Shown: positions 1 through 64,000 of the stretch, in pieces | Layout: every line of letters starts with the position of its first letter | How positions within the stretch are numbered: the first letter of the stretch is position 1 | Source: Olivibacter sp. SDN3 | GTDB lineage: Bacteria > Bacteroidota > Bacteroidia > Sphingobacteriales > Sphingobacteriaceae | Reading direction: 5' to 3' | Length of the DNA: 64,000 nt | Assembly: GCF_014334135.1 (NCBI RefSeq) | Contig: NZ_CP060497.1 | Location: 1,488,001-1,552,000, forward strand | Notes under the pieces: generated by a model | What the model was told of the DNA's origin: nothing | Database searches by the model: none | What the model saw: the letters and a program-made list of their open reading frames with translations, nothing else | Program-made: the position numbers and the translations under genes

Positions 1-284
1 ATTATTTGATCAATTGCGACTAGGGAGAAGTTAAAAGTCATAAACTCTATGATTGGTTTCAAACCTTTCATAGCAGCTCCTATACCAATACCAGCAAAGC
101 CTAATTCGGCAATTGGGGTATCGATAACACGCTTGGCTCCGAATTCGTCTAGCATCCCCTGACTTACTTTATAAGCACCATTGTACTCAGCAACTTCTTC
201 GCCCATTAAGAAAATTTTCTCGTCTTTGCGCATCTCTTCGTTCATTGCCTCACGAAGTGCTTCTCTGAACTGTATTTCTCTCAT
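1..284 (-). CDS. pdhB: Pyruvate dehydrogenase E1 component, beta subunit (5' part; runs off window)
   Basis: The minus-strand frame opens at the ATG at 284 and stays open to base 1, giving about 94 N-terminal residues; the rest lies outside the window. The product begins [18 protein letters not shown] and continues with [20 protein letters not shown] and the segment [20 protein letters not shown], the typical N-terminal thiamine-diphosphate-binding half of E1 beta (transketolase-like pyrimidine-binding domain). The enzyme takes part in oxidative decarboxylation of pyruvate to acetyl-CoA in the cytoplasm. A 2-oxoisovalerate dehydrogenase beta subunit is the closest alternative, but the [12 protein letters not shown] stretch fits the pyruvate enzyme better. 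A TACTTTTG element on the minus strand (331 down to 324) may be its -7 promoter box. Confidence 0.9.
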
Positions 285-388
285 CAGTTATAACGTATGT
301 AAATTAAATCAAAATTTTGTACGCAAAAGTACTTTAAAAAAGTGAAAATATGAAGGATTACGGCTTTAATTCCTTTTATATTAACTTT

Positions 389-3265
389 CTATGTTTTATG
401 ATCGGAAGATGAACTTCGAAAGAATTCTTCATACAATTCGTTATATGGTAAAATGACGGAAGGGTTATGCATAAAAGGAATCTCTTTATTAAATAGCTCT
501 TCCAGGGTTTCACGTAATTTTGATAAAAAAACGGCTTTTATTTCTTTTAATCTATCACCTACTAATGCTTGATTGTCACTATGGAAAAAAGATCCCTCAT
601 TGTTTAATCTACGAACGGCATAGAGATGAGGCTCTACATCTTCTATGCCTTTTTTCTGTTCATAAATATAGGTGTAGAATAATGTTTGGATGAGGGCTTT
701 ATTAAACTTGGGATTGGAAGCATTGAATAGCTCGTCGTTATTTTTCGTGTATTCTAGTACATCTCCACCCGTTTTATAGTCAACAATACGAATTTTACCG
801 TCTTTTTCATCTATGCGATCGATAATTCCCTGAAGTTTTACCAATTTTTCCTGACCATTAACTGTTATCAGAAAGTCAATTACATAGTCCTCATTATTTT
901 CAAGTTCGATAATGTTGAAAGGGCAGGTACCGATATCAATATTTAGTATGATCCGAGCGTAATCTTCTACAATTTGCAAAATGATTTTTTCAATACTAGT
1001 TGTTTTTTCTAATGAAAGATATGTTTTGTTTTTATAAAAAGTGTTTGAAAGCGCTTGTAAACAAAGTGTGGGCAGTTCACTACATTTTTCGTGGATGCGA
1101 TTGGCTGTAATGGTAGCATTGGTTGATTTCAAATCTTCATAGAACCATTGCATGACTTCATGTAAGACCGAGCCGATTTTATTTACCTGAAAATCGTCCA
1201 TTAGTTGATCGGGTTCTTTAATCTTTGCTATATTCTTAAAAAAGAAAAGTAAAGGGGATTGTATATAGTTTGTCAGTGCAGTAGCAGAAATTTTTAAGGG
1301 ATCAACCGTTAAATAGTTATCCAGAGTCTCTGCAACCTTACCTGTTTTTGTGATATGTAAAGGTAAAGGCAATTTACTTATGTTTGTTTCTTGTTGTTGT
1401 TTAAGTTGAGAAAAACTAAAGTTACTTTCAAAGGCTAACTGTTTGATAAATCGCGAGACTTCTCCTGTACTATTTTCATCTACCTGATTATTATAGACGA
1501 TCGTAATTTGTTCTGAACGTTGCAGTAGCCTATAGAAGAGGTAGGCGGAAAGTGCCTCTTGGTTCTCAAGAACCGGGAGGCCGTAAGCTCGTCTAATGGC
1601 GTCTGGAATAAAAGTATTTCCGAAGCTTTTTTTCGGAAGTATACCGTCATTCGCACCTAAAATATAGATTTCTTTGAAATCAAGATTCCTGCTTTCCAGC
1701 ATTCCCATAATTTGAACGCCTTTCAGTGGATCGCCTTCTATTGCAGCATTTATGTTATAAAGATGTTTACGAACCAACGAGATGGTGAACGGTAAGGCCG
1801 CCTGTTGCAGTGACGAGTACACATGTAAACCATCATATAGATGATTTAATTCTTGTAGAGCGGTAGTAAACAGGCTGGCTTCTATCAGGGTAAGGTTGCC
1901 ATGATCTTTCCTATAATTAAAAATGCGCTTTAATATTACTTCGAGGGCTGTTATAAGCGGAATAGCATGTTTTTCTCTTTTAAAGAAGACATTGATTTCA
2001 TTGTAATGTGCTAATGCTGCATATGGAACGTCTAGATAGTTGTTGTCTTTGATTGTTTGTTGAATTTCTTTTTTCTCGGAAGGTAACGTATTTATTAAAG
2101 GATGGGCCAGATAGCTCTCCAGATCTTTATAGGGAATCGTGTAAGTATTTGTTGTATAATAATTGGTTTGTATTCTCAGCCAGATCTCTACGAGACCAAA
2201 AATAGGTGACTGGTTAATGGGGAAGCCCATCGTAATGTTTGTAAGCAGCGTTTCTGGAATGCTCTGAAGTGTGGGTATAAGTAAATTTTCGTCGGCGAGT
2301 AACACCGCAATTGGAGTTTCTTTTTTTTTCTTAGCTAGTAGCGTGTGCAGTATTTTTGCCTGTGCGGTAAAGCCAGAGGCCTCAAAGACCGTTATTCTAT
2401 CGGTTTTGCGTCGAAGTGTGTCTGGAAATGGGCCTAATGCGTTTTCTAGACGCCATTGTTCTATATTTTTACGAATGAATAAACCCGCTTCCTGCATTTT
2501 ATCTTCGAGATAATACTGATCAGCATCAAAATAAAATAAAGCTTTGCCTTGTTCTTGCCATCTTTTAAATAGTGTACCTTCTGCCCTATTCAATGCATTG
2601 AAGCCTACAAAAACAAGCTGCTTATAAGGACCGGTTAACATAGAGTCTGTGCGCGTGTTGATCGCGGCCTCGCGATACATAGCAGACGTGGTTGATTTAC
2701 CCAGTTTTTCTAACGTATGTTTAAAATCAGTATATAGTTGAGGCATCATCTTCCAGAGAGCAATAAACTTTTCCCTGATCTGTTCTTGTCCGTATTGACT
2801 AAAGGATTTCCAAAAGGCCTCGAGAAAAGCAATCTGTTCTTTTGTTAGAAATTGAAATTGTTTCTCGATTGCTGCAAGATCGTGGATTTCCTGATAGATC
2901 GCCGATGGGTCTATTAATTCATAATCTATTTGAGCAAAATCACTGAGAATGGTTTCGGCTATAGGAAAGAACCGATCGATACTTAGCGGTTCTTGATCGT
3001 TAGTCAATAATAGCCGTGTATAACATTCGTGTAAGTGAGCAATTTGACCAATTTTATCTATTTCAATAGCTATACTCGCCTGTTTAAAAAAATCCTGTAT
3101 CGTAAAAAATGACGGACTCCAGATGGGTTTTTTGACTATTTCAACAAAGTACTGCTTCATGTATACTTCCGGACGCTTGTTGTTAAATATAATAGCAATA
3201 TCTTTTAAGCTATCTCCGTACCTGTTGACTAAATCTGTTGCGACTTCTTTTAAAAAAGGGAGCAT
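389..3265 (-). CDS. PD-(D/E)XK nuclease family protein, AddB-like partner of the helicase upstream
   Basis: About 958 residues. The frame is open to 3418, but I start at the ATG at 3265 (MLPFLKEVATDLVNRYG) because longer starts would run back into the upstream helicase gene, which ends at 3294, and the extra residues look non-homologous. The N-terminal two thirds resembles the inactivated helicase-like part of AddB proteins. The C-terminal part has GSVLHEVMQWFYEDL (near residue 700) and the nuclease core IRIVDYKTGGD (near residue 827), the PD-(D/E)XK motif. Only 28 bp separates it from the helicase, so the two are probably co-transcribed and form an AddAB-type complex for processing double-strand breaks. 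I do not see the C-terminal cysteine cluster that holds an Fe-S centre in Firmicute AddB, so the gene is not called addB outright. Confidence 0.85.
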   Translation of the reverse strand: MLPFLKEVATDLVNRYGDSLKDIAIIFNNKRPEVYMKQYFVEIVKKPIWSPSFFTIQDFFKQASIAIEIDKIGQIAHLHECYTRLLLTNDQEPLSIDRFFPIAETILSDFAQIDYELIDPSAIYQEIHDLAAIEKQFQFLTKEQIAFLEAFWKSFSQYGQEQIREKFIALWKMMPQLYTDFKHTLEKLGKSTTSAMYREAAINTRTDSMLTGPYKQLVFVGFNALNRAEGTLFKRWQEQGKALFYFDADQYYLEDKMQEAGLFIRKNIEQWRLENALGPFPDTLRRKTDRITVFEASGFTAQAKILHTLLAKKKKETPIAVLLADENLLIPTLQSIPETLLTNITMGFPINQSPIFGLVEIWLRIQTNYYTTNTYTIPYKDLESYLAHPLINTLPSEKKEIQQTIKDNNYLDVPYAALAHYNEINVFFKREKHAIPLITALEVILKRIFNYRKDHGNLTLIEASLFTTALQELNHLYDGLHVYSSLQQAALPFTISLVRKHLYNINAAIEGDPLKGVQIMGMLESRNLDFKEIYILGANDGILPKKSFGNTFIPDAIRRAYGLPVLENQEALSAYLFYRLLQRSEQITIVYNNQVDENSTGEVSRFIKQLAFESNFSFSQLKQQQETNISKLPLPLHITKTGKVAETLDNYLTVDPLKISATALTNYIQSPLLFFFKNIAKIKEPDQLMDDFQVNKIGSVLHEVMQWFYEDLKSTNATITANRIHEKCSELPTLCLQALSNTFYKNKTYLSLEKTTSIEKIILQIVEDYARIILNIDIGTCPFNIIELENNEDYVIDFLITVNGQEKLVKLQGIIDRIDEKDGKIRIVDYKTGGDVLEYTKNNDELFNASNPKFNKALIQTLFYTYIYEQKKGIEDVEPHLYAVRRLNNEGSFFHSDNQALVGDRLKEIKAVFLSKLRETLEELFNKEIPFMHNPSVILPYNELYEEFFRSSSSDHKT

Positions 3266-3293
3266 ATTTACTATTGTATTTTCTGAGTTATTT

Positions 3294-6200
3294 TTATTGA
3301 ACGGATACCAACGTATTAAAAAATGCATAGAATAAGTAACCTCGTACGTTTGGATAACCCATTTCCTGTAAAAGTTGAGTGTACGTTTGCACCTGTTTGA
3401 TGTGCTCTTTGTGGACAATCTGATTGTTTTTTTTACCTGTAAATTTAAAATCTAATAAAACGGTTTCTGCCGGTCCTATCAACACCTTATCAGGGCGAAA
3501 AACGTTTCCTGTGATATCGATGATACTTTGTTCGTTTAAACTGGGATAGTTCTTTTCCAATAGTTTTCTGAGAGCTGTATTTTCGAAAATCAATGATGCC
3601 TGCTTTTTTAACAGGGGAATTTCTTCCCGCTTTATGAGTCCTTCTGTCTGCATTTTTATCAGCAATGTTTCGATTTCCGCTTGCCTTTCTGCTTTTGACA
3701 ATATTTCGTGTAATATCAAACCTAATCTAATATGGTTATCCTGTTCTCCGAGTAACAGCAGATCTGCTCTGATTTTTTTACTGTCTAGGGCCTTGTTAAG
3801 GTGTTCGCTAATAGGATATTGATTTAAACTCCAATACCAATCGTTTTCAGACTGCCAAAATTTTAGACTTTCCTTAATGGTTTTTGCTATAGTACCAGAG
3901 GTTTTTGGTGTAAAAGAAGGCGTTTCCTCTGGGAAAGAGATGCTATCTTTATAGGTAATATGTAGTTCATGACCATATTGTTTTAAGACATTTAATAATA
4001 AATCAGCAATGAGCGTAGTACTTGTTGTTTCATCGGGTATGCTGATGTAGAGCTCCCGGATTGTTCGGGTTGTTGCAACATAAAGCATGTTCAAGGCATC
4101 AAGATAATTAAAAAGCATTTCTTCATAATAAGCTCGAAACAAGGAGGATTTTCCAATCTTATTGGCATTGTATTTTACCGGGACCGATTGTAATATTTCA
4201 TAACGGGTATTTGTTGTGCTTACCCAAAAATCGCGTAAGTGGCTGGAATCCAGATTCCAAGAACAAAAAGGAATCATAACAACGTCGAATGCTAAGCCTT
4301 TTGATTTATGAATGGTAAGAATTTCAACGGCGCTAGCTCCTTCTCCTGCAGGGAGAGCCTTCCTGATGCCGTCTTCTTCCCAATAGTTCAAAAAGGTTAA
4401 GAGACCATGTTCTCCCAGTTTTGTAAAATTTTCTACAAGATCTTTAAAGGCTAATAAAAAGGGGATATCACTTTCGCTACTGTCTAGTTGAAACGCCTTT
4501 ATAAGAAATTCAATCAACTCGCTTAGCGGGCGTAGTTGTATATTATCCCAATGTTTTTTTACAGCATCTGGAAGTGTACTTCCCCAATGATTGATATCTG
4601 TACTATCATTTAAGTTAAACCACAGACTGTTATCTGTGGAAAAGGGTTCATCTTCTTTCTGGTGAAAGAGGTACAAGCAGTTTGCTTTAAAAATAGCAGC
4701 ATCTTTTGGATTGGTAACCATTGCTTTTAAGCAATTGATAATAAGTTTAATACCTCTATTATTTGCTAGTAAAAGAGCTTCTCCAGAAACCACATTAAAT
4801 CTACTACTCGGAGGTAATGGCTGCTGGATGGATAGTAGATATTCAATAACTTCTTGCGCCTCTTTATTAGTTCTTACGAGCACACCGATTTGCCCGGGAA
4901 GATATTTGCCCGACTGTAACCAGGAAAGAATGGTATTACCCATCTTTTGTAGTGCCAGGTCTTTTGTTTGATTCACTCTAGAAGATTTGTTTCCCTTTTC
5001 TAGTGGGAGGACTTCAATATGAACTTGTCCTCCTGTATTATTTTTATCTTTTTTCGGTTTATACTGAAAACTAGTATTATAAGCATTAATAATGCGATGA
5101 TGTAAGCCTTCTTCTTCCCACCAATTTCTATATATTTCTTCTCCAACACCCTTTTTAACTTTATCGTTCAATTGGTCTTGTAACCATCGCGGGCCGTAAT
5201 CATATAGAAAGTTGTTAAAATCGATGATGGAATCTAAGCTTCTATAATTTTCCTGAAGGTTTTGTTCGTGAATGAGACTGCTACCGAGATCTAATGCCAC
5301 CTGCTTGTCGAGTAAAGTCCAGTCTCCGCTCCGCCAACGATAAATACTTTGCTTGATATCGCCAACGATGAGGTGATCTGCCAAGGGCGTATTAGGAGAC
5401 CTTTCGGCAAGCATGTTTAGCATAAGAGGAACGAAGTTGCTCCACTGAGTAGACGATGTATCTTGAAATTCATCAAAAAGAAAATGCTTAAAATGCGTTC
5501 CTACTTTCTCCCAAATAAAAGACGTGTTCTCTAAACCACTTTTATTAATCTCTCTTAATAAATTCTGCGACTCATTAATTAACATGACATTATGTTCGTC
5601 CCTATAATCACGTAAAAGGCCGCTCATTTCCTGCAGTAGGTGGAGGTAGTAGATGTTCTCTTTCAATGCAAGCGCCAAGTAATATTCTGCCGCATTTTCT
5701 TGGTAGAACTGCTGTGTTTTTCCAAGTAGAGGGTTTAGCGCGTTGTATAGCGCTTGCATATTAAGACTAAGGCCTTTTGACTGCCATTTATCGGGGTTAT
5801 CAATGTATGGGACGATTTTCTCATAAAAAGCAATGAAATTGCTTGATTTGTTGAGTTCCGGCAATTTCGGAACGGGATTGCGTGATTTTCCTTGAAAGTC
5901 GGTTATTTCGACAGCATAGCGGTTAAAAATATCCTTGGCTTCTAGTAGTAATGTGCTAAGTGTTTGCTCAAAAGAGCGTATACCTTCGGTGTTTATCTGA
6001 TCGATGGTTTCGAAGGTAGTTAATCGATCTTCAGTCTTTAATCCTTTAATGGCATTATGAAAGAACTGATAACGTTCTTTGAATATCTCATTGGCCAACT
6101 CCATGAGGGTGTGGGTATAATTCCAATGTTTGCCAAGTTCTATCTGTTCGCGGGCATATCTTATAATCCATTGTAGTAAGTCTGGGCGATTATTTAAAAC

Positions 6201-6659
6201 TTGGTTTAATCGGGCAGCAAGGCTTTTTTTAACCTTGTCTATGTTCATTTCTAAGCGGTAAGAGGCTCCTATTTCCAATTCATAGCTAAAGCTTCGTATA
6301 ATTTTCTGTACGAATCCGTCGATTGTGGTTACAGCAAACATGCCGTAGCGATGCAGTATTTGCCTATAAATCTGTTGTGCTCGAAAACTTAACTCGTTGG
6401 GAGATAATTGCGGGTTTTGCTCAAGGATAATCTTTTGGTAAGCGAGATGTTCGCCATTGTTTCTGGCAAGACCTTCTAACACGGAGAGAATTCTGGTTTT
6501 CATTTCGGCAGTAGCTTTATTGGTAAAGGTGATAGCCAATATTTGTGAAAAATTGATATGCTCCCTAAAAAGTAAAGAAATATAATGTGCCGTTAGGCTG
6601 AAAGTTTTACCTGATCCAGCGGAAGCTTTTACAATTTTTACGGGGGGTATATGGGTCAT
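3294..6659 (-). CDS. UvrD/RecB-family helicase with C-terminal nuclease, AddA-like
   Basis: A 1121-residue superfamily 1A helicase. Visible motifs in order: Walker A ASAGSGKT (residues 12-19), motif Ia ITFTNKATAEM, Walker B DEFQDT (near 395), motif III GDIKQSIYRWRSGD (near 436), ILTIHKSKGLAFDVV (near 783) and YVATTRT (near 860). The C-terminus carries a RecB-type nuclease fold with LILHEIL and VLLDFKFTG. The domain order and length match AddA. The expected role is ATP-driven unwinding and degradation of broken DNA ends to load RecA. It is followed directly by the AddB-like nuclease gene on the same strand. Start ATG at 6659; the divergent broken thioredoxin-like gene begins about 47 bp away. 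Confidence 0.93.
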   Translation of the reverse strand: MTHIPPVKIVKASAGSGKTFSLTAHYISLLFREHINFSQILAITFTNKATAEMKTRILSVLEGLARNNGEHLAYQKIILEQNPQLSPNELSFRAQQIYRQILHRYGMFAVTTIDGFVQKIIRSFSYELEIGASYRLEMNIDKVKKSLAARLNQVLNNRPDLLQWIIRYAREQIELGKHWNYTHTLMELANEIFKERYQFFHNAIKGLKTEDRLTTFETIDQINTEGIRSFEQTLSTLLLEAKDIFNRYAVEITDFQGKSRNPVPKLPELNKSSNFIAFYEKIVPYIDNPDKWQSKGLSLNMQALYNALNPLLGKTQQFYQENAAEYYLALALKENIYYLHLLQEMSGLLRDYRDEHNVMLINESQNLLREINKSGLENTSFIWEKVGTHFKHFLFDEFQDTSSTQWSNFVPLMLNMLAERSPNTPLADHLIVGDIKQSIYRWRSGDWTLLDKQVALDLGSSLIHEQNLQENYRSLDSIIDFNNFLYDYGPRWLQDQLNDKVKKGVGEEIYRNWWEEEGLHHRIINAYNTSFQYKPKKDKNNTGGQVHIEVLPLEKGNKSSRVNQTKDLALQKMGNTILSWLQSGKYLPGQIGVLVRTNKEAQEVIEYLLSIQQPLPPSSRFNVVSGEALLLANNRGIKLIINCLKAMVTNPKDAAIFKANCLYLFHQKEDEPFSTDNSLWFNLNDSTDINHWGSTLPDAVKKHWDNIQLRPLSELIEFLIKAFQLDSSESDIPFLLAFKDLVENFTKLGEHGLLTFLNYWEEDGIRKALPAGEGASAVEILTIHKSKGLAFDVVMIPFCSWNLDSSHLRDFWVSTTNTRYEILQSVPVKYNANKIGKSSLFRAYYEEMLFNYLDALNMLYVATTRTIRELYISIPDETTSTTLIADLLLNVLKQYGHELHITYKDSISFPEETPSFTPKTSGTIAKTIKESLKFWQSENDWYWSLNQYPISEHLNKALDSKKIRADLLLLGEQDNHIRLGLILHEILSKAERQAEIETLLIKMQTEGLIKREEIPLLKKQASLIFENTALRKLLEKNYPSLNEQSIIDITGNVFRPDKVLIGPAETVLLDFKFTGKKNNQIVHKEHIKQVQTYTQLLQEMGYPNVRGYLFYAFFNTLVSVQ

Positions 6660-6672
6660 AGCTTAATTTGCC

Positions 6673-6680
6673 TACTTTTG
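6673..6680 (+). promoter_or_regulatory. Candidate -7 box (TACTTTTG) of the broken thioredoxin-like gene
   Basis: The octamer matches the Bacteroidota -7 consensus TAnnTTTG and lies 25 bp before the ATG at 6706. No good upstream TTTG partner is seen, so this is weak. Confidence 0.3.
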
Positions 6681-6705
6681 TAAAGTACGTAATTTTATAG
6701 GAGTG

Positions 6706-7153
6706 ATGAAAAAAAATTAAGTATATTGTTTCTCTGTAGTGGCTTCTTTTTGATGGTTAAAGGGCAGGAACAGCAGAAAAGAATATACGACCCGAAAGCG
6801 AATGCTATGCAACAAATTTCGGAAGCAGTAAAAAGAGCGGAAGAGGAAGGAAAGCATGTTTTTTTGCAGATCGGAGGGAATTGGTGTGTTTGGTGCTTAA
6901 AGTTTAATGAGCTGATAAATACGAATGACACGCTAAAAAACTATTTGGATGCAAATTATGAGGTGGTACATCTGAACTACAGCAAGGAAAATAAAAACGA
7001 GTGGTACTAGATTCCTCGGGTAAGCGCATACATACCCAAAATAGTGTTTATTTGGAAGAAGGAAACGGGCACAGTGCCAAGAACGTTCTTGAGTTTCTGG
7101 AAAGCTGGTCGCCCAAGGCGCTGAACCCTGAGCAGTACTCAATAGGGAAATAA
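6706..7153 (+). pseudogene. Thioredoxin-like periplasmic protein, disrupted
   Basis: Two lesions are visible. The natural start is the ATG at 6706, preceded by AGGAG; its frame hits a stop at 6718-6720 after a run of eight A residues (6709-6716). With one more A (or two fewer) the frame would give a normal signal peptide (MKKKLSILFLCSGFFL...) that continues in the 6726 frame. That frame encodes a thioredoxin-like domain with QIGGNWCVWCLKFN (CxxC motif) and then stops at 7008-7010. The rest of the family's C-terminus is in a different frame from about 7001 to 7153 (VVLDSSGKRIHTQ, then VYLEEGNG and WSPKALNPEQY). The roughly 15-17 residues, including the cis-proline loop, usually found between the two parts are missing, so a short out-of-frame deletion has occurred. 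The A-tract could be a sequencing error; the deletion is unlikely to be. Probably non-functional. Confidence 0.82.
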
Positions 7154-7155
7154 CA

Positions 7156-7917
7156 TTACTTTTTATTTTCTTTATCGGCGTAACCAAAAACTTTTTGTAA
7201 TAATGGAGACGTTCGGCTTCCTCCCAGATTATTTCTTATTTTTAGCTCTTCTTGTGCTACTTGATGAAATAGGCCTTCTATTGCTTTTTGTGTGACGTAT
7301 GTGTTTAGATCAGCTTCCATTTTATCTTTTACTAGGGGAATTTGGTTATAACGTGTTGCTACATCGCTCCAGTATTTGGAAACGTCAAATTTCTCTAAGT
7401 TTTGAGAAACAATGGGCTGAAATTTAGTGGCTAATTCTGTACTGGTTTGTGTTTTGAAGAAAGATGTTGCTGCGTCCTCCTGCCCACTCAGCAATATTTT
7501 GGTAGCATCAGCGATTGTTAGACTTTTCAGGGCATTTACAAAAACAGGGCCTGCTTCGCTCACCGCCGACTCTGCAGCACGGTTCAGGCTGGTAATGAGC
7601 TGATCGGTTAATGACCCTAAACCGATACCGCGTAACGCTTGCTCCGCTTTTTGCGCCTGTGGAGGTAATAATATTTTGACGGCTTGATTACCCAAAAAAC
7701 CATCCTTTTTAGACAAGGTGCTTATACTCATCTGTAAACCATTTTCCAAAGCCTGTTTTAAGCCGGAAGAAATTTCGGCGGGAGCCGGCTCCCCTTGTTT
7801 TTCAGAAGACGTTGCTGTAGTTGAGGAGTCTTTCTTTAATACTTTAAAAATATTAAACTGTGCATGGGATGATTGTATAAAGAAGAAGGCCGCAACGGTT
7901 ATTATTAGTCTTTTCAT
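7156..7917 (-). CDS. DUF4197 domain-containing exported protein
   Basis: 253 residues. The N-terminus is a signal peptide (cleavage expected after SSHA, about residue 19). The body matches the DUF4197 family: the ISSGLKQALENGLQMSI start, NQAVKILLPPQAQKAEQALR, SLNRAAESAVSEAGPVFVNAL and a C-terminal segment ending LLQKVFGYADKENKK. The protein should be periplasmic or outer-membrane associated and largely helical; no enzymatic residues are evident and the function of the family is unknown. It converges on the broken thioredoxin-like gene, with 2 bp between the ends. Confidence 0.88.
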   Translation of the reverse strand: MKRLIITVAAFFFIQSSHAQFNIFKVLKKDSSTTATSSEKQGEPAPAEISSGLKQALENGLQMSISTLSKKDGFLGNQAVKILLPPQAQKAEQALRGIGLGSLTDQLITSLNRAAESAVSEAGPVFVNALKSLTIADATKILLSGQEDAATSFFKTQTSTELATKFQPIVSQNLEKFDVSKYWSDVATRYNQIPLVKDKMEADLNTYVTQKAIEGLFHQVAQEELKIRNNLGGSRTSPLLQKVFGYADKENKK

Positions 7918-8202
7918 GATAAAATACTATTGATGAATATGGTGCAATAATACATATTCTTGTTAATTTTAGATAATTACTTTATAGATGTTCAAGAGAG
8001 CTAAGTGGTTTATCGATCTATAACAGCCTTTGAGAGAGAATTTATAGATTAAATTTAATATGTTCAGTGTTGTAATACCGCGTAACTTACAAAAAAGCAA
8101 ACCCTTTGTAACAAAATCAATAGTTTGTTAATCGAAAGATAAAAAGGGCGTGTTTTTGGGAAGGCGCTGCTTTTAAATAGATAAACCGAAATAGGTATAA
8201 AA

Positions 8203-8571
8203 ATGGAAAGAAGGATATTAATGATCATCCAGGATGTAACTCCTGATGAAATGATGTTTCTCGTTGGTCTTATGAAAGGCTTAAAGGATGAGGAGGTAGA
8301 TCAGTTTCTCTTTTTGTATAAAGGAAAGAGGAGAACAACTCAGGAAATTCTGTTGATGACTTTGATTGGGTTTTTGGGTATTGCCGGAATACAAAGATTC
8401 ATGTTAAAACAAACAGGGATGGGAATAATCTATTTATTGACGTTCGGATTCTGTTATATAGGAACAATTGTGGATTTAGTAAACCATAAGAACTTGACAG
8501 ATAGTTACAACCAGCAGGTTGCGATGGAAAGCGTACAACTAATGAATATTTACAAGTCAAGACCGCTTTAG
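8203..8571 (+). CDS. TM2 domain-containing small membrane protein
   Basis: 122 residues. After about 40 soluble residues comes the TM2 pattern: one transmembrane helix (ILLMTLIGFLGIAGIQRF), a short turn with a polar/charged pair, and a second helix (MGIIYLLTFGFCYIGTIVDLV), with the conserved G-x-x-G-x-x-R/F spacing. The C-terminal tail is soluble. The function is unknown. Translation may start at 8203 or at the internal ATG at 8221 (MIIQDVTPDE). It lies alone; the 285-bp gap upstream is AT-rich, and I saw no clear promoter in it. Confidence 0.85.
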   Translation: MERRILMIIQDVTPDEMMFLVGLMKGLKDEEVDQFLFLYKGKRRTTQEILLMTLIGFLGIAGIQRFMLKQTGMGIIYLLTFGFCYIGTIVDLVNHKNLTDSYNQQVAMESVQLMNIYKSRPL

Positions 8572-8598
8572 CTAGAAACAAACCGTCAAACTGTTATA

Positions 8599-10152
8599 TT
8601 AATTTGCAACAACTACCTGCATATTAGAAGGTTCACTTTCATTTTTCATGCGATCAATAGCGGTAACAACGTAGGTATATTGAAGCCCTTGCCTTACCGA
8701 TTGGTCGGTGAAAAAGTTCCGATTGACGTCATAAATAATTTCTAAGATATTCCGGGTGTTTTCAAGGTTGATTTCTTCCCCCGCATTGAACCGATAGACC
8801 ACGTAACCGTAAGCTTCATCATTATCTATTGCTTTTTCAGGAATTGCCCACCTCAAGGAAATGCCACTTCCGGTCAAAATGTTATACACGAGGTTTTTTG
8901 GAGCCATCGGGGGAATACTGTCTATCCAAGGCATTGTTGGGGGAAGGGCCTTATAGCGGTAGAAATTATATTGCAAAGAGTCTCGAAATCCGGCCAAATT
9001 GTTTACCAAAGATTTGGAACTGAAATAAACACTCCCTTGAACGAGGGGATTTCTCCTTAAGTGACGTAATTGTTCGGGTAATTGATCTCTATTCTTCCAG
9101 CCCGGAGAATTGTCTGCTGCACGATAAGCAGCATGACCTATATATACATGTTTACCGAAAGCATTTTTACTCCACCAATCGAGTAGAATTTCATAGGCCG
9201 CAGCACGATTGTTAAAGGGAAAATAGACCTGTGGGTTGACGTAATCTATCCAGCCTTGTTGTAACCAGGCCCTCGCATCTGCATATAGCTGTGAATAGCC
9301 GCTTAGTCCGGAAGTTTCAGAGCCTTCCGGGTGTTGTTTCCTGTTTTGCCAAATTCCGAAAGGGCTTATTCCAAATTTGACATGCTTCTTTTCGTGGTGA
9401 ATACTATCAGACAATGTTTTAATTAGATGATTAACGTTGTTTCTTCTCCAATCGTCTATCCTCTTGTGACCCCTCCCATATTTGTTGAATGTTTGTATAT
9501 CGGGAATGGTCTGTCCTGCTGCCGGATACGGATAAAAGTAATCATCAAAATGAACACCGTCTATATCGTAATTTTTGACCACAGATAATATTACGCTAAC
9601 AATATATTGCTGAACCTCGGGTATTCCTGGATTGAAAAGCCTTTTGCCGGCATAGGTAAAAAACCACTCAGGGTGCCGTTTCGTTATGTGTTTTGGGCTC
9701 ACATTGGCTTCACTGAGATCAAAGGTAGCGCGGTAGGGATTAAACCAAGCGTGCAACTCCATCCCTCTGTTATGTGCTTCTTCTATAGCGAACTCCAAGG
9801 GATCATAGATTGGAGAAGGGGCAAAACCTTGTTTCCCTGTTAGAAAGCGAGACCATAATTCTTCTCCCTTTAAGTAAATAGCATCTGCTGATGGGCGTAT
9901 TTGTAGGAAAACAGCATTTAACCCTGCGCGTTGATGTGCATCAAGTAAACGTAAAAGTTCCTGCTTTTGTTCGTTAGTGGTTAACCCTGGTTTCGATGGC
10001 CAATCGATGTTCGCTACCGAGGCAACCCATACACCCCTTAATTCTCGTTTGGGAATTTGTAAATCGCTGCGTTGAGCATATGCATGGCAACCTAATGTAA
10101 ACTGAAAAACGATAGTGATAATGATTATGATAGAGCTTTTCCGGAAGTTCAT
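8599..10152 (-). CDS. Family 10-like glycosyl hydrolase (GHL10/DUF187) with C-terminal Fn3-like domain
   Basis: 517 residues. An N-terminal hydrophobic segment ends near HAYAQ (signal peptide; a Cys at about 22 makes a lipoprotein possible). The GHL10 catalytic barrel begins with ELRGVWVASVANIDWPSKPG and includes GLNAVFLQIRPSADA, ELHAWFNPYRATF, and YDIDGVHFDDYFYPYP, where the acidic pair sits in the predicted active site. From about residue 420 a fibronectin-III-like module follows (PPMAPKNLVYNIL). Members are exported proteins thought to act on cell-wall or polysaccharide glycosides; the substrate is not evident. The gene is monocistronic and divergent from the coiled-coil gene at 10419. Confidence 0.9.
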   Translation of the reverse strand: MNFRKSSIIIIITIVFQFTLGCHAYAQRSDLQIPKRELRGVWVASVANIDWPSKPGLTTNEQKQELLRLLDAHQRAGLNAVFLQIRPSADAIYLKGEELWSRFLTGKQGFAPSPIYDPLEFAIEEAHNRGMELHAWFNPYRATFDLSEANVSPKHITKRHPEWFFTYAGKRLFNPGIPEVQQYIVSVILSVVKNYDIDGVHFDDYFYPYPAAGQTIPDIQTFNKYGRGHKRIDDWRRNNVNHLIKTLSDSIHHEKKHVKFGISPFGIWQNRKQHPEGSETSGLSGYSQLYADARAWLQQGWIDYVNPQVYFPFNNRAAAYEILLDWWSKNAFGKHVYIGHAAYRAADNSPGWKNRDQLPEQLRHLRRNPLVQGSVYFSSKSLVNNLAGFRDSLQYNFYRYKALPPTMPWIDSIPPMAPKNLVYNILTGSGISLRWAIPEKAIDNDEAYGYVVYRFNAGEEINLENTRNILEIIYDVNRNFFTDQSVRQGLQYTYVVTAIDRMKNESEPSNMQVVVAN

Positions 10153-10418
10153 TTAAGCGCGATATTTTTAAAACGAAATAACAACTTATTGCTTGGTATT
10201 AATTGTAAAAGGTTGTAAAGATAAGTATCGCAATGACGATGCAAAAAAAAAATGGGTAAAAGAGATAATACATAATTTTTAAAGGGCCTATATAAGGCTT
10301 TATCTGGTCTATAACGTAAAAAAACAGGTATGCAGTTTTTTTAACATTTTAAAAAAAGATGTTGGAACAATTTTTGATAACCACTTTATACCTAATAAGC
10401 TAAAACTGTATAAAGAAA

Positions 10419-11396
10419 ATGGAAGAGAACGATGTAGTGTATAAGAGGCACCTTATGACGGGGGGTTATGAGGGAGAGGACGATACAAATAAAGAAATAA
10501 ATAAAGGAGATAATAATAAAGACTCTACCAAAGTATATTTTTTTATTGTGGCAATTATTGCGCTGTTAGCCACGAACGTATACTTTTATCTTAAATATAA
10601 GAATTCTGACAGTCAAAATATTACCATTACAAGCGAGAAAAGCCAGATGGAGGCCGAACTTGATAGAATTGAATTGGAACTTGATCGGGTAACGAAAGCA
10701 AACTTGGCGCTATCAGAGGCGTTGAAGTCGGAACGTGAAAATGCCCGCTTAAAAATCGAGGAACTACGGGCAAAACTTACACAAAATGAATTGGACAGAG
10801 CTGATATGCAGAAAACCCAACAGGAGATTACGCAGTTACGTCAATCTGTTGCGAAGTATTCAAAGGATGCGGAGCGGTTAAAAAATGAGAACCGGCTTCT
10901 TCTATCGGAACGTGATAGTTTAAAAGTTTCTATGAATCATGCAACGGCAAAGGCACAGGAATTGGAAGATATAAACCAGGAACTGGAAAGTAAAGTGAAC
11001 ATTGCCTCTGCACTTAAAATTTCCTCTATTAACATTAATGCTTTTCGGGTGCGCAAAAACGGAAGGGAAAATATTGAAACAAGGGCTAGAAGGGCAGATA
11101 AGCTGAAGATTGATTTTAATATTGCAGAAAATGCTATAGCAAAGGAAGCCATATATGATATCTATGTTAGAATAATAGAGCCCAATGGAAACTTGCTTAT
11201 CCGTGAAAACAATATTTTTGAAGCGGATGGTGTAGAATTGCAATATACCTATAAGACGGGTATTGAATTTTCGAACGATGGAAAACTATATTCAATTGAA
11301 TGGCCCGGAATAGAGGGATTTAAGCCCGGGACTTACACCGTAGTGTTATATACGAATAAGGGTACTATGGGCCGGGGAACAATTAGGCTTTCTTAG
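10419..11396 (+). CDS. Membrane-anchored coiled-coil protein of unknown function
   Basis: 325 residues. A charged cytoplasmic N-terminus of about 38 residues precedes a single transmembrane helix (VYFFIVAIIALLATNVYFYL). A long coiled coil follows from about residue 65 to 190, rich in E, K, L and R (for example LDRIELELDRVTKANLALSEAL). The last 130 residues look like a beta-rich globular domain with YDIYVRIIEPNGNLLI and GFKPGTYTVVLYTNKG. No enzyme motif is visible. The topology suggests a periplasmic rod carrying a sandwich domain. The gene ends 13 bp before the convergent histidine kinase. Confidence 0.75.
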   Translation: MEENDVVYKRHLMTGGYEGEDDTNKEINKGDNNKDSTKVYFFIVAIIALLATNVYFYLKYKNSDSQNITITSEKSQMEAELDRIELELDRVTKANLALSEALKSERENARLKIEELRAKLTQNELDRADMQKTQQEITQLRQSVAKYSKDAERLKNENRLLLSERDSLKVSMNHATAKAQELEDINQELESKVNIASALKISSININAFRVRKNGRENIETRARRADKLKIDFNIAENAIAKEAIYDIYVRIIEPNGNLLIRENNIFEADGVELQYTYKTGIEFSNDGKLYSIEWPGIEGFKPGTYTVVLYTNKGTMGRGTIRLS

Positions 11397-11409
11397 AAAG
11401 TGGGAGAAA

Positions 11410-14400
11410 TTAATTTTGTGGTAATTCTATATAAAAAGTTGTGCCATAACCGATTTTTGTAGTATAAGTAATCGAGCCTCCCATACTTTCGATGGTTTGC
11501 TTGACGAAAGCGAGACCAAGACCTGTCCCTGAGCTTTTAGTAGTAAAGTTGGGTTGAAAGATGCGCTCTCTCACATTGGCATCGATACCATTTCCATTGT
11601 CTTTTATCGCGATACATATTGTGTTAGGTAATAGTTTTAGTGAAATATAGATGATGCTGGACCCCCTTCCGAATTTAGCTTCAATAGCATTTTTTATCAA
11701 ATTGCTGAACGATCGACGTAGCTGATCACGGTCTCCCCTAACCTTAATTTGGTCTTGCCCGAGGTTTTTAAAGGTGATGTCTACTGCCGCGTTATTGTTA
11801 TATATAGGGATGATTTTTTCTATCACATCCACAATGTCCACATCCTCTAACTGCGTGTCGGGCATGCGGGCAAAATTAGAGAATTCTGAGGCAATAGTAG
11901 ATAAACTATCGATCTGCTCAATGAACGATTTACTGAAGCGTTTAAATTTCTGATCAAAATTTGGATCATTTTCTTTCCAAGAGCGTTCTAAAAGCTGAAC
12001 ACCTAACTTCAAAGGTGTTAAGGGGTTTTTTATTTCATGTGCTACCTGTTTTGCCATTTCCCGCCAGGCGGTTTCTCTTTCAGATTGCGCAATTTTGTTA
12101 GCACTTACTTCCAATGCCGCAATCATATTATTGTATTCCCTTATTAACGACCCGATTTCATCGTTTCTTTTCCAGAAGATAGGCTCATTTGGCTTTCCAA
12201 TAGATGTTTTCGCCAAGCTGCGTTGTACGAGGGTGAGCGGTGAGGTTATTCTGTTGGCGATAAAAACCGCAAATAAACCTAATGCAACTATAACCAGCGC
12301 ATAAATATTAATAAGTGTATTGAGAAGCATACCGATACGTTCTGCAAAGTCTTTTTCATTCGAAAAATAGGGTAAGCTTAAATAAGCAATGGTTTCGTCT
12401 TGGTCGTTCTTAATAGGCGCATAGGCGACGGCATACTCCATGCTGCCTATTTTCTCCTTTTGAAAATACTCTGAACGCTCAAATTTTGACATGTGGAGCC
12501 ATGCTTTCGCATTCATATAACGAGAAGTTAAACCGAGGTCATAAATTTTACTTTGGGTGGTATAAAAGAGAGTGCCATCGAGCTTATATAGGCCGATATC
12601 AGCAGCATTTGAATTTGCGGTATTATAAAGGTCTCTTTCAATTTCAACGCTGGAAGCGTTGTTGGCGTCTTTGAAGATGGTGTTTTCTAAACCGGCCGCT
12701 ATTTGATTGATTCTTTTTACTGTATTGATCTCTTGCTGATGCTCATACTGATTGCTGATACTTATAAACGTAATTACCCCGGCAATAATCAGTGTGATAA
12801 CTACGGCTAGCACAACAAATGCTTGAATTCTGGTTCGATATAGTACCCTATTCTGTGTTATCCAGAAAGATCTCCTGACATTCCGTAGGCTAAAGTCGTA
12901 GTTCTTTAACGTTAATATTAACCATTGTGAAGCATAGGCAATGATGGCAAAAATGAGCAATACAAGAAAAATAAAAGAGAGCGTAGCCAGCTGTACCCAT
13001 GAACCTTGTCTATCTTTACTTAGTATCATTAGAATATGCTCATTTGGCCTATACATTAATTCGGTTCCTCCTGTTGGCTTATTGATATTAATATACTGAA
13101 GCTGCTTTTTGGGATACTCCTGATCAGTGATGGCAAAAAGGTGGTTTCCGAACTGGTTGACTAGTTTTCCATTTCGATACAGCGCAAAAGAATACTGCTC
13201 TAAATTTTCTTGCTTATTCAATCGGCCATTGCTTAGAATCTCCGGAAAGGATACGTAACGCTCAAAGGCTTTACTTGTGAGTTCTATTAGGGTAGTGCCA
13301 ATTTCTTTCCCGTCAACAATCACGGGAATTAATCCAAAATATAAGAGATTGCCGAAATTGTTATGTACTCGATAAAAATAATCGGAAACCTTAATAGAGC
13401 CAGATTCTACTTTTTGCTTGTAATAGTTTAGTTTTTGCACACTTCTGACGTCATCGGGAAAACTTCTAACCAATTGGTAAACGTTGAACTCGTATCTGGA
13501 AAGATAGCCGCTAAAATAAGCCTGTTTGACATAATCATTTAAAACATGGATATTATAACGTCGTGGATGAGAAAAGTAGTTTTTTAAGTGCGCATCATTG
13601 GCAACATTTTTTTCAATACTGTAAAAAAGGAACACAGCGTCTGGATCGTCGGCAGACTCTAGTTTTTGTAGGATTAATTTTTGTGTTTCAAGCTCTTTTT
13701 CGTTAATAAATTCGGTTTGTTTTAAGGATGCAATACAGGCAAATAATAGAAGGGTTGTTATGAAGGCGACTAGATTAAAGCGGTGTTTATTATAAAATGT
13801 GTGAGCCCTCAATAATACAATGGCCGCAAAAATAAAAAAGGTGATTGTTAGTGTATCAGAAAAATGTTGAAATAAAGCAAAAACGGCGATGGTTACAAAA
13901 AATAAAATGAACCATAACCGTTTGCCAACGCTGAAGTTTAATGATACTGCAAATAAAATTTCTATCAGTAAATACACGTTTAATATCACCAGACAGAGCG
14001 ATAAAATTCCAAGCCAACTAAAAACATTTAATTTTAGAATGTTTGTTACATCAAACTGAATGTTAGAATTACCTATTAAATCATTGAACACACTGACCGT
14101 GTGTATACCAACTACATATAACAGGATAGCTGCCGATGAGTAGAAAAGAATGCTACAGGTTAATTTAAATTGTTTCTTCGGTTGAAATGATATCAGCTGA
14201 TTTCGATAGTTATATACATAACACATAAACCAAGCTGTTGATATGATATTGAGTAAAAATGCCCCTAAGGACGGGAAGATAAAACTGGAAGCGTAGTACC
14301 GTGGATCAAAGACCTCATTAAAAAAACGATTAGCTAACCAAGCTGTTTGTAAATCGAGGAACCGGGTCAACGAGAAGAAAGCAAAAAAGATAACGATGGA

Positions 14401-15123
14401 TGTTTTTACATAGCCTTTATCGGCAATCCAGACGCACACGCTGTTCATAAGTATGGCGGCAAAAAAAATAGCGGCGAGCCACATAGCCAGCTCTAGCTTT
14501 GAGAAAAGTGTGTCTGCCGTGTGCGGTTTGAGCTTTACGGAGAGGAGGTACTTGCCGTCTGCATTTCTAATATTATAGACTGGACTATCATCGTAAGAGG
14601 CGATCTCTAGGTTTTGGGAGCGGATAAGATCTTCTGAAAACGTTTCTTTTAAATAATCATTTTTTAGTGGATACTTAGACTTTATTGGAATAAGACAGAC
14701 CACAGAAAAACCTCCCCTAGTTTTCTTAATAGCTTCGTACCATCCATTGTCTGCAGCGATTAACGAACTGCCATCAGACAATCCTGCGTCTGATTGTGGG
14801 ACAATTTTATCAGAACCCCAGAAAACCAGCTCACTGTTGGAAAACGTATATAGGTAAACTTGTTTTTTCTCTCCTAAAAAACCAACAACCTTCTCCGTGA
14901 GGTTTTCGTTGTTGCTGATGTCTTTTAGCTCGTTGAAATTAACATTGTCATCTAAGAACGATTTAACAAACTGTTCCTTTTTATGCAGATTTTGCTCAAT
15001 ACGTTTTGCTTCAATACGTAAAATCTCCTCTTTCTGAAAAGTGATATTTATGGTTATCGCTGTTCCAATAAAACAGAGCGTTAGCACCAGTAATAATATC
15101 CGTATTTTTAAAGAGGTATTCAA
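11410..15123 (-). CDS. Large NtrY-like membrane sensor histidine kinase
   Basis: 1237 residues, much longer than typical kinases. There is a transmembrane helix at residues 7-26, a periplasmic loop, a cluster of several helices from about 210 to 490, a second extracytoplasmic region, then helices near 725 and 775, another sensor region, a helix near 925 and a HAMP domain. The kinase core has the H box QVAHEIKNPLTPLKLGVQLL (near residue 1025), N box SFSNLIKNAIEAKFG, G1 DNGNGID, F box IFQPNFTTK and G2 SGTGLGLAFVKQT. The HEIKNPLTPLKL form is typical of NtrY-type kinases paired with sigma-54 activators. No response regulator gene is adjacent, so the partner is elsewhere. The cytoplasmic kinase is presumably controlled by the long membrane and periplasmic part. 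Confidence 0.93.
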   Translation of the reverse strand: MNTSLKIRILLLVLTLCFIGTAITINITFQKEEILRIEAKRIEQNLHKKEQFVKSFLDDNVNFNELKDISNNENLTEKVVGFLGEKKQVYLYTFSNSELVFWGSDKIVPQSDAGLSDGSSLIAADNGWYEAIKKTRGGFSVVCLIPIKSKYPLKNDYLKETFSEDLIRSQNLEIASYDDSPVYNIRNADGKYLLSVKLKPHTADTLFSKLELAMWLAAIFFAAILMNSVCVWIADKGYVKTSIVIFFAFFSLTRFLDLQTAWLANRFFNEVFDPRYYASSFIFPSLGAFLLNIISTAWFMCYVYNYRNQLISFQPKKQFKLTCSILFYSSAAILLYVVGIHTVSVFNDLIGNSNIQFDVTNILKLNVFSWLGILSLCLVILNVYLLIEILFAVSLNFSVGKRLWFILFFVTIAVFALFQHFSDTLTITFFIFAAIVLLRAHTFYNKHRFNLVAFITTLLLFACIASLKQTEFINEKELETQKLILQKLESADDPDAVFLFYSIEKNVANDAHLKNYFSHPRRYNIHVLNDYVKQAYFSGYLSRYEFNVYQLVRSFPDDVRSVQKLNYYKQKVESGSIKVSDYFYRVHNNFGNLLYFGLIPVIVDGKEIGTTLIELTSKAFERYVSFPEILSNGRLNKQENLEQYSFALYRNGKLVNQFGNHLFAITDQEYPKKQLQYININKPTGGTELMYRPNEHILMILSKDRQGSWVQLATLSFIFLVLLIFAIIAYASQWLILTLKNYDFSLRNVRRSFWITQNRVLYRTRIQAFVVLAVVITLIIAGVITFISISNQYEHQQEINTVKRINQIAAGLENTIFKDANNASSVEIERDLYNTANSNAADIGLYKLDGTLFYTTQSKIYDLGLTSRYMNAKAWLHMSKFERSEYFQKEKIGSMEYAVAYAPIKNDQDETIAYLSLPYFSNEKDFAERIGMLLNTLINIYALVIVALGLFAVFIANRITSPLTLVQRSLAKTSIGKPNEPIFWKRNDEIGSLIREYNNMIAALEVSANKIAQSERETAWREMAKQVAHEIKNPLTPLKLGVQLLERSWKENDPNFDQKFKRFSKSFIEQIDSLSTIASEFSNFARMPDTQLEDVDIVDVIEKIIPIYNNNAAVDITFKNLGQDQIKVRGDRDQLRRSFSNLIKNAIEAKFGRGSSIIYISLKLLPNTICIAIKDNGNGIDANVRERIFQPNFTTKSSGTGLGLAFVKQTIESMGGSITYTTKIGYGTTFYIELPQN

Positions 15124-15154
15124 CGTAATATATAAAAAATTATAAGTCTAGGGT

Positions 15155-15196
15155 AAAAATAGAAAAAACCTCATACGTTTGCGTACATATGAGGTT
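15155..15196 (-). terminator. Intrinsic terminator after fabD
   Basis: On the minus strand a 9-bp perfect stem (AACCTCATA / TATGAGGTT; arms 15188-15196 and 15167-15175) is followed by a T-rich run (TTTTTTCTATTTTT). It lies just past the fabD stop. Confidence 0.8.
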
Positions 15197-15229
15197 AAAT
15201 GATTGAAAATAAAAAATTCGTGTTGGTAA

Positions 15230-16114
15230 TTATAGCTGTGCAGAGGACGTGGAGGCCTGTCTATTTACCTTTTTTACCAGCCCTTGCAGTACATTTCCCG
15301 GGCCGACTTCAGTAAAAGAAGTTGCACCGTCTTCTAGCATATGTTCTACGGTTTGTGTCCAACGTACAGCTCCCGTCAGTTGAGCAATTAGGTTAAATTT
15401 AATACTTTCTGGGTCGGTATACGCTTTTGCGTCGATATTTTGATATATCGGACAAATTGGGGTAACAATGGTGGTTTTTTCTATGGCCTCTTGTAATTCG
15501 GCTCGGGCACTTTCCATAAGAGGCGAATGAAAGGCTCCGCCTACATTTAACTTCAGGGCTCGCTTAGCGCCTGCTTCTATCAATAAGGAACAAGCTTTGT
15601 CTATACCTTCAATAGTACCTGAAATCACTAGTTGGCCAGGACAATTATAATTAGCAGGCACCACAACTTCGCTTACTCTTTGACAGATATCTTCTACCGT
15701 AAAATCGTCTAAACCTAAGATGGCAGCCATGGTCGAAGGTTGAATTTCACATGCTTTCTGCATGGCATTTGCCCGTTTGGCTACCAGTGTTAGACCATCT
15801 TGAAAACTCAGTGCCTGTGCGGCAACAAGTGCCGAGAACTCTCCTAAAGAATGTCCTGCTACCATTTGTGGTACAAAGGAACTTCCTAGTGCTTTTGCTA
15901 AAACAACGGAGTGTAAAAATATTGCCGGTTGAGTAACGTTGGTCTGTTTTAAGTCCTCATCGTTACCGCTGAACATGATATCTGTAAGTCGGAAGCCCAA
16001 AACCTCATTGGCCTGTTCAAAAAGATAGCGGGTATCTTCATTATAGTCGTATAGATCTTTTCCCATCCCAACAAATTGCGCACCCTGTCCAGGAAATATG
16101 TATGCTTTTTTCAT
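15230..16114 (-). CDS. fabD: Malonyl-CoA:ACP transacylase
   Basis: 294 residues, normal length. It begins KKAYIFPGQGAQFVGMGKDL, carries the nucleophile-elbow motif VAGHSLGEFSAL (serine near residue 90) and the downstream GGAFHSPLM that holds the catalytic histidine. It moves malonyl from CoA to acyl carrier protein for fatty acid synthesis. It is the only gene of that pathway here; acpP and fabF are about 40 kb away in the window. A strong terminator follows at 15155-15196. Confidence 0.96.
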   Translation of the reverse strand: MKKAYIFPGQGAQFVGMGKDLYDYNEDTRYLFEQANEVLGFRLTDIMFSGNDEDLKQTNVTQPAIFLHSVVLAKALGSSFVPQMVAGHSLGEFSALVAAQALSFQDGLTLVAKRANAMQKACEIQPSTMAAILGLDDFTVEDICQRVSEVVVPANYNCPGQLVISGTIEGIDKACSLLIEAGAKRALKLNVGGAFHSPLMESARAELQEAIEKTTIVTPICPIYQNIDAKAYTDPESIKFNLIAQLTGAVRWTQTVEHMLEDGATSFTEVGPGNVLQGLVKKVNRQASTSSAQL

Positions 16115-16236
16115 TATACTATATAATTTGTTTAGTAGTGTTTGATTGTTGTCCTCGATAATGCCTTATATAGACTTGGTTAAACTAAATAACAAATGAC
16201 TTTCATCTTTAATCAGGAAAGACCAAAATTAACGAT

Positions 16237-16878
16237 TTAGTCTAGGCTAGCGGTAATTAACCTTAAAAATTCTGCTCTGGTACGTTCGTGGGCGAATTCT
16301 CCGGTAAATGCTGAAGTGGTAGTTACCGAGTTCTGTTTCTGTATTCCCCTCATTGCCATACATAAATGCTTACATTCAATTACCACCGCTACGCCAGCGG
16401 GTGCTAAGGTTGTTTGGATGCAATCTCTGATTTCATTAGTTAATCGCTCTTGTACCTGTAATCGGCGAGAAAATGCATCAACCACACGAGGGATTTTACT
16501 CAAACCCACAATGTGCCCATTGGGAATGTAAGCAACATGTGCTTTGCCAAAAAAAGGCAATATATGATGCTCACACATAGAATAAACTTCAATATCTTTT
16601 ACGACAACCATTTGACTATAGTCTTCTTCAAACATAGCGCTTTTTAAAATAGCCGATGGATCGATGTCGTATCCATGGGTCAGATACTGAAGGGCTTTAG
16701 CCACACGTTCGGGTGTTTTTAATAATCCGGCACGTTTAGGGTCCTCTCCTAGCTTCTCTAAAATATCTTGATAATGGCTGGCGATACTCGATACTTTATC
16801 TTTGTTGTAACGATCTATTTTCACGTAACCATCTAATTGTTCATCATCAAGGTGTGCTTCGCTATTTGTAATATTCAT
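16237..16878 (-). CDS. folE: GTP cyclohydrolase I
   Basis: 213 residues. The zinc-binding and catalytic residues are all present: MCEHH (C102, H104, H105) and ECKHLCM (H171, C173), plus the conserved [12 protein letters not shown] and RLQVQERLT stretches. It converts GTP to 7,8-dihydroneopterin triphosphate, the first step to folate, queuosine and biopterin compounds. It starts 15 bp after the pterin synthase gene on the same strand, so the two form a small operon in which FolE makes the substrate of its neighbour. Confidence 0.97.
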
Positions 16879-16893
16879 GGATATGGTATGTGT

Positions 16894-17307
16894 TTAATTT
16901 CCGAAATATTCAACCGAGTTATTTTCGGTTTCCTGCAACTTTATACTGTGAAGTTGTGCCCCAACTGCTTCTATGGGCGTTTTTAGTTGATTAAAAATTT
17001 CAATTGCCAAGACTTCTGTTGAAGCCATCTTCCCTTGCATAAAATCTACATCTAGGTTTACATTACGGTGATCAAGTTTTTCGATAACATGCTCTAAAAT
17101 AATGGTTTTAAGAACCCTTAAATCAATAACAAAGCCTGTTTTTGGATCAACATTGCCCTTTATCGTCACAAAAAGCTCGTAATTATGACCATGCCAATTG
17201 GGGTTGCTACACTTGCCAAATGTAGCTTCGTTTTCTTCCAGGCTCCAATCGTCGCGATATAATTTGTGTGCTGCGCTAAAACGCTCTCTACGTGTAATGT
17301 AAATCAT
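16894..17307 (-). CDS. queD: 6-pyruvoyl/6-carboxytetrahydropterin synthase family protein
   Basis: 137 residues. Zinc ligands H14 (FSAAHKL), H39 and H41 (NWHGHNYEL) and the catalytic cysteine C33 (FGKCSNPN) are present, as is the late acid motif LQETENNSVEYFG. The family acts on 7,8-dihydroneopterin triphosphate, giving 6-carboxytetrahydropterin (QueD, queuosine route) or 6-pyruvoyltetrahydropterin (PTPS, biopterin route). The CSNPNWHGHNYE form is close to the PTPS type, and queuosine genes are not adjacent, so the symbol is tentative. Upstream of folE in the same operon; a TATCTTTG-type box lies on the minus strand at 17332-17325. Confidence 0.88.
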   Translation of the reverse strand: MIYITRRERFSAAHKLYRDDWSLEENEATFGKCSNPNWHGHNYELFVTIKGNVDPKTGFVIDLRVLKTIILEHVIEKLDHRNVNLDVDFMQGKMASTEVLAIEIFNQLKTPIEAVGAQLHSIKLQETENNSVEYFGN

Positions 17308-17392
17308 AACAATGAATTAGCCCGCAAAGATAAGCTTAATAATTTTAAGATTTTAAGATTTTAGCGAACGAAAATGCTTATATTGCCTTCTC

Positions 17393-18025
17393 ATGATGAT
17401 GAGTAGAATATTGATTGTGGCGGCTACGGCACAGGAAGTAGGTCCCTTTCTTTCATTTCTTGAAAAAAGCAATCTGCCTATAGATGTTGAAATTACCGGA
17501 GTAGGAATGGTGGCGACAGCTTTTGCTTTAGGAGAGGCCCTGCACCGGCAGGTGTACGATTTAGTTATAAATGTGGGTATAGCTGGTGCTTTCTCCAAGG
17601 AGCTTAGTTTAGGTGAGCTGGTGTTTGTTGAATGCGACTGTTTAGTTGAATTAGGTGCCGAAGATGGCTCGTCTTTTCTTTCTATTGAAAATCTTGGTTT
17701 AGGTATAAGTCATTATCAATGGGTTAAAGGAAATACTGGCTATTGGTTGCAGGACCTTAAGAGCGTAAATGGTATTACGGTGAATACGGTGCATGGAGAC
17801 GAAAAGTCAATAAAAAAAATAAACCAACGCTATACTGTGGCTGTTGAAAGTATGGAAGGTGCTGCTGTTTATTATGCCTGTAATAAATTAAAAGTGCCCT
17901 GTATACAGGTTCGATGTATTTCTAACTATGTAGAAAAAAGAAATAAAGGCAACTGGAAAATTGGTGAGGCTATCAAGGAACTGAATGATTGGCTTATTTC
18001 AAAAATGACATTTGAAATAAATTAG
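17393..18025 (+). CDS. mqnB: Futalosine hydrolase
   Basis: 210 residues of the nucleoside phosphorylase/nucleosidase fold: SRILIVAATAQEVGPFL, NVGIAGAFSKELSLGELVF, and VAVESMEGAAVYYACNK with the acidic residue that contacts the ribose. MqnB splits futalosine to dehypoxanthine futalosine and hypoxanthine in menaquinone synthesis. The assignment rests on the match to the nucleosidase family and on the next gene being mqnD. Three consecutive ATG codons occur at 17393-17401, so the exact start is uncertain by two residues. Confidence 0.92.
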   Translation: MMMSRILIVAATAQEVGPFLSFLEKSNLPIDVEITGVGMVATAFALGEALHRQVYDLVINVGIAGAFSKELSLGELVFVECDCLVELGAEDGSSFLSIENLGLGISHYQWVKGNTGYWLQDLKSVNGITVNTVHGDEKSIKKINQRYTVAVESMEGAAVYYACNKLKVPCIQVRCISNYVEKRNKGNWKIGEAIKELNDWLISKMTFEIN

Positions 18026-18116
18026 CTTTAGCAGATTCATCTACATTTGCTGGCGAGAAGAAAGGAAGGCCTCTATTATGGCAATGGTGGAAATTATTAA
18101 AATAGAGATTTTATAG

Positions 18117-18992
18117 ATGAAACTTACTTTAGGGTTTTCTCCCTGCCCAAATGATACGTTTATTTTCGATGCGATGATCCATCATAAAATTGATACGGAA
18201 GGCTTGAGTTTTGATGTCTTTTATGATGACGTTGAAACGCTTAATCGTAAAATATTTGATGGTACCCCAGATATCAGTAAATTGAGTTTTCATGCCTACG
18301 CCTATGCGGTAGAACAATACGTACTGTTAAATGCAGGAAGTGCTCTTGGTTTTGGTGTAGGACCTTTGTTAGTTGGTAATAACCGCGATTTGTTGCAAAG
18401 TTTTTTAGATGGTACTTATGAGAAGGGAAGCGCTGATATCTGTGTCGCCATACCAGGAGAATATACCACTGCTAATTTTTTGTTGGGATTGGCTTATCCA
18501 AAGTTACAGAACAAAAAAATATTGGTTTTTTCACAAATAGAAAATGCAGTATTGGATGGAGAAGTGGACTTAGGACTGATTATTCACGAGAATAGATTTA
18601 CTTATGAGGAAAAAGGTCTTTATAAAATCGTAGATCTTGGCGACTTTTGGGAAAAGGAAACAGGCAGTCCTATCCCCTTGGGAGGAATAGTTATTCGGCG
18701 AAATTTGCCGAATACGCTACAGCAAAAGGTAAACCGGGTATTAAAACGAAGTGTGGAATACGCGTTCGCTAATCCAACGTCGGGTTTAGCATTTATCAAA
18801 GAGCATGCGCAGGAGATGAGTGAGGAGGTGATGTATAAACACATCGATCTATATGTTAATAAATATTCGATTGATTTGGGCGAAGGTGGAAGGTGTGCCG
18901 TACAGACGATGTTTGATAGAGCGAAAGCGCTGAATCTCATTCCTGCGACAAATGAATCGTTATTCTTAACGGACAAAATAAACAATAATTAG
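18117..18992 (+). CDS. mqnD: 1,4-dihydroxy-6-naphthoate synthase
   Basis: 291 residues, substrate-binding-protein-like fold of the MqnA/MqnD family. It starts LTLGFSPCPNDTFIFDAM, and has the conserved DVETLNRKIF, ISKLSFHAYAYA, and GSPIPLGGIVIRRNL stretches. It converts cyclic dehypoxanthine futalosine to 1,4-dihydroxy-6-naphthoate. It follows mqnB by 91 bp in the same direction. This shows that respiration in this organism uses menaquinone made by the futalosine pathway. Confidence 0.95.
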   Translation: MKLTLGFSPCPNDTFIFDAMIHHKIDTEGLSFDVFYDDVETLNRKIFDGTPDISKLSFHAYAYAVEQYVLLNAGSALGFGVGPLLVGNNRDLLQSFLDGTYEKGSADICVAIPGEYTTANFLLGLAYPKLQNKKILVFSQIENAVLDGEVDLGLIIHENRFTYEEKGLYKIVDLGDFWEKETGSPIPLGGIVIRRNLPNTLQQKVNRVLKRSVEYAFANPTSGLAFIKEHAQEMSEEVMYKHIDLYVNKYSIDLGEGGRCAVQTMFDRAKALNLIPATNESLFLTDKINNN

Positions 18993-19108
18993 AAAATAGG
19001 ACGACCGTATAACAATATGTAGTGTTTTTCATGCGTATAATTGTTTAAACACAAAAATTAGGTTTTATTGTTCTACCCCAGTAGAAAAGAATAAATTTAT
19101 AAAGAAGA

Positions 19109-20902
19109 ATGGAGAGACACACCTACCAAAGTGGTATTATAGGAAATTGTGCATTTATAGCACATGTACAATCTGATACTAATATTTCATGGTTATGTTG
19201 GCCTGCTTTTGATAGCTCTTTCGTTTTCGGAAGCAAACTCGATAAAGAAAAGGGAGGGGAGTTTTCTATTCTTCCTGACGGAGAATATACTTCAGAGCAA
19301 CGCTATATACCCAACACGAATATATTAGAAACAATAATAAGTAATAACGATGGTGTGTATAAAGTAACGGATTTTGCTCCCAGATTTAGTCAATATGAGC
19401 GTTATTTTAAGCCATTAATGTTAATAAGAAAGGTTGAAAGGATAAGTGGCGAACCGCGGCTTCGCATGCGCTGCTATCCGGTCACTGATTATGGAAGGAG
19501 TACACAGAATAGGCATAGAGGGAGTAATCATGTTGAGTTCAGTGGAGGAACAGATAACATGCGCCTCACTACGAATGTTCCCATCAGTCATTTTTTTGAA
19601 GAAGGAACATATGTGCTTCATGACACAAAATATTTAATTTTAACCTATGGAGAGCCGTTGGAAGCGGCGCTGGAAGAAACAGCGGAGCGGTTTTTAAGGC
19701 AGACAATGAATTATTGGCGAACGTGGATCAAACATACGAGTATCCCTCCGTTTTATCAGGAGGCCGTTATACGGTCGGCTTTAGCTTTGAAGCTCCACCA
19801 ATATGAAGACACTGGAGCGTTTATCGCTGCAAGCACCTCTAGCCTCCCAGAGCACCCTGGAAGTGGCCGTAATTGGGATTATAGGTATTGTTGGATCAGG
19901 GATAGTTATTATGTTTTGGCTTCGTTGCTGCGTATCGGTCAGTTTGAAGAAATGGAACATTATTCGGAGTTCATTGCTAATATCTCTGCCAATGAGAAAG
20001 GACGTTACCAACCCTTGTACAGCATAACGGGTAAACGGACCTTAATAGAAGAAGAATTGAATCATTTATCGGGTTACCAGGGCAACCAGCCGGTGAGAAT
20101 AGGTAATCAGGCCTATGAACATATTCAGAACGATGTGTATGGACAGGTCCTTCTGTCAATATTGCCTCTTTACACGGATGACCGCTTCGTTGCCGAGGAG
20201 CAAAGCCAGTCTTCGAAATGGTTGGAAGCTATTCTAGAAAAGATAGAGCAAACCATTGATGAAAAAGATGCGGGAATTTGGGAGTTTAGGAATTTTGCTA
20301 ATTACCATTGTTACACAAACCTTTTTCAATGGGCGGGCAGCAAGGCGGCGATGCGTATAGCGAAGAAAATTGGTGAAAAAGAACTTGAAGAGAGAGCAAA
20401 AAAATTAATTGATAGGGCGGCAAGACATATTGAAGATTGCTACGATCCGGAAAGGGGGGTATATGCGCACGCTGTAGGGAGTGCTCACTTAGATGCCAGC
20501 ACGTTGCAGCTTATTATCATGAATTATCTTGATCCTGCGTCAGAGAAAGCAAAAAGGCATTTGGAAGAATTGGAAAAAGAGTTGAGGGCAGAAAAGGGAT
20601 TGTTTTATCGCTATCTTCATGCGGACGACTTTGGAAAACCAAAATCAACCTTTTTAATCTGTGCTTTCTGGTATGTTGAAGCTCTGGCATGCGTTGGCCG
20701 TACACAAGATGCAATCGATACTTTGGAAAATTTGCTTCCGTACGCTAATCACTTGTTATTATTCAGCGAAGATATTGATGAAAATAACGGTGCTCAATGG
20801 GGCAATTTTCCACAGGCATATAGCCATGTGGGACTGATAAATGCAGTATATAGAATAGCGGCCAAAGTTGGAACACCCAGATTTTTAATAAAGGATTACT
20901 AA
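19109..20902 (+). CDS. Glycoside hydrolase family 15 protein (glucoamylase/trehalase-like)
   Basis: 597 residues with no signal peptide, so cytoplasmic. The first 190 residues form the N-terminal beta domain (HTYQSGIIGNCAFIAHVQ and WLCWPAFDSSFVFG). The (alpha/alpha)6 barrel has AASTSSLPEHPGSGRNWDYR and CWIRDSYYVLASLLR, and a C-terminal LLFSEDIDENNGAQWGNFPQ that holds the predicted catalytic base. Bacterial GH15 enzymes of this form cleave alpha-glucosides, several of them trehalose. The convergent neighbour is the trehalose synthesis gene, which favours a trehalase role; this is an inference from context. The last codons and the stop lie inside the hairpin at 20881-20920. Confidence 0.9.
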   Translation: MERHTYQSGIIGNCAFIAHVQSDTNISWLCWPAFDSSFVFGSKLDKEKGGEFSILPDGEYTSEQRYIPNTNILETIISNNDGVYKVTDFAPRFSQYERYFKPLMLIRKVERISGEPRLRMRCYPVTDYGRSTQNRHRGSNHVEFSGGTDNMRLTTNVPISHFFEEGTYVLHDTKYLILTYGEPLEAALEETAERFLRQTMNYWRTWIKHTSIPPFYQEAVIRSALALKLHQYEDTGAFIAASTSSLPEHPGSGRNWDYRYCWIRDSYYVLASLLRIGQFEEMEHYSEFIANISANEKGRYQPLYSITGKRTLIEEELNHLSGYQGNQPVRIGNQAYEHIQNDVYGQVLLSILPLYTDDRFVAEEQSQSSKWLEAILEKIEQTIDEKDAGIWEFRNFANYHCYTNLFQWAGSKAAMRIAKKIGEKELEERAKKLIDRAARHIEDCYDPERGVYAHAVGSAHLDASTLQLIIMNYLDPASEKAKRHLEELEKELRAEKGLFYRYLHADDFGKPKSTFLICAFWYVEALACVGRTQDAIDTLENLLPYANHLLLFSEDIDENNGAQWGNFPQAYSHVGLINAVYRIAAKVGTPRFLIKDY

Positions 20903-20920
20903 CAATCCTTTATTAAAAAT
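20881..20920. terminator. Bidirectional hairpin between GH15 and trehalose synthase genes
   Basis: Perfect 17-bp inverted repeat (arms 20881-20897 and 20904-20920) with a 6-nt loop. It contains the TAA stop of the GH15 gene at 20900-20902. A-rich and T-rich flanks on the two sides suit termination in both directions. The convergent otsAB gene ends at 20939. Confidence 0.8.
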
Positions 20921-20938
20921 TTAAAGAGAAGTGATGCT

Positions 20939-23119
20939 TTAAGCTGATGCTATCAAGGAATGGAGAAGATCGCGCACCTCTTGTTGGTTTTCTAAGTAAT
21001 ACTTCGCTGCGGAGAGATTGCTTCCTACTTTGATTGTTATTGCAAATTCTGGTAAAGCTTTAAAGGTATCTTCATCTGTTCTGTCATCGCCAATTGATAG
21101 GATAAAATCGTAATCCTTGTCGTGCAATAAGTTTAGCGTAGCCCGGCCTTTATTTACATCTGCATTTTTCACTTCTACTACTTTATCTCCATCAAGCATT
21201 TTTAAACCATGTGTGTTTAGGTGGTACTGCAGGTTATCCATTAGTTCATTTGCCCTTAAGTCTCCTAATCCTTTTTGAACCTTACGGTAGTGCCAAGCTA
21301 AAGAATAGCTTTTTTCTTCTATAGAAGATCCCGGTGTTTTGTCCGTATAGTCTTCCATAAGCTTACAGACTTCATTTTTCCAATTTGTTGATAAACCAGG
21401 TAGTTGTTCCCAACTTCCATGTGGTAGCTTACGCCAAGCACCATGCTCGGCAATGAGATCATAGTTTTTATTACCAAACCATTTTTCCAAGGTAGTGTGT
21501 TTTCGTCCGCTGATAATAACAAGGGTATTCTTTTCATCCGCAACGAATTGATCGAGCAAATTATATAAACCCGGATCAGGAGAAGCTTCATCTATTTCCT
21601 TTTTAAAACCTACAAGAGTTCCATCGTAATCGAAAAGGAGCAGTCGGTTGCCTGCGGCAGCATATTTTTCCCTTATAGCTTGTTGTATAGAGGATTTTAC
21701 TAGATTAGCCATCGAGTTCTGCTGCATTCTTTTCACGTCACGAAGACGATTGATGAAAATTTTAACCCAGTGTTTTATATTAAATTTGAAGACCACATCA
21801 CGCATGGCCTTCATTCGCTCTTCCATTTCGGCTTTTGGCATGTTGAGCGCATAAACCAAGGCTTTCCGCACTTCACTGATGTTATTGGGGTTTACAAGTA
21901 TGGCGTCATTCAGCTCTTTAGATGCTCCTGCCATTTCACTCAAAATGAGTACGCCGGTATTGTCGTTTCTACTGGCAACGTATTCCTTACTAACAAGGTT
22001 CATTCCATCGCGCATTGGGGTAACCAAGCATACGTCCGCCACATTGTAAAGTGCGGAAATTATTTCTATTGGGTAGCCATGATAAAAATAAGCTATAGGA
22101 TGCCATTCGAAGGTTCTGAACCGGGCATTTATATGGCCAACTAACCGATCAATCTCATCTTTAAGCCTTTTATATTGTGGGACGGTATCTCTGGAAGGGA
22201 CCACAATCATATAAAGAATAATTTTCTCAATATACTCCGGGTTTTTCTCTAACAAAAGTTCAAAGGCATTGAGACGCTGTATAATACCTTTACTATAATC
22301 TAATCGATCAATTGAGAGAATAACTTTTTTATGTTCGAAGCTTTGTTTAAAACTTTGTATGTGATCTACTACAGTTGGATCGGAACCTAACTGGGAGAAT
22401 TTATCACTATCCATTCCCATTGGGAAAGGCTCTGCTAAAACAATTCTGTTTTCTACCCTTAAACGGTTAGCATCTGCATGGACGGGCAATAGATGTGTGG
22501 CAGCGCTTATGAAATGACGAACATCATCAAAGGTATGAAATCCTAGTAAATCAGCACCCAGCATACCCATTAATAGCTCTTTACGCCATGGTATGAGCCT
22601 GAATAGCTCCTGCGAAGGAAAAGGGATGTGATTAAAGAAAGCAATGGATACGTCGGGCTGTTTTAAGCGGACTAAACCTGGAACAAGTAGCAGTTGATAG
22701 TCGTGTACCCACACCGTATCGCCTGGTTCCAGGTGCGCTAAGATAACATCTGCAAACTTTTGATTCACCTGAACATAAGAGAGCCAATTTTGATAATCGA
22801 AATTTGCATAGGTAGAAAGATAATGAAAGATAGGCCATAAAAGCTCGTTACTAAAGCCTTCATAATAGCGTTTGATTTCATCTTCACTCAAGAAAACAGG
22901 AATGAGGTTCAGTTTCTCTAGGTGTTTACAGATCTCTTGTTGTCGTTCTTCGTTGTCTACTTCTAAACCAGGCCACCCCAGCCAGATATTATCTCCGTCT
23001 TTGTAAATGGACCCAAGCCCTGTTGCTAAACCTCCCTCACTGGGCCTAAAAGAAAAACTATTATTTTCTTCGGTTATTTTTACCGGTAGACGATTTGAAA
23101 CTATTATTGTTTTACTCAC
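20939..23119 (-). CDS. otsAB: Bifunctional trehalose-6-phosphate synthase / trehalose-phosphatase
   Basis: 726 residues, a fusion of two enzymes. Residues 1-460 form the GT20 synthase: VSNRLPVKI, EGGLATGLGSI, VWVHDYQLLLVPG, LDYSKGIIQRLNAFE and MRDGMNLVSKEYVA. From about 490 comes the HAD-type phosphatase, beginning LLLFDYDGTLVGF and including LVIISGRKHTTLEKWFGN and SIGDDRTDEDTF. The protein joins UDP-glucose and glucose-6-phosphate and then dephosphorylates the product to trehalose. The fused form is common in Bacteroidota. It faces the GH15 gene, so synthesis and likely breakdown of trehalose sit side by side. The symbol otsAB is used for the fusion. Confidence 0.96.
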   Translation of the reverse strand: MSKTIIVSNRLPVKITEENNSFSFRPSEGGLATGLGSIYKDGDNIWLGWPGLEVDNEERQQEICKHLEKLNLIPVFLSEDEIKRYYEGFSNELLWPIFHYLSTYANFDYQNWLSYVQVNQKFADVILAHLEPGDTVWVHDYQLLLVPGLVRLKQPDVSIAFFNHIPFPSQELFRLIPWRKELLMGMLGADLLGFHTFDDVRHFISAATHLLPVHADANRLRVENRIVLAEPFPMGMDSDKFSQLGSDPTVVDHIQSFKQSFEHKKVILSIDRLDYSKGIIQRLNAFELLLEKNPEYIEKIILYMIVVPSRDTVPQYKRLKDEIDRLVGHINARFRTFEWHPIAYFYHGYPIEIISALYNVADVCLVTPMRDGMNLVSKEYVASRNDNTGVLILSEMAGASKELNDAILVNPNNISEVRKALVYALNMPKAEMEERMKAMRDVVFKFNIKHWVKIFINRLRDVKRMQQNSMANLVKSSIQQAIREKYAAAGNRLLLFDYDGTLVGFKKEIDEASPDPGLYNLLDQFVADEKNTLVIISGRKHTTLEKWFGNKNYDLIAEHGAWRKLPHGSWEQLPGLSTNWKNEVCKLMEDYTDKTPGSSIEEKSYSLAWHYRKVQKGLGDLRANELMDNLQYHLNTHGLKMLDGDKVVEVKNADVNKGRATLNLLHDKDYDFILSIGDDRTDEDTFKALPEFAITIKVGSNLSAAKYYLENQQEVRDLLHSLIASA

Positions 23120-23349
23120 GATCGTTTTGTTCTTCTATTCAATTATTAAAACAGTTATTAAACCAAAAATGGGTATCTAGGTTTGAATAAATGTTGATTT
23201 TTTAACTTAAGGAAACTGTTTGATATTCTAATATAGTATTTTTCGATCATAAAATTGATTTTCTCCCGATAAATTGTTGTTTTCCATTAGAAACTTCCAC
23301 GAACAAGCAGGAGATCCAGGGAAAATGTAGTAGGTTTGGAGATCACAAG
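23120..23349. other. Noncoding AT-rich gap before the small membrane ORF
   Basis: This is the first part of the 490-bp gap between otsAB and rpsP. I see no gene, no RNA signature and no strong repeat in these 230 bases; the small open frame at 23350 and the rpsP promoter fill the rest. Confidence 0.5.
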
Positions 23350-23505
23350 ATGAGAAAGTTTTTACCGTACTTATTAATTTTTTTTGTTGCCATATTTGCC
23401 TGGTATTATAAGTCCATGCCTTTAAAATTTAAAAAGAGCTTTGGAAAAGTACTAGCCTTCGTTATCATAGGGTTATGGATTTACGTTTTACTCAGGTACG
23501 CCTAG
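23350..23505 (+). CDS. Small two-helix membrane protein (51 aa)
   Basis: An ATG-initiated frame of 51 residues, too short for a standard gene cut-off. It encodes MRKFLPYLLIFFVAIFAWYY, a loop KSMPLKFKKS, and a second hydrophobic stretch VLAFVIIGLWIYVLLRYA, so two predicted transmembrane segments with a basic loop between them. That balanced hydrophobic/basic pattern argues for a real product. It lies 105 bp before rpsP on the same strand; the rpsP promoter sits between them. The function is unknown and I do not recognise the family. Confidence 0.6.
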   Translation: MRKFLPYLLIFFVAIFAWYYKSMPLKFKKSFGKVLAFVIIGLWIYVLLRYA

Positions 23506-23518
23506 AATTATATTTTTA

Positions 23519-23555
23519 TTTGGATTTATTTTTTAAGTATAAATATGTATCTTTG
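23519..23555 (+). promoter_or_regulatory. Promoter of rpsP
   Basis: TATCTTTG at 23548-23555 matches the Bacteroidota -7 box TAnnTTTG, with a TTTG at 23519-23522 as a possible -33 element (25-bp spacer, somewhat long). The start codon is 54 bp downstream of the box. Confidence 0.65.
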
Positions 23556-23609
23556 CAGCCCCGCAGTATAAAGCTCCGGGAAATATGTTGAATACATAAA
23601 TTATCACAA

Positions 23610-24158
23610 ATGGCAACTAAAATCAGATTGCAAAGATTTGGTAAAAAAGGAAAACCTTTTTACCATGTAGTGGTGGCAGATTCACGTGCACCTCGCGATG
23701 GAAAATTTATTGAGCGCTTGGGGTCATACAATCCAAACACCAACCCAGCGACTATTGACTTGAATTTTGATAAAGCTTTAGACTGGATGAACAAAGGTGC
23801 GCAGCCAACGGATACGGCTCGTGCAATCCTTTCTTATAAAGGGGTGCTTTATAAAAAGCATTTACAGGGAGGAGTAAAAAAAGGGGCTTTTGATGAGGCT
23901 ACAGCAGAAGCACGCTTCGAAGAATGGTTGAAAGGAAAAGACGCAAAAATCGAGGGTAAACGAGAAGGCTTATCAAAAGCACAGGCTGAAATAGACAAAG
24001 CTGCTATTGCTGCAGAAGCGAAGAAGAAAGAAGAGCGAGCTGCAGCCATCGCTGCAAAGAATGCTCCAGTGGAAGAAGAGCCAGCAACGACAGACACAGA
24101 CGTAGCTGAAGAAACGGAAGCGGCTACTGATAACGACGAGACGGCGAGCGCTGAGTAG
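23610..24158 (+). CDS. rpsP: 30S ribosomal protein S16 with long C-terminal tail
   Basis: 182 residues, about twice the usual bacterial length. The first 85 or so are ordinary S16 ([40 protein letters not shown]). The rest is a low-complexity tail rich in A, E and K that ends in an acidic, threonine-rich stretch ([20 protein letters not shown]). Such tails are common in S16 of this phylum. It opens the rpsP-rimM-trmD-rplS gene order, but a strong terminator at 24185-24224 separates it from rimM. Confidence 0.96.
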
Positions 24159-24184
24159 TTTTTATCTTTGTTAGAAAAGATAAT

Positions 24185-24224
24185 AATGCCATTCCGAAGG
24201 CAGTACTTCGGAATGGCATTTTTT
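24185..24224 (+). terminator. Intrinsic terminator between rpsP and rimM
   Basis: Perfect 15-bp stem (arms 24185-24199 and 24206-24220), 6-nt loop, then a run of T (24219-24224). It is a classic Rho-independent terminator and probably lowers expression of rimM and trmD relative to rpsP. Confidence 0.92.
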
Positions 24225-24269
24225 AATTACAGCTAATAAGTCGATCGGTTTTCCTGAACATGTATTCTA

Positions 24270-24797
24270 ATGACCATTAACGACTGTTTTTACATCGGAT
24301 ATATCAGTAAGTCGAGAGGACTTAAAGGGGAAGTGCAGTTATATTTTGAATTTGAGGAATATAACGACTTGGACTTTGATATTCTTTTTATTGAGTTCGG
24401 AAAAAAACTAGTTCCATTTTTTGTTGATTCATATAAGCTTCAGCCGAATAGTACGGGATATTTTTACTTGGAGGATGTAGATCATATTGATAAGGCGTTG
24501 CCATTGCTGCGAAAAGCGGTGTATTTGCCTAATGAAAAGAAGCCGGTTCGCAACCCTGACGAATTTTTTATTACTGACCTTAAGGGGTTTATGGTTTATG
24601 ATCGTGTTTATGGTGAATTGGGTGAGATTATCGATATCCATTCTTACCCGCAACAAGATGTAGCCGTAGTGCAATACAGGTTTAAAGAGCTGATGTTTCC
24701 TCTGAATGACGACCTAATACTGGAAATTGACAGAGAAGGTGGAACTTTAAAGGTTGACTTGCCTCACGGTTTGGTAGAACTTTATAGTGGCGGTTGA
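24270..24797 (+). CDS. rimM: 16S rRNA processing protein RimM
   Basis: 175 residues. The N-terminal RimM barrel starts FYIGYISKSRGLKGEVQLYF and the PRC-barrel part has FFITDLKGFMVYD, GELGEIIDIHSYPQQDVAVV and the C-terminal pattern GGTLKVDLPHGLVELY. RimM binds S19 and assists 30S head assembly. It is followed by trmD after 21 bp, so the two are co-transcribed. Confidence 0.95.
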   Translation: MTINDCFYIGYISKSRGLKGEVQLYFEFEEYNDLDFDILFIEFGKKLVPFFVDSYKLQPNSTGYFYLEDVDHIDKALPLLRKAVYLPNEKKPVRNPDEFFITDLKGFMVYDRVYGELGEIIDIHSYPQQDVAVVQYRFKELMFPLNDDLILEIDREGGTLKVDLPHGLVELYSGG

Positions 24798-24818
24798 CGT
24801 TCGAAAAGATAAAATTTC

Positions 24819-25502
24819 ATGATGCGTATCGATATCATTACTGTTTTGCCCGGATTGTTGACGAGCCCTTTCGCTCATTCTATTTTGCTGCGGGCGCAGC
24901 AAAAGAATCTGGTGGATATTCACGTGCACAACTTACGAGACTATGCGAATAATAAACATAAAAGCGTAGATGATTATCCGTATGGAGGAGGCAGTGGAAT
25001 GGTTATGCAGGTAGCTCCTTTTGCCCTGTGTATTGAAAAATTACAAGCAGAACGTAATTATGATGAGGTAATCTTTATGAGCCCCGATGGTGTAAGATTA
25101 AACCAGTCATTGGCTAATCACTTGGCTTTGAAAGGAAACATTATTATTCTTTGTGGCCATTATAAGGGAGTTGATCAAAGATTGAGGGATTTGTTTGTAA
25201 CCAGAGAGATATCAATTGGCGATTATGTCTTGTCTGGAGGAGAGCTTCCTGCTGCGGTTCTAGTCGATACGGTTGTGCGGTTAATTCCTGGTGTACTATC
25301 TGATGAGACGTCTGCCCTGTCAGACTCATTTCAAGGGGAATTGTTGGATGCCCCAGTGTATACAAGGCCTGCAGAGTGGCGCGGACATAAGGTGCCAGAA
25401 GTGCTGCTAAGCGGAAATCAAAAGGCAATTGATAATTGGCGATATGATCAGGCTTTAAAACGTACGAGAGAAAGGAGACCTGATCTTTTAGATGATGAAT
25501 GA
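24819..25502 (+). CDS. trmD: tRNA (guanine-37-N1)-methyltransferase
   Basis: 227 residues of the SPOUT knot family. Visible signature stretches: [40 protein letters not shown], and [16 protein letters not shown]. It uses S-adenosylmethionine to methylate G37 of tRNAs and so prevents +1 frameshifting. Two adjacent ATG codons (24819 and 24822) make the start ambiguous by one residue. rplS follows after 194 bp. Confidence 0.97.
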
Positions 25503-25696
25503 TCAGCGTAAGGTATTGATTATAATAGATTTGTATTATTTTTTGTAGCGCGTGCCTATTTAATATATGAGGAAAATTCAGATAGATTCTTGTATCGCTC
25601 AAAAAAGAAAAAATAGGCTTTTAATTTTAAAATAAAATAACTAATATTGCAGTCCGATTTTTACGGGTTAAAAATCGTTGTTAATTACTTAAAATC

Positions 25697-26044
25697 ATGG
25701 ATTTAGTAAAATTTGTAGAAGAGCAGGCGGTAGCGAAAAATGAAGTTCCCGCATTTAAAGCTGGTGATACTGTTAGCGTTCACTATAAAATTCGCGAAGG
25801 AAATAAAGAACGTGTTCAGGTATATAAAGGTGCTGTTATTCAAAGAAATGGTGTAGGTTCTAACGAGACTTTTACTGTTCGTAAGATGTCTAACGGTATA
25901 GGTGTAGAACGTATTTTCCCTGTTAACTCCCCTAATATTGAAAAAATAGTTGTTGATACATATGGTAAGGTTCGTAGAGCTAAATTATATTATCTACGTG
26001 GATTGACTGGAAAAGCCGCACGTATAAAGTCCAAAAGAGTTTAA
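25697..26044 (+). CDS. rplS: 50S ribosomal protein L19
   Basis: 115 residues, normal length. The L19 signature is clear: [57 protein letters not shown] and the [19 protein letters not shown] end. It lies at the 30S-50S interface. It closes the rpsP-rimM-trmD-rplS gene order and is followed by a terminator at 26075-26108. Confidence 0.98.
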
Positions 26045-26074
26045 TTTGCCTATTTTTTAGGTTAGAAAAACAAA

Positions 26075-26108
26075 AGTTCTCTAAAACAAAAAATTAGAGA
26101 GCTTTTTT
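26075..26108 (+). terminator. Intrinsic terminator after rplS
   Basis: A 10-bp stem (26075-26084 with 26094-26103, one G-U pair) followed by TTTTTT. Its tail overlaps the last bases of the convergent HD gene, and the A-rich loop side may serve that gene too. Confidence 0.8.
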
Positions 26109-26757
26109 ATTTGTGGCCGTCCCATTCTTCATAAAATTGGGAAAGAAAACCCTCCATGTAACTATGCCTTTTTTCAGCAATGGCTTTGGCTGTGATGGTA
26201 TTCATTTTGTCTTTTAGCAGGAGTAATTTTTCATAAAAATGGTTAATAGTAGTTCCGGTATTTTTTTTATATTCTTCTTTCGTTTGGTTTAAGCGAGGTA
26301 TAACTTGAGGATCAAACAAGGGATTGTTTTTATAACCTCCAAAATGAAATGCACGGGCTATGCCGATTGCCCCTATAGCATCTAACCTATCGGCGTCTTG
26401 AACAATTTCCATTTCTTTTGAATGGAAAGAGACTTTGCCCAAGCTGGCTTTGAACGACATATTTTTTATTATTTTTTGTATATGCGTCACTTTTTCAGCG
26501 GAAACCCCAATAGAAAGCAAAAAATCTGAAGCAATTCTGGGACCTATTTCTTCATCTCCATCATGAAATTTGCTGTCGGCTATATCATGCAACAGTGCCG
26601 TTAACTCGACGACTTCCCTATCTGCAATTTCTCTTTCAAGAATCAGTTTCGCATTTTTCCACACACGTTCCACATGAAACCAATCATGCCCTGCTTCGGC
26701 ATTGTTTAATTTTTCTCTAACAAATGAAATGGTTTGTTCTAACGTTTCTACTTCCAT
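26107..26757 (-). CDS. HD domain-containing phosphohydrolase
   Basis: 216 residues. The HD metal-site residues are in order: GHDWFHVERVWKNA, then LTALLHDIADSKFHDGDE and the later VQDADRLDAIGAIG. This matches the YedJ-like HD family, which hydrolyses phosphoester bonds in nucleotides or related compounds; the natural substrate is unknown. It is downstream of the THUMP methyltransferase by 12 bp on the same strand, so they are likely one transcript. Confidence 0.9.
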   Translation of the reverse strand: MEVETLEQTISFVREKLNNAEAGHDWFHVERVWKNAKLILEREIADREVVELTALLHDIADSKFHDGDEEIGPRIASDFLLSIGVSAEKVTHIQKIIKNMSFKASLGKVSFHSKEMEIVQDADRLDAIGAIGIARAFHFGGYKNNPLFDPQVIPRLNQTKEEYKKNTGTTINHFYEKLLLLKDKMNTITAKAIAEKRHSYMEGFLSQFYEEWDGHK

Positions 26758-26769
26758 AGAATAAAGCTG

Positions 26770-27930
26770 TTATTTTCGCCTAGAGCCGTCGTATAGTTCA
26801 TAGCAAAGCAGCCTACAATCCAGCTTACCGTTGTAAAATTCTATTTTTTTGTAAGCTCTTAATCCAATTTTTTTAGCTAAATCCGGATTTCCGGTGAAGA
26901 CAAAACCATGATAACCTTTACAGTTCTGTTTCAGGAAGTCGCCAATTCGTTTATAGGTCGCTTCGAGTTTCGTGTGAATACCAAGGCGTTCGCCATATTC
27001 AGGATTAACTATAACTACTCCGGGGGGTTCAGGTGTTTCGGTTTCGGCGAAATCGCATGTTTGAAAATGGATAAGTTGGTCTACTCCTGCAGTTTTTGCA
27101 TTTGCTTCAGCTATTTTTACGGCTTCAGCAGAGATGTCTGAAGCAATGATTTTTACATTGGGAGTCTTAATCACTTGGTCTTTGAGTTTTCTTCGTTCTT
27201 TAAAGAAAATCTGTTCGTCGTACCCTAAAAGGTGCATGAATGAATAGTTCATTCTATAAAGCCCGGGTTTACGGTTTGTCGCCAGTAATGCGGCTTCTAT
27301 GGCAAGTGTGCCTGATCCACACATTGGATTTACAAAGGTTGACTTCCGGTCCCACTCGGTAGAAAGAATAACACCTGAGGCAAGCGCTTCCAGCATAGGT
27401 GCCTTTCCGGGGTGCTTTCTGTAACCATGCTTGGCCAAGGTTTCTCCCGAAGTATCGATGTAGATATTGGCCTCCTCTTCTTGCCAATATAGATGTACAA
27501 CTACTTTGTTTAAGTCGGGGCCAGAATTTGGCCTTATGCCTTTCTTTTCTTTTATACGATCAACAATAGCGTCCTTCACCTTTAAGTTAGCGAACAACGG
27601 TGTGCTGATTGTTTCGTTGTTTACATTGGAGTTTACTGAAAAATAGCCGTTAAAGTCGATTAGCTCTTCCCAGGCTATTTCGTTGATCGCCTGGTATAAA
27701 TCATCAGCATTTCTTGCCTGGAAACTTTTGATAGCATATAGAATCTGGCTTGCGCAACAAAGGTTCAGGTTTAAGGTAATACAGTCATTTATCGTGGCGA
27801 GTAGTTCAATTCCTGTGGCAAAGGTTCTTTTTATCGAGAAACCCAGGGTTTTTACTTCCTCTTGCAAATAAGGAGCGAGCCTTTTATTGCAGGTGATGAT
27901 TACTTTTTGTGGAGTGTTGAAAACTTGCAT
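26770..27930 (-). CDS. THUMP domain class I rRNA methyltransferase (RlmL/RlmK-like)
   Basis: 386 residues. An N-terminal THUMP RNA-binding domain (about residues 45-160) is followed by a UPF0020-type Rossmann methyltransferase. SAM-binding motif I is NPMCGSGTLAIEAALLA, the second acidic motif is IIASDISAEAV, and motif IV is VIVNPEYGERLG, where most N2-guanine methyltransferases have NPPYG. It should methylate a guanine N2 in 23S rRNA, like RlmL in proteobacteria; the exact position is not provable from sequence. It divergently faces DUF3127. Confidence 0.9.
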   Translation of the reverse strand: MQVFNTPQKVIITCNKRLAPYLQEEVKTLGFSIKRTFATGIELLATINDCITLNLNLCCASQILYAIKSFQARNADDLYQAINEIAWEELIDFNGYFSVNSNVNNETISTPLFANLKVKDAIVDRIKEKKGIRPNSGPDLNKVVVHLYWQEEEANIYIDTSGETLAKHGYRKHPGKAPMLEALASGVILSTEWDRKSTFVNPMCGSGTLAIEAALLATNRKPGLYRMNYSFMHLLGYDEQIFFKERRKLKDQVIKTPNVKIIASDISAEAVKIAEANAKTAGVDQLIHFQTCDFAETETPEPPGVVIVNPEYGERLGIHTKLEATYKRIGDFLKQNCKGYHGFVFTGNPDLAKKIGLRAYKKIEFYNGKLDCRLLCYELYDGSRRK

Positions 27931-28004
27931 AGTTATTAGAGGCGAAGTTACTCATAATTGTCGCCAAAAAGTCTTAAATTTACAATTTATATCTTTTTAT
28001 TATT

Positions 28005-28364
28005 ATGGAAATTAAAGGCAAGGTACACGAAGTTGGTGCGGTACAGCAAGTTACAGATTCTTTTAAAAAACGAGATCTAATAGTACAATATGCTGAAAAC
28101 CCGCAATTTGTTGAGTATATTAGATTTGAGGCAACGCAAGATAGAGTTAATATTTTTGATAATCTTGCTCCAGGCGAGGATGTAGAGGTTTCTTTTAATT
28201 TAAGGGGACGACCTTGGACAAATAAAGAGGGTGTAACTACCTATTTTAATTCGTTGGTGGCTTGGCGAGTAACGAAGGCTGCTTCGGATACTGGAGTGAC
28301 CCCACCTGTGGCCCCTCCTGTTGATATCTCTTCTGCGCCAGATGATGATGACCTCCCCTTTTAG
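28005..28364 (+). CDS. DUF3127 domain-containing OB-fold-like protein with SSB-like C-terminal tip
   Basis: 119 residues. The body matches DUF3127: MEIKGKVHEVGAVQQVTDSF, KRDLIVQYAENPQFVEYIRF and VEVSFNLRGRPWTNKEG. A short Pro/Ala/Val linker (about residues 97-108) is followed by an acidic end, SSAPDDDDLPF. That C-terminal tip closely resembles the DDDIPF/DDDLPF tail of single-strand DNA-binding protein, which recruits DNA repair enzymes. The body and linker layout also look SSB-like. The function of the family is unknown; a nucleic-acid role is an inference. A hairpin at 28373-28434 follows. Confidence 0.9.
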   Translation: MEIKGKVHEVGAVQQVTDSFKKRDLIVQYAENPQFVEYIRFEATQDRVNIFDNLAPGEDVEVSFNLRGRPWTNKEGVTTYFNSLVAWRVTKAASDTGVTPPVAPPVDISSAPDDDDLPF

Positions 28365-28372
28365 TATATCGA

Positions 28373-28434
28373 GAGATCTACTTAAGCAGCAGTAAAAACG
28401 TATTGAAAAGACCGCTTCTGCTTAGGTAGATCTC
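28373..28434 (+). terminator. Long hairpin downstream of DUF3127
   Basis: A 17-bp inverted repeat (28373-28389 and 28418-28434) with one G-U pair and a 28-nt loop. There is no T-run after it, so termination is not certain; it may instead stabilise the mRNA end. Confidence 0.55.
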
Positions 28435-28547
28435 GAGACTTAATTACTCCTCCCCCTCCTTACGCAACGCTGCAGATGAAGCAGCCCCGGCTTTGTGGAA
28501 TTTAAACTTTTTTAAAGTGGTTTTTGTTAAAATTTGTTAAAAGAGTG

Positions 28548-28575
28548 TTGATAAGCAGCTTCTTGCGTATTTTTG
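28548..28575 (+). promoter_or_regulatory. Promoter of the 28582 histidine kinase
   Basis: TTG at 28548-28550, a 17-bp spacer, then TATTTTTG at 28568-28575, a good match to the TTG-N17-23-TAnnTTTG type. The ATG follows only 6 bp later, so the transcript would have almost no leader. Confidence 0.6.
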
Positions 28576-28581
28576 TTTAAT

Positions 28582-30381
28582 ATGAAGCGTAGAAGTATTG
28601 GGTTAATAATTGGTTTGATGCTTTTTGCATTACTAGGAGTAATTGCAATGCAGTATTATTTTATACGGCAATCTTACCACTTAAAAGCCCAAATATTTGA
28701 TGAAGCGGTGCGTGCTGCACTCAATACGGTTGTTTTAAAAGCGGAGAAGAAAGAGGCGATTGATTTTATCGAAGCAGAGGAAGCTAAGAACATAAAAAAT
28801 AAAAAAATCCGGGAGCAACAACAACAGCAATTAGAAGCTCAGTGGCAGGCAAAGGCTTTTCTTGATCGTATGAGAAAAAAGCAACGCCACATAGATACAG
28901 AGTTCAGGGAATTGGAATCGGAGCTAAAAAGGCAATTCCCGAGTGCAACCTTTATCTCCAACAGTTTTTACGAAACTTACATGAAAGACCCGAAGCTAAA
29001 AAAGCTTGTGAAAGTTTCTTTCCAACAGCAATCCGAGGGAATATATCAACGAAACAGCTTGGAGGTATACGTGGATAAGCCTGTTGCGAATCCTAAGGGG
29101 GCAAAAGATGACAGTGTACGCTATGTGATTTTTGATGATTACATGTGGGGATGGGATGTGGTAGTCTTACCACCACCGAGAGACCGAGCATTAGATGAAC
29201 AAATAAAAAAATATGAGGAGCAGGAAAAAATTCGACAGGCAAGTCTGTTTTTTGATTCCTTTTTGACTGAAAGCTCTGCTCCAGGGGCTTCAGTGATTGA
29301 AAATTTGGCCAATGATTTTGAACTTGCCAAGCAGCCATTAAAAAAGAGAATAAATCCGGCGTATATAAAAAGACAACTGAAAGAGGAACTGAATAATCGA
29401 GACATAAACTTGCCATTTAATATGATGATTACTGAAGGGCAAGAAGATTCTGTATTGTTTCAGCTGGCTTCTTTCAACGGAGATATCGACAAAAAGAACT
29501 CTTATTCGACATTACTCTTTCCGAATAGTATGATCCGTTCGTCTGGTAAACTTTCTATTAATTTCCCCAATAAAAAATCATTGCTATATGGCAATATGGG
29601 TGTGATGTTGGGTTCATCTGCGGCCTTACTCTTGGTCTTGATTGGCTGTTTTGCTTATACTATATTTATCATATTGAGACAAAAGAAGATTTCAGAGATG
29701 AAAACTGATTTTATCAATAACATGACACATGAGTTTAAAACTCCTGTGGCTACTATCATGATTGCCAGTGAATCGTTAAAGGATCCGGAGATTACTACCG
29801 ATTCGAAAAGGGTTGATCGCTTGGCTAATATAATTTACGACGAAAATGTACGGTTGGGCAACCACATCGAACGGGTATTGAACATAGCCAGGATTGATAA
29901 AGGTAGTTTAAAGATGGAGCAGCAGGAAGTAAATATGAACGACTTGGTAGCGGCGGTAATAGATAGCATGGATTTGCAGCTTAAAAAACGGGAAGCTAAG
30001 GTGGAACTTCACATTAATGCCTCGAACGGCAACGTGGTGGGGGATGAGTTGCATTTATCAAACGTTTTGTTTAATTTAATTGACAATGCGATCAAGTATA
30101 GCAAAGATGCCCCGGACATCACTATAAAAACCCGTAACGTTGGAAATAATATACATATCAATATAACTGATAAAGGAATAGGGATGAGCAGAGATCAGCT
30201 TTCAAAAATATTTGATCAGTTTTATAGAGTCTCTACCGGAAACTTACATGACGTTAAAGGTTTTGGCTTAGGTTTAAGTTATGTTCAAGACATTATCAAA
30301 AGAATGAAGGGCACTGTGAAAGTAAAAAGCGAAAAGAACAAGGGGACAGAATTTGAGTTAACGCTACCCACGATAAATTAA
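28582..30381 (+). CDS. Sensor histidine kinase of a two-component pair
   Basis: 599 residues from the ATG at 28582; a TTG 9 bp upstream would give a slightly longer but less likely start. A first membrane helix covers about residues 7-27, then a periplasmic domain of about 300 residues (charged, coiled-coil-like near the membrane), a second helix near 340-362, and the kinase. The H box is FINNMTHEFKTPVATIMI (H383), the N box VLFNLIDNAIKYS, G1 DKGIGMS, the F box IFDQFYRV and G2 GFGLGLSYVQ. The response regulator gene follows after 17 bp. The signal is not known. Confidence 0.95.
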   Translation: MKRRSIGLIIGLMLFALLGVIAMQYYFIRQSYHLKAQIFDEAVRAALNTVVLKAEKKEAIDFIEAEEAKNIKNKKIREQQQQQLEAQWQAKAFLDRMRKKQRHIDTEFRELESELKRQFPSATFISNSFYETYMKDPKLKKLVKVSFQQQSEGIYQRNSLEVYVDKPVANPKGAKDDSVRYVIFDDYMWGWDVVVLPPPRDRALDEQIKKYEEQEKIRQASLFFDSFLTESSAPGASVIENLANDFELAKQPLKKRINPAYIKRQLKEELNNRDINLPFNMMITEGQEDSVLFQLASFNGDIDKKNSYSTLLFPNSMIRSSGKLSINFPNKKSLLYGNMGVMLGSSAALLLVLIGCFAYTIFIILRQKKISEMKTDFINNMTHEFKTPVATIMIASESLKDPEITTDSKRVDRLANIIYDENVRLGNHIERVLNIARIDKGSLKMEQQEVNMNDLVAAVIDSMDLQLKKREAKVELHINASNGNVVGDELHLSNVLFNLIDNAIKYSKDAPDITIKTRNVGNNIHINITDKGIGMSRDQLSKIFDQFYRVSTGNLHDVKGFGLGLSYVQDIIKRMKGTVKVKSEKNKGTEFELTLPTIN

Positions 30382-30398
30382 AAACAACTCCCAAAAAT

Positions 30399-31094
30399 AT
30401 GCGGAAAATTTTATTAGCAGAGGATGACCCGAATTTAGGTGAAATACTAAAGGATTATCTTGAATTGAAAGGCAAATTTGAGGTGAAGCTTTGTCAAGAT
30501 GGAGAGGACGCATTACGTGCATTCGGAAAGGAAACCTTCGATCTCTGTATACTTGACGTCATGATGCCAAAGAAGGATGGCTTTTCATTGGGAAAGGAGA
30601 TTCGGAAGATGAATCAAGAGATCCCTATTATTTTTGCAACAGCAAAAGGTATGATGGAAGATAAAACTGAAGCGTTTAATCTGGGAGGAGACGATTATAT
30701 AACGAAGCCATTTAGAGTAGAAGAGTTGCTATTGAGAATAAATGCACTGTTGAAGCGCAGCTCGTCTCAAGACAAAATCAATGAGGAGGAGTTACCGGTT
30801 GATTTTTCACTTGGAGATTATCATTTTGACTATACAGCGCAAACAATTACACGGCAGGGGACGCAGCAAAAGCTTTCTACAAAAGAAGCGGAATTATTAA
30901 GGATGTTGTGTTTGAAAAAAAATGATGTGTTAACAAGAGAGGAAGCGCTTATAAAGATATGGCACGACGATAATTATTTTAACGGGCGAAGCATGGATGT
31001 ATTTCTAAGTAAGTTGCGTAAGTATCTAAAAGAAGACCCAAAAGTTGAGATCGTTAATGTACATGGTAAAGGATATAAGCTACTCGTTGGATGA
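30399..31094 (+). CDS. OmpR/PhoB-family response regulator
   Basis: 231 residues. The receiver domain has the acidic pair at D9-D10 (LLAEDDPN), the phosphoacceptor D53 (LCILDVMMPKKDGF), T81 and K103 (YITKPFRVEELLLR). The C-terminal winged helix covers about residues 135-230 (LSTKEAELLRMLCLKKNDVL and VDVFLSKLRKYL-like helices). It is the partner of the kinase just upstream. Its target genes are unknown. Confidence 0.96.
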   Translation: MRKILLAEDDPNLGEILKDYLELKGKFEVKLCQDGEDALRAFGKETFDLCILDVMMPKKDGFSLGKEIRKMNQEIPIIFATAKGMMEDKTEAFNLGGDDYITKPFRVEELLLRINALLKRSSSQDKINEEELPVDFSLGDYHFDYTAQTITRQGTQQKLSTKEAELLRMLCLKKNDVLTREEALIKIWHDDNYFNGRSMDVFLSKLRKYLKEDPKVEIVNVHGKGYKLLVG

Positions 31095-31095
31095 C

Positions 31096-31977
31096 TTAGT
31101 TTAGTATTTCATTTATATGTTTACGTATATTCTCTGCGATCTTTCCCAGGGGCAAATCGTTTAAATCTGAGCCAAAAGGGTCTTCAATTTCTTCTGCTAT
31201 AAGCTCAAGGGATGTTAAGACATAAAAGGTAACAACAACAGCCGGAATGACAAAATAACCTAAAGAGAACACGAATCCGTAGGGAAGCGTTAATACGTAT
31301 ATGGAAATGAATTTCTTAATAAATGAAGTATAGGTAAAAGGTATTGGTGTATTTTTTATTCGTTCACAAGCCCCGCAAATATCGGCAAAAGATAGGAGCT
31401 CCTGATTGAGAATAATTAGTTGGTCGCCGCTGATCAACCCCTCCTTATAGAGTCTGTTCGTTCTTTTAAAGATCATGGAAGACACCTGATTGGGACCATG
31501 CTTGTTCTCATCTAAAGTTTTGAATTCTGGATGGTCTTTTTCGTCTAACATAAAGCGTGTTTGGTTGGACTGTAAGTGCTCTTTTAAAGTTGTGGCAAAG
31601 AGCGCGATGCTTTTTCGATAAAAATTACGATTCACCCGATCTCCGGTTGGTAAAATGCTGTCAACCCGTATAGCCAGGTTTCTACTATTGTTTGTTAGTA
31701 GCCCCCAGAGTTTACGCCCCTCCCACCATCGGTCGTAGGCTGTGTTTGTTCGGAAAACCAATAGTATAGAAAGCGCAAAGCCTAATAGGCTATGCATTAC
31801 TGGAATATTTCGTAACCAACTTTGTGAAGAGAGCTTAAGATACTCTATTTCTACATAGGCAACTGCCCAAGAATACACTGCCATTGCAATTAAGAACGGA
31901 TATAGCTTTCGAAGGGTTTCAGAGCGATGTAAGGAAAGCGTAGACCCAAGCCAGTCTTTTGGATTATATATAATCAT
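31096..31977 (-). CDS. Bestrophin family (UPF0187) ion channel-like protein
   Basis: 293 residues. It starts YNPKDWLGSTLSLHRSETL and has the family core LLGFALSILLVFRTNTAYDR followed by WWEGRKLWGLL and NNSRNLAI, then two late membrane helices and PFGSDLNDLPLGKIAENIR at the end. Bacterial bestrophins are pentameric channels in the inner membrane, some of them for cations. It ends one base past the convergent response regulator gene. Confidence 0.93.
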   Translation of the reverse strand: MIIYNPKDWLGSTLSLHRSETLRKLYPFLIAMAVYSWAVAYVEIEYLKLSSQSWLRNIPVMHSLLGFALSILLVFRTNTAYDRWWEGRKLWGLLTNNSRNLAIRVDSILPTGDRVNRNFYRKSIALFATTLKEHLQSNQTRFMLDEKDHPEFKTLDENKHGPNQVSSMIFKRTNRLYKEGLISGDQLIILNQELLSFADICGACERIKNTPIPFTYTSFIKKFISIYVLTLPYGFVFSLGYFVIPAVVVTFYVLTSLELIAEEIEDPFGSDLNDLPLGKIAENIRKHINEILN

Positions 31978-32063
31978 GTGTGTTCCGGATAATAGTTCGA
32001 TAATATAAAGCTAAATAAAAACGCACTACATTCAGTTAGAAAGACAACTGCGGGCAAAAATGA

Positions 32064-33578
32064 TTATGATAAATCAAACTTTATCCCTTGAGCCAAAGGA
32101 AGTTTTTCAGAGTAATTAATGGTGTTGGTTTGTCGCCTCATATATGCTTTCCAAGCATCTGAACCGGATTCTCGACCACCTCCGGTTTCTTTTTCGCCTC
32201 CAAAAGCGCCTCCTATTTCTGCTCCTGAAGTACCAATATTCACGTTGGCTATGCCACAGTCTGAGCCATTAATGGATAAAAAAAGCTCAGCCTCACGTAG
32301 GTTTAAGGTCATTATTGATGACGACAAGCCTTGCGGTACATCGTTTTGGATAGCGATGGCTTCCTGAAGGGTACGATACTTCATGATGTAGAGAATTGGA
32401 GCAAAAGTTTCCGTTTGAACAACTTTAAAAGAGGAATCAACCTCAGCGATACAGGGTTTTACATAATAAGGAGATAAAAAAGGCTGGCCTTCTAGAATAC
32501 CTCCTTCAACAATGAACTTTCCGCCCTGAGTTTTACATTTATCAATAGTGTCTAGATACATTGCTACAGCATCTTTGTCTATTAGTGGACCAACGTGATT
32601 ACGTTCATCTAAAGGGTTGCCGACTCGAATCTGTTCATATGCATTTACTAGTCGCTGTTTAAAACTTTCGTAAATGTTTTCGTGGATGATAAGTCTACGT
32701 GTAGTGGTACAACGCTGGCCGGCAGTACCTACCGCGCCGAACACACTGGCAAGTAGAGCTGTTTCTATATCCGCATTTTCAGTAATAATGATCGCATTGT
32801 TTCCACCAAGCTCTAAAATGGTTTTCCCTAGTCTAGCGGCCACGGTTTGGGCAACTGATTTCCCCATTTTCGTGGAACCGGTAGCCGATATAAGGGGGAT
32901 ACGCACATCGGCAGCCATTAGTTTTCCCAGTGCTGCATCGCCCTGTACCAAGCTGGAAACAGCAGGGTTAATGCCGTTTTTTACGAATATTTCAGAAGCT
33001 AACTTCTGACAGGCCAATGCTGTAATAGGAGTCTTTTCTGAAGGTTTCCATACGCATACATTACCGCAAACCCAGGCAATTGCTGCATTCCAGCTCCAAA
33101 CGGCAACGGGAAAGTTAAAGGCAGATATAATGCCAACAATGCCCAAAGGGAGCCACTGCTCGTACATCCTATGTTGCGGGCGCTCTGATTGGGTCGTAAG
33201 TCCATAAAGTTGCCGACTTAGGCCAACAGCGAAATCACAAATATCAATCATCTCCTGCACCTCGCCATAGCCTTCCTGAAGACTTTTCCCCATTTCATAG
33301 GAAACCAATGTCGCTAAATCTTTTTTATGTATACGCAAAGCATCTCCAATTTGACGAACAATTTCTCCTCGTTTAGGCGAAGGTAATTGCTTCCATTCGT
33401 TAAAGGCAGCAGCAGAGTTTTCTATCACCGCGTTATATTCTTCTTCAATAGTAACAGGGACAGATCCTATGAAATTGTCGTCAACAGGTGAATAGCTATC
33501 AATAGTAGTATTTTCTTTTGTTGAGCTCACAGTTAGCTTAAATCGGTCTAATACAGAAGAAATGTTAATGCTTTCCAT
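32064..33578 (-). CDS. Aldehyde dehydrogenase, alpha-aminoadipic semialdehyde dehydrogenase type
   Basis: 504 residues, full length for the ALDH superfamily. The general-base glutamate is in KTILELGGNNAIII (near 255) and the nucleophile cysteine is in GTAGQRCTTTRRL (near 292). The segment IIDSYSPVDDNFIGSV-like start and the GGAFGGEKETGGGRESGSDA end are typical of the ALDH7/AMSDH subfamily, which oxidises 2-aminoadipate 6-semialdehyde in lysine breakdown. The substrate is inferred from subfamily likeness only; no lysine genes are adjacent. A good promoter lies upstream at 33618-33652. Confidence 0.9.
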   Translation of the reverse strand: MESINISSVLDRFKLTVSSTKENTTIDSYSPVDDNFIGSVPVTIEEEYNAVIENSAAAFNEWKQLPSPKRGEIVRQIGDALRIHKKDLATLVSYEMGKSLQEGYGEVQEMIDICDFAVGLSRQLYGLTTQSERPQHRMYEQWLPLGIVGIISAFNFPVAVWSWNAAIAWVCGNVCVWKPSEKTPITALACQKLASEIFVKNGINPAVSSLVQGDAALGKLMAADVRIPLISATGSTKMGKSVAQTVAARLGKTILELGGNNAIIITENADIETALLASVFGAVGTAGQRCTTTRRLIIHENIYESFKQRLVNAYEQIRVGNPLDERNHVGPLIDKDAVAMYLDTIDKCKTQGGKFIVEGGILEGQPFLSPYYVKPCIAEVDSSFKVVQTETFAPILYIMKYRTLQEAIAIQNDVPQGLSSSIMTLNLREAELFLSINGSDCGIANVNIGTSGAEIGGAFGGEKETGGGRESGSDAWKAYMRRQTNTINYSEKLPLAQGIKFDLS

Positions 33579-33617
33579 AATTATAGTTGGTTTTTGCTTT
33601 TGTTTTCAGTTAAAATA

Positions 33618-33652
33618 CAAACGTAAATATTATTGTACGAAATAAAAACAAA
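33618..33652 (-). promoter_or_regulatory. Promoter of the aldehyde dehydrogenase gene
   Basis: On the minus strand, TTTG (33652-33649), a 23-bp spacer and TACGTTTG (33625-33618) match the Bacteroidota promoter consensus. The start codon at 33578 is about 40 bp downstream. Confidence 0.6.
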
Positions 33653-33701
33653 AAATAATTGTTTGTCTGGCGTTCGAAAAGGCAAGAAAAATGTGCTAAA
33701 T

Positions 33702-33719
33702 AGTGCCTCCGTAGGCACT
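33702..33719. repeat. Short perfect inverted repeat
   Basis: AGTGCCT, loop CCGT, AGGCACT: a 7-bp perfect stem in the gap between the aldehyde dehydrogenase and TPR genes. It could be an operator or the end of a short transcript; nothing more can be said. Confidence 0.4.
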
Positions 33720-33757
33720 GGGTAACGCATAGCTGTACTTAGGGGAATCAAGCAACG

Positions 33758-33876
33758 TTTGTGTAGAAAAAACCGTATCTTTGTAGATAGAGGTTTTAAG
33801 AAAGTAGAGAAATCTCCAATGGGCTACTGCTGGTGAGAAATAAAAACATAGAGGAACTTAACATCTGATTTTTTTT
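33758..33876 (+). ncRNA. Candidate small RNA with its own promoter and poly-T end
   Basis: In the 550-bp gap between two genes, a TTTG (33758-33761) and a perfect -7 box TATCTTTG (33776-33783; spacer 14 bp, short) would start a transcript near 33789. The first bases (AGGTTTTAAG, 33791-33800) can pair with CTTAACATCT at 33857-33866, with one mismatch and one G-U, just before a run of eight T (33869-33876). An inner AGTAG/CTACT stem (33803-33807 and 33824-33828) is also possible. That is the layout of an 85-nt terminated small RNA, but it could equally be the leader of the TPR gene at 34129. No known RNA family is recognised. Confidence 0.35.
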
Positions 33877-34128
33877 AAGCGCCTTATAAACAGGTGTTTG
33901 TGGTGTTTTTTGTCTTTTTGTGGAAAACTAAATTGGTGAAATAATACTTTTAAAAGTAATTTGAAGCCATAATTTCATCAGCAAGTGGATTTGCTAAGCG
34001 AGGTGATTAACTTAACCATAGTTTAGCCATATTGATTGTGATCAATCTTAGTTCATTGCAGATAATGCCGGAAGATCTTTAGATGTAAGGGCATGAAACA
34101 GTAACTAAAGTTCTAATATTTAATTGCG
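33877..34128. other. Rest of the 550-bp gap upstream of the TPR gene
   Basis: AT-rich and noncoding. Beyond the promoter, inverted repeat and candidate RNA already listed, I see no gene. The 250 bases nearest the TPR start probably hold its leader. Confidence 0.4.
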
Positions 34129-35532
34129 ATGGAAGACGACTTTGATTTTGGTTTTTCCGAAGATCCTAAATTTTCGGTTGAGCGTTACGAGGAAATGATT
34201 CGTAACGAAGATCAATATTTTTTCGACGCGCAGGCGTTTGAGGGGATTATCGATTATTACATGGAGAAGAATGATCCTATAAAGGCGCTTCAAGTGGTAG
34301 ATTACGCCGTTAGTCAACACCCTTTCGCAGCAGTTTTCTTTATCAAACAAGCACAACTTTTTTCTTTAACCAATCAGTTGGATCTAGCATTGCGAGCCTT
34401 GGATAAAGCGGAATTGTTAGAAGCATCTGAACCGGATATCTTTTTGATCAGAGGAGGTATTTTAGGTAGTATAGACCGGTATGAGGAAGCCATAGCAAAC
34501 TTGGAGAGGGCACTTTCTCTGGCAGAGAATCCGGACGAAATTTACTTGCAGATGGCAATGTTGTTTCAGAATAAAGGTGATTATGAGCAGGCGGTTAGAT
34601 ACCTAAAAAAATGCTTGGAATTTAATATGGAAAACCAGGAAGCGCTTTATGAATTGGCGTTTTGTTATGACGTATTGGATAGGCAGGAAGAGAGTATCGG
34701 TTTTTATATACAATATATTGATAATGAGCCTTACTCTTATGCTGCTTGGTATAATTTAGGGAATGCCTATCATAAACTTAGCCTGTACGAGAAAGCAATA
34801 GATGCATATGACTATGCGATATTGATTAAAGAAAACTTCGCTTCTGCCTATTTTAATAAAGGAAACGCACTGGTTAACCTTGACAGGTACGCTGACGCCA
34901 TAGAAGTTTATAAGCAAACATTTGAATATGAGCCGCCAAGTGCAGAAACATATTGTGCCATAGGCGAATGTTATGAAAAGCTAGAACAAATGGACGAAGC
35001 TAGGTCATACTATAAAAAAGCGGTTAAGTTGGATGCGAAACTGGGTGATGGGTGGTTTGGTATAGGTGTAACTTTGGATTATGAAGAGCGATATTTTGAG
35101 TCGTTACACTTTTATAAGAAAGCACTCGATATAGATGACCAGAATCCAGACTATTGGTTTGCCATAGCTGATGCCCGTTATAAATTAAAGCAAATACATG
35201 AAGCAGAAGCGGCCTACGAGCGCGTAGTTGAACTTAATCCGCTGGATATTGAAGCATGGTTGGATTATTCTTCTATCCTATATGAGCAGGAGAAACTTTC
35301 CGAAGCCATCGAAACGATATCAGAAGCGATAAAAACAAATCCGGATGCTCCTGAATTATATTATCGTATGGTTGCGTATATGTTTGCTGCCGGTAAATAT
35401 ACAGAAGCCTTGAACTATTTAGAGTTAGCATTAACGGCCGATCCCGAAAAGTACCATATCTTATTTGAATATTTGCCCCAGTTACAAGACAATAAGGTGA
35501 TTTTAGAGATTATCAACAAATTTGCACGGTAA
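34129..35532 (+). CDS. Tetratricopeptide repeat protein, cytoplasmic
   Basis: 467 residues with no signal peptide and an acidic start (MEDDFDFGFSEDPKFSVERY). From about residue 40 the protein is made of some ten to twelve 34-residue TPR units, with typical helices such as AAWYNLGNAYHKLSLYEKAI, ASAYFNKGNALVNLDRYADA and DYWFAIADARYKLKQIHEAE. It should be a superhelical scaffold for protein-protein contacts. The function is unknown. An intrinsic terminator follows immediately. Confidence 0.9.
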   Translation: MEDDFDFGFSEDPKFSVERYEEMIRNEDQYFFDAQAFEGIIDYYMEKNDPIKALQVVDYAVSQHPFAAVFFIKQAQLFSLTNQLDLALRALDKAELLEASEPDIFLIRGGILGSIDRYEEAIANLERALSLAENPDEIYLQMAMLFQNKGDYEQAVRYLKKCLEFNMENQEALYELAFCYDVLDRQEESIGFYIQYIDNEPYSYAAWYNLGNAYHKLSLYEKAIDAYDYAILIKENFASAYFNKGNALVNLDRYADAIEVYKQTFEYEPPSAETYCAIGECYEKLEQMDEARSYYKKAVKLDAKLGDGWFGIGVTLDYEERYFESLHFYKKALDIDDQNPDYWFAIADARYKLKQIHEAEAAYERVVELNPLDIEAWLDYSSILYEQEKLSEAIETISEAIKTNPDAPELYYRMVAYMFAAGKYTEALNYLELALTADPEKYHILFEYLPQLQDNKVILEIINKFAR

Positions 35533-35544
35533 CATTACAATTTA

Positions 35545-35580
35545 TCAACACTAATTTATAACAGTGTTGAATTTTTTTTT
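35545..35580 (+). terminator. Intrinsic terminator after the TPR gene
   Basis: Perfect 8-bp stem TCAACACT / AGTGTTGA (35545-35552, 35563-35570), then nine T residues (35572-35580). Confidence 0.85.
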
Positions 35581-35595
35581 CACCTTTGCAGTCCT

Positions 35596-36357
35596 ATGAA
35601 CTTTGAGTTAAACAATATCCCGATACGGACGCTCAAGCCTCGGAATAATGGTATAACGATGGTGATGGATAAAGGTATGAGCACTAGGCAAGCTCAAGAC
35701 TTTATCGAAGTCGCAGCTCCATATACAGACATCGTTAAATTAGGTTGGGCAACATCCGTTGTAACTCCAAAGCTTGAAGAGAAGCTGCAGATATACCGAG
35801 ATGCGAATTTACCCTTTTATTTCGGAGGAACCTTATTTGAAGCATTTTTGGTAAGAAAGCAATTTGATGCCTATAGAAGGGTTTTGGATAAATTTAAAAT
35901 GGAGTATGCAGAAATATCTGATGGCTCCATAGAGTTGCCTCATGAAGAGAAATGTAAATACATTGAAATTTTAAGTAAGCAGGTTACGGTTATTTCAGAG
36001 GTGGGATCTAAAGACGACAAGAAGATTATTGCTCCGTATCGGTGGATAGAATTGATCAAAGCTGAGTTATCAGCAGGGTCATGGAAAGTTATTGCCGAAG
36101 CTCGTGAAAGTGGTAATGTTGGTATATATAGGGAAACAGGGGAAGTGCGACAGGGGCTTATCGATGAAATCTTAACACAGGTTGCGCAAGAATCTATCAT
36201 TTGGGAGGCTCCAATTAAAGCGCAGCAGGTCTGGTTTATAAAGCTTATTGGAAGTAATGTTAATCTTGGTAATATTGCACCACAAGAGGTAATTCCCTTG
36301 GAAACAATAAGATTGGGGCTTAGGGGGGATACGTTCGATCATTTTATTTCTCTATAG
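35596..36357 (+). CDS. Phosphosulfolactate synthase-like protein (ComA family)
   Basis: 253 residues of the ComA TIM-barrel family. Family stretches seen: NGITMVMDKGMSTRQAQDFI, DIVKLGWATSVVTPKLEEKL, LPFYFGGTLFEAFLVRKQFD and VIAEARESGNVGIY. ComA joins sulfite and phosphoenolpyruvate to phosphosulfolactate, the first step of coenzyme M synthesis in methanogens. In a bacterium of this group the product may feed sulfolactate or sulfonate metabolism, perhaps linked to the sulfonolipids many Bacteroidota make; that link is speculative. It stands between a terminator and a hairpin, so it is probably transcribed alone. Confidence 0.87.
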   Translation: MNFELNNIPIRTLKPRNNGITMVMDKGMSTRQAQDFIEVAAPYTDIVKLGWATSVVTPKLEEKLQIYRDANLPFYFGGTLFEAFLVRKQFDAYRRVLDKFKMEYAEISDGSIELPHEEKCKYIEILSKQVTVISEVGSKDDKKIIAPYRWIELIKAELSAGSWKVIAEARESGNVGIYRETGEVRQGLIDEILTQVAQESIIWEAPIKAQQVWFIKLIGSNVNLGNIAPQEVIPLETIRLGLRGDTFDHFISL

Positions 36358-36407
36358 ATGCGTGTCGAAGCCTAAAACATTGTGATTTCTTATTTGTTGT
36401 TGAAAAT

Positions 36408-36441
36408 CTTGACAATAATGTAGCTAGAGGCGTTATTGTCA
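36408..36441 (+). terminator. Hairpin between the ComA-like gene and aroE
   Basis: An 11-bp stem with one G-U pair (36410-36420 and 36431-36441) and a loop of about 10 nt. There is no T-run, so it is only a weak terminator candidate. Confidence 0.45.
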
Positions 36442-36458
36442 GTTATTATAGAAAAGTA

Positions 36459-37238
36459 ATGAAGAAATTTGGATTGATTGGATATCCGCTTAAACATTCT
36501 TTTTCAAAGAAATACTTTAATGAGAAATTTGAAAAGGAATCGCTAATAGATCACCAGTACGAATTGCTGCCTTTGCCAAATATCAGTGACCTTCCAGAAT
36601 TATTAAAAAAACAGCCGGAACTTTGTGGACTTAATGTTACCATCCCTCATAAAATAGGTGTGATGTTTTATTTGGATAAAATCTCTCCCGAGGCAAAAGA
36701 AATCGATGCGGTAAACTGTATTAAAATAGTGAAATCAAATCCGGTTGAGTCTTTTTTCAGCGGCGAAATGTGTATGAAGAGTGTCCAATTGGAAGGGTTT
36801 AATACCGATGTTTATGGTTTTGAGGAGTCGTTAAAGCCACTGCTAAAAAAGCAGCATACTAAGGCGCTGGTTTTAGGAAATGGAGGGGCGGCAAGAGCCG
36901 TTTTTTACGTACTTAAAAGATTAGGAATTGATTATGCTGTGGTTTCGAGAAGGGCAAACGCTAAGCAGTTTTCTTACGATCAACTTAATCGAACAATTAT
37001 AGAGGATCATCTATTGATCATAAACACCACGCCGCTGGGAACATTTCCGCAGATTGACGAAAAACCATTAATTCCGTACGAGTTTATTGGAGAAAAACAT
37101 CTGTTGTACGATTTAGTGTATAACCCAGAAGAGACAGCTTTTCTAAAGGAAGGTAAGGCCAAAGGCGCACAAGTAAAAAATGGTATGGAAATGTTGCATT
37201 TACAAGCTGAAAAAAATTGGGATATCTGGAACTCCTGA
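36459..37238 (+). CDS. aroE: Shikimate dehydrogenase
   Basis: 259 residues. The shikimate-binding residues are present: KHSFS (S14, S16), NVTIPHK (K65) and FNTDVYG (D117). The NADP-binding loop is LGNGGAARAVF (near 140-149) and the late motif KNGMEMLHLQAE carries the catalytic-site glutamine. It reduces 3-dehydroshikimate in aromatic amino acid synthesis. A stretch of about 20 residues at 91-110 between NCIKI and LEGFNTD appears longer than in relatives. gldD follows after 27 bp. Confidence 0.95.
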   Translation: MKKFGLIGYPLKHSFSKKYFNEKFEKESLIDHQYELLPLPNISDLPELLKKQPELCGLNVTIPHKIGVMFYLDKISPEAKEIDAVNCIKIVKSNPVESFFSGEMCMKSVQLEGFNTDVYGFEESLKPLLKKQHTKALVLGNGGAARAVFYVLKRLGIDYAVVSRRANAKQFSYDQLNRTIIEDHLLIINTTPLGTFPQIDEKPLIPYEFIGEKHLLYDLVYNPEETAFLKEGKAKGAQVKNGMEMLHLQAEKNWDIWNS

Positions 37239-37265
37239 TAGCCTAGTTAATTACAAAACGAGCAG

Positions 37266-37856
37266 ATGTTAAATCGTAGCCATTTAGGAGTAAAAAGCCT
37301 TGTCTTCTTTCTAGTAGCTACTGTGACAGCTTGTGAGGGTGACTATACACCAAAACCTAGAGGCTACTTTAGAATCCAGTTCCCTGAAAAGGGGTATAAA
37401 CAGTATAAGTCTGCTTGTAATTTTAGCTTTAATTATCCTACATATGCATTAATTGAACCCGATACGTCGGCGCAGGCGAAGCCTTGCTGGATGGATGTAG
37501 CTTTTCCTGCATTTAATGCTCGGCTTCATTTAAGCTATTATCCTGTTCGCTCTAATGAGGTTTTTAATGAGCTGACAGAAGATGCCCGCACTTTTGCATT
37601 TAAACATACCGTCAAAGCAACGGCAATTGATGAAGCATTAATTTCATATCCCGACAAGAAGGTGCATGGGGTTTTTTATACAATAGAAGGAAACACGGCC
37701 TCTGCCATGCAGTTTTTTTTAACAGATAGCTCGGAAAACTATCTTCGCGGAGCGCTATATTTTAATGAAAAACCTAGGCTTGATTCTATACAGCCTGTTT
37801 TAAAATTCTTAAAAGACGACTTGCATGTCATGATCGAATCAACGGAATGGAAGTGA
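37266..37856 (+). CDS. gldD: Gliding motility lipoprotein GldD
   Basis: 196 residues. The signal ends in a lipobox VTAC (acylated C23). The mature part has the GldD pattern YTPKPRGYFRIQFPEKGYK, CWMDVAFPAFNARLHLSYYP and a C-terminal FLTDSSENYLRGALYFNE. GldD is needed for gliding and the type IX secretion machinery in flavobacteria but also occurs in non-gliding Bacteroidota, so motility cannot be concluded. None of the other gld genes is in this window. Confidence 0.94.
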   Translation: MLNRSHLGVKSLVFFLVATVTACEGDYTPKPRGYFRIQFPEKGYKQYKSACNFSFNYPTYALIEPDTSAQAKPCWMDVAFPAFNARLHLSYYPVRSNEVFNELTEDARTFAFKHTVKATAIDEALISYPDKKVHGVFYTIEGNTASAMQFFLTDSSENYLRGALYFNEKPRLDSIQPVLKFLKDDLHVMIESTEWK

Positions 37857-37941
37857 TTGGCTTATAGGTTTTTGAAAAGGTGTTTAGGGCAATGTGTGTT
37901 AGGAATTGCACATGAATTCAATTTTATCTAAGTTTGTTTCT

Positions 37942-38583
37942 ATGATAAATGTTAAGCGGTTTGAGAACAACCCTTTTGCTGAGAACACGTATTTACTATA
38001 CGATCAAAATGGAGCATGCGCTATAATAGACCCTGGAATGTACACCGTTCAGGAAGAAGAAGCTGTTGCCGCATTTATAAGTCAGCACAAGCTTAAACCA
38101 GAAATATTGTTGAACACGCATTGCCATGTAGACCACGTGTTGGGCAATAAGTTTATTTACGAACATTACGGGTTAATGCCCTTGTTTCATGAAGGGGAAG
38201 TTGGCGTTTTGTCAGACGTACAGGTTCGGGCCCCTATGTTTGGGTTGCGGTATGAACAATCGCCAATTCCAGAACAGTTTTTGTCGGAAAGTGGAACAAT
38301 AAGTTTTGGAGAGCACCTACTAGAGCTTATCTTTGCCCCGGGGCATTCTCCAGCTCATTTATGCTTCTACAATAAAGAAAGTGGGATACTTATAGGAGGA
38401 GATGTGCTTTTTAAGGGAAGTATCGGGAGAACAGACTTACCTGGAGGTAATCATGCATTGCTTTTGAAAAACATCAAGGAAAAGTTATATGTATTGCCGG
38501 AAGATACGATCATTTATCCGGGCCATGGACCCGAAACTACCATCGGATTAGAGAAAGCGAACAACCCATTTATCAGAGGCTAA
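37942..38583 (+). CDS. MBL-fold metallo-hydrolase (glyoxalase II-like)
   Basis: 213 residues from the ATG at 37942 (MINVKRFENNPFAENTYLLY). A longer start at 37912 is open but adds residues that homologues lack. The metal-site motif is NTHCHVDH (H60, H62, D64, H65), followed by the other ligands in APGHSPAHLCF, GGDVLF and YPGHGPETT. It is a hydroxyacylglutathione hydrolase-like enzyme; the real substrate is not known. A permease gene follows after 11 bp. Confidence 0.92.
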   Translation: MINVKRFENNPFAENTYLLYDQNGACAIIDPGMYTVQEEEAVAAFISQHKLKPEILLNTHCHVDHVLGNKFIYEHYGLMPLFHEGEVGVLSDVQVRAPMFGLRYEQSPIPEQFLSESGTISFGEHLLELIFAPGHSPAHLCFYNKESGILIGGDVLFKGSIGRTDLPGGNHALLLKNIKEKLYVLPEDTIIYPGHGPETTIGLEKANNPFIRG

Positions 38584-38594
38584 ATTAGCTTAAC

Positions 38595-39821
38595 ATGAAC
38601 ACCGCTACATTTATTGCCAAAAGGTACCTGTTTTCAAAAAAATCAATCAATGCGATCAATATTATTTCCGGAATAAGTTTGATTGGCGTATTAGTTGCAA
38701 GTGCGGCCCTTATTGTGATCCTGTCTGTTTTTAATGGGTTAGAGAATCTGGTGCTGAGTATGTATAGTTCATTCACCTCAGAGTTGCGTATTGAACCTGC
38801 TGAAGGAAAGGTTTTCCATGCAGATGCAAAAATGTATCAAATCATTAAAACAGACCCCCGTATTGAAAACTACAGTAATATTTTGCAGGAAAAGGTTTTG
38901 TTGAAGTATGGGAACTATCAGTATATTGCAAACCTTAAAGGCGTGGATGAAGATTATGCAATGTCGAAAAGTATGGACAGTTTACTGTGGGATGGCTCCT
39001 TTTTTCTGAAAGACGATAGTTTAAACTATGCTATTATAGGTGCCGCTATTTTTGCAAACTTGGGTGTTAGTTTAGAGAATATAATGGCAGAAATAGAGGT
39101 TTTTTCTCCAAAAAAAGGTGTTACTAATGCGATAAACCCTGCGGAAGAGTTCGTTGTTCGGAATATTTCGCCCACGGGAATTATGCGATCTCAGCAACAA
39201 TTAGATGATTTAATAATTGTACCAATAGATTTTGCAAGAGATGTGCTTACTACATATGAGGGTGTCTCGGCAATTGAATTGACAATTAAGCCAGAGGCTA
39301 ATATTAGCCGCGTGCAACGTAATCTAGAAAAGGAGCTTGGACCAAAGTTTGTAATAAAAAACAGAGCGCAGCAAAACCCCGAACTATATAAACTACTGAA
39401 TACGGAGAAATGGGGTGTTTTCTTTATTTTGGCTTTTGTTCTAGTTATAGCAGCGTTTAATATCGTTGGGTCGTTAACGATGCTCGTAATAGATAAGCAA
39501 AAGGATGTAGCCGTATTAAACAGTTTAGGAGCAACCAAAAAGCTGATTAAGCAAATTTTTTTTCTTGAAGGAATGTTTATTTCTTTGATGGGTTGCGTTA
39601 TAGGTTTAGCATTGGGTGGAGCTTTTTGCTTACTCCAACAGCACTTTGGTTTTATACATATGGGCTCAGACAATCTTGTAACGGATGTTTATCCCGTTGC
39701 CATACGATGGACAGATTTTTTATTGGTTTTTTCAACTGTTGTTTTGGTGTCGGGAGTAGCTTCGGCGATCTCTTCTCGGCTGAGTGTTAAAAACATCGAA
39801 CATTTAAAGGGTTCCGAATGA
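38595..39821 (+). CDS. FtsX/LolC-type ABC transporter permease
   Basis: 408 residues. A first transmembrane helix follows AINIISGISLIGVLVASAAL, then a periplasmic MacB-type core domain of about 200 residues, and three more helices at the C-terminus, including IVGSLTMLVIDKQKDVAVLN and SLGATKKLIKQIFFLEGMFI, which carry the FtsX motif. It resembles the LolC/LolE lipoprotein-release permeases. No ATPase gene is adjacent, so it must use one encoded elsewhere. Confidence 0.92.
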   Translation: MNTATFIAKRYLFSKKSINAINIISGISLIGVLVASAALIVILSVFNGLENLVLSMYSSFTSELRIEPAEGKVFHADAKMYQIIKTDPRIENYSNILQEKVLLKYGNYQYIANLKGVDEDYAMSKSMDSLLWDGSFFLKDDSLNYAIIGAAIFANLGVSLENIMAEIEVFSPKKGVTNAINPAEEFVVRNISPTGIMRSQQQLDDLIIVPIDFARDVLTTYEGVSAIELTIKPEANISRVQRNLEKELGPKFVIKNRAQQNPELYKLLNTEKWGVFFILAFVLVIAAFNIVGSLTMLVIDKQKDVAVLNSLGATKKLIKQIFFLEGMFISLMGCVIGLALGGAFCLLQQHFGFIHMGSDNLVTDVYPVAIRWTDFLLVFSTVVLVSGVASAISSRLSVKNIEHLKGSE

Positions 39822-39872
39822 GTAATATAAAAAGGAGTTGGAACTCTTTGTAAAGAAGTAAAAAAAAGTATA

Positions 39873-42800
39873 GTGACTATTCAACAGATTTTAGAGCGGT
39901 ATAAAGAGAGCAAAAATATTACCTCTTTAACAAAGGCACTGAATAATAAAAATAACAGAATCCATCTTCGGGGAATAATAGGTTCTGCTGATGCTATGGT
40001 TGCCGTATCAAGTTATAAAATACAAGAGCGGCCATTCATTTTTATACTACCTGATTATGAAGAGGCTGCGTTCTTTTTGAGTGATTTGGAAGGACTCCTA
40101 GATCAGCAAATTTTATTTTTTCCGTCATCCTATCGAAAGCCTTTTGATTTTACACAAGCGGATAGTGCTCATGTTTTACAACGGGCAGAAACACTTAATG
40201 CTCTTAATCATGTGTCGGAGCTCCCTAAAATGGTTGTAACATATCCTGAGGCTTTGGCAGAGAAGGTAATCAATAGAACTGAGCTCTCTAAAAACACACT
40301 GGAGATTTCTCTGAACAATAAGCTTGATATAGAATTCATCAACGAGTTTCTCATTGAGTATGATTTTGAACGAGTTGACTTTGTGTTTGAGCCCGGACAG
40401 TTTGCGGTAAGAGGCGGGATTGTAGATATTTTCTCCTTTTCAAATGACCTGCCATATCGGATAGAGTTTTTTGGAGACATGGTGGAAAGTATACGGACCT
40501 TCGATACAGAAAATCAGCTATCGGTATCAAAAATACATACGGTGACTATTGTTCCTAATGTACAATCTAAATTTTTAACTGAGAATAACATTTCCCTCTT
40601 AGAATATATTGATAAAGACTCGGTTATATGGATAAAGGATGTGCAATTTTCTCTCGATGTGATAACAGCGGGTTATAATAAAGCAAACGAACTTTGGATA
40701 GCCTTGTCTGAAACAGATAAGGAATACAACCCGGACTGGATAGATCCCAAATTCAATTTTAGCGATGGGAAAATGATCGCCAATATTTTCCAGGATTTTC
40801 CTATAGTAGAATTTGGCAAGCAATATTTTTACGAAGCAAAAGAAACATTCAATTTTGATCAACGGCCCCAACCCTCGTTCAACAAAGACTTCAATCTGCT
40901 GATTCATAATATTAAGGGGAATGATCAGGAAAAACTCAATAATTACATTTTTAGTGATTCGCCCAAGCAAGTAGAAAGACTTTTTGCCATTTTAGATGAT
41001 CTGGATAAAACTGTAAAATTTACGCCCATAAATATTGCTTTGCGAGAGGGGTTTAGCGATAGCGAGCTTAAGCTTGCTTGTTATACCGACCACCAGATTT
41101 TTGACAGATACTACAAATATAAGCATAAAAAAGGTTATGCCCGTTCGCAGGCAATCACATTAAAAGACCTTAGAGAGTTGAAGCCTGGTGATTATATCAC
41201 ACATATTGATCATGGCATTGGTAAATATGCAGGTCTGGAAAAGGTGGAAGTAAATGGTAAAAAGCAAGAGATGATTCGGCTGGTATATGCGGATAATGAC
41301 CTATTGTACGTCAATATAAATTCCCTAAACCGAATTAGTAAATATGCAGGAAAGGAAGGAACACTTCCTAAAATGAATAAGTTAGGCACAGATACATGGG
41401 AGAAATTAAAACGGACAACAAAAAAGAAGGTTAAAGATATAGCCCGGGACCTTATTAAACTTTATGCCCAGCGCAAAGCGCAAACAGGTAATGCATTCGG
41501 ACCAGACACCTATCTTCAAACAGAGCTGGAAGCTTCGTTCATTTATGAAGATACGCCGGACCAGGAGAAGGCAACAGCAGATGTGAAACGTGATATGGAG
41601 GCTCAGCACCCAATGGATAGATTGGTTTGTGGAGATGTTGGTTTTGGAAAAACAGAGGTAGCAGTAAGAGCGGCGTTTAAAGCTGTGGCGGATAGTAAGC
41701 AAGTAGCCGTTTTGGTTCCAACTACTATATTGGCATCACAACACTTCCGAACATTTTCTGAAAGATTAAGAGGATTCCCCTGCAATATCGATTATATCAA
41801 TAGGTTCAAAACGGCAAAACAGATAAAAGAAACATTGGAACGCACAGCTAATGGCGAGATTGATATTATAATAGGTACTCATAGGCTGGTAAGTAAAGAT
41901 GTGAAATTTAAAGATTTGGGGCTATTGATCATTGATGAAGAGCAAAAATTTGGTGTAGGCGTTAAAGAGAAACTGAAACAGTTGCGGGTAAACGTTGATA
42001 CGCTCACGCTAACAGCTACTCCCATCCCAAGAACGCTTCATTTTTCCTTAATGGGTGCGCGTGATTTGAGTATAATAAGCACTCCTCCCCCTAATCGGCA
42101 GCCCGTTCAGACAGAGCTCCATGTTTTTAATGAAAAACTCATAGAAGAGGCTGTTTCGCATGAGATTAATCGAGGAGGACAAGTTTTCTTTATTCATAAT
42201 CGGGTGCAGGACCTTAAACAGTTGGGGGGGATAATATCAAGGTTAGTGCCTCAGGCACGTTGTGGGATAGCCCACGGGCAGCTCGAGGGCGATGCTCTGG
42301 AAAATGTGATGCTCAAGTTTATCAACCATGAGTTTGATGTGCTTATAGCTACCACAATCATTGAGGCCGGGTTGGACATTCCCAATGCAAACACAATTGT
42401 TATAAACCATGCGCATATGTTTGGTCTGAGTGATTTACATCAAATGCGTGGACGAGTAGGACGATCAAACAAAAAGGCCTTTTGTTATTTGTTGAGTCCT
42501 CCCCTGTCTACACTGACTGCGGAGGCAAGAAAACGATTGAGTGCCATAGAAGAATTTAGCGATTTGGGCAGTGGATTTAACGTTGCCATGCGCGACCTGG
42601 ATATCCGTGGTAGTGGAAACCTGTTGGGGGCAGAACAAAGTGGCTTCATTGCTGAAATAGGTTTTGAGATGTACCATAAAATTCTAGATGAGGCAATACA
42701 AGAGCTGAAAGAGGATGAATTTGAAGGACTGTTTAATGAGGAGAAACCTAGAACTTATGTGACGTTTACGCAAGTAGACACCGATTTGGAAGTTTATATT

Positions 42801-43211
42801 CCTGATCATTATGTGACCAATGTGGGCGAAAGATATAATCTTTACAATCAGCTTGCAGAGCTTAAAACAGAACAAGAAATTGCTAAGTTCGAACAAGAGT
42901 TGGTAGACCGATTCGGACCAGTACCTATATCTGTAAAGGAGCTCATGAATACGCTCCGGCTACAGTGGTATGGAAAGGAAATCGGCTTTGAAAAGATTTC
43001 ATATAAAAAGAAAGTATTACGGGGGTATTTTGTTAGTAATAAGCAGTCGCACTACTTTGAAAGCGAGCAATTTGGGAAAGTGTTGCAATTTGTACAGCAG
43101 AATCCTACGATCTGCAACCTGAAAGAGGTGAAAGGAACGCTACGTATTGGCTTTGATAAAATTCAGCACGTAGACGAGGCGATCCTGCTGCTCCAGGAGC
43201 TTGTAAAATAA
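39873..43211 (+). CDS. mfd: Transcription-repair coupling factor Mfd
   Basis: 1112 residues starting at GTG. The UvrB-homology region is at the N-terminus, the RNA-polymerase-interacting domain near 415-480 (LRELKPGDYITHIDHGIGKY), and the translocase follows with Walker A GDVGFGKTEVAV, DEEQ (IIDEEQKFGV), TATPIPRTLHFSLMGARDL and QMRGRVGRS. The last 150 residues form the TRCF domain. Mfd dislodges RNA polymerase stalled at DNA lesions and recruits UvrA. The next in-frame ATG is at residue 43, inside the conserved part, so the GTG start is favoured. Confidence 0.97.
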   Translation: MTIQQILERYKESKNITSLTKALNNKNNRIHLRGIIGSADAMVAVSSYKIQERPFIFILPDYEEAAFFLSDLEGLLDQQILFFPSSYRKPFDFTQADSAHVLQRAETLNALNHVSELPKMVVTYPEALAEKVINRTELSKNTLEISLNNKLDIEFINEFLIEYDFERVDFVFEPGQFAVRGGIVDIFSFSNDLPYRIEFFGDMVESIRTFDTENQLSVSKIHTVTIVPNVQSKFLTENNISLLEYIDKDSVIWIKDVQFSLDVITAGYNKANELWIALSETDKEYNPDWIDPKFNFSDGKMIANIFQDFPIVEFGKQYFYEAKETFNFDQRPQPSFNKDFNLLIHNIKGNDQEKLNNYIFSDSPKQVERLFAILDDLDKTVKFTPINIALREGFSDSELKLACYTDHQIFDRYYKYKHKKGYARSQAITLKDLRELKPGDYITHIDHGIGKYAGLEKVEVNGKKQEMIRLVYADNDLLYVNINSLNRISKYAGKEGTLPKMNKLGTDTWEKLKRTTKKKVKDIARDLIKLYAQRKAQTGNAFGPDTYLQTELEASFIYEDTPDQEKATADVKRDMEAQHPMDRLVCGDVGFGKTEVAVRAAFKAVADSKQVAVLVPTTILASQHFRTFSERLRGFPCNIDYINRFKTAKQIKETLERTANGEIDIIIGTHRLVSKDVKFKDLGLLIIDEEQKFGVGVKEKLKQLRVNVDTLTLTATPIPRTLHFSLMGARDLSIISTPPPNRQPVQTELHVFNEKLIEEAVSHEINRGGQVFFIHNRVQDLKQLGGIISRLVPQARCGIAHGQLEGDALENVMLKFINHEFDVLIATTIIEAGLDIPNANTIVINHAHMFGLSDLHQMRGRVGRSNKKAFCYLLSPPLSTLTAEARKRLSAIEEFSDLGSGFNVAMRDLDIRGSGNLLGAEQSGFIAEIGFEMYHKILDEAIQELKEDEFEGLFNEEKPRTYVTFTQVDTDLEVYIPDHYVTNVGERYNLYNQLAELKTEQEIAKFEQELVDRFGPVPISVKELMNTLRLQWYGKEIGFEKISYKKKVLRGYFVSNKQSHYFESEQFGKVLQFVQQNPTICNLKEVKGTLRIGFDKIQHVDEAILLLQELVK

Positions 43212-43225
43212 TTGGTTTGAGATAT

Positions 43226-43450
43226 ATGGAAAGAAAATTGCTAGAAGAGCTGCTTACCTACCCAATGCCTTATGGTAAATATAAAGATCAGCCTATTTAT
43301 AGATTACCTGAGCATTATCTGATCTGGCTTCATGGAAAAGGTTTTCCAAAAGGGAAACTGGGAATGCTGTTGGCCACCATGTATGAAATTAAAATCAATG
43401 GTTTAGAATACCTTCTAAGACCATTAGCGAAGAGATCTTCCAACAAATGA
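43226..43450 (+). CDS. DUF3820 family small protein
   Basis: 74 residues from the ATG at 43226 (a TTG 9 bp upstream is possible). The conserved motif MPYGKYKDQPIYRLPEHYLI is followed by WLHGKGFPKGKLGMLLATMY, which matches DUF3820. Family members are putative quorum-sensing-regulated virulence factors by name, but the function is not established. It follows mfd by 14 bp and is probably co-transcribed with it. Confidence 0.9.
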   Translation: MERKLLEELLTYPMPYGKYKDQPIYRLPEHYLIWLHGKGFPKGKLGMLLATMYEIKINGLEYLLRPLAKRSSNK

Positions 43451-43735
43451 TCGGGGTACTAATCAAAGGCAAACATTGGCTTTTCGATTAAACCGCGATA
43501 TAGGAAAATGGTCTTTAACATACCGAAGGCGAAGGTCGAGCGCGGTAATTCACGGGGTTGATGTGAATTACACATGAAGATCACTACGAATGGTGTACCG
43601 TTGAAAAAAAGCCATTTAGTAGGATACGGAAAAAGATAAAAAAACAATTTCTGTGGATCACAGGTGTTTTGAGAAGATATACCCATCCAACTAAATATCG
43701 CCCCAATCATTATCGATTTGTGATGACCGCTGCTG

Positions 43736-44398
43736 TTAATCTAAAGCTCGATGTAAAAAAAGCTTAAAATCTTGCATAGCTTTTATTGGTTCCATCAGGT
43801 ACTGTAAAGCGTTTTTACTTGTAAGATGATTATCCTTAACGCGATGGCTGGCTGTGAAGCTCTTAAGTTTCAAAAACTCAATTTCTGGATGGTCGGGATC
43901 GTAACCTGATGGTGCTTTTTTCAGTTTGTCGTCGAAATCTAAAGTGCAATATTTCTGAAATTCCTTTGCGGAAATGACTGTTTTAAAAACGTCACCGTTA
44001 TAATCTATTTCTTGCCTAATAGCGGCAAGATGTTCTTTTTCCGGTCGCCAGTAACCCCCGGCTATAAAAGAAGTTTCAGGCGCTATGTGTAAATAGTACT
44101 CCGGACCGTTGAGCTTTCTCCCCGCAACGGAAATACCAGCTCCGAACCAATTTTTATAGGGTGTTTTATCTTTACTGAAACGGGTATCGCGATAAATTCG
44201 GAATAAACATTTTGAAACGGGTATATCGTCGTTAATGTAGGGGTCGATTTTTGACAAGCTAACAATGAGTGCAGCAACAAAATCTTTGACGTTTTGATGG
44301 GCCGCTTCGTAAAGATCCCGGTTTTCTTGAAACCACTCGCGGTTGTTGTTGTTTTTCAAATCAGATAAAAAAGAAAGAGTGGAAGGGCTGATATGCAT
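43736..44398 (-). CDS. DUF2461 domain-containing protein
   Basis: 220 residues. It matches the DUF2461/TIGR02453 family: FLSDLKNNNNREWFQENRDL, FRIYRDTRFSKDKTPYKNWF and GPEYYLHIAPETSFIAGGYW. The family is widespread in Bacteroidota and of unknown biochemical function. It is read toward mfd/DUF3820 and is separated from the galactose genes by a 120-bp gap that contains a long hairpin. Confidence 0.92.
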   Translation of the reverse strand: MHISPSTLSFLSDLKNNNNREWFQENRDLYEAAHQNVKDFVAALIVSLSKIDPYINDDIPVSKCLFRIYRDTRFSKDKTPYKNWFGAGISVAGRKLNGPEYYLHIAPETSFIAGGYWRPEKEHLAAIRQEIDYNGDVFKTVISAKEFQKYCTLDFDDKLKKAPSGYDPDHPEIEFLKLKSFTASHRVKDNHLTSKNALQYLMEPIKAMQDFKLFLHRALD

Positions 44399-44443
44399 AG
44401 CTAACTATTTAATATAAGTGTTTATTTTTTACCAATATAGTAA

Positions 44444-44501
44444 AGTAACGGCTAACTTAGTATTTTCAACGTACAATCAAAAATACAAGTTAGCCGTTAC
44501 T
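44444..44501 (-). terminator. Long hairpin after the sodium/sugar symporter gene
   Basis: A 22-bp near-perfect inverted repeat (44444-44466 and 44480-44501, one bulged base) with a loop of 13 nt lies 18 bp beyond the symporter stop. It probably ends the galactose operon, although no T-run directly follows it on the minus strand. Confidence 0.65.
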
Positions 44502-44518
44502 CAAGCGGTCATAAAAAC

Positions 44519-46189
44519 TTACCAGAAAAGCAAATAAAGGGCGGCCACGATACCCGTTACTAATATTGACCCAATAGCAAAGCCAGTATGTACCCGGAAC
44601 ATTTTTGTGTCGACCTCAAGTCCTTTGGGAACAGTACCTCTACGCGTTTCGAAGATACTTATAACAATCATCGCGACAACACAAATGATGAACACGAAAC
44701 CCATCCTGTCCAGAAAGGGTATTTCATAAATACCTTCTGCATTCGGTACCGCAAAGCCGAGAGGATACAAAAAAGAAAGGTCTACCATATTTGGTAAAAA
44801 CTTAAATATTACAGAAAGTATAAACCCCCCCACGGTAGCAAACATGGCTGCTGAGGAGGTTGCTTTTTTCCAGAAAAAACCAAGGATGAACATGGCAAAT
44901 ATTCCGGGAGAAACAAAACCGGTGTATTCCTGAATGTACTGGAACCCCCCCTTTTTGTCGATACCCAGATACGGAGATATAATGATAGCCAAAAGCATAG
45001 AAATAACAATGGTTGCTTTTCCTACATTTACCAACTTCTTTTCACTTGCTTCTTGGTTGAATATTTTTTTGTAAACATCTAAGGAGAAGATAGTCGCAAT
45101 GCTATTTGCTTTTCCAGCTAAAGACGCTACCACGGCTGCTGTAAGAGCGGCAAAGGAAAGACCCTTTAGCCCAGTAGGTAATAGGTTTAACAACACAGGA
45201 TATGCATGATCCGGATTAACTTCCCCAGCTTGGAGCATCTCTTCTTGAAAATAACCTTCTTTGTATAAGATATAAGCGGCAATACCCGGTAAAACCACAA
45301 TTACGGGCATTAGCAACTTTAATCCAGCCGCAAAAAGCAATCCTCCTCGGGCTGTTTTAAGATCGGCGCCTAATGCCCGTTGTGTAATGTACTGATTGCA
45401 GCCCCAATAGTTAAGGTTTACGATCCACAAACCACCAATTAAGACTGAAAGCCCTGGCAAGTCCAGATAATTTTCATTGTCTTTTCCAAAGATCATTTCA
45501 AAATGATCGGGTGCTTTGTCGTACATTAAACCTAAACCACTTAGGGCCCCTTGCGTTCCAAAATGGTCGGCAACTAAATTTAGCGCAATGTAGGTGGTAG
45601 CCAAACCGCCGAGTATTAAGAAAAAAACCTGTATAACATCAGTAAAACCAATTACTTTCATCCCTCCGAGCGTAATAATGATGGCAAAAATGGCAAGAGC
45701 AAAGATACATACGGTGAAATTAATACCCGAAATACTTGATACGGCTAATGCGCCGAGGTAGAGAATAGAGGTTAAATTAACTACTACGTAAAGAAGAAGC
45801 CAAAAAACCGCCATTACTATACTTACCGTGCTATTGTAGCGTTGATTTAGGAATTGCGGCATGGTATATATCTTGTTTTTAAGATATACAGGGATGAAAA
45901 AAATACCAACAATAATTAACGTTATGGCGGCCATCCATTCATATGCGGCAATTGCCAAACCCATTTGAAAACCAGAACCACTCATGCCGATGAATTGCTC
46001 GGCAGAAATATTTGACGCTATTAGTGAGGCCCCAATAGCCCACCAAGTAAGTGACCCTTCTGCCAGGAAGTAATCCTTTGAATCGGCAGTTAGTGATTTT
46101 TTTCTTTGATATACCCAATATCCGTAGAGGGCTACTATCAGGAAGTAGAATAGAAAAACAAAATAGTCTGTTGTGTGTAGGGTCTTCAT
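44519..46189 (-). CDS. Sodium/sugar symporter (SSS family), probably for galactose
   Basis: 556 residues with about 14 predicted transmembrane helices. It shows the SSS sodium-site and family stretches AEGSLTWWAIGASLIASNIS, AEQFIGMSGSGFQMG, NLNYWGCNQYITQRALGA and GLKGLSFAALTAAVVASLAG. It resembles SglT-type sodium/glucose-galactose transporters. It is downstream of galK and galM on the same strand (24 bp after galM), so galactose import is a good guess. Confidence 0.93.
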   Translation of the reverse strand: MKTLHTTDYFVFLFYFLIVALYGYWVYQRKKSLTADSKDYFLAEGSLTWWAIGASLIASNISAEQFIGMSGSGFQMGLAIAAYEWMAAITLIIVGIFFIPVYLKNKIYTMPQFLNQRYNSTVSIVMAVFWLLLYVVVNLTSILYLGALAVSSISGINFTVCIFALAIFAIIITLGGMKVIGFTDVIQVFFLILGGLATTYIALNLVADHFGTQGALSGLGLMYDKAPDHFEMIFGKDNENYLDLPGLSVLIGGLWIVNLNYWGCNQYITQRALGADLKTARGGLLFAAGLKLLMPVIVVLPGIAAYILYKEGYFQEEMLQAGEVNPDHAYPVLLNLLPTGLKGLSFAALTAAVVASLAGKANSIATIFSLDVYKKIFNQEASEKKLVNVGKATIVISMLLAIIISPYLGIDKKGGFQYIQEYTGFVSPGIFAMFILGFFWKKATSSAAMFATVGGFILSVIFKFLPNMVDLSFLYPLGFAVPNAEGIYEIPFLDRMGFVFIICVVAMIVISIFETRRGTVPKGLEVDTKMFRVHTGFAIGSILVTGIVAALYLLFW

Positions 46190-46213
46190 TGGTTTTTTAA
46201 TTAAAATTAATGT

Positions 46214-47287
46214 CTATTTTATTACCGAAAAACGGTAGGTCGTTTGAGAATGAAAAATGGTGCCGGCTTTTAAATATGTGTCAGGGAAAGTTTTTTGGTT
46301 CGGTGAATCGGGAAAATGTTGTGTCTCAAAACAAAATGCACTGTGCCGATCGTAGGTGTTTCCGCTTTTGCCTAGATCTTTACCCGATAATGCATTTCCC
46401 GTATAGAATTGTAAGCCGGGCTCGGTTGTTAATATCTCGAGCTTTACGCCGCTACGGTCTGCATAGGCGGAAGCAACCACTTTTTTACCGTTGCTAAGAC
46501 CTTTATTTAAAACAAAGCAATGGTCATAACCTTGTCCACCGTTAAGCAATTGGGTGTCTGTTTTATCAATATCTGTAGAGATTGCCTTGGCGGAAGAGAA
46601 ATCGAAAGGCGAATTTTTAATAGGACTGAGCTCGCCCAAGGGGATTTGCTGCTCGTTAATGGGAACAAAAGCATCGGCATTAATTTCTACAACATGATCA
46701 AGAATGTCTCCTTTTCCCTCTCCCTTTAGATTAAAATAGGCGTGATTAGTTAAGTTGATTATTGTGTCTTTATCTGAGGAAGCCCGATATGTTATTTGCA
46801 ACTCGTTGTTATCTGTTAATGTGTAACAAACGGAAACGGTTAAGGTGCCAGGAAAACCTTCTTCGTTATCGGGTGACGTGTAGTAAAAAGTCACTTCGTT
46901 CGGATTGTTCACTCGTCTGTCCCAGATTTGTTGATGAAAACCGGCCTTTCCTCCATGTAGCGCATTAGGACCATTGTTGGGGCCGATAGTGTAGGAAACT
47001 TCGTTTATTTTAAATTTCCCCTGTTTTATTCGGTTGGCAAATCTGCCGATAGTCGCCCCATGATATACTTCGTCTGCACCAAGATAGTCTTCAATGGTAG
47101 AGAATCCTAACACAACATCTACCGGTTTGCCATACTTGTCGGGCACCAAAATACTCACGATTCTTGCACCGTAATTGCTAAATGCGACCTTCATTCCCCT
47201 ATCATTCTCTAGAATGATCAGAACTGTTTTTTTATTTTTAACTTCCTTTTTAAAATCAACGAGCTGCGGAAGTTGATTATGATTCAT
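46214..47287 (-). CDS. galM: Aldose 1-epimerase (galactose mutarotase)
   Basis: 357 residues. Sugar-binding residues are visible in FSNYGARIVSILVP, GRFANRIKQGKF, NALHGGKAGFHQQIWD and NLTNHAYFNLKGEG (catalytic histidine), and the late CFETQHFPDSPNQK carries the catalytic glutamate. It interconverts alpha- and beta-galactose. It begins 15 bp after galK ends, and both form an operon with the sugar symporter. Confidence 0.96.
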   Translation of the reverse strand: MNHNQLPQLVDFKKEVKNKKTVLIILENDRGMKVAFSNYGARIVSILVPDKYGKPVDVVLGFSTIEDYLGADEVYHGATIGRFANRIKQGKFKINEVSYTIGPNNGPNALHGGKAGFHQQIWDRRVNNPNEVTFYYTSPDNEEGFPGTLTVSVCYTLTDNNELQITYRASSDKDTIINLTNHAYFNLKGEGKGDILDHVVEINADAFVPINEQQIPLGELSPIKNSPFDFSSAKAISTDIDKTDTQLLNGGQGYDHCFVLNKGLSNGKKVVASAYADRSGVKLEILTTEPGLQFYTGNALSGKDLGKSGNTYDRHSAFCFETQHFPDSPNQKTFPDTYLKAGTIFHSQTTYRFSVIK

Positions 47288-47302
47288 AGAAATTATGTTT
47301 AA

Positions 47303-48454
47303 TTATAACAGGCTAGTTCCCGTGTTAATTTCAGCAATATAGTAAGGTATTTTATTGCCTGTTTTTTCTTCGTAAATTTTTGTAAGGGTTGCTGCTACTT
47401 CTTCGGCTTTTTCTGCGTTTACTAAGTTTATGGTACAGCCCCCAAAGCCCCCACCCATCATACGGGCGCCTAAAATATTCGGGTTTTCTTTGGCGAGATC
47501 AACCAGCAAATCAAGTTCAGGACAGCTTACTTCATATAGATATTGTAAGCCGTCGTGTGTGTCAAACATTCGTTGTCCAAATGATCTAACATCGTTACGT
47601 TTTAAGTCTTCACAGGCTGATATCACACGGTTTATCTCTGAGACCACGTAACTGCATCTATTGTAAACAATAGGATTTATAGGTTTTACATAGGTAAGTA
47701 GCTGCTCTTCTGTTGCTTCACGTAAGCTCTTTATGGGATAGTGTTTACAGATAAGGCGTACCCCTTCTTCACATTCTTTTCTACGGTCATTATAAGCTGA
47801 TGACGCTAGCGAATGTTTAACCTGTGTATCAAGCAGTAAAATCTTTAAATCGGTCGAATGGAAAGGGATGTATTCATAAGAATAATCTGCGCAGTCTAAT
47901 TTAATTAGATGTTGTTTTTTGCCAAAAACGCTTGCAAATTGATCCATTAAGCCGCAATTAACACCAACAAATTGATTTTCTGCTGCTTGAGACAGGAGCG
48001 CAATGTCTAATTTTTGAAGATCAAGCCCGTATAAGGTACTTAAGGCAAAGGTAGAGGCACATTCCAGGGCGGCAGAAGAAGACAGGCCTGCTCCCTGTGG
48101 AATATCACCGGTAAAGGCCAGGTCAAAGCCCTCTCCTATTTTATAATTGTTCAACTGCAACTGCTCAACGACACCTAAAATATAGTCTGGCCAAAGTTTT
48201 TCCGTTTTTGCGATGGCGTCTACAGATGTTTCGAAGGAATCCGCTAGATCAAGAGCGTGCAGCCTAATTTTGCGGAGGTTATTTTTAGCGATTGCAACAT
48301 AAACATTCTTGTTAATTGCGGCGGGCAATACTAGCCCATCGTTATAATCCGTGTGCTCGCCAATTAAGTTAACTCTTCCGGGTGATCGGGCGATTATAGG
48401 GTCTTTTCCAAATATATTAATAAAGGACTGCTTAAGGTCTGAGGGTCTACTCAT
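47303..48454 (-). CDS. galK: Galactokinase
   Basis: 383 residues from the ATG at 48454. A longer frame to 48535 exists, but its extra residues do not look like galactokinase. The GHMP kinase signature is GRVNLIGEHTDYNDG (residues 26-40), the ATP loop is PQGAGLSSSAALECAS and the late motif is GARMMGGGFGGCTINLV. It phosphorylates galactose at C1. It is the first gene of the galK-galM-symporter operon. The rest of the Leloir pathway (galT, galE) is not in the window. Confidence 0.96.
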   Translation of the reverse strand: MSRPSDLKQSFINIFGKDPIIARSPGRVNLIGEHTDYNDGLVLPAAINKNVYVAIAKNNLRKIRLHALDLADSFETSVDAIAKTEKLWPDYILGVVEQLQLNNYKIGEGFDLAFTGDIPQGAGLSSSAALECASTFALSTLYGLDLQKLDIALLSQAAENQFVGVNCGLMDQFASVFGKKQHLIKLDCADYSYEYIPFHSTDLKILLLDTQVKHSLASSAYNDRRKECEEGVRLICKHYPIKSLREATEEQLLTYVKPINPIVYNRCSYVVSEINRVISACEDLKRNDVRSFGQRMFDTHDGLQYLYEVSCPELDLLVDLAKENPNILGARMMGGGFGGCTINLVNAEKAEEVAATLTKIYEEKTGNKIPYYIAEINTGTSLL

Positions 48455-48801
48455 GCTTTTGGTTATCTTAGATTTAATTTGTAAATGTATTGGATGAAAT
48501 ATAAAAAAGCAAATAGAATTGTGTGAAAAATACACTATTTCTTCTCAAATAGTGGTTCATGATAAATATCAACCAATAAATAGGTCTTAGGTAGTGGGAC
48601 TCTGCTGCCATATTTACATAGCAAGGTTTTGGGATTATGGATGTTAATTAAACAACTATTCTGCAATAATTTTACAGGCATGTTTAAAAAATGAAACAAA
48701 ATAAAATTTATTACGCTTATAATCAGTGTGTTAATATAAATTTTTTGTTTGCAAGCTACTATGTATTGCATAATACCTAATAAAACATATATCTTTGTAA
48801 T
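48455..48801. other. 347-bp gap between galK and padR, with promoter at its right end
   Basis: AT-rich sequence between divergent genes. The padR promoter is at 48766-48797. No good TAnnTTTG box is seen for galK. A 95-codon minus-strand frame crosses this region and runs into padR, but its composition is not protein-like, so I treat the gap as noncoding. Confidence 0.5.
48766..48797 (+). promoter_or_regulatory. Promoter of padR
   Basis: TTG at 48766-48768, a 21-bp spacer and TATCTTTG at 48790-48797. The ATG begins 5 bp after the box, so transcription would start at or inside the start codon and give a leaderless mRNA. A PadR operator could overlap it. Confidence 0.6.
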
Positions 48802-49155
48802 ATGATAGTAGAAAATACGCAAACCCAGATGAGGAAGGGAATACTTGAATACTGTATTCTGTCCATAATTTCCCGCGGGGAAATTTATGCTTCGGATATC
48901 ATCAGTGAGTTAAAGGCCGCTCGACTGCTGGTGGTGGAGGGTACTTTATATCCTCTGCTAACCAGGCTTAAAAACAACGAGCTGCTTAGTTATATCTGGA
49001 AGGAATCTAGTGCGGGGCCTCCTAGAAAATATTATCAAATAACTCCTGCGGGAAAGGAAGTTCTCCGAGCGTTGGATCAAACCTGGAACGAACTGGTATT
49101 TGCTGTTAAAACATCAACGGCTCCAAAGGAAGAAGATAAAAATGTAAACCTTTAA
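48802..49155 (+). CDS. PadR family transcriptional regulator
   Basis: 117 residues. The winged-helix domain has GILEYCILSIISRGEIYASD, VVEGTLYPLLTRLKNNELLS and the wing SSAGPPRKYYQITPAGKEVL. PadR proteins are small dimeric repressors. The PspC gene follows after 11 bp, so the regulator probably controls its own operon. The inducing signal is unknown. Confidence 0.94.
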   Translation: MIVENTQTQMRKGILEYCILSIISRGEIYASDIISELKAARLLVVEGTLYPLLTRLKNNELLSYIWKESSAGPPRKYYQITPAGKEVLRALDQTWNELVFAVKTSTAPKEEDKNVNL

Positions 49156-49166
49156 TATGTATAGCT

Positions 49167-50810
49167 ATGAACAAAACTATAATTATCAATATAAACGGCA
49201 TCGTTTTCCACATTGAAGAAGATGCATATGAGGTTTTACGATCATATATGATCGATGTAAAAAGACACTTTGCATATACAGAAGATAGCAAAGAAATTGT
49301 GAGTGATATTGAGAACAGGATAGCAGAAATGTTTAACGAGCGCGTGGTTTCGGGGAAGAAGGAAGTAATTACCATGCAAGATGTGGATGAAGTATGTGCT
49401 CAGATGGGAAAGGTTAGTGATTTCGACCCGAGTATAGAAGACAGCACCTATGGACAAGAGCAGGGCTCTTTTTACAATGCTACATATAACGGTACACGAA
49501 AACTATTTCGAGATGCAGATGATAAAGTTTTTGGAGGCGTTTGTGCTGGGCTCGGTCATTACTTAGATATTGAGGCGCTATGGGTGCGCCTGGCTATGGT
49601 GTTATTGTTTGTATTTGCCGGAACAGGGCTCCTTATTTATGTTATTCTTTGGATAGTAGTTCCTCAAGCAAAAACACGGGCCGATAGAATGGCAATGAAA
49701 GGCGAAGCGCCCAATCTACAGAATTTCAAGAGGAATTTCGATGAGGAAATGGAGGGCCTTCGTGGAAATTTTACTACGGCCGGGGAAAGAATTAAGCCCG
49801 GCCTAAACAAGGTGGGAGAAGCTTTGGAAAACCTGATAAACGGCTTAGGTAAAGTATTTGTTGTTTTTCTAAAAGTGGTTGGAGCGTTAGTGATTTTTAG
49901 TTTGTGTTTTGCTTTACTAGGGCTATTGATAGGGTTGGTCTTAACAATTCCCGGATGGAAAAATGATGGTATAGGGTTGTATGGCGCGGATTTTCCACTG
50001 TATATTATTCCGGAAGAGTATAAAACAGTGGTGATAGTTGCTTTATTTTTTTGTATAGCAATTCCTCTTTTTGGGTTGATCTTATTAGCGATTCGTATTC
50101 TGTTCAATAGAAGTGTTGTTGGGCGTTATGTATCATTTAGCTTGTTGTTGGTATGGCTAATTGCTGTTGGGACAGTGTCTTACCACGGCTTAAAAACAGC
50201 GGAGGATTTTGCCGAAGATGCAACTCTTGTTCAAGAATTAGTACTAACGAAACAAGAACGGTATTATATCGATGTAGATGACGTAAACATGATAAAAAAA
50301 ATAGACAGTGGTAACCATTCCATGGATTCTATTGGCCAAATCATTCGGTTTAATCAAAGACGGGGCAAATTCAAGAAAAATCATTCGGTTAATATCAATA
50401 TCTTAAAATCGGAAAAAAACGAGGAGGCTAAATTGATTAAAGAGTTCAGGGCAAGCGGTCGTAACTTTGATGTTGCAGCGAGGCGAGCGGAGAAAATAAT
50501 ATACGGAGTGCATCAACAAAACCAGCAGCTGGTGTTTGATAGCCATTCTATTATCCCGAACGGAGAACTAATACGTGATCAACGGGTAAATGTTAAAATG
50601 ATCATACCTGTTGGAACGCGGCTTTTTATTAGCGAAGAGTCTGATCGTTATATTAGAAATATACCGGCATGGCAGTGTAGGGGAAAATATCCGGAGGGAC
50701 AACGAGATAATAATACCGAGTGGGTGATGACGGAATATGGTTTGAAATGTGTTGCTGAAGAGGTTGTTGAACCAAAAGCGGATCATTGCCTGTTGAAAGC
50801 GAATAATTAA
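49167..50810 (+). CDS. PspC domain-containing membrane protein
   Basis: 547 residues. Residues 1-105 form a soluble region starting KTIIININGIVFHIEEDAYE. The PspC domain follows (about 108-165: LFRDADDKVFGGVCAGLGHY and LDIEALWVRLAMVLLFVFAG), then further helices around 225-260, 285-310 and 320-345, and a C-terminal exported or cytoplasmic domain of about 190 residues. PspC is linked to envelope stress in proteobacteria. In Bacteroidota it is regularly encoded with PadR, as here. The precise role is unknown. Confidence 0.9.
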   Translation: MNKTIIININGIVFHIEEDAYEVLRSYMIDVKRHFAYTEDSKEIVSDIENRIAEMFNERVVSGKKEVITMQDVDEVCAQMGKVSDFDPSIEDSTYGQEQGSFYNATYNGTRKLFRDADDKVFGGVCAGLGHYLDIEALWVRLAMVLLFVFAGTGLLIYVILWIVVPQAKTRADRMAMKGEAPNLQNFKRNFDEEMEGLRGNFTTAGERIKPGLNKVGEALENLINGLGKVFVVFLKVVGALVIFSLCFALLGLLIGLVLTIPGWKNDGIGLYGADFPLYIIPEEYKTVVIVALFFCIAIPLFGLILLAIRILFNRSVVGRYVSFSLLLVWLIAVGTVSYHGLKTAEDFAEDATLVQELVLTKQERYYIDVDDVNMIKKIDSGNHSMDSIGQIIRFNQRRGKFKKNHSVNINILKSEKNEEAKLIKEFRASGRNFDVAARRAEKIIYGVHQQNQQLVFDSHSIIPNGELIRDQRVNVKMIIPVGTRLFISEESDRYIRNIPAWQCRGKYPEGQRDNNTEWVMTEYGLKCVAEEVVEPKADHCLLKANN

Positions 50811-50890
50811 TGACTATCTATTCCCTGATTTAAGCAAAAAGAGACATGGGATATTTAACAAACAATGTTTAATTTAGTAAAAAAGCTTAC

Positions 50891-52201
50891 ATGACTATTC
50901 CCGAACTTTATAGTTATTTCCTTGAAAATTATAAGGTATCAACTGATACAAGAAAAATAATTCCGCAATCAATTTTTTTTGCTCTTAAAGGAGCTAACTT
51001 TGATGGAAATCAATTTGCCGAACAAGCTCTGAAAAGTGGAGCCGCCCATGCAGTTATAGATAATCCAAAATACCAAAAGGACGAGCGTTTTTTCCTTGTG
51101 GAGAATGTGCTTAAAACACTCCAAGACTTGGCAAGGTACCACAGAGCCAGGTTGAATATTCCCATTATAGGAGTCACCGGCACAAACGGTAAAACCACTA
51201 CAAAGGAGCTGTTGTATGCGGTACTTAAAAGAAAGTTTAATGTATATGCTACAAAGGGTAATTTGAATAACCATATCGGTGTTCCTCTAAGCATTCTTGA
51301 TATTACTCCAGATATAGAAATTGCCATCATAGAGATGGGAGCTAATCATATCAAGGAAATTGAGTTTCTCTGTGAAATTGCCCAACCAGCATATGGTATG
51401 ATAACCAATGTTGGTAAAGCCCATTTAGAAGGGTTCGGGAGTTTCGAAGGCGTAAAGGCAGCGAAAGGCGAATTGTACGATTGGTTGGAAAAGACCCAAG
51501 GAACACTTATTCTACAAGCGGATAACGCAAATTTGGTTTCGATGGCTAACACTAGAAAATTTAAGTCTGTTATAACATATGGTTTTAGTGATGCCCATGA
51601 CGTAACAGGAAAGCTCGTTTCGGGAAGCCCCAAGCTTGTCATGAGCTGGTCGGAAAAAAATGATGAGCGAGCGCACCTTGTCGAGACAAACTTAACCGGG
51701 GCCTATAATATGGAAAACATATTAGGAACAATCGCTACAGCCTTGTGTTTCGAGCTAACACCAAAGCTAATCAATACCGGATTGGCGGCATATGTGCCAA
51801 CCAATAAGCGGTCACAGATCATAAAAACAGCAAATAACACTGTAATTTGCGATTATTATAATGCAAATGCTAGTAGCATGTCTGCCGCACTGGAGAATTT
51901 AAAAAGTTTAGACGCAAAGAAAAAAAGTATTGTTTTAGGTGATATGTTTGAGCTTGGAAAAGAAGCCTCTTCTGAACACAAAAAAATTATTGAGCAAGCG
52001 ATAGCAATGGAATTAGATAAGCGTATTTTTGTCGGCACAGAGTTCTACCGCCATCACTCATCATATATAGGCGATGCCATATTTTATAATACAATAGAAG
52101 AGGCGATTGACGCTTTACAGAAAGAGCCGGTAAACCAATCGTTCATTTTACTGAAAGCGTCGAGGGGAATGGCCTTTGAAAAGCTGTTGATATATCTTTA
52201 A
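50891..52201 (+). CDS. murF: UDP-MurNAc-tripeptide--D-alanyl-D-alanine ligase
   Basis: 436 residues. The Mur ligase ATP loop is VTGTNGKTTTKELL (GTNGKTT at 97-103), followed by GNLNNHIGVPLSIL and AIIEMGANHIKEIEFL. The central motif with NVGKAHLEGFGSFEGV and the late IVLGDMFELGKEASSEH are typical of MurF. It adds D-Ala-D-Ala to the UDP-muramyl tripeptide in the cytoplasm. It stands apart from other mur genes here. Confidence 0.96.
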   Translation: MTIPELYSYFLENYKVSTDTRKIIPQSIFFALKGANFDGNQFAEQALKSGAAHAVIDNPKYQKDERFFLVENVLKTLQDLARYHRARLNIPIIGVTGTNGKTTTKELLYAVLKRKFNVYATKGNLNNHIGVPLSILDITPDIEIAIIEMGANHIKEIEFLCEIAQPAYGMITNVGKAHLEGFGSFEGVKAAKGELYDWLEKTQGTLILQADNANLVSMANTRKFKSVITYGFSDAHDVTGKLVSGSPKLVMSWSEKNDERAHLVETNLTGAYNMENILGTIATALCFELTPKLINTGLAAYVPTNKRSQIIKTANNTVICDYYNANASSMSAALENLKSLDAKKKSIVLGDMFELGKEASSEHKKIIEQAIAMELDKRIFVGTEFYRHHSSYIGDAIFYNTIEEAIDALQKEPVNQSFILLKASRGMAFEKLLIYL

Positions 52202-52218
52202 CGATAAATCAAGTGTTT

Positions 52219-53301
52219 ATGGGTAAGATAAATCATTTTTTTTGGTTTTGTAGTGGGGTTCATATGCCTACGTTATTAGAAAGTCCTACGGAGCAAAGCA
52301 AATATCTGGGTATTGGCGCTACCATATTTTTTACTGGTGTTTTCGCAGGAACTGCCGCTGGTTATGCGTCTTATTTTGTATTTAGCGGAAATCCCTATGC
52401 GATAATAGTTGCGCTGCTCTTTGGAATAATTTGGGGTTTGGCGATTTTTAATATGGACCGTTACATTGTGCTGTCAATCAATAAAAACAAGACTCCCTTA
52501 AAGCAACTATTGCAGGCTGCTCCTCGGATCCTGTTGGCCGTTATTATTGGGATAGTTATCGCTAGACCTCTTGAGATCAAAATATTTGATAAGGAGATAA
52601 AAGAGCAATTGAAGTCGAATTATCTACAGGACCAGCAATTGAAGGTTGAAACATTGGCGCGCTCCTTTGAAGGTCGATATCAATCGGAAATAGAAAGTGT
52701 TGACGAATTAAAAATACGGCGGGATTCTCTACAGCAGGCCTTAAAAGGTGTTAGGCAACAACTAAATTTTGAGATTTTTGGAAATAAAACGGATGAAACT
52801 TCTGGGATTATTGGTTACGGATCCTATGCAAAAAGAAAAGAAAATGAACTAAAAGAAAGTGAGCTTTTTTATGATAGCGTGTTGGCTGAAATAGCCTTAA
52901 AAGAGCAGTTTTTAAGCGGCCAACGAATAAAGGAGGGACTTTTTGATGAAAAATTGATAGCGGGTAGAAGCTTGGATAGTGCGGTTAATTTGGCTGGATT
53001 TGCAGACCGCAACGCTGCTCTTGAACAGTTAAAATATGAGATAAATGGAACTCGCAAAGCGTCTAATTACTGGGCGATAACCTTTATCACCGGCTTATTT
53101 ATCTTTTTTGAATGTCTACCTGTCTTAGTAAAGTTGATGGCAACTAAAGGTCCATATGATGTGTTAATAAATAATATGGATGAAACGGTTATATATAGGT
53201 CTGATATGGAGAAGAAAATACAGCAGGTGGTTTCAGACCGTATGGTTGAAAAGAGAATTGAAACGGAAGTGTTTTATCAGACAGAACAGTTAAAGGTGTG
53301 A
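52219..53301 (+). CDS. DUF4407 domain-containing membrane protein
   Basis: 360 residues from the ATG at 52219 (a GTG 6 bp upstream is possible). It has membrane helices near residues 35-55, 60-80, 100-120 and 285-305, with a periplasmic coiled-coil-like loop between about 125 and 275 (QYQSEIESVDELKIRRDSLQ-type heptads). This is the DUF4407 layout; the function is unknown. It follows murF by 17 bp. Its TGA stop (53299-53301) overlaps the first base of the 56-bp palindrome. Confidence 0.9.
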   Translation: MGKINHFFWFCSGVHMPTLLESPTEQSKYLGIGATIFFTGVFAGTAAGYASYFVFSGNPYAIIVALLFGIIWGLAIFNMDRYIVLSINKNKTPLKQLLQAAPRILLAVIIGIVIARPLEIKIFDKEIKEQLKSNYLQDQQLKVETLARSFEGRYQSEIESVDELKIRRDSLQQALKGVRQQLNFEIFGNKTDETSGIIGYGSYAKRKENELKESELFYDSVLAEIALKEQFLSGQRIKEGLFDEKLIAGRSLDSAVNLAGFADRNAALEQLKYEINGTRKASNYWAITFITGLFIFFECLPVLVKLMATKGPYDVLINNMDETVIYRSDMEKKIQQVVSDRMVEKRIETEVFYQTEQLKV

Positions 53302-53356
53302 TTATTATCAGTACGCTATTTTAATGTATACATTAAAATAGCGTACTGATAATAAT
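53301..53356. terminator. Perfect 56-bp palindrome, likely bidirectional terminator
   Basis: Bases 53301-53328 are the exact reverse complement of 53329-53356, with no loop (centre GTATAC). It lies between the stop of the DUF4407 gene and the end of the convergent pyk gene at 53375. In RNA it would fold to a hairpin of at least 25 bp. Confidence 0.85.
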
Positions 53357-53374
53357 GATATAAAGAGATTCCTA

Positions 53375-54805
53375 TTACTTTATTTCGGTAACCTTTATCA
53401 TGTTTGTTCTTCCCTTTTCGCTTATCGGAATTGATGCGGTATTTACTACAAGCTCCCCTCTCGAGATGAGACCTTCTTCCACTAAACGTGTATTGACATC
53501 TGCGATCGACGAATCGGTGCTTTCTTCTCCGTCATAATAAAACCCCTTGACTCCCCAAAGCAGGCTCAGAGTATTTAATAAGGCTTTATTTCCAGTAAAA
53601 ATATGGATATCAGAATCAGGACGATGACTCGAAATTTCAAAAGCGGTATATCCTGAAGAGGTCATTGCTACAATAGCTTTTGCTTTTACTTGCTGTGTTA
53701 AATACACAGAAGATGCACAAATGGAGTCAGGAATAGAGGTAGAAGGGTTCTGGCTAGTTTTACGTGCTGCAAAATAAGGATAGGCGGTTCCTTCAACATT
53801 TTTAATTATTTTAGTCATTGTTTCGATAACAATTTCTGGAAATTCGCCAACGGATGTTTCACCACTTAACATGACAGCATCAGCACCATCTAGTACGGAA
53901 TTTGCTACGTCATTCACCTCTGCTCTCGTTGGTCTGGGCGTAGTGATCATGCTTTCAAGCATCTGTGTTGCAATAATAACAGGCTTCGATGCATCACGAC
54001 ACTTTTGTACAATCATTTTCTGTAAAAGAGGCACTTGTTCCATTGGTATTTCCACACCAAGGTCTCCACGAGCAACCATTACACCATCGGTAGCAGCGAT
54101 AATACTATCGATATTTTCTATGGCTTCGGGTTTTTCTATTTTAGCAATAACGCGTGCAGATTTTCCTTTCTCAGCAATGATTTTTTTGCATTGCACGATA
54201 TCTTCAGCGGTTCTTACGAAAGACATTCCTATCCATTCAACGTCATAGTTTAATACGAAGTTCAAATTATCAAGATCTTCCTCTGTTAAGCTGGGAATCG
54301 ACACCTTAGTATTAGGAAGATTTACGCCCTTTCTTGAAGTAAGGACCCCTCCATGCACTACCTCACAAATTACAGTATCCAGGCCGTTGGTGCTTATTAC
54401 CCTTAGTTGTATCTTACCGTCGTCAAGTAGAATTATTTCGCCTTCTGCAACATCTTTTGGAAACTCTTGATAAGTTATGTATATTTCTTCTTCATTTCCT
54501 ATTAACTCTTTGGTGGTAATACGAAGCCTTTTGCCATTTAACAATATGGCCCCACCCTCTTTCATTTTACCAATACGGATCTTCGGCCCTTGTAAATCGG
54601 CAAGTATACCAATGTTTAAATGGTTTTCCTGATTGATCTCTTTAATGGTGTTGATAACTTTAAGATGGTCTTCCTGGCTTCCATGAGAAAAATTTAACCG
54701 GCATACATCTACACCTTTTTCAATTAAACTGCTTAAAGTATCCTTTGGAGAGGAAGCCGGCCCAAGCGTGGCTACGATTTTAGTTCTCTTATGAACTTTT
54801 TTCAT
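53375..54805 (-). CDS. pyk: Pyruvate kinase
   Basis: 476 residues from the ATG at 54805 (KKVHKRTKIVATLGPASSPK); a start 21 bp further out is also open. The active-site stretches are CRLNFSHGSQEDH, GILADLQGPKIRIG, WIGMSFVRTAED, ARGDLGVEIPMEQVP and ATQMLESMITTPRPTRAEVN. The effector-binding C-terminal domain is present. It makes pyruvate and ATP from phosphoenolpyruvate. It converges with the DUF4407 gene across the palindrome. Confidence 0.97.
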   Translation of the reverse strand: MKKVHKRTKIVATLGPASSPKDTLSSLIEKGVDVCRLNFSHGSQEDHLKVINTIKEINQENHLNIGILADLQGPKIRIGKMKEGGAILLNGKRLRITTKELIGNEEEIYITYQEFPKDVAEGEIILLDDGKIQLRVISTNGLDTVICEVVHGGVLTSRKGVNLPNTKVSIPSLTEEDLDNLNFVLNYDVEWIGMSFVRTAEDIVQCKKIIAEKGKSARVIAKIEKPEAIENIDSIIAATDGVMVARGDLGVEIPMEQVPLLQKMIVQKCRDASKPVIIATQMLESMITTPRPTRAEVNDVANSVLDGADAVMLSGETSVGEFPEIVIETMTKIIKNVEGTAYPYFAARKTSQNPSTSIPDSICASSVYLTQQVKAKAIVAMTSSGYTAFEISSHRPDSDIHIFTGNKALLNTLSLLWGVKGFYYDGEESTDSSIADVNTRLVEEGLISRGELVVNTASIPISEKGRTNMIKVTEIK

Positions 54806-55005
54806 TTGAATGATTTGTTTTAGCAAAGAATATGTACGGACAAATGTTTCATAAAAAGTACATACATATCCATTTAATGGTTGTTATTATTTCTTTATAG
54901 TTTTTTAATATTAAGATCCCCCATGGTGAACATATTGTTCCTTTGGTTTAGCTTTTGCTATAGTGTAATTTATACACAGGCAAAGATAAGAAAATCATTA
55001 TCAAG

Positions 55006-55425
55006 CTAAAATACTAAATTTTCTCTAGATTTCAATTTATTGGGATCTATTTCGGTTGCCACAACGACTTCTTTAAGGCTGTTTATTTGTGTTATTTGCC
55101 ATTCGAGTAGCTCATCATCAATAGCGTTTTTAATAAGTAGAAAATAATCAGTAGCCTTCGTCTCTGGAATTAAGACCCCTCCCTCTATTCCTTTATTGTT
55201 AATTAAAAAGTAAGAGATATCATTTTGTTCATCCTCAAAGGTGTATCTGCCAAAGTATAGTGTGGTATGACTATCGAGCATCACCTCATGATCTTCTATT
55301 TTGTATAAGTCCAAGCCTGTTTTCTTATTAATGAAGTAACAGAGCCTGTAATCCTTCAGTGGACTGGTTATCGCTACCAGGTTAAAATCGATGTCGAGTT
55401 CGTATTTTAATGTTAATTTATTCAA
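55006..55425 (-). CDS. IPExxxVDY family protein
   Basis: 139 residues. It carries the family's namesake motif in the form IPETKATDYFLL, where T replaces V before DY, and the start LTLKYELDIDFNLVAITSPL. The family is restricted to Bacteroidota and has no known function. It lies upstream of pyk on the same strand (200-bp gap), next to the acpP-fabF-rnc genes on the other strand, a gene neighbourhood common in this group. A TATTTTTG box on the minus strand (55452-55445) lies 20 bp before the start. Confidence 0.92.
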   Translation of the reverse strand: MNKLTLKYELDIDFNLVAITSPLKDYRLCYFINKKTGLDLYKIEDHEVMLDSHTTLYFGRYTFEDEQNDISYFLINNKGIEGGVLIPETKATDYFLLIKNAIDDELLEWQITQINSLKEVVVATEIDPNKLKSRENLVF

Positions 55426-55620
55426 GGGTCCTTCTCTTTTAATGCAAAAATAACAAAAGCAGATAAACTGCTATTTACTGCAAATTTATATAAGTATATG
55501 CTTTGAATATACAAAAATATTTTGCAGATTGTGCATGGATAAAAGGGGTCTGAATTAGCACGCACCTTACCATACAGTAATAGATAAAAGAGAAGTAATT
55601 GTTGGTAAAAGTCAAAAAGG

Positions 55621-55651
55621 TTTGATTTTTGCTGAATTTTATTTTTCTTTG
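55621..55651 (+). promoter_or_regulatory. Promoter of acpP
   Basis: TTTG at 55621-55624, a 19-bp spacer and TTTCTTTG at 55644-55651, which differs from TAnnTTTG at one position. The ATG is 33 bp downstream. Confidence 0.6.
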
Positions 55652-55684
55652 CACTGATTTATTAAACATTAAACCATAAAAATC

Positions 55685-55921
55685 ATGTCTGATATCGCTT
55701 CAAGAGTTAAAGCAATTATCGTTGAGAAATTAGGTGTTGACGAAAATGAAGTTACGCCAGAGGCTTCATTCACCAATGATTTAGGTGCTGATTCATTAGA
55801 CACCGTAGAGTTGATCATGGAGTTTGAAAAGGAATTCAACGTAGCTATCCCTGACGACCAAGCTGAAACCATCAGCACTGTTGGACAAGCTGTAGCTTAT
55901 TTGGAAAAAAACGTTAACTAA
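55685..55921 (+). CDS. acpP: Acyl carrier protein
   Basis: 78 residues, acidic. The phosphopantetheine attachment site is [14 protein letters not shown] with S37. The protein carries growing acyl chains in fatty acid synthesis. fabF starts 23 bp after it and rnc follows, the usual order in many bacteria. Confidence 0.98.
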
Positions 55922-55944
55922 CTAAAATTAGGCCAATCGAATAA

Positions 55945-57198
55945 ATGGAGCTTAAAAGAGTAGTAGTAACAGGATTAGGTGCGCTTACTCCTATTGGTAA
56001 TACCGTTTCTGAATATTGGGAAGGGTTAATCAACGGGGTAAGCGGAGCTGCTCCTATTACGCATTTTGACGCAGAGAAATTTAAAACAAGGTTTGCGTGT
56101 GAGGTAAAGAATTTTGATCCAACAAGCTTTATGGATCGCAAAGATGCACGTAAATTAGATCCATTTGTTCATTATGCTCTTGCTTCTACTGATGAAGCTG
56201 TTAGGGATGCAGGGCTAGCATTTGACAAACTCGATACTAATCGCATAGGCGTTATATGGGGGTCAGGAATAGGGGGGTTGAAAACTTTTCTAGATGAAGT
56301 AAGTAACTTTGCCAAAGGTGATGGTACACCAAGATATAACCCGTTTTTTATACCAAAAATGATCTTAGATATATGTCCTGGGCATATATCGATGAAATAT
56401 GGCTTACATGGACTTAACTTTTCTACTGTATCGGCTTGTGCTTCTTCAACTCATGCTTTAATAGACTCATTAAATTATATCCGAACAGGATACGCAGATG
56501 TGATCATAAGCGGAGGCTCTGAGGCCATTATCAACGAAGCCGGTATAGGGGGGTTTAATGCTATGCATGCGCTATCTACCCGTAATGATGACCCGTCGAC
56601 AGCTTCTCGTCCTTTTGATAATGACAGAGATGGTTTTGTGGCTGGAGAAGGTTCTGGCACTATTATTTTGGAAAGTTTAGAGCATGCAAGAGCTCGTGGC
56701 GCGAAAATTTATGCTGAGCTTATTGGTGGTGGCATGAGCGCCGATGCGCATCATATTACTGCATCCCATCCCGAAGGATTGGGCGCAAGGTTGGCCATGA
56801 CCAATGCTATCAAAGACGCTCATATTACAAATAATGATATTGATTACATAAATGTTCATGGCACCTCAACACCTGTTGGAGATATAAGTGAATCAAAAGC
56901 TATATTGGACCATTTTGGATCACATGCTTATGAATTGAACATTAGCTCTACGAAATCCATGACAGGTCATTTGTTGGGGGCTGCAGGGGCGGTAGAATCT
57001 ATCGCATCTATACTATCCATTAAAAATGGAATAGTGCCACCGACCATTAATCATTTTACAGATGATCCTAACTTAGACAGTAAGCTTAACTTCACTTTTA
57101 ACAAACCACAAACGAGAACGGTTAATCATGCATTAAGCAATACGTTTGGTTTTGGAGGGCACAATGCTTCTGTAATATTCAAAAAATTCGAAGAGTAA
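55945..57198 (+). CDS. fabF: 3-oxoacyl-ACP synthase II
   Basis: 417 residues. The active-site cysteine is C165 (STVSACASSTHALID), and the two histidines are in INVHGTSTPVGD (near 306) and STKSMTGHLLGAAGA (near 342). It condenses malonyl-ACP with acyl-ACP to extend fatty acids. It follows acpP and precedes rnc. Confidence 0.97.
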   Translation: MELKRVVVTGLGALTPIGNTVSEYWEGLINGVSGAAPITHFDAEKFKTRFACEVKNFDPTSFMDRKDARKLDPFVHYALASTDEAVRDAGLAFDKLDTNRIGVIWGSGIGGLKTFLDEVSNFAKGDGTPRYNPFFIPKMILDICPGHISMKYGLHGLNFSTVSACASSTHALIDSLNYIRTGYADVIISGGSEAIINEAGIGGFNAMHALSTRNDDPSTASRPFDNDRDGFVAGEGSGTIILESLEHARARGAKIYAELIGGGMSADAHHITASHPEGLGARLAMTNAIKDAHITNNDIDYINVHGTSTPVGDISESKAILDHFGSHAYELNISSTKSMTGHLLGAAGAVESIASILSIKNGIVPPTINHFTDDPNLDSKLNFTFNKPQTRTVNHALSNTFGFGGHNASVIFKKFEE

Positions 57199-57288
57199 GG
57201 TTTTTGAATCATAGGCTTTATGATATACAGCTTTTAAAAGTTGTAAAGAGCATCGGTTCCTTCTGCTAATTTTTCCCCATAAAGGATA

Positions 57289-58020
57289 ATGTTTGTTTTT
57301 AGCATTTATAAGCTCTACCTGTCGTCCAAACGAAAATACGTTAGGGCGCTTAAAAACTTATTGGGCTTTATCCCTGGTAATCTTTACCTATACCAAATGG
57401 CCTTTCGGCATAAATCCGTTGCAATAGCAGTCAAAAAGGGGGCAAAAAACAGCAACGAACGCTTGGAGTTTTTAGGAGATGCAATTTTAGGAGCAGTAGT
57501 CGCTGAATTACTTTTTAAGATGTATCCTTATAAAGATGAGGGGTTTTTAACTGAGATGCGCTCTAAAATTGTGAGCAGAGTTAATTTAAATCAGTTGGCT
57601 AGAAAACTAGGTTTTGATGAACTGATTCAATACGATGCCAAAATGGTTAATTATCCAGGGAAATCCAGCTCATTGCTTGGAGACGCTTTTGAAGCCTTGA
57701 TTGGAGCGGTGTATTTAGATAAGGGCTACCTTTTTACCCGTAATTTTTTACTCAATAGAATAATAAAACCACATGTAGATATTCATCTGTTGGAACAAAC
57801 AGAGACGAATTTCAAAAGTCGTTTGATAGAATGGTGCCAATCAATGGGAAAGGAAGTTTCTTTTGAGATCACAAATAATGCAGAGGGGGAGAGCGCTAAG
57901 CTCTTTACCGTTGATGCAGTCATTGCTGGTGAAGTAAAGGGCACCGGAAGAGATTATAACAAGAAAAACGCAGAAAAGCTCGCCGCGGAAAAAGCCTGTG
58001 AAGCTTTAGGGATCGTATAG
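57289..58020 (+). CDS. rnc: Ribonuclease III
   Basis: 243 residues. The signature NERLEFLGDAILGAVVAELL (acidic E60, D64) is followed by the second metal site in LGDAFEALIGAVYLDKGYLF and a C-terminal double-strand RNA-binding domain (about 175-240, NFKSRLIEWCQSMGKEVSFE). It cleaves double-stranded RNA in rRNA and mRNA processing. It converges on rarA with 16 bp between the ends. Confidence 0.97.
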   Translation: MFVFSIYKLYLSSKRKYVRALKNLLGFIPGNLYLYQMAFRHKSVAIAVKKGAKNSNERLEFLGDAILGAVVAELLFKMYPYKDEGFLTEMRSKIVSRVNLNQLARKLGFDELIQYDAKMVNYPGKSSSLLGDAFEALIGAVYLDKGYLFTRNFLLNRIIKPHVDIHLLEQTETNFKSRLIEWCQSMGKEVSFEITNNAEGESAKLFTVDAVIAGEVKGTGRDYNKKNAEKLAAEKACEALGIV

Positions 58021-58036
58021 CCCTGTTCGCAGGCGG

Positions 58037-59317
58037 TCAATATTTGTACTTATTCTTCCAGAGTTTTCTTAGATGTTCGCGTAATTTGAGCTCTGTTGCA
58101 TTGTTTCCTGGATCGTAAAGTAAGCTTCCGCTGATTTTTTCGGGCAGGAATTCCTGTTCAACGAAGTTATTCTCATAAACATGAGCATACTTATATTCCT
58201 TCCCATAATTAAGGTTCTTCATTAATTTTGTTGGGGCGTTCCTTAGATGAAGGGGTACTGATAGGTCGCCGGTTTGTCTTACCAGGCTTTGTGCGTTCTT
58301 AATGGCTTCATATGCCGCATTGCTTTTTGCTGAGGAAGCCATATAGGTTACCGTTTGCGATAGAATGATTCTTGATTCTGGCCAGCCTATTACATTAACT
58401 GCCTGAAAACAATTATTGGCTAATAGAAGTGCATTGGGGTTAGCATTGCCTATGTCTTCTGATGCTAAGATAAGCAAACGTCTAGCAATAAATAAGGGAT
58501 CTTCTCCCCCTTCTATCATTCTAGCTAGCCAGTATACTGCTGCATTCGGATCACTTCCTCTGATAGACTTAATAAATGCCGAGATGATATCATAATGTTG
58601 TTCTCCGGCTTTATCATATAAAGCCATATTTTGCTGTACCTGGGTAAGCACAAACGCATTAGTAATTCGATTGTTGTCGTTCTCTAATGCATTTACTACT
58701 AGTTCAAGCACGTTTAGCAGTTTTCGTGCATCGCCTCCAGAAACTCTTAACAGCGCTTCATATTCGTCAACGATTATTCCTTTTGACTTTAAGACCTCAT
58801 CATCCCTCAAAGCTTTATGTACCAAATGGACAAGATCATTTTCCTCAAGCTGTTTCAATGTGTATACCTGACATCTTGACAACAGGGCTGAAATAACTTC
58901 AAAAGAAGGGTTTTCGGTGGTTGCCCCGATCAATGTTACTAAACCTTTCTCGACAGCGCCCAAGAGAGAGTCTTGTTGAGATTTAGAAAAGCGATGAATC
59001 TCGTCTATGAAAAGAATAGGCTGTTCTTGATACATTTTCTGACTAAGATTAGCCTTTTCGATTATATCACGGATATCTTTGACTCCTGAGTTAATAGCAC
59101 TTAAGTTAAAAAATGGACGGTTAAGTTGTTTTGACATGATATAAGCCAAAGTTGTTTTACCAACACCGGGAGGCCCCCATAGGATCATCGATGGAATAGT
59201 ATTGCTTTGTATGGATTTACGCAAAACAGCGTCGTTGCCCAATAGGTGATGTTGGCCAACATAATCGTCTATATTTTCAGGCCGCATGCGCTCGGCCAAG
59301 GGAATAATTGTTGCCAT
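58037..59317 (-). CDS. rarA: Replication-associated recombination protein A (RarA/MgsA)
   Basis: 426 residues from the ATG at 59317 (MATIIPLAERMRPENIDDYV). The AAA+ motifs are WGPPGVGKTTLAYIMS (Walker A), PILFIDEIHRFSKSQQD (Walker B) and LIGATTENPSFEVISALLSR (sensor 1 and arginine finger). The C-terminal MgsA domain has GSDPNAAVYWLARMIEGGED and IARRLLILASEDIGNANPNA. It acts at stalled replication forks. Its promoter, 10 bp upstream, suggests a nearly leaderless mRNA. Confidence 0.96.
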   Translation of the reverse strand: MATIIPLAERMRPENIDDYVGQHHLLGNDAVLRKSIQSNTIPSMILWGPPGVGKTTLAYIMSKQLNRPFFNLSAINSGVKDIRDIIEKANLSQKMYQEQPILFIDEIHRFSKSQQDSLLGAVEKGLVTLIGATTENPSFEVISALLSRCQVYTLKQLEENDLVHLVHKALRDDEVLKSKGIIVDEYEALLRVSGGDARKLLNVLELVVNALENDNNRITNAFVLTQVQQNMALYDKAGEQHYDIISAFIKSIRGSDPNAAVYWLARMIEGGEDPLFIARRLLILASEDIGNANPNALLLANNCFQAVNVIGWPESRIILSQTVTYMASSAKSNAAYEAIKNAQSLVRQTGDLSVPLHLRNAPTKLMKNLNYGKEYKYAHVYENNFVEQEFLPEKISGSLLYDPGNNATELKLREHLRKLWKNKYKY

Positions 59318-59326
59318 GATTTTTAG

Positions 59327-59357
59327 CAAACCTACTATTAATTATTGCTATTATCAA
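59327..59357 (-). promoter_or_regulatory. Promoter of rarA
   Basis: On the minus strand, TTG (59357-59355), a 20-bp spacer and TAGGTTTG (59334-59327) match the Bacteroidota consensus. The ATG at 59317 follows after 9 bp. Confidence 0.6.
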
Positions 59358-59440
59358 TAGTAAATTGCTAAACGAATTAAGAGGTGTTTAAATGGTTTAG
59401 TATAAAATTTGTATATTAGCTAAAAAAAGAAAAAGTGTAA

Positions 59441-60637
59441 ATGCAAGAAACACTTAAATATACGCTCACTTATTCCCTTATATTAACCTTATGCTGGTAT
59501 ACAAAAACCAAAGCTAGCGAACGTATTGACGAGGGAGTTAAACACTCGGAAGATACTGTTTCTGCAAGAAATGACTTTGTGGGGATAGGTCCGATACTGT
59601 ATAATTTACCGCCCGAAAAGACGAAAGAGCAATTGCTAGAGGAAAAATATGATAGAAAACATGAAGAAGCTACTACAATAGCTAAACTTTTGGCTGAACA
59701 ACGTTTAAATACTTGTCTCTGGCAAATTGGGCAAACATATGCAATAGAGGGTTCAACAGTCCTGGTGAATCTGGAGAAAAACAGAAATTTTTCTGTTAAT
59801 GTTGAAAGCTCTTTGCTCCGATCTATAAGAACCTATTTACAAGAGGGAAATTTGGAGATGATGTCTAATCTCCAGAACAGACTAGGGATACACTATGTAG
59901 AAAGTAAGTCATACAATGAGGCCTTGTCTTTTTTTCAACGGGCACTTTCGAATAAAGAGGAATTAAAGAATTATAGCGCTCAACTGGTAATATGTAATAA
60001 TATTGCAGCTCTTCATAGTTTTATGGGAGATCTTGAGCAAGCCAATTTTTATTATAACATGATGCATAAACTTGCGGTAAAAAATAAAGATTTAGACGCA
60101 CAAGCATCCTCTTTAGAACAATTGGCGACGATAAAAGCTGCAAAAAACGCTTATTTGGAAGCACAAACGGATATTATAAAAAGGGTGCTGCCCCTTTATA
60201 AGCGGGCAAAAAATGTAAGTGGTAGAGTAAGGGCTTACAATAGTTTGGCAGCCATTTATTTAGCCGAAAAAAAGTATACGGAATCTAGGTGGTTTTATCT
60301 ACAAGCTGTGAAAATGGCCTCTATAAATGATAATAACAATATTGATATGTCATATAGCTTATATTATTTAGCTAAAGTAAAAAAGATGCTTGAGGAATAT
60401 GATTTAGCTATAGATGATTACAATAAAGCGGTAGCTTATGCCCTAGCAAGTGGTGACGATATTTTAAGAATGCAAATATATGATGATTTAGGTGATATTT
60501 ATATCCATCAGAAAGATTATGCTAAAGCATTATCATCATTAGCGGAATATGATAGTATTAAAAATAAACTTATCTTGGCTTCGCAGCCGAAAGAGCTTGC
60601 TGTTATTTCAAACGAAATGAAAGGGACCCTAAACTAA
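59441..60637 (+). CDS. Exported tetratricopeptide repeat protein
   Basis: 398 residues. A hydrophobic N-terminal segment (about residues 8-23, LTYSLILTLCWYTKTKA) suggests export or anchoring. From about 130 there are at least five TPR units, for example NLQNRLGIHYVESKSYNEAL, NNIAALHSFMGDLEQANFYY and AYNSLAAIYLAEKKYTESRW. It looks like the sensor half of a TPR-type histidine kinase without a kinase domain, or a stand-alone scaffold. I do not recognise a specific family. Confidence 0.8.
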   Translation: MQETLKYTLTYSLILTLCWYTKTKASERIDEGVKHSEDTVSARNDFVGIGPILYNLPPEKTKEQLLEEKYDRKHEEATTIAKLLAEQRLNTCLWQIGQTYAIEGSTVLVNLEKNRNFSVNVESSLLRSIRTYLQEGNLEMMSNLQNRLGIHYVESKSYNEALSFFQRALSNKEELKNYSAQLVICNNIAALHSFMGDLEQANFYYNMMHKLAVKNKDLDAQASSLEQLATIKAAKNAYLEAQTDIIKRVLPLYKRAKNVSGRVRAYNSLAAIYLAEKKYTESRWFYLQAVKMASINDNNNIDMSYSLYYLAKVKKMLEEYDLAIDDYNKAVAYALASGDDILRMQIYDDLGDIYIHQKDYAKALSSLAEYDSIKNKLILASQPKELAVISNEMKGTLN

Positions 60638-60837
60638 CTTATTTTAGGTAATTTTTAAGAATGCCATTTTGTCTTTTTATCAAAATTTCTAAACCTTAAA
60701 GTGCGTATAAATGTAAAATTTTTTATGTTTTGCAAGTAAACTGCTTTTTTGTTTTAAGAGAAAGAGTTATTGGCGCTTTTTTTGATAAATTTAAACCCTT
60801 AAGGGTATTTGGTTGCCAAGTTGAATATTATTGAATA

Positions 60838-62991
60838 ATGGATATAAAATCATTCCAAGAGATGTTGAAGAAATTGTTTTTGGCGTTGTTTATTGTTGCT
60901 GCAGTGGCCTGCAGTGCTAACCCACGCGTAAATTTAGAGGAAGGTGCAGGTGTATTAAAACCAAACGCCAAACAGGAAATTATAGCAAAAGACTTAGTTA
61001 ATCTGCTTGAAAAAGCACATTATAAAAAGGTTCCATTTAATGACTCTTTATCGTCTGTAGTTTTCGATCGTCTTTTAAGCGGTCTGGACCCTAGTAAAAA
61101 TTATTTTCTGCAATCAGATATCGATAGCTTTGAGTCTTATCGTAAAGTATTGTTAAACGACTTAAGAAGCGGTGATTTAAGCGCCATGTTTCAAGTGTTT
61201 AACGTTTATCGAAAGCGGTTTAACGAGCGGTTGAACTATGCAGTTAATCAGGTTGATTCAGACTTTGATTTTTCAAAAGATGAGTCGTTTGATTATGACC
61301 GTGAGAAACTAGGCTGGTTTGAGGACGAAGAAGAGGCTAATGAGAGCTGGAGGAAGAGGGTAAAATATGATTTATTAAAACTGAGGTTAAGCAGTACTGG
61401 TAAAGAAGATGAAGAAGCAAAAAACCGTAAAACGCTTAAAGAGCGCTATGGAAATTTGATTTCACAAGAAAAAACATCTAATAGTTTTGATGCTTTTGAA
61501 ATGATGATGAATGCTTTTACCGGAGCAATTGACCCGCACACAAACTATTTTACCCCAGAGGGAGCACAAGCATTTAATGAAAGCATGTCTCGCTCTTTCG
61601 AGGGTATCGGCGCGCAGCTGATGATGGATAACGAAGTGGTACGAGTTATGCGTGTTGTTCCCGGTGGACCGGCTTTTCGCGATAAGTCTTTGAAGCAGGA
61701 TGACCGAATTATAGCAGTAGCTCAGGGCGACGAGGAATTCGTTGATGTAATCGGTTGGCGATTAGGAAACGTAGTTTCTAAAATTAAAGGGCCAAAAGGG
61801 ACTACCGTAAGGTTAAAAGTGATTCCGGCAGGAGAAGAGCTTACAGCAACTCCTAAGGTAATTTCTTTGATTCGAGATAAAATTGTAGATGAGGAACAAT
61901 CTGCAAGGAAAGAGATTAAAGAAATTAAGGGGGACGACGGAAAGACGTATAAGATTGGTGTGATTAAAGTGCCCGGATTTTACCTTAATTTTAAAGAGAT
62001 GCAAGCAGGTAATCCAGATTATAAAAGTACTACTAGAGATGTCAAGAGAATTTTAGACACCTTAAAGCAGGAAGAAGTAGACGGTGTGCTAATGGATTTA
62101 AGGGCAAACGGAGGAGGTTCGTTGATTGAGGCTGTTGAGTTGACGGGACTGTTTATCAAATCGGGCCCAGTTGTTCAGGTGCGCGATCCTAATAACCGCG
62201 TTGAAGTAAATAGAGATGATGATGAAACAATCAGTTGGGAAGGACCACTTGGAGTGATGATTGATCGCTTCAGTGCTTCTGCTTCTGAAATTTTTGCTGC
62301 TGCTATTCAGGATTATGGCAGAGGCGTTATTCTTGGTACACAATCTTATGGCAAGGGCACGGTACAGAGTGCCGTGGCTATGGATCAGTTTATCAGTAGA
62401 GCGGACAGACTCTTATTAAGTGCACGAACTAAATCAGATTCTAATATAGACGAAAGTATGCCACAAGGGGCTCCTACGTTCGGGCAAATCAATTTTACTA
62501 CGTTTAAATTTTATAGGGTTAATGGAAGTAGTACGCAGCATAAAGGGGTAACACCAGATATCGAGTTTCCCATGATTTACACAGCCGATAAATTTGGGGA
62601 GAGTTCAGAGAAAGCTGCATTGCCCTGGGATCATATAAAGTCATCGACGTATAATCAGTATGCAGATCTTGTTGCCATTAACCAGACCTTAAAAGATAGG
62701 CATGATGAGCGGATGAAAACTTCTGCTGAATATAAGTATCTTTTGGAGGATATTGAGCTGTTCAGAAAGCGTGAAGGAGAAACATCTATCACGCTACAGG
62801 AAGACAAGTTGAAAGAAGAGCGAGATGAACAGGATATAAGAAATAGAGCACGTGTAAACGCTCGTCGAAAATTGAGGGGACTCCCTGAAATTAAAAAAGG
62901 AGAGCCTCTGCCAAGGTCAGAAAACGATTTTATTCAAGAGGAAAGTTTGAATGTAATGGCTGACTTTATTTCTGCTAAACAAGAATCCTAA
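60838..62991 (+). CDS. prc: Carboxy-terminal (tail-specific) processing protease, lipoprotein
   Basis: 717 residues. The N-terminus has a signal with a cysteine in VAAVACSANP, so a lipoprotein is likely. The N-terminal helical domain, a PDZ domain (about 235-330, FEGIGAQLMMDNEVVRVMRV) and the S41 serine protease core follow. The nucleophile lies in SASASEIF (479-486) and the general base is K506 (YGKGTVQSAVAMD). A C-terminal DUF3340-type region is present. It trims C-termini of periplasmic proteins. A hairpin follows at 63009-63045. Confidence 0.95.
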   Translation: MDIKSFQEMLKKLFLALFIVAAVACSANPRVNLEEGAGVLKPNAKQEIIAKDLVNLLEKAHYKKVPFNDSLSSVVFDRLLSGLDPSKNYFLQSDIDSFESYRKVLLNDLRSGDLSAMFQVFNVYRKRFNERLNYAVNQVDSDFDFSKDESFDYDREKLGWFEDEEEANESWRKRVKYDLLKLRLSSTGKEDEEAKNRKTLKERYGNLISQEKTSNSFDAFEMMMNAFTGAIDPHTNYFTPEGAQAFNESMSRSFEGIGAQLMMDNEVVRVMRVVPGGPAFRDKSLKQDDRIIAVAQGDEEFVDVIGWRLGNVVSKIKGPKGTTVRLKVIPAGEELTATPKVISLIRDKIVDEEQSARKEIKEIKGDDGKTYKIGVIKVPGFYLNFKEMQAGNPDYKSTTRDVKRILDTLKQEEVDGVLMDLRANGGGSLIEAVELTGLFIKSGPVVQVRDPNNRVEVNRDDDETISWEGPLGVMIDRFSASASEIFAAAIQDYGRGVILGTQSYGKGTVQSAVAMDQFISRADRLLLSARTKSDSNIDESMPQGAPTFGQINFTTFKFYRVNGSSTQHKGVTPDIEFPMIYTADKFGESSEKAALPWDHIKSSTYNQYADLVAINQTLKDRHDERMKTSAEYKYLLEDIELFRKREGETSITLQEDKLKEERDEQDIRNRARVNARRKLRGLPEIKKGEPLPRSENDFIQEESLNVMADFISAKQES

Positions 62992-63008
62992 CATCTTTTT
63001 ATGAAGGT

Positions 63009-63045
63009 GATAAAGCCGCTAGACCCTATGTTTAGCGGCTTTATC
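63009..63045 (+). terminator. Hairpin after the tail-specific protease gene
   Basis: Perfect 13-bp stem GATAAAGCCGCTA / TAGCGGCTTTATC (63009-63021, 63033-63045) with an 11-nt loop; only a weak T-run follows. Confidence 0.7.
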
Positions 63046-63069
63046 TTGTCATAACGAAAGTAAAACAAA

Positions 63070-63642
63070 ATGCAAAAGGAAGAGATTATATTAAATCATA
63101 TAAAGCACCGCAGAAGTATATTTCCTGCGAGTTATAATACGAAGGAAATTGCTAGACAGGATCTTTTTGAAATCATTCAGGCAGCAACATATGCACCTAC
63201 TCATAAACTTACGCAACCGTGGCGGTTTATGGTGTTTAATGGTGCGGGGCTGATTAAATTGGCAGATTTAATGGCTAATTTTTATAAGAAAAATACGCCC
63301 CCCGATCAATTCCTTCAGAAAAAGTATGACGTTACCAAAGAAAAAATTCTTCGTTCGGCGGCAGTTATCGCGATCAATATTCATTATAGCGGGCTTGTTC
63401 CAAAGTGGGAAGAAGTTGCTGCAGTTGGGGCTGCTGTACAAAATTTGTGGCTGGCCGCAGCAGCTAAGGAAATAGGAGGTTATTGGAGTACCCCCAATAG
63501 TATAAAAAACTTGAAAGAACCCTTTAAGTTAAGCGCTAACGAAGAATGTTTAGGGTTGTTTTATCTTGGCTATCATCAAGAAAAGGATCGGGAAGCCTTA
63601 CGGGAACCAACTGAAACAAAAATTATTTGGGTAGAAGAATAA
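63070..63642 (+). CDS. Nitroreductase family FMN protein
   Basis: 190 residues. The FMN-binding nitroreductase pattern is visible: IKHRRSIFPASYNTKEIA, IIQAATYAPTHKLTQPWRFM, and GAAVQNLWLAAAAKEIGGYW, followed by ECLGLFYLGYHQE. It probably reduces quinones, nitro compounds or flavins with NAD(P)H; the natural substrate is unknown. It follows the protease gene after a hairpin, so it has its own transcript or reads through. Confidence 0.92.
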   Translation: MQKEEIILNHIKHRRSIFPASYNTKEIARQDLFEIIQAATYAPTHKLTQPWRFMVFNGAGLIKLADLMANFYKKNTPPDQFLQKKYDVTKEKILRSAAVIAINIHYSGLVPKWEEVAAVGAAVQNLWLAAAAKEIGGYWSTPNSIKNLKEPFKLSANEECLGLFYLGYHQEKDREALREPTETKIIWVEE

Positions 63643-63662
63643 ATGGCAGGAGCAAAGTCCGG

Positions 63663-63992
63663 TCATTTTTTACGGCTTTTATTCCCTTGTGAAATTTGAT
63701 TGATAAAGTTAGCCCATGCAAGAGGGCTAAATAGAGCATTAGAGTGGCGTTGGTTAGTTACTTTATTACTTAGACCAATATGCCGGTTAACTGCGTCCAT
63801 GTTTTGGATCTCTGCTGCATTACGAGGAACGTCTCTCGCCATGGCCATTAACGATTCTGTAGAAAGGTTTTTCTGTGCGATAAGGTAGTCGTCATCAGCA
63901 ATTTTAAGGTTCATAAAGTCGTAATTAAATTCATCTATACTTGCCCAAGGATAGATCGTAACAACGGGTAAATCTATGATATGGGATTTCAT
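63663..63992 (-). CDS. Unrecognised protein, probably 5'-truncated by the window edge
   Basis: A 109-residue minus-strand frame with an ATG at 63992. The frame stays open to base 64000, so the true start may lie outside the window. The visible part, with VVTIYPWASIDEFNYDF, ESLMAMARDVPRNAAEIQNM and PLAWANFINQISQ, looks like a real protein, but I recognise no domain. It ends 20 bp after the convergent nitroreductase gene. Confidence 0.55.
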   Translation of the reverse strand: MKSHIIDLPVVTIYPWASIDEFNYDFMNLKIADDDYLIAQKNLSTESLMAMARDVPRNAAEIQNMDAVNRHIGLSNKVTNQRHSNALFSPLAWANFINQISQGNKSRKK

Positions 63993-64000
63993 AGATACCT

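Follow-up and report, generated by a model that had tools for sequence, protein, structure and literature searches.

A DUF3127 protein of Olivibacter sp. SDN3 as a probable auxiliary SSB with a conserved acidic tip

The DUF3127 protein of Olivibacter sp. SDN3 is probably an auxiliary, divergent and compact single-strand DNA-binding protein (SSB), which would coat ssDNA and dock the partners of the SSB tip. In the window (the whole stretch of 64,000 nucleotides that was analysed), its gene occupies 28005–28364 on the plus strand as an open frame from ATG to TAG, encoding 119 aa plus stop, and belongs to PF11325 and PHROG 4932. The product is composed of a body predicted to form an OB fold with the strand order E-E-E-H-E-E (residues 1–91; 28005–28277, plus strand), a variable Pro-rich linker of low model confidence and low residue conservation (residues 92–112; 28278–28340, plus strand), and an SSB-like acidic C-terminal tip, DDDDLPF, which is conserved across relatives (residues 113–119; 28341–28361, plus strand). 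The C-terminal sequence of the protein reads ...VAPPVDISSAPDDDDLPF.

The match to PF11325 (DUF3127) covers residues 2–89 (84.4 bits against a gathering score of 27, E 6.7e-24), and the Pro-rich linker and the tip therefore lie outside the domain. By comparison, PHROG 4932, named 'single strand DNA binding protein', aligns with the entire protein (residues 1–119 on profile positions 1–117 of 117, E 1.5e-27), and a partial match to phrog_44, which carries the same name in PHROGs, was also obtained (E 1.4e-6). The score against the PF00436 SSB domain is below the gathering score (12.2 bits against 26, E 0.2), so that the protein is not classed as a PF00436 member, and NCBIfam gave no useful match (E 0.14). 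Among the best 80 of 260 relatives, the closest named ones are three from Olivibacter (87–88%), followed by Sphingobacterium. Just downstream of the gene lies an inverted repeat (28373–28392 and 28415–28434) with 20-nt arms that are 90% complementary and 22 nt apart; it is present as a single copy in the genome and is perhaps a terminator.

Conservation of the acidic C-terminal tip

The sequence-only reading had likened the DDDDLPF end to the tip of SSB, and the likeness holds up well: the canonical SSB of the same genome ends in DENKDDDLPF, and a tip of this kind, defined as a [x]PF end with at least two acidic residues among the seven preceding the last three, was found in all 175 distinct relatives of the main set (164 chromosomal and 11 viral), a count in which the protein-pattern scans may favour conserved tails, as the six peptides used in them include one close to the tail. 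In the Pfam-only subset, for which the domain stops before the linker and tail, the tip is present in 97 of 97 distinct proteins. As a control, 1047 distinct tails were taken from further ORFs in the same loci, these being mechanical ORFs of at least 150 aa rather than all genes, and just 3 of them fit the definition. The main set comprised the window and 194 loci, 193 of the 195 sources passing E < 1e-20 and the other two, L002 and L003, being canonical SSB loci that were left out.

Wider viral scans gave the tip in 114 of 128 distinct viral proteins. Of the 14 failures, half lack the PF end (variants PFS, PFN, PY, QF and LF), and the other seven have PF but fewer acidic residues; L226, in the latter group, is a start-site fragment. 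Taking chromosomal and viral proteins together, 285 of all 292 distinct proteins end in PF, so that the tip proposed for the window protein is indeed kept across other DUF3127 members. Across these 292 proteins, the most frequent residue of a column accounts on average for 0.54 of the sequences in the body and 0.31 in the linker, as compared with 0.75 over the final seven positions and 0.94 over the final three. The last two residues are constant in the 164 chromosomal genes despite synonymous codon variation: the penultimate Pro is encoded by CCT in 56 genes, CCA in 55, CCG in 39 and CCC in 14, and the final Phe by TTC in 100 and TTT in 64.

The main-set loci are biased toward better-scoring carriers, and the 22 weakest-matching genomes of the phylum were hence read separately. 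The tip was found in 17 of the 21 readable genes; the DUF3127 gene of G257 runs off its contig. The four tipless genes belong to the four genomes of a single family outside the class, f12 (4 of 4), which is the exception among the chromosomal copies read: its DUF3127 proteins (L388, L390, L393 and L394, from G006, G011, G016 and G001) have an acidic end, VDDE, VDDD or EDEA, and no PF. The DUF3127 tip is thus very widely, but not universally, kept. By comparison, such a tip is present in 27 of 32 fetched SSB-domain proteins.

Two single genomes deserve mention. In G077, a mutation or an assembly error has split the DUF3127 gene into two pieces in different frames (L402 and L404), and the second piece carries the tip. 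In G099, from the same family, the best PF00436 SSB (L365) ends in PDDQAY and has no PF tip.

Predicted fold of the body and its sequence relation to SSB

An AlphaFold2 model was built from 54 sequences (only the window protein and the proteins of related loci) and has a mean pLDDT of 85.7. Block-of-ten means are 91–96 over residues 1–90, and the linker and tail blocks from residue 91 on have values of 63, 57 and 56. The elements of the model, E2–10, E21–32, E35–44, H45–51, E59–72 and E78–91, follow the OB order with a two-residue turn between beta2 and beta3, bearing out the small beta-rich body that had been read from the sequence. A Foldseek search against the PDB returned 161 matches at E ≤ 0.001, and the 50 listed among them are all SSBs (best E 5.5e-7). 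In VIA-align 2, the best match, with Z 12.0, is the Salinibacter ruber SSB (91 residues aligned at an rmsd of 2.6), and the top rows in BFVD include DUF3127 and named SSB proteins from phages. The body is predicted to be an OB fold of the SSB type, as the sequence-only reading had led us to look for.

PriB chains came next in VIA-align 2 (Z 11.2–11.3), within 1 Z of the SSBs and so tied with them by the program's own rule; the fold alone therefore cannot tell SSB from PriB. We nevertheless consider it unlikely that the protein is a PriB-like primosome protein bearing an SSB tip, whose body would aid PriA at stalled forks and whose tip would tether it to restart enzymes, with no coating of long ssDNA. 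Besides the tied Z scores, such a protein would fit the short body, as in PriB, and an Olivibacter genome that has PriA and gave no match to PriB_gamma (TIGR04418), although this missing PriB is weak evidence because TIGR04418 is narrow (a single one of the 14 control genomes scores above its cut-off). It would also fit the description of an artificial PriB–SSBc chimera that surpasses PriB in both ssDNA binding and stimulation of PriA (PMC8509808). However, PriB itself is described in that paper as being without the SSB C-terminal domain, whereas the DUF3127 tail is present and conserved; the Foldseek matches listed are all SSBs; and phage DUF3127 genes adjoin exonuclease and annealing genes, with no PF00436 match in 38 of 40 larger viral DUF3127 records, which may be fragments. 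The remaining two records hold one clear SSB and one sub-threshold PF00436 match.

At the level of sequence, SSBs make up 22 of the 24 PDB sequences that a body-plus-tail profile of 33 diverse members matched at E ≤ 1; the best is the D. radiodurans SSB (1se8, E 1.6e-7). A body-only profile (A3, 26 members) did not reach any SSB of the PDB at E ≤ 1, the only match being ceruloplasmin (E 0.68–0.73), and strong sequence homology of the body is therefore not claimed. A phmmer search of the PDB with the single protein gave no SSB either; its match to serine hydroxymethyltransferase (two entries, E 0.47) was taken as chance. When the body-only profile was compared by hhalign with 32 SSB-domain proteins of the phylum, the score was 26.4 (E 2.7e-4, at a probability of only 41%) over 43 columns from the latter half of the body, as compared with at most 16.3 for 60 column shuffles and 9.2 for a reversed copy. 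PF00436 was reached at E ≤ 0.1 by just two of the 33 diverse DUF3127 members. The body is of SSB type by predicted fold and, judged by these profiles, is apparently related to SSB by sequence but far diverged from it.

Over the 292 proteins, Arg69 and an aromatic residue or His at position 71 are near invariant, and aromatic residues at positions 35, 71, 81 and 87 are retained. Trp71 aligns with the SSB Trp of the beta4–beta5 motif LRxRxW and may be the counterpart of E. coli Trp88. The residues described as stacking with bases in E. coli SSB are Trp40, Trp54, Phe60 and Trp88 (PMC3991886), and just one of the four has a clear aromatic counterpart by sequence. The alignment also separates two subtypes, a QDK type, to which the window protein belongs, and a WGD type, which is without five columns of the beta4–beta5 hairpin, as are a few QDK-type rows. 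Read by eye, the WGD type seems to resemble the SSB strand-3 segment around Phe60. One genome (G290) carries two DUF3127 genes of differing subtype, one WGD and one QDK (L166 and L167), and the QDK-type copy may be of phage origin.

These residues bear on a further alternative, one we hold to be quite improbable, in which the protein is a tip mimic or regulator: its OB body would no longer bind DNA, and its tip would compete for the partners of SSB, damping the SSB hub. Such a role would suit a tip that is at least as constant as in SSB-domain proteins (164 of 164 chromosomal relatives and 17 of 21 weakest matches, against 27 of 32), as well as the T44 of the QDK type, which appears to fall at the SSB Phe60 position in the by-eye alignment. 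Retention of Arg69 and of the four aromatic positions argues against it. Furthermore, the body persists in family f12, where the PF tip is absent, which is unexpected for a mimic, and the gene is kept in phage ssDNA-handling modules that mostly have no PF00436 SSB, which would be odd for a pure competitor.

Distribution, coexistence with canonical SSB and gene context

DUF3127 is present in all 61 genomes of the same family, nearly always in one copy, and in 171 of the 296 genomes of the phylum sample. It was found in 72 of the 73 same-class genomes listed and in 99 of 223 from other classes, class counts that assume that 105 further genomes with no match follow the listing order. For the one same-class exception (G292), neither the domain search nor the A1 alignment profile found the gene, so that DUF3127 is not indispensable everywhere. 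Among 14 control genomes, it occurs in Bacteroides ihuae only. A separate scan, with the L172 protein as query, yielded no relatives.

The Olivibacter sp. SDN3 genome (6.12 Mb in one contig) carries one DUF3127 gene and two PF00436 genes, and hence three SSB-type genes, two tipped and one tipless. The second PF00436 SSB (L003, C1:5999674–5999976) is without an acidic tail and ends in KTTLSE. SSB was searched for in 40 chosen genomes, 38 of them with DUF3127, and a PF00436 SSB was found in 37 of these 38 carriers and in both remaining genomes; the sole carrier with no PF00436 match (G024) is a 210-contig assembly. DUF3127 thus accompanies SSB and does not replace it. The A1 profile also gave matches in 11 of 23 genomes mostly without DUF3127, and in nine of the 11 the match is weak (E 1e-4 to 3e-3). 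These were rejected as DUF3127 and read instead as canonical SSBs, a reading position-checked only for the second match of G257, a genome that also has a DUF3127 piece.

The chromosomal DUF3127 gene looks solitary. With three genes read on each side of 50 chromosomal loci, no neighbour cluster was found in more than 10 of the 50, and recurrence is mainly within related loci; with no broadly conserved neighbour, operon or neighbour logic was rejected as a clue to the pathway. Within the class, family f4 (L184–L190) has a recurrent gene upstream of DUF3127 and another downstream, which we would name flavin-reductase-like and Aat-like, respectively, on our own reading of their sequences.

In viruses, 1106 neighbours from 149 loci fall into 564 clusters, and ten representatives, picked by eye from the 45 largest clusters as likely DNA-metabolism genes, were searched against PHROGs; ten representatives, seven of them shared with the PHROGs set, were searched against Pfam. 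In PHROGs, nine of the ten match DNA-metabolism families (replication initiation, four exonuclease types including a RecE-like one, primase/helicase, RecT-like, helicase and one Sak4-like), and the tenth has no match. The Sak4-like cluster resembles Sak4 only weakly (E 1.7e-5), its best family being one of unknown function. Of eight counted clusters, at least one lies within four genes in 73 of the 149 viral loci and none in 76, the former being a lower bound since the helicase cluster was left out, and this share of DNA-metabolism neighbours is not an unbiased estimate because the clusters were picked by eye. Phage P12024L has Erf, YqaJ exonuclease, DUF3127 and primase, and tooticki6-1 has an endonuclease, DUF3127, primase/helicase and NinG; dUTPase and NinG accompany the gene in Gundel_1, and Erf in phage 11b. 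RefSeq names the DUF3127 protein of all four phages 'single strand DNA binding protein', and the GenBank twins of these records often have 'hypothetical protein'. Bacteroidota phages appear to use the DUF3127 protein as the SSB of a recombination/replication module.

On a FastTree tree of the 292 proteins, the chromosome/virus label changes 21 times, as compared with a shuffled mean of 96.2, indicating that the gene seems to have been exchanged between hosts and phages, but not freely. These label changes and the common phage homologues could suggest a relic of a phage or other mobile element with no host role, but this is very improbable, given that the gene is in all same-family and nearly all listed same-class genomes and nearly always single, that related chromosomal loci share some of their flanking genes, and that the tip is under purifying selection.

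Proposed function and comparison with known systems

Bacterial genome maintenance is usually described with SSB at its hub. In the function that we favour, an auxiliary SSB, the OB-fold body of the DUF3127 protein (residues 1–91) would bind ssDNA, probably as an oligomer, and the flexible linker would present the DDDDLPF tip. The tip would dock into the canonical SSB-tip pockets on genome-maintenance enzymes (RecO, PriA and others); we infer this docking because the motif is near-identical to that of SSB and the partner genes are present, both RecO and PriA being encoded in the Olivibacter genome. For the tip of E. coli SSB, docking of RecG has been described (PMC10164576), and for phage HK620 SSB, the last six residues are reported to be needed for Sak4 binding to SSB-covered ssDNA (PMC5928155). 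Working beside, not instead of, canonical SSB, the DUF3127 protein would most likely serve recombination, repair or restart intermediates, recruiting annealing or restart enzymes; in doing so it may compete with or join the SSB interaction network, as the sequence-only reading had suggested.

More specifically, although this is a tentative picture and somewhat less likely than not, the class may possess a near class-wide two-SSB system, in which the DUF3127 protein has its own DNA-binding mode, an intact tip for the shared hub and a dedicated recruiting role in a single pathway (RecO/Sak4-type annealing or PriA restart), and has repeatedly been traded with phages. If this is true, a second tip-bearing ssDNA-binding protein would alter our reading of repair, restart and phage recombination in Bacteroidota of the gut and the environment, and a domain of unknown function becomes a directly testable biochemical hypothesis.

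The family had been taken as uncharacterised, which is not wholly right. A link between DUF3127 and SSB is already known for phages from PHROGs, RefSeq and one phage paper, in which gp25 of Pantoea phage AAS23 is described as carrying both SSB-type and DUF3127 domains (PMC8004638). By comparison, no paper on the chromosomal DUF3127 protein was found in the literature searched, which largely lacks subscription journals. DUF3127 as a class-wide chromosomal SSB-type paralogue appears to be new.

Our comparison with known systems reveals that the DUF3127 protein shares with canonical SSB (PF00436) an OB-fold body, as predicted, a flexible linker and an acidic tip ending in (L/I)PF. The differences occur in the body, which is about 91 residues long in DUF3127 as compared with the 105–110 described for SSB (PMC3991886), has a two-residue beta2–beta3 turn in the model and misses the PF00436 cut-off, and in the gene, which is separate and resides in genomes that also keep canonical SSB. 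The phage DUF3127 proteins (PHROG 4932) belong to the same Pfam family and mostly have the tip; while several of their genes lie in recombination/replication modules, the window gene is solitary and chromosomal. SsbB of Streptococcus pneumoniae and Bacillus subtilis is likewise described as an auxiliary second SSB beside the housekeeping SSB, expressed during competence (PMC3128108), whereas the DUF3127 body is of a different Pfam family. PriB has in common with DUF3127 a short OB fold of the SSB type, going by the predicted model, but differs, as described, in being without the SSB C-terminal domain (PMC8509808). Finally, the SSB of the E. coli phage HK620 resembles the DUF3127 protein, going by its description, in being a distant SSB with an acidic tip, NDYPPF, encoded beside an annealase gene (PMC5928155).
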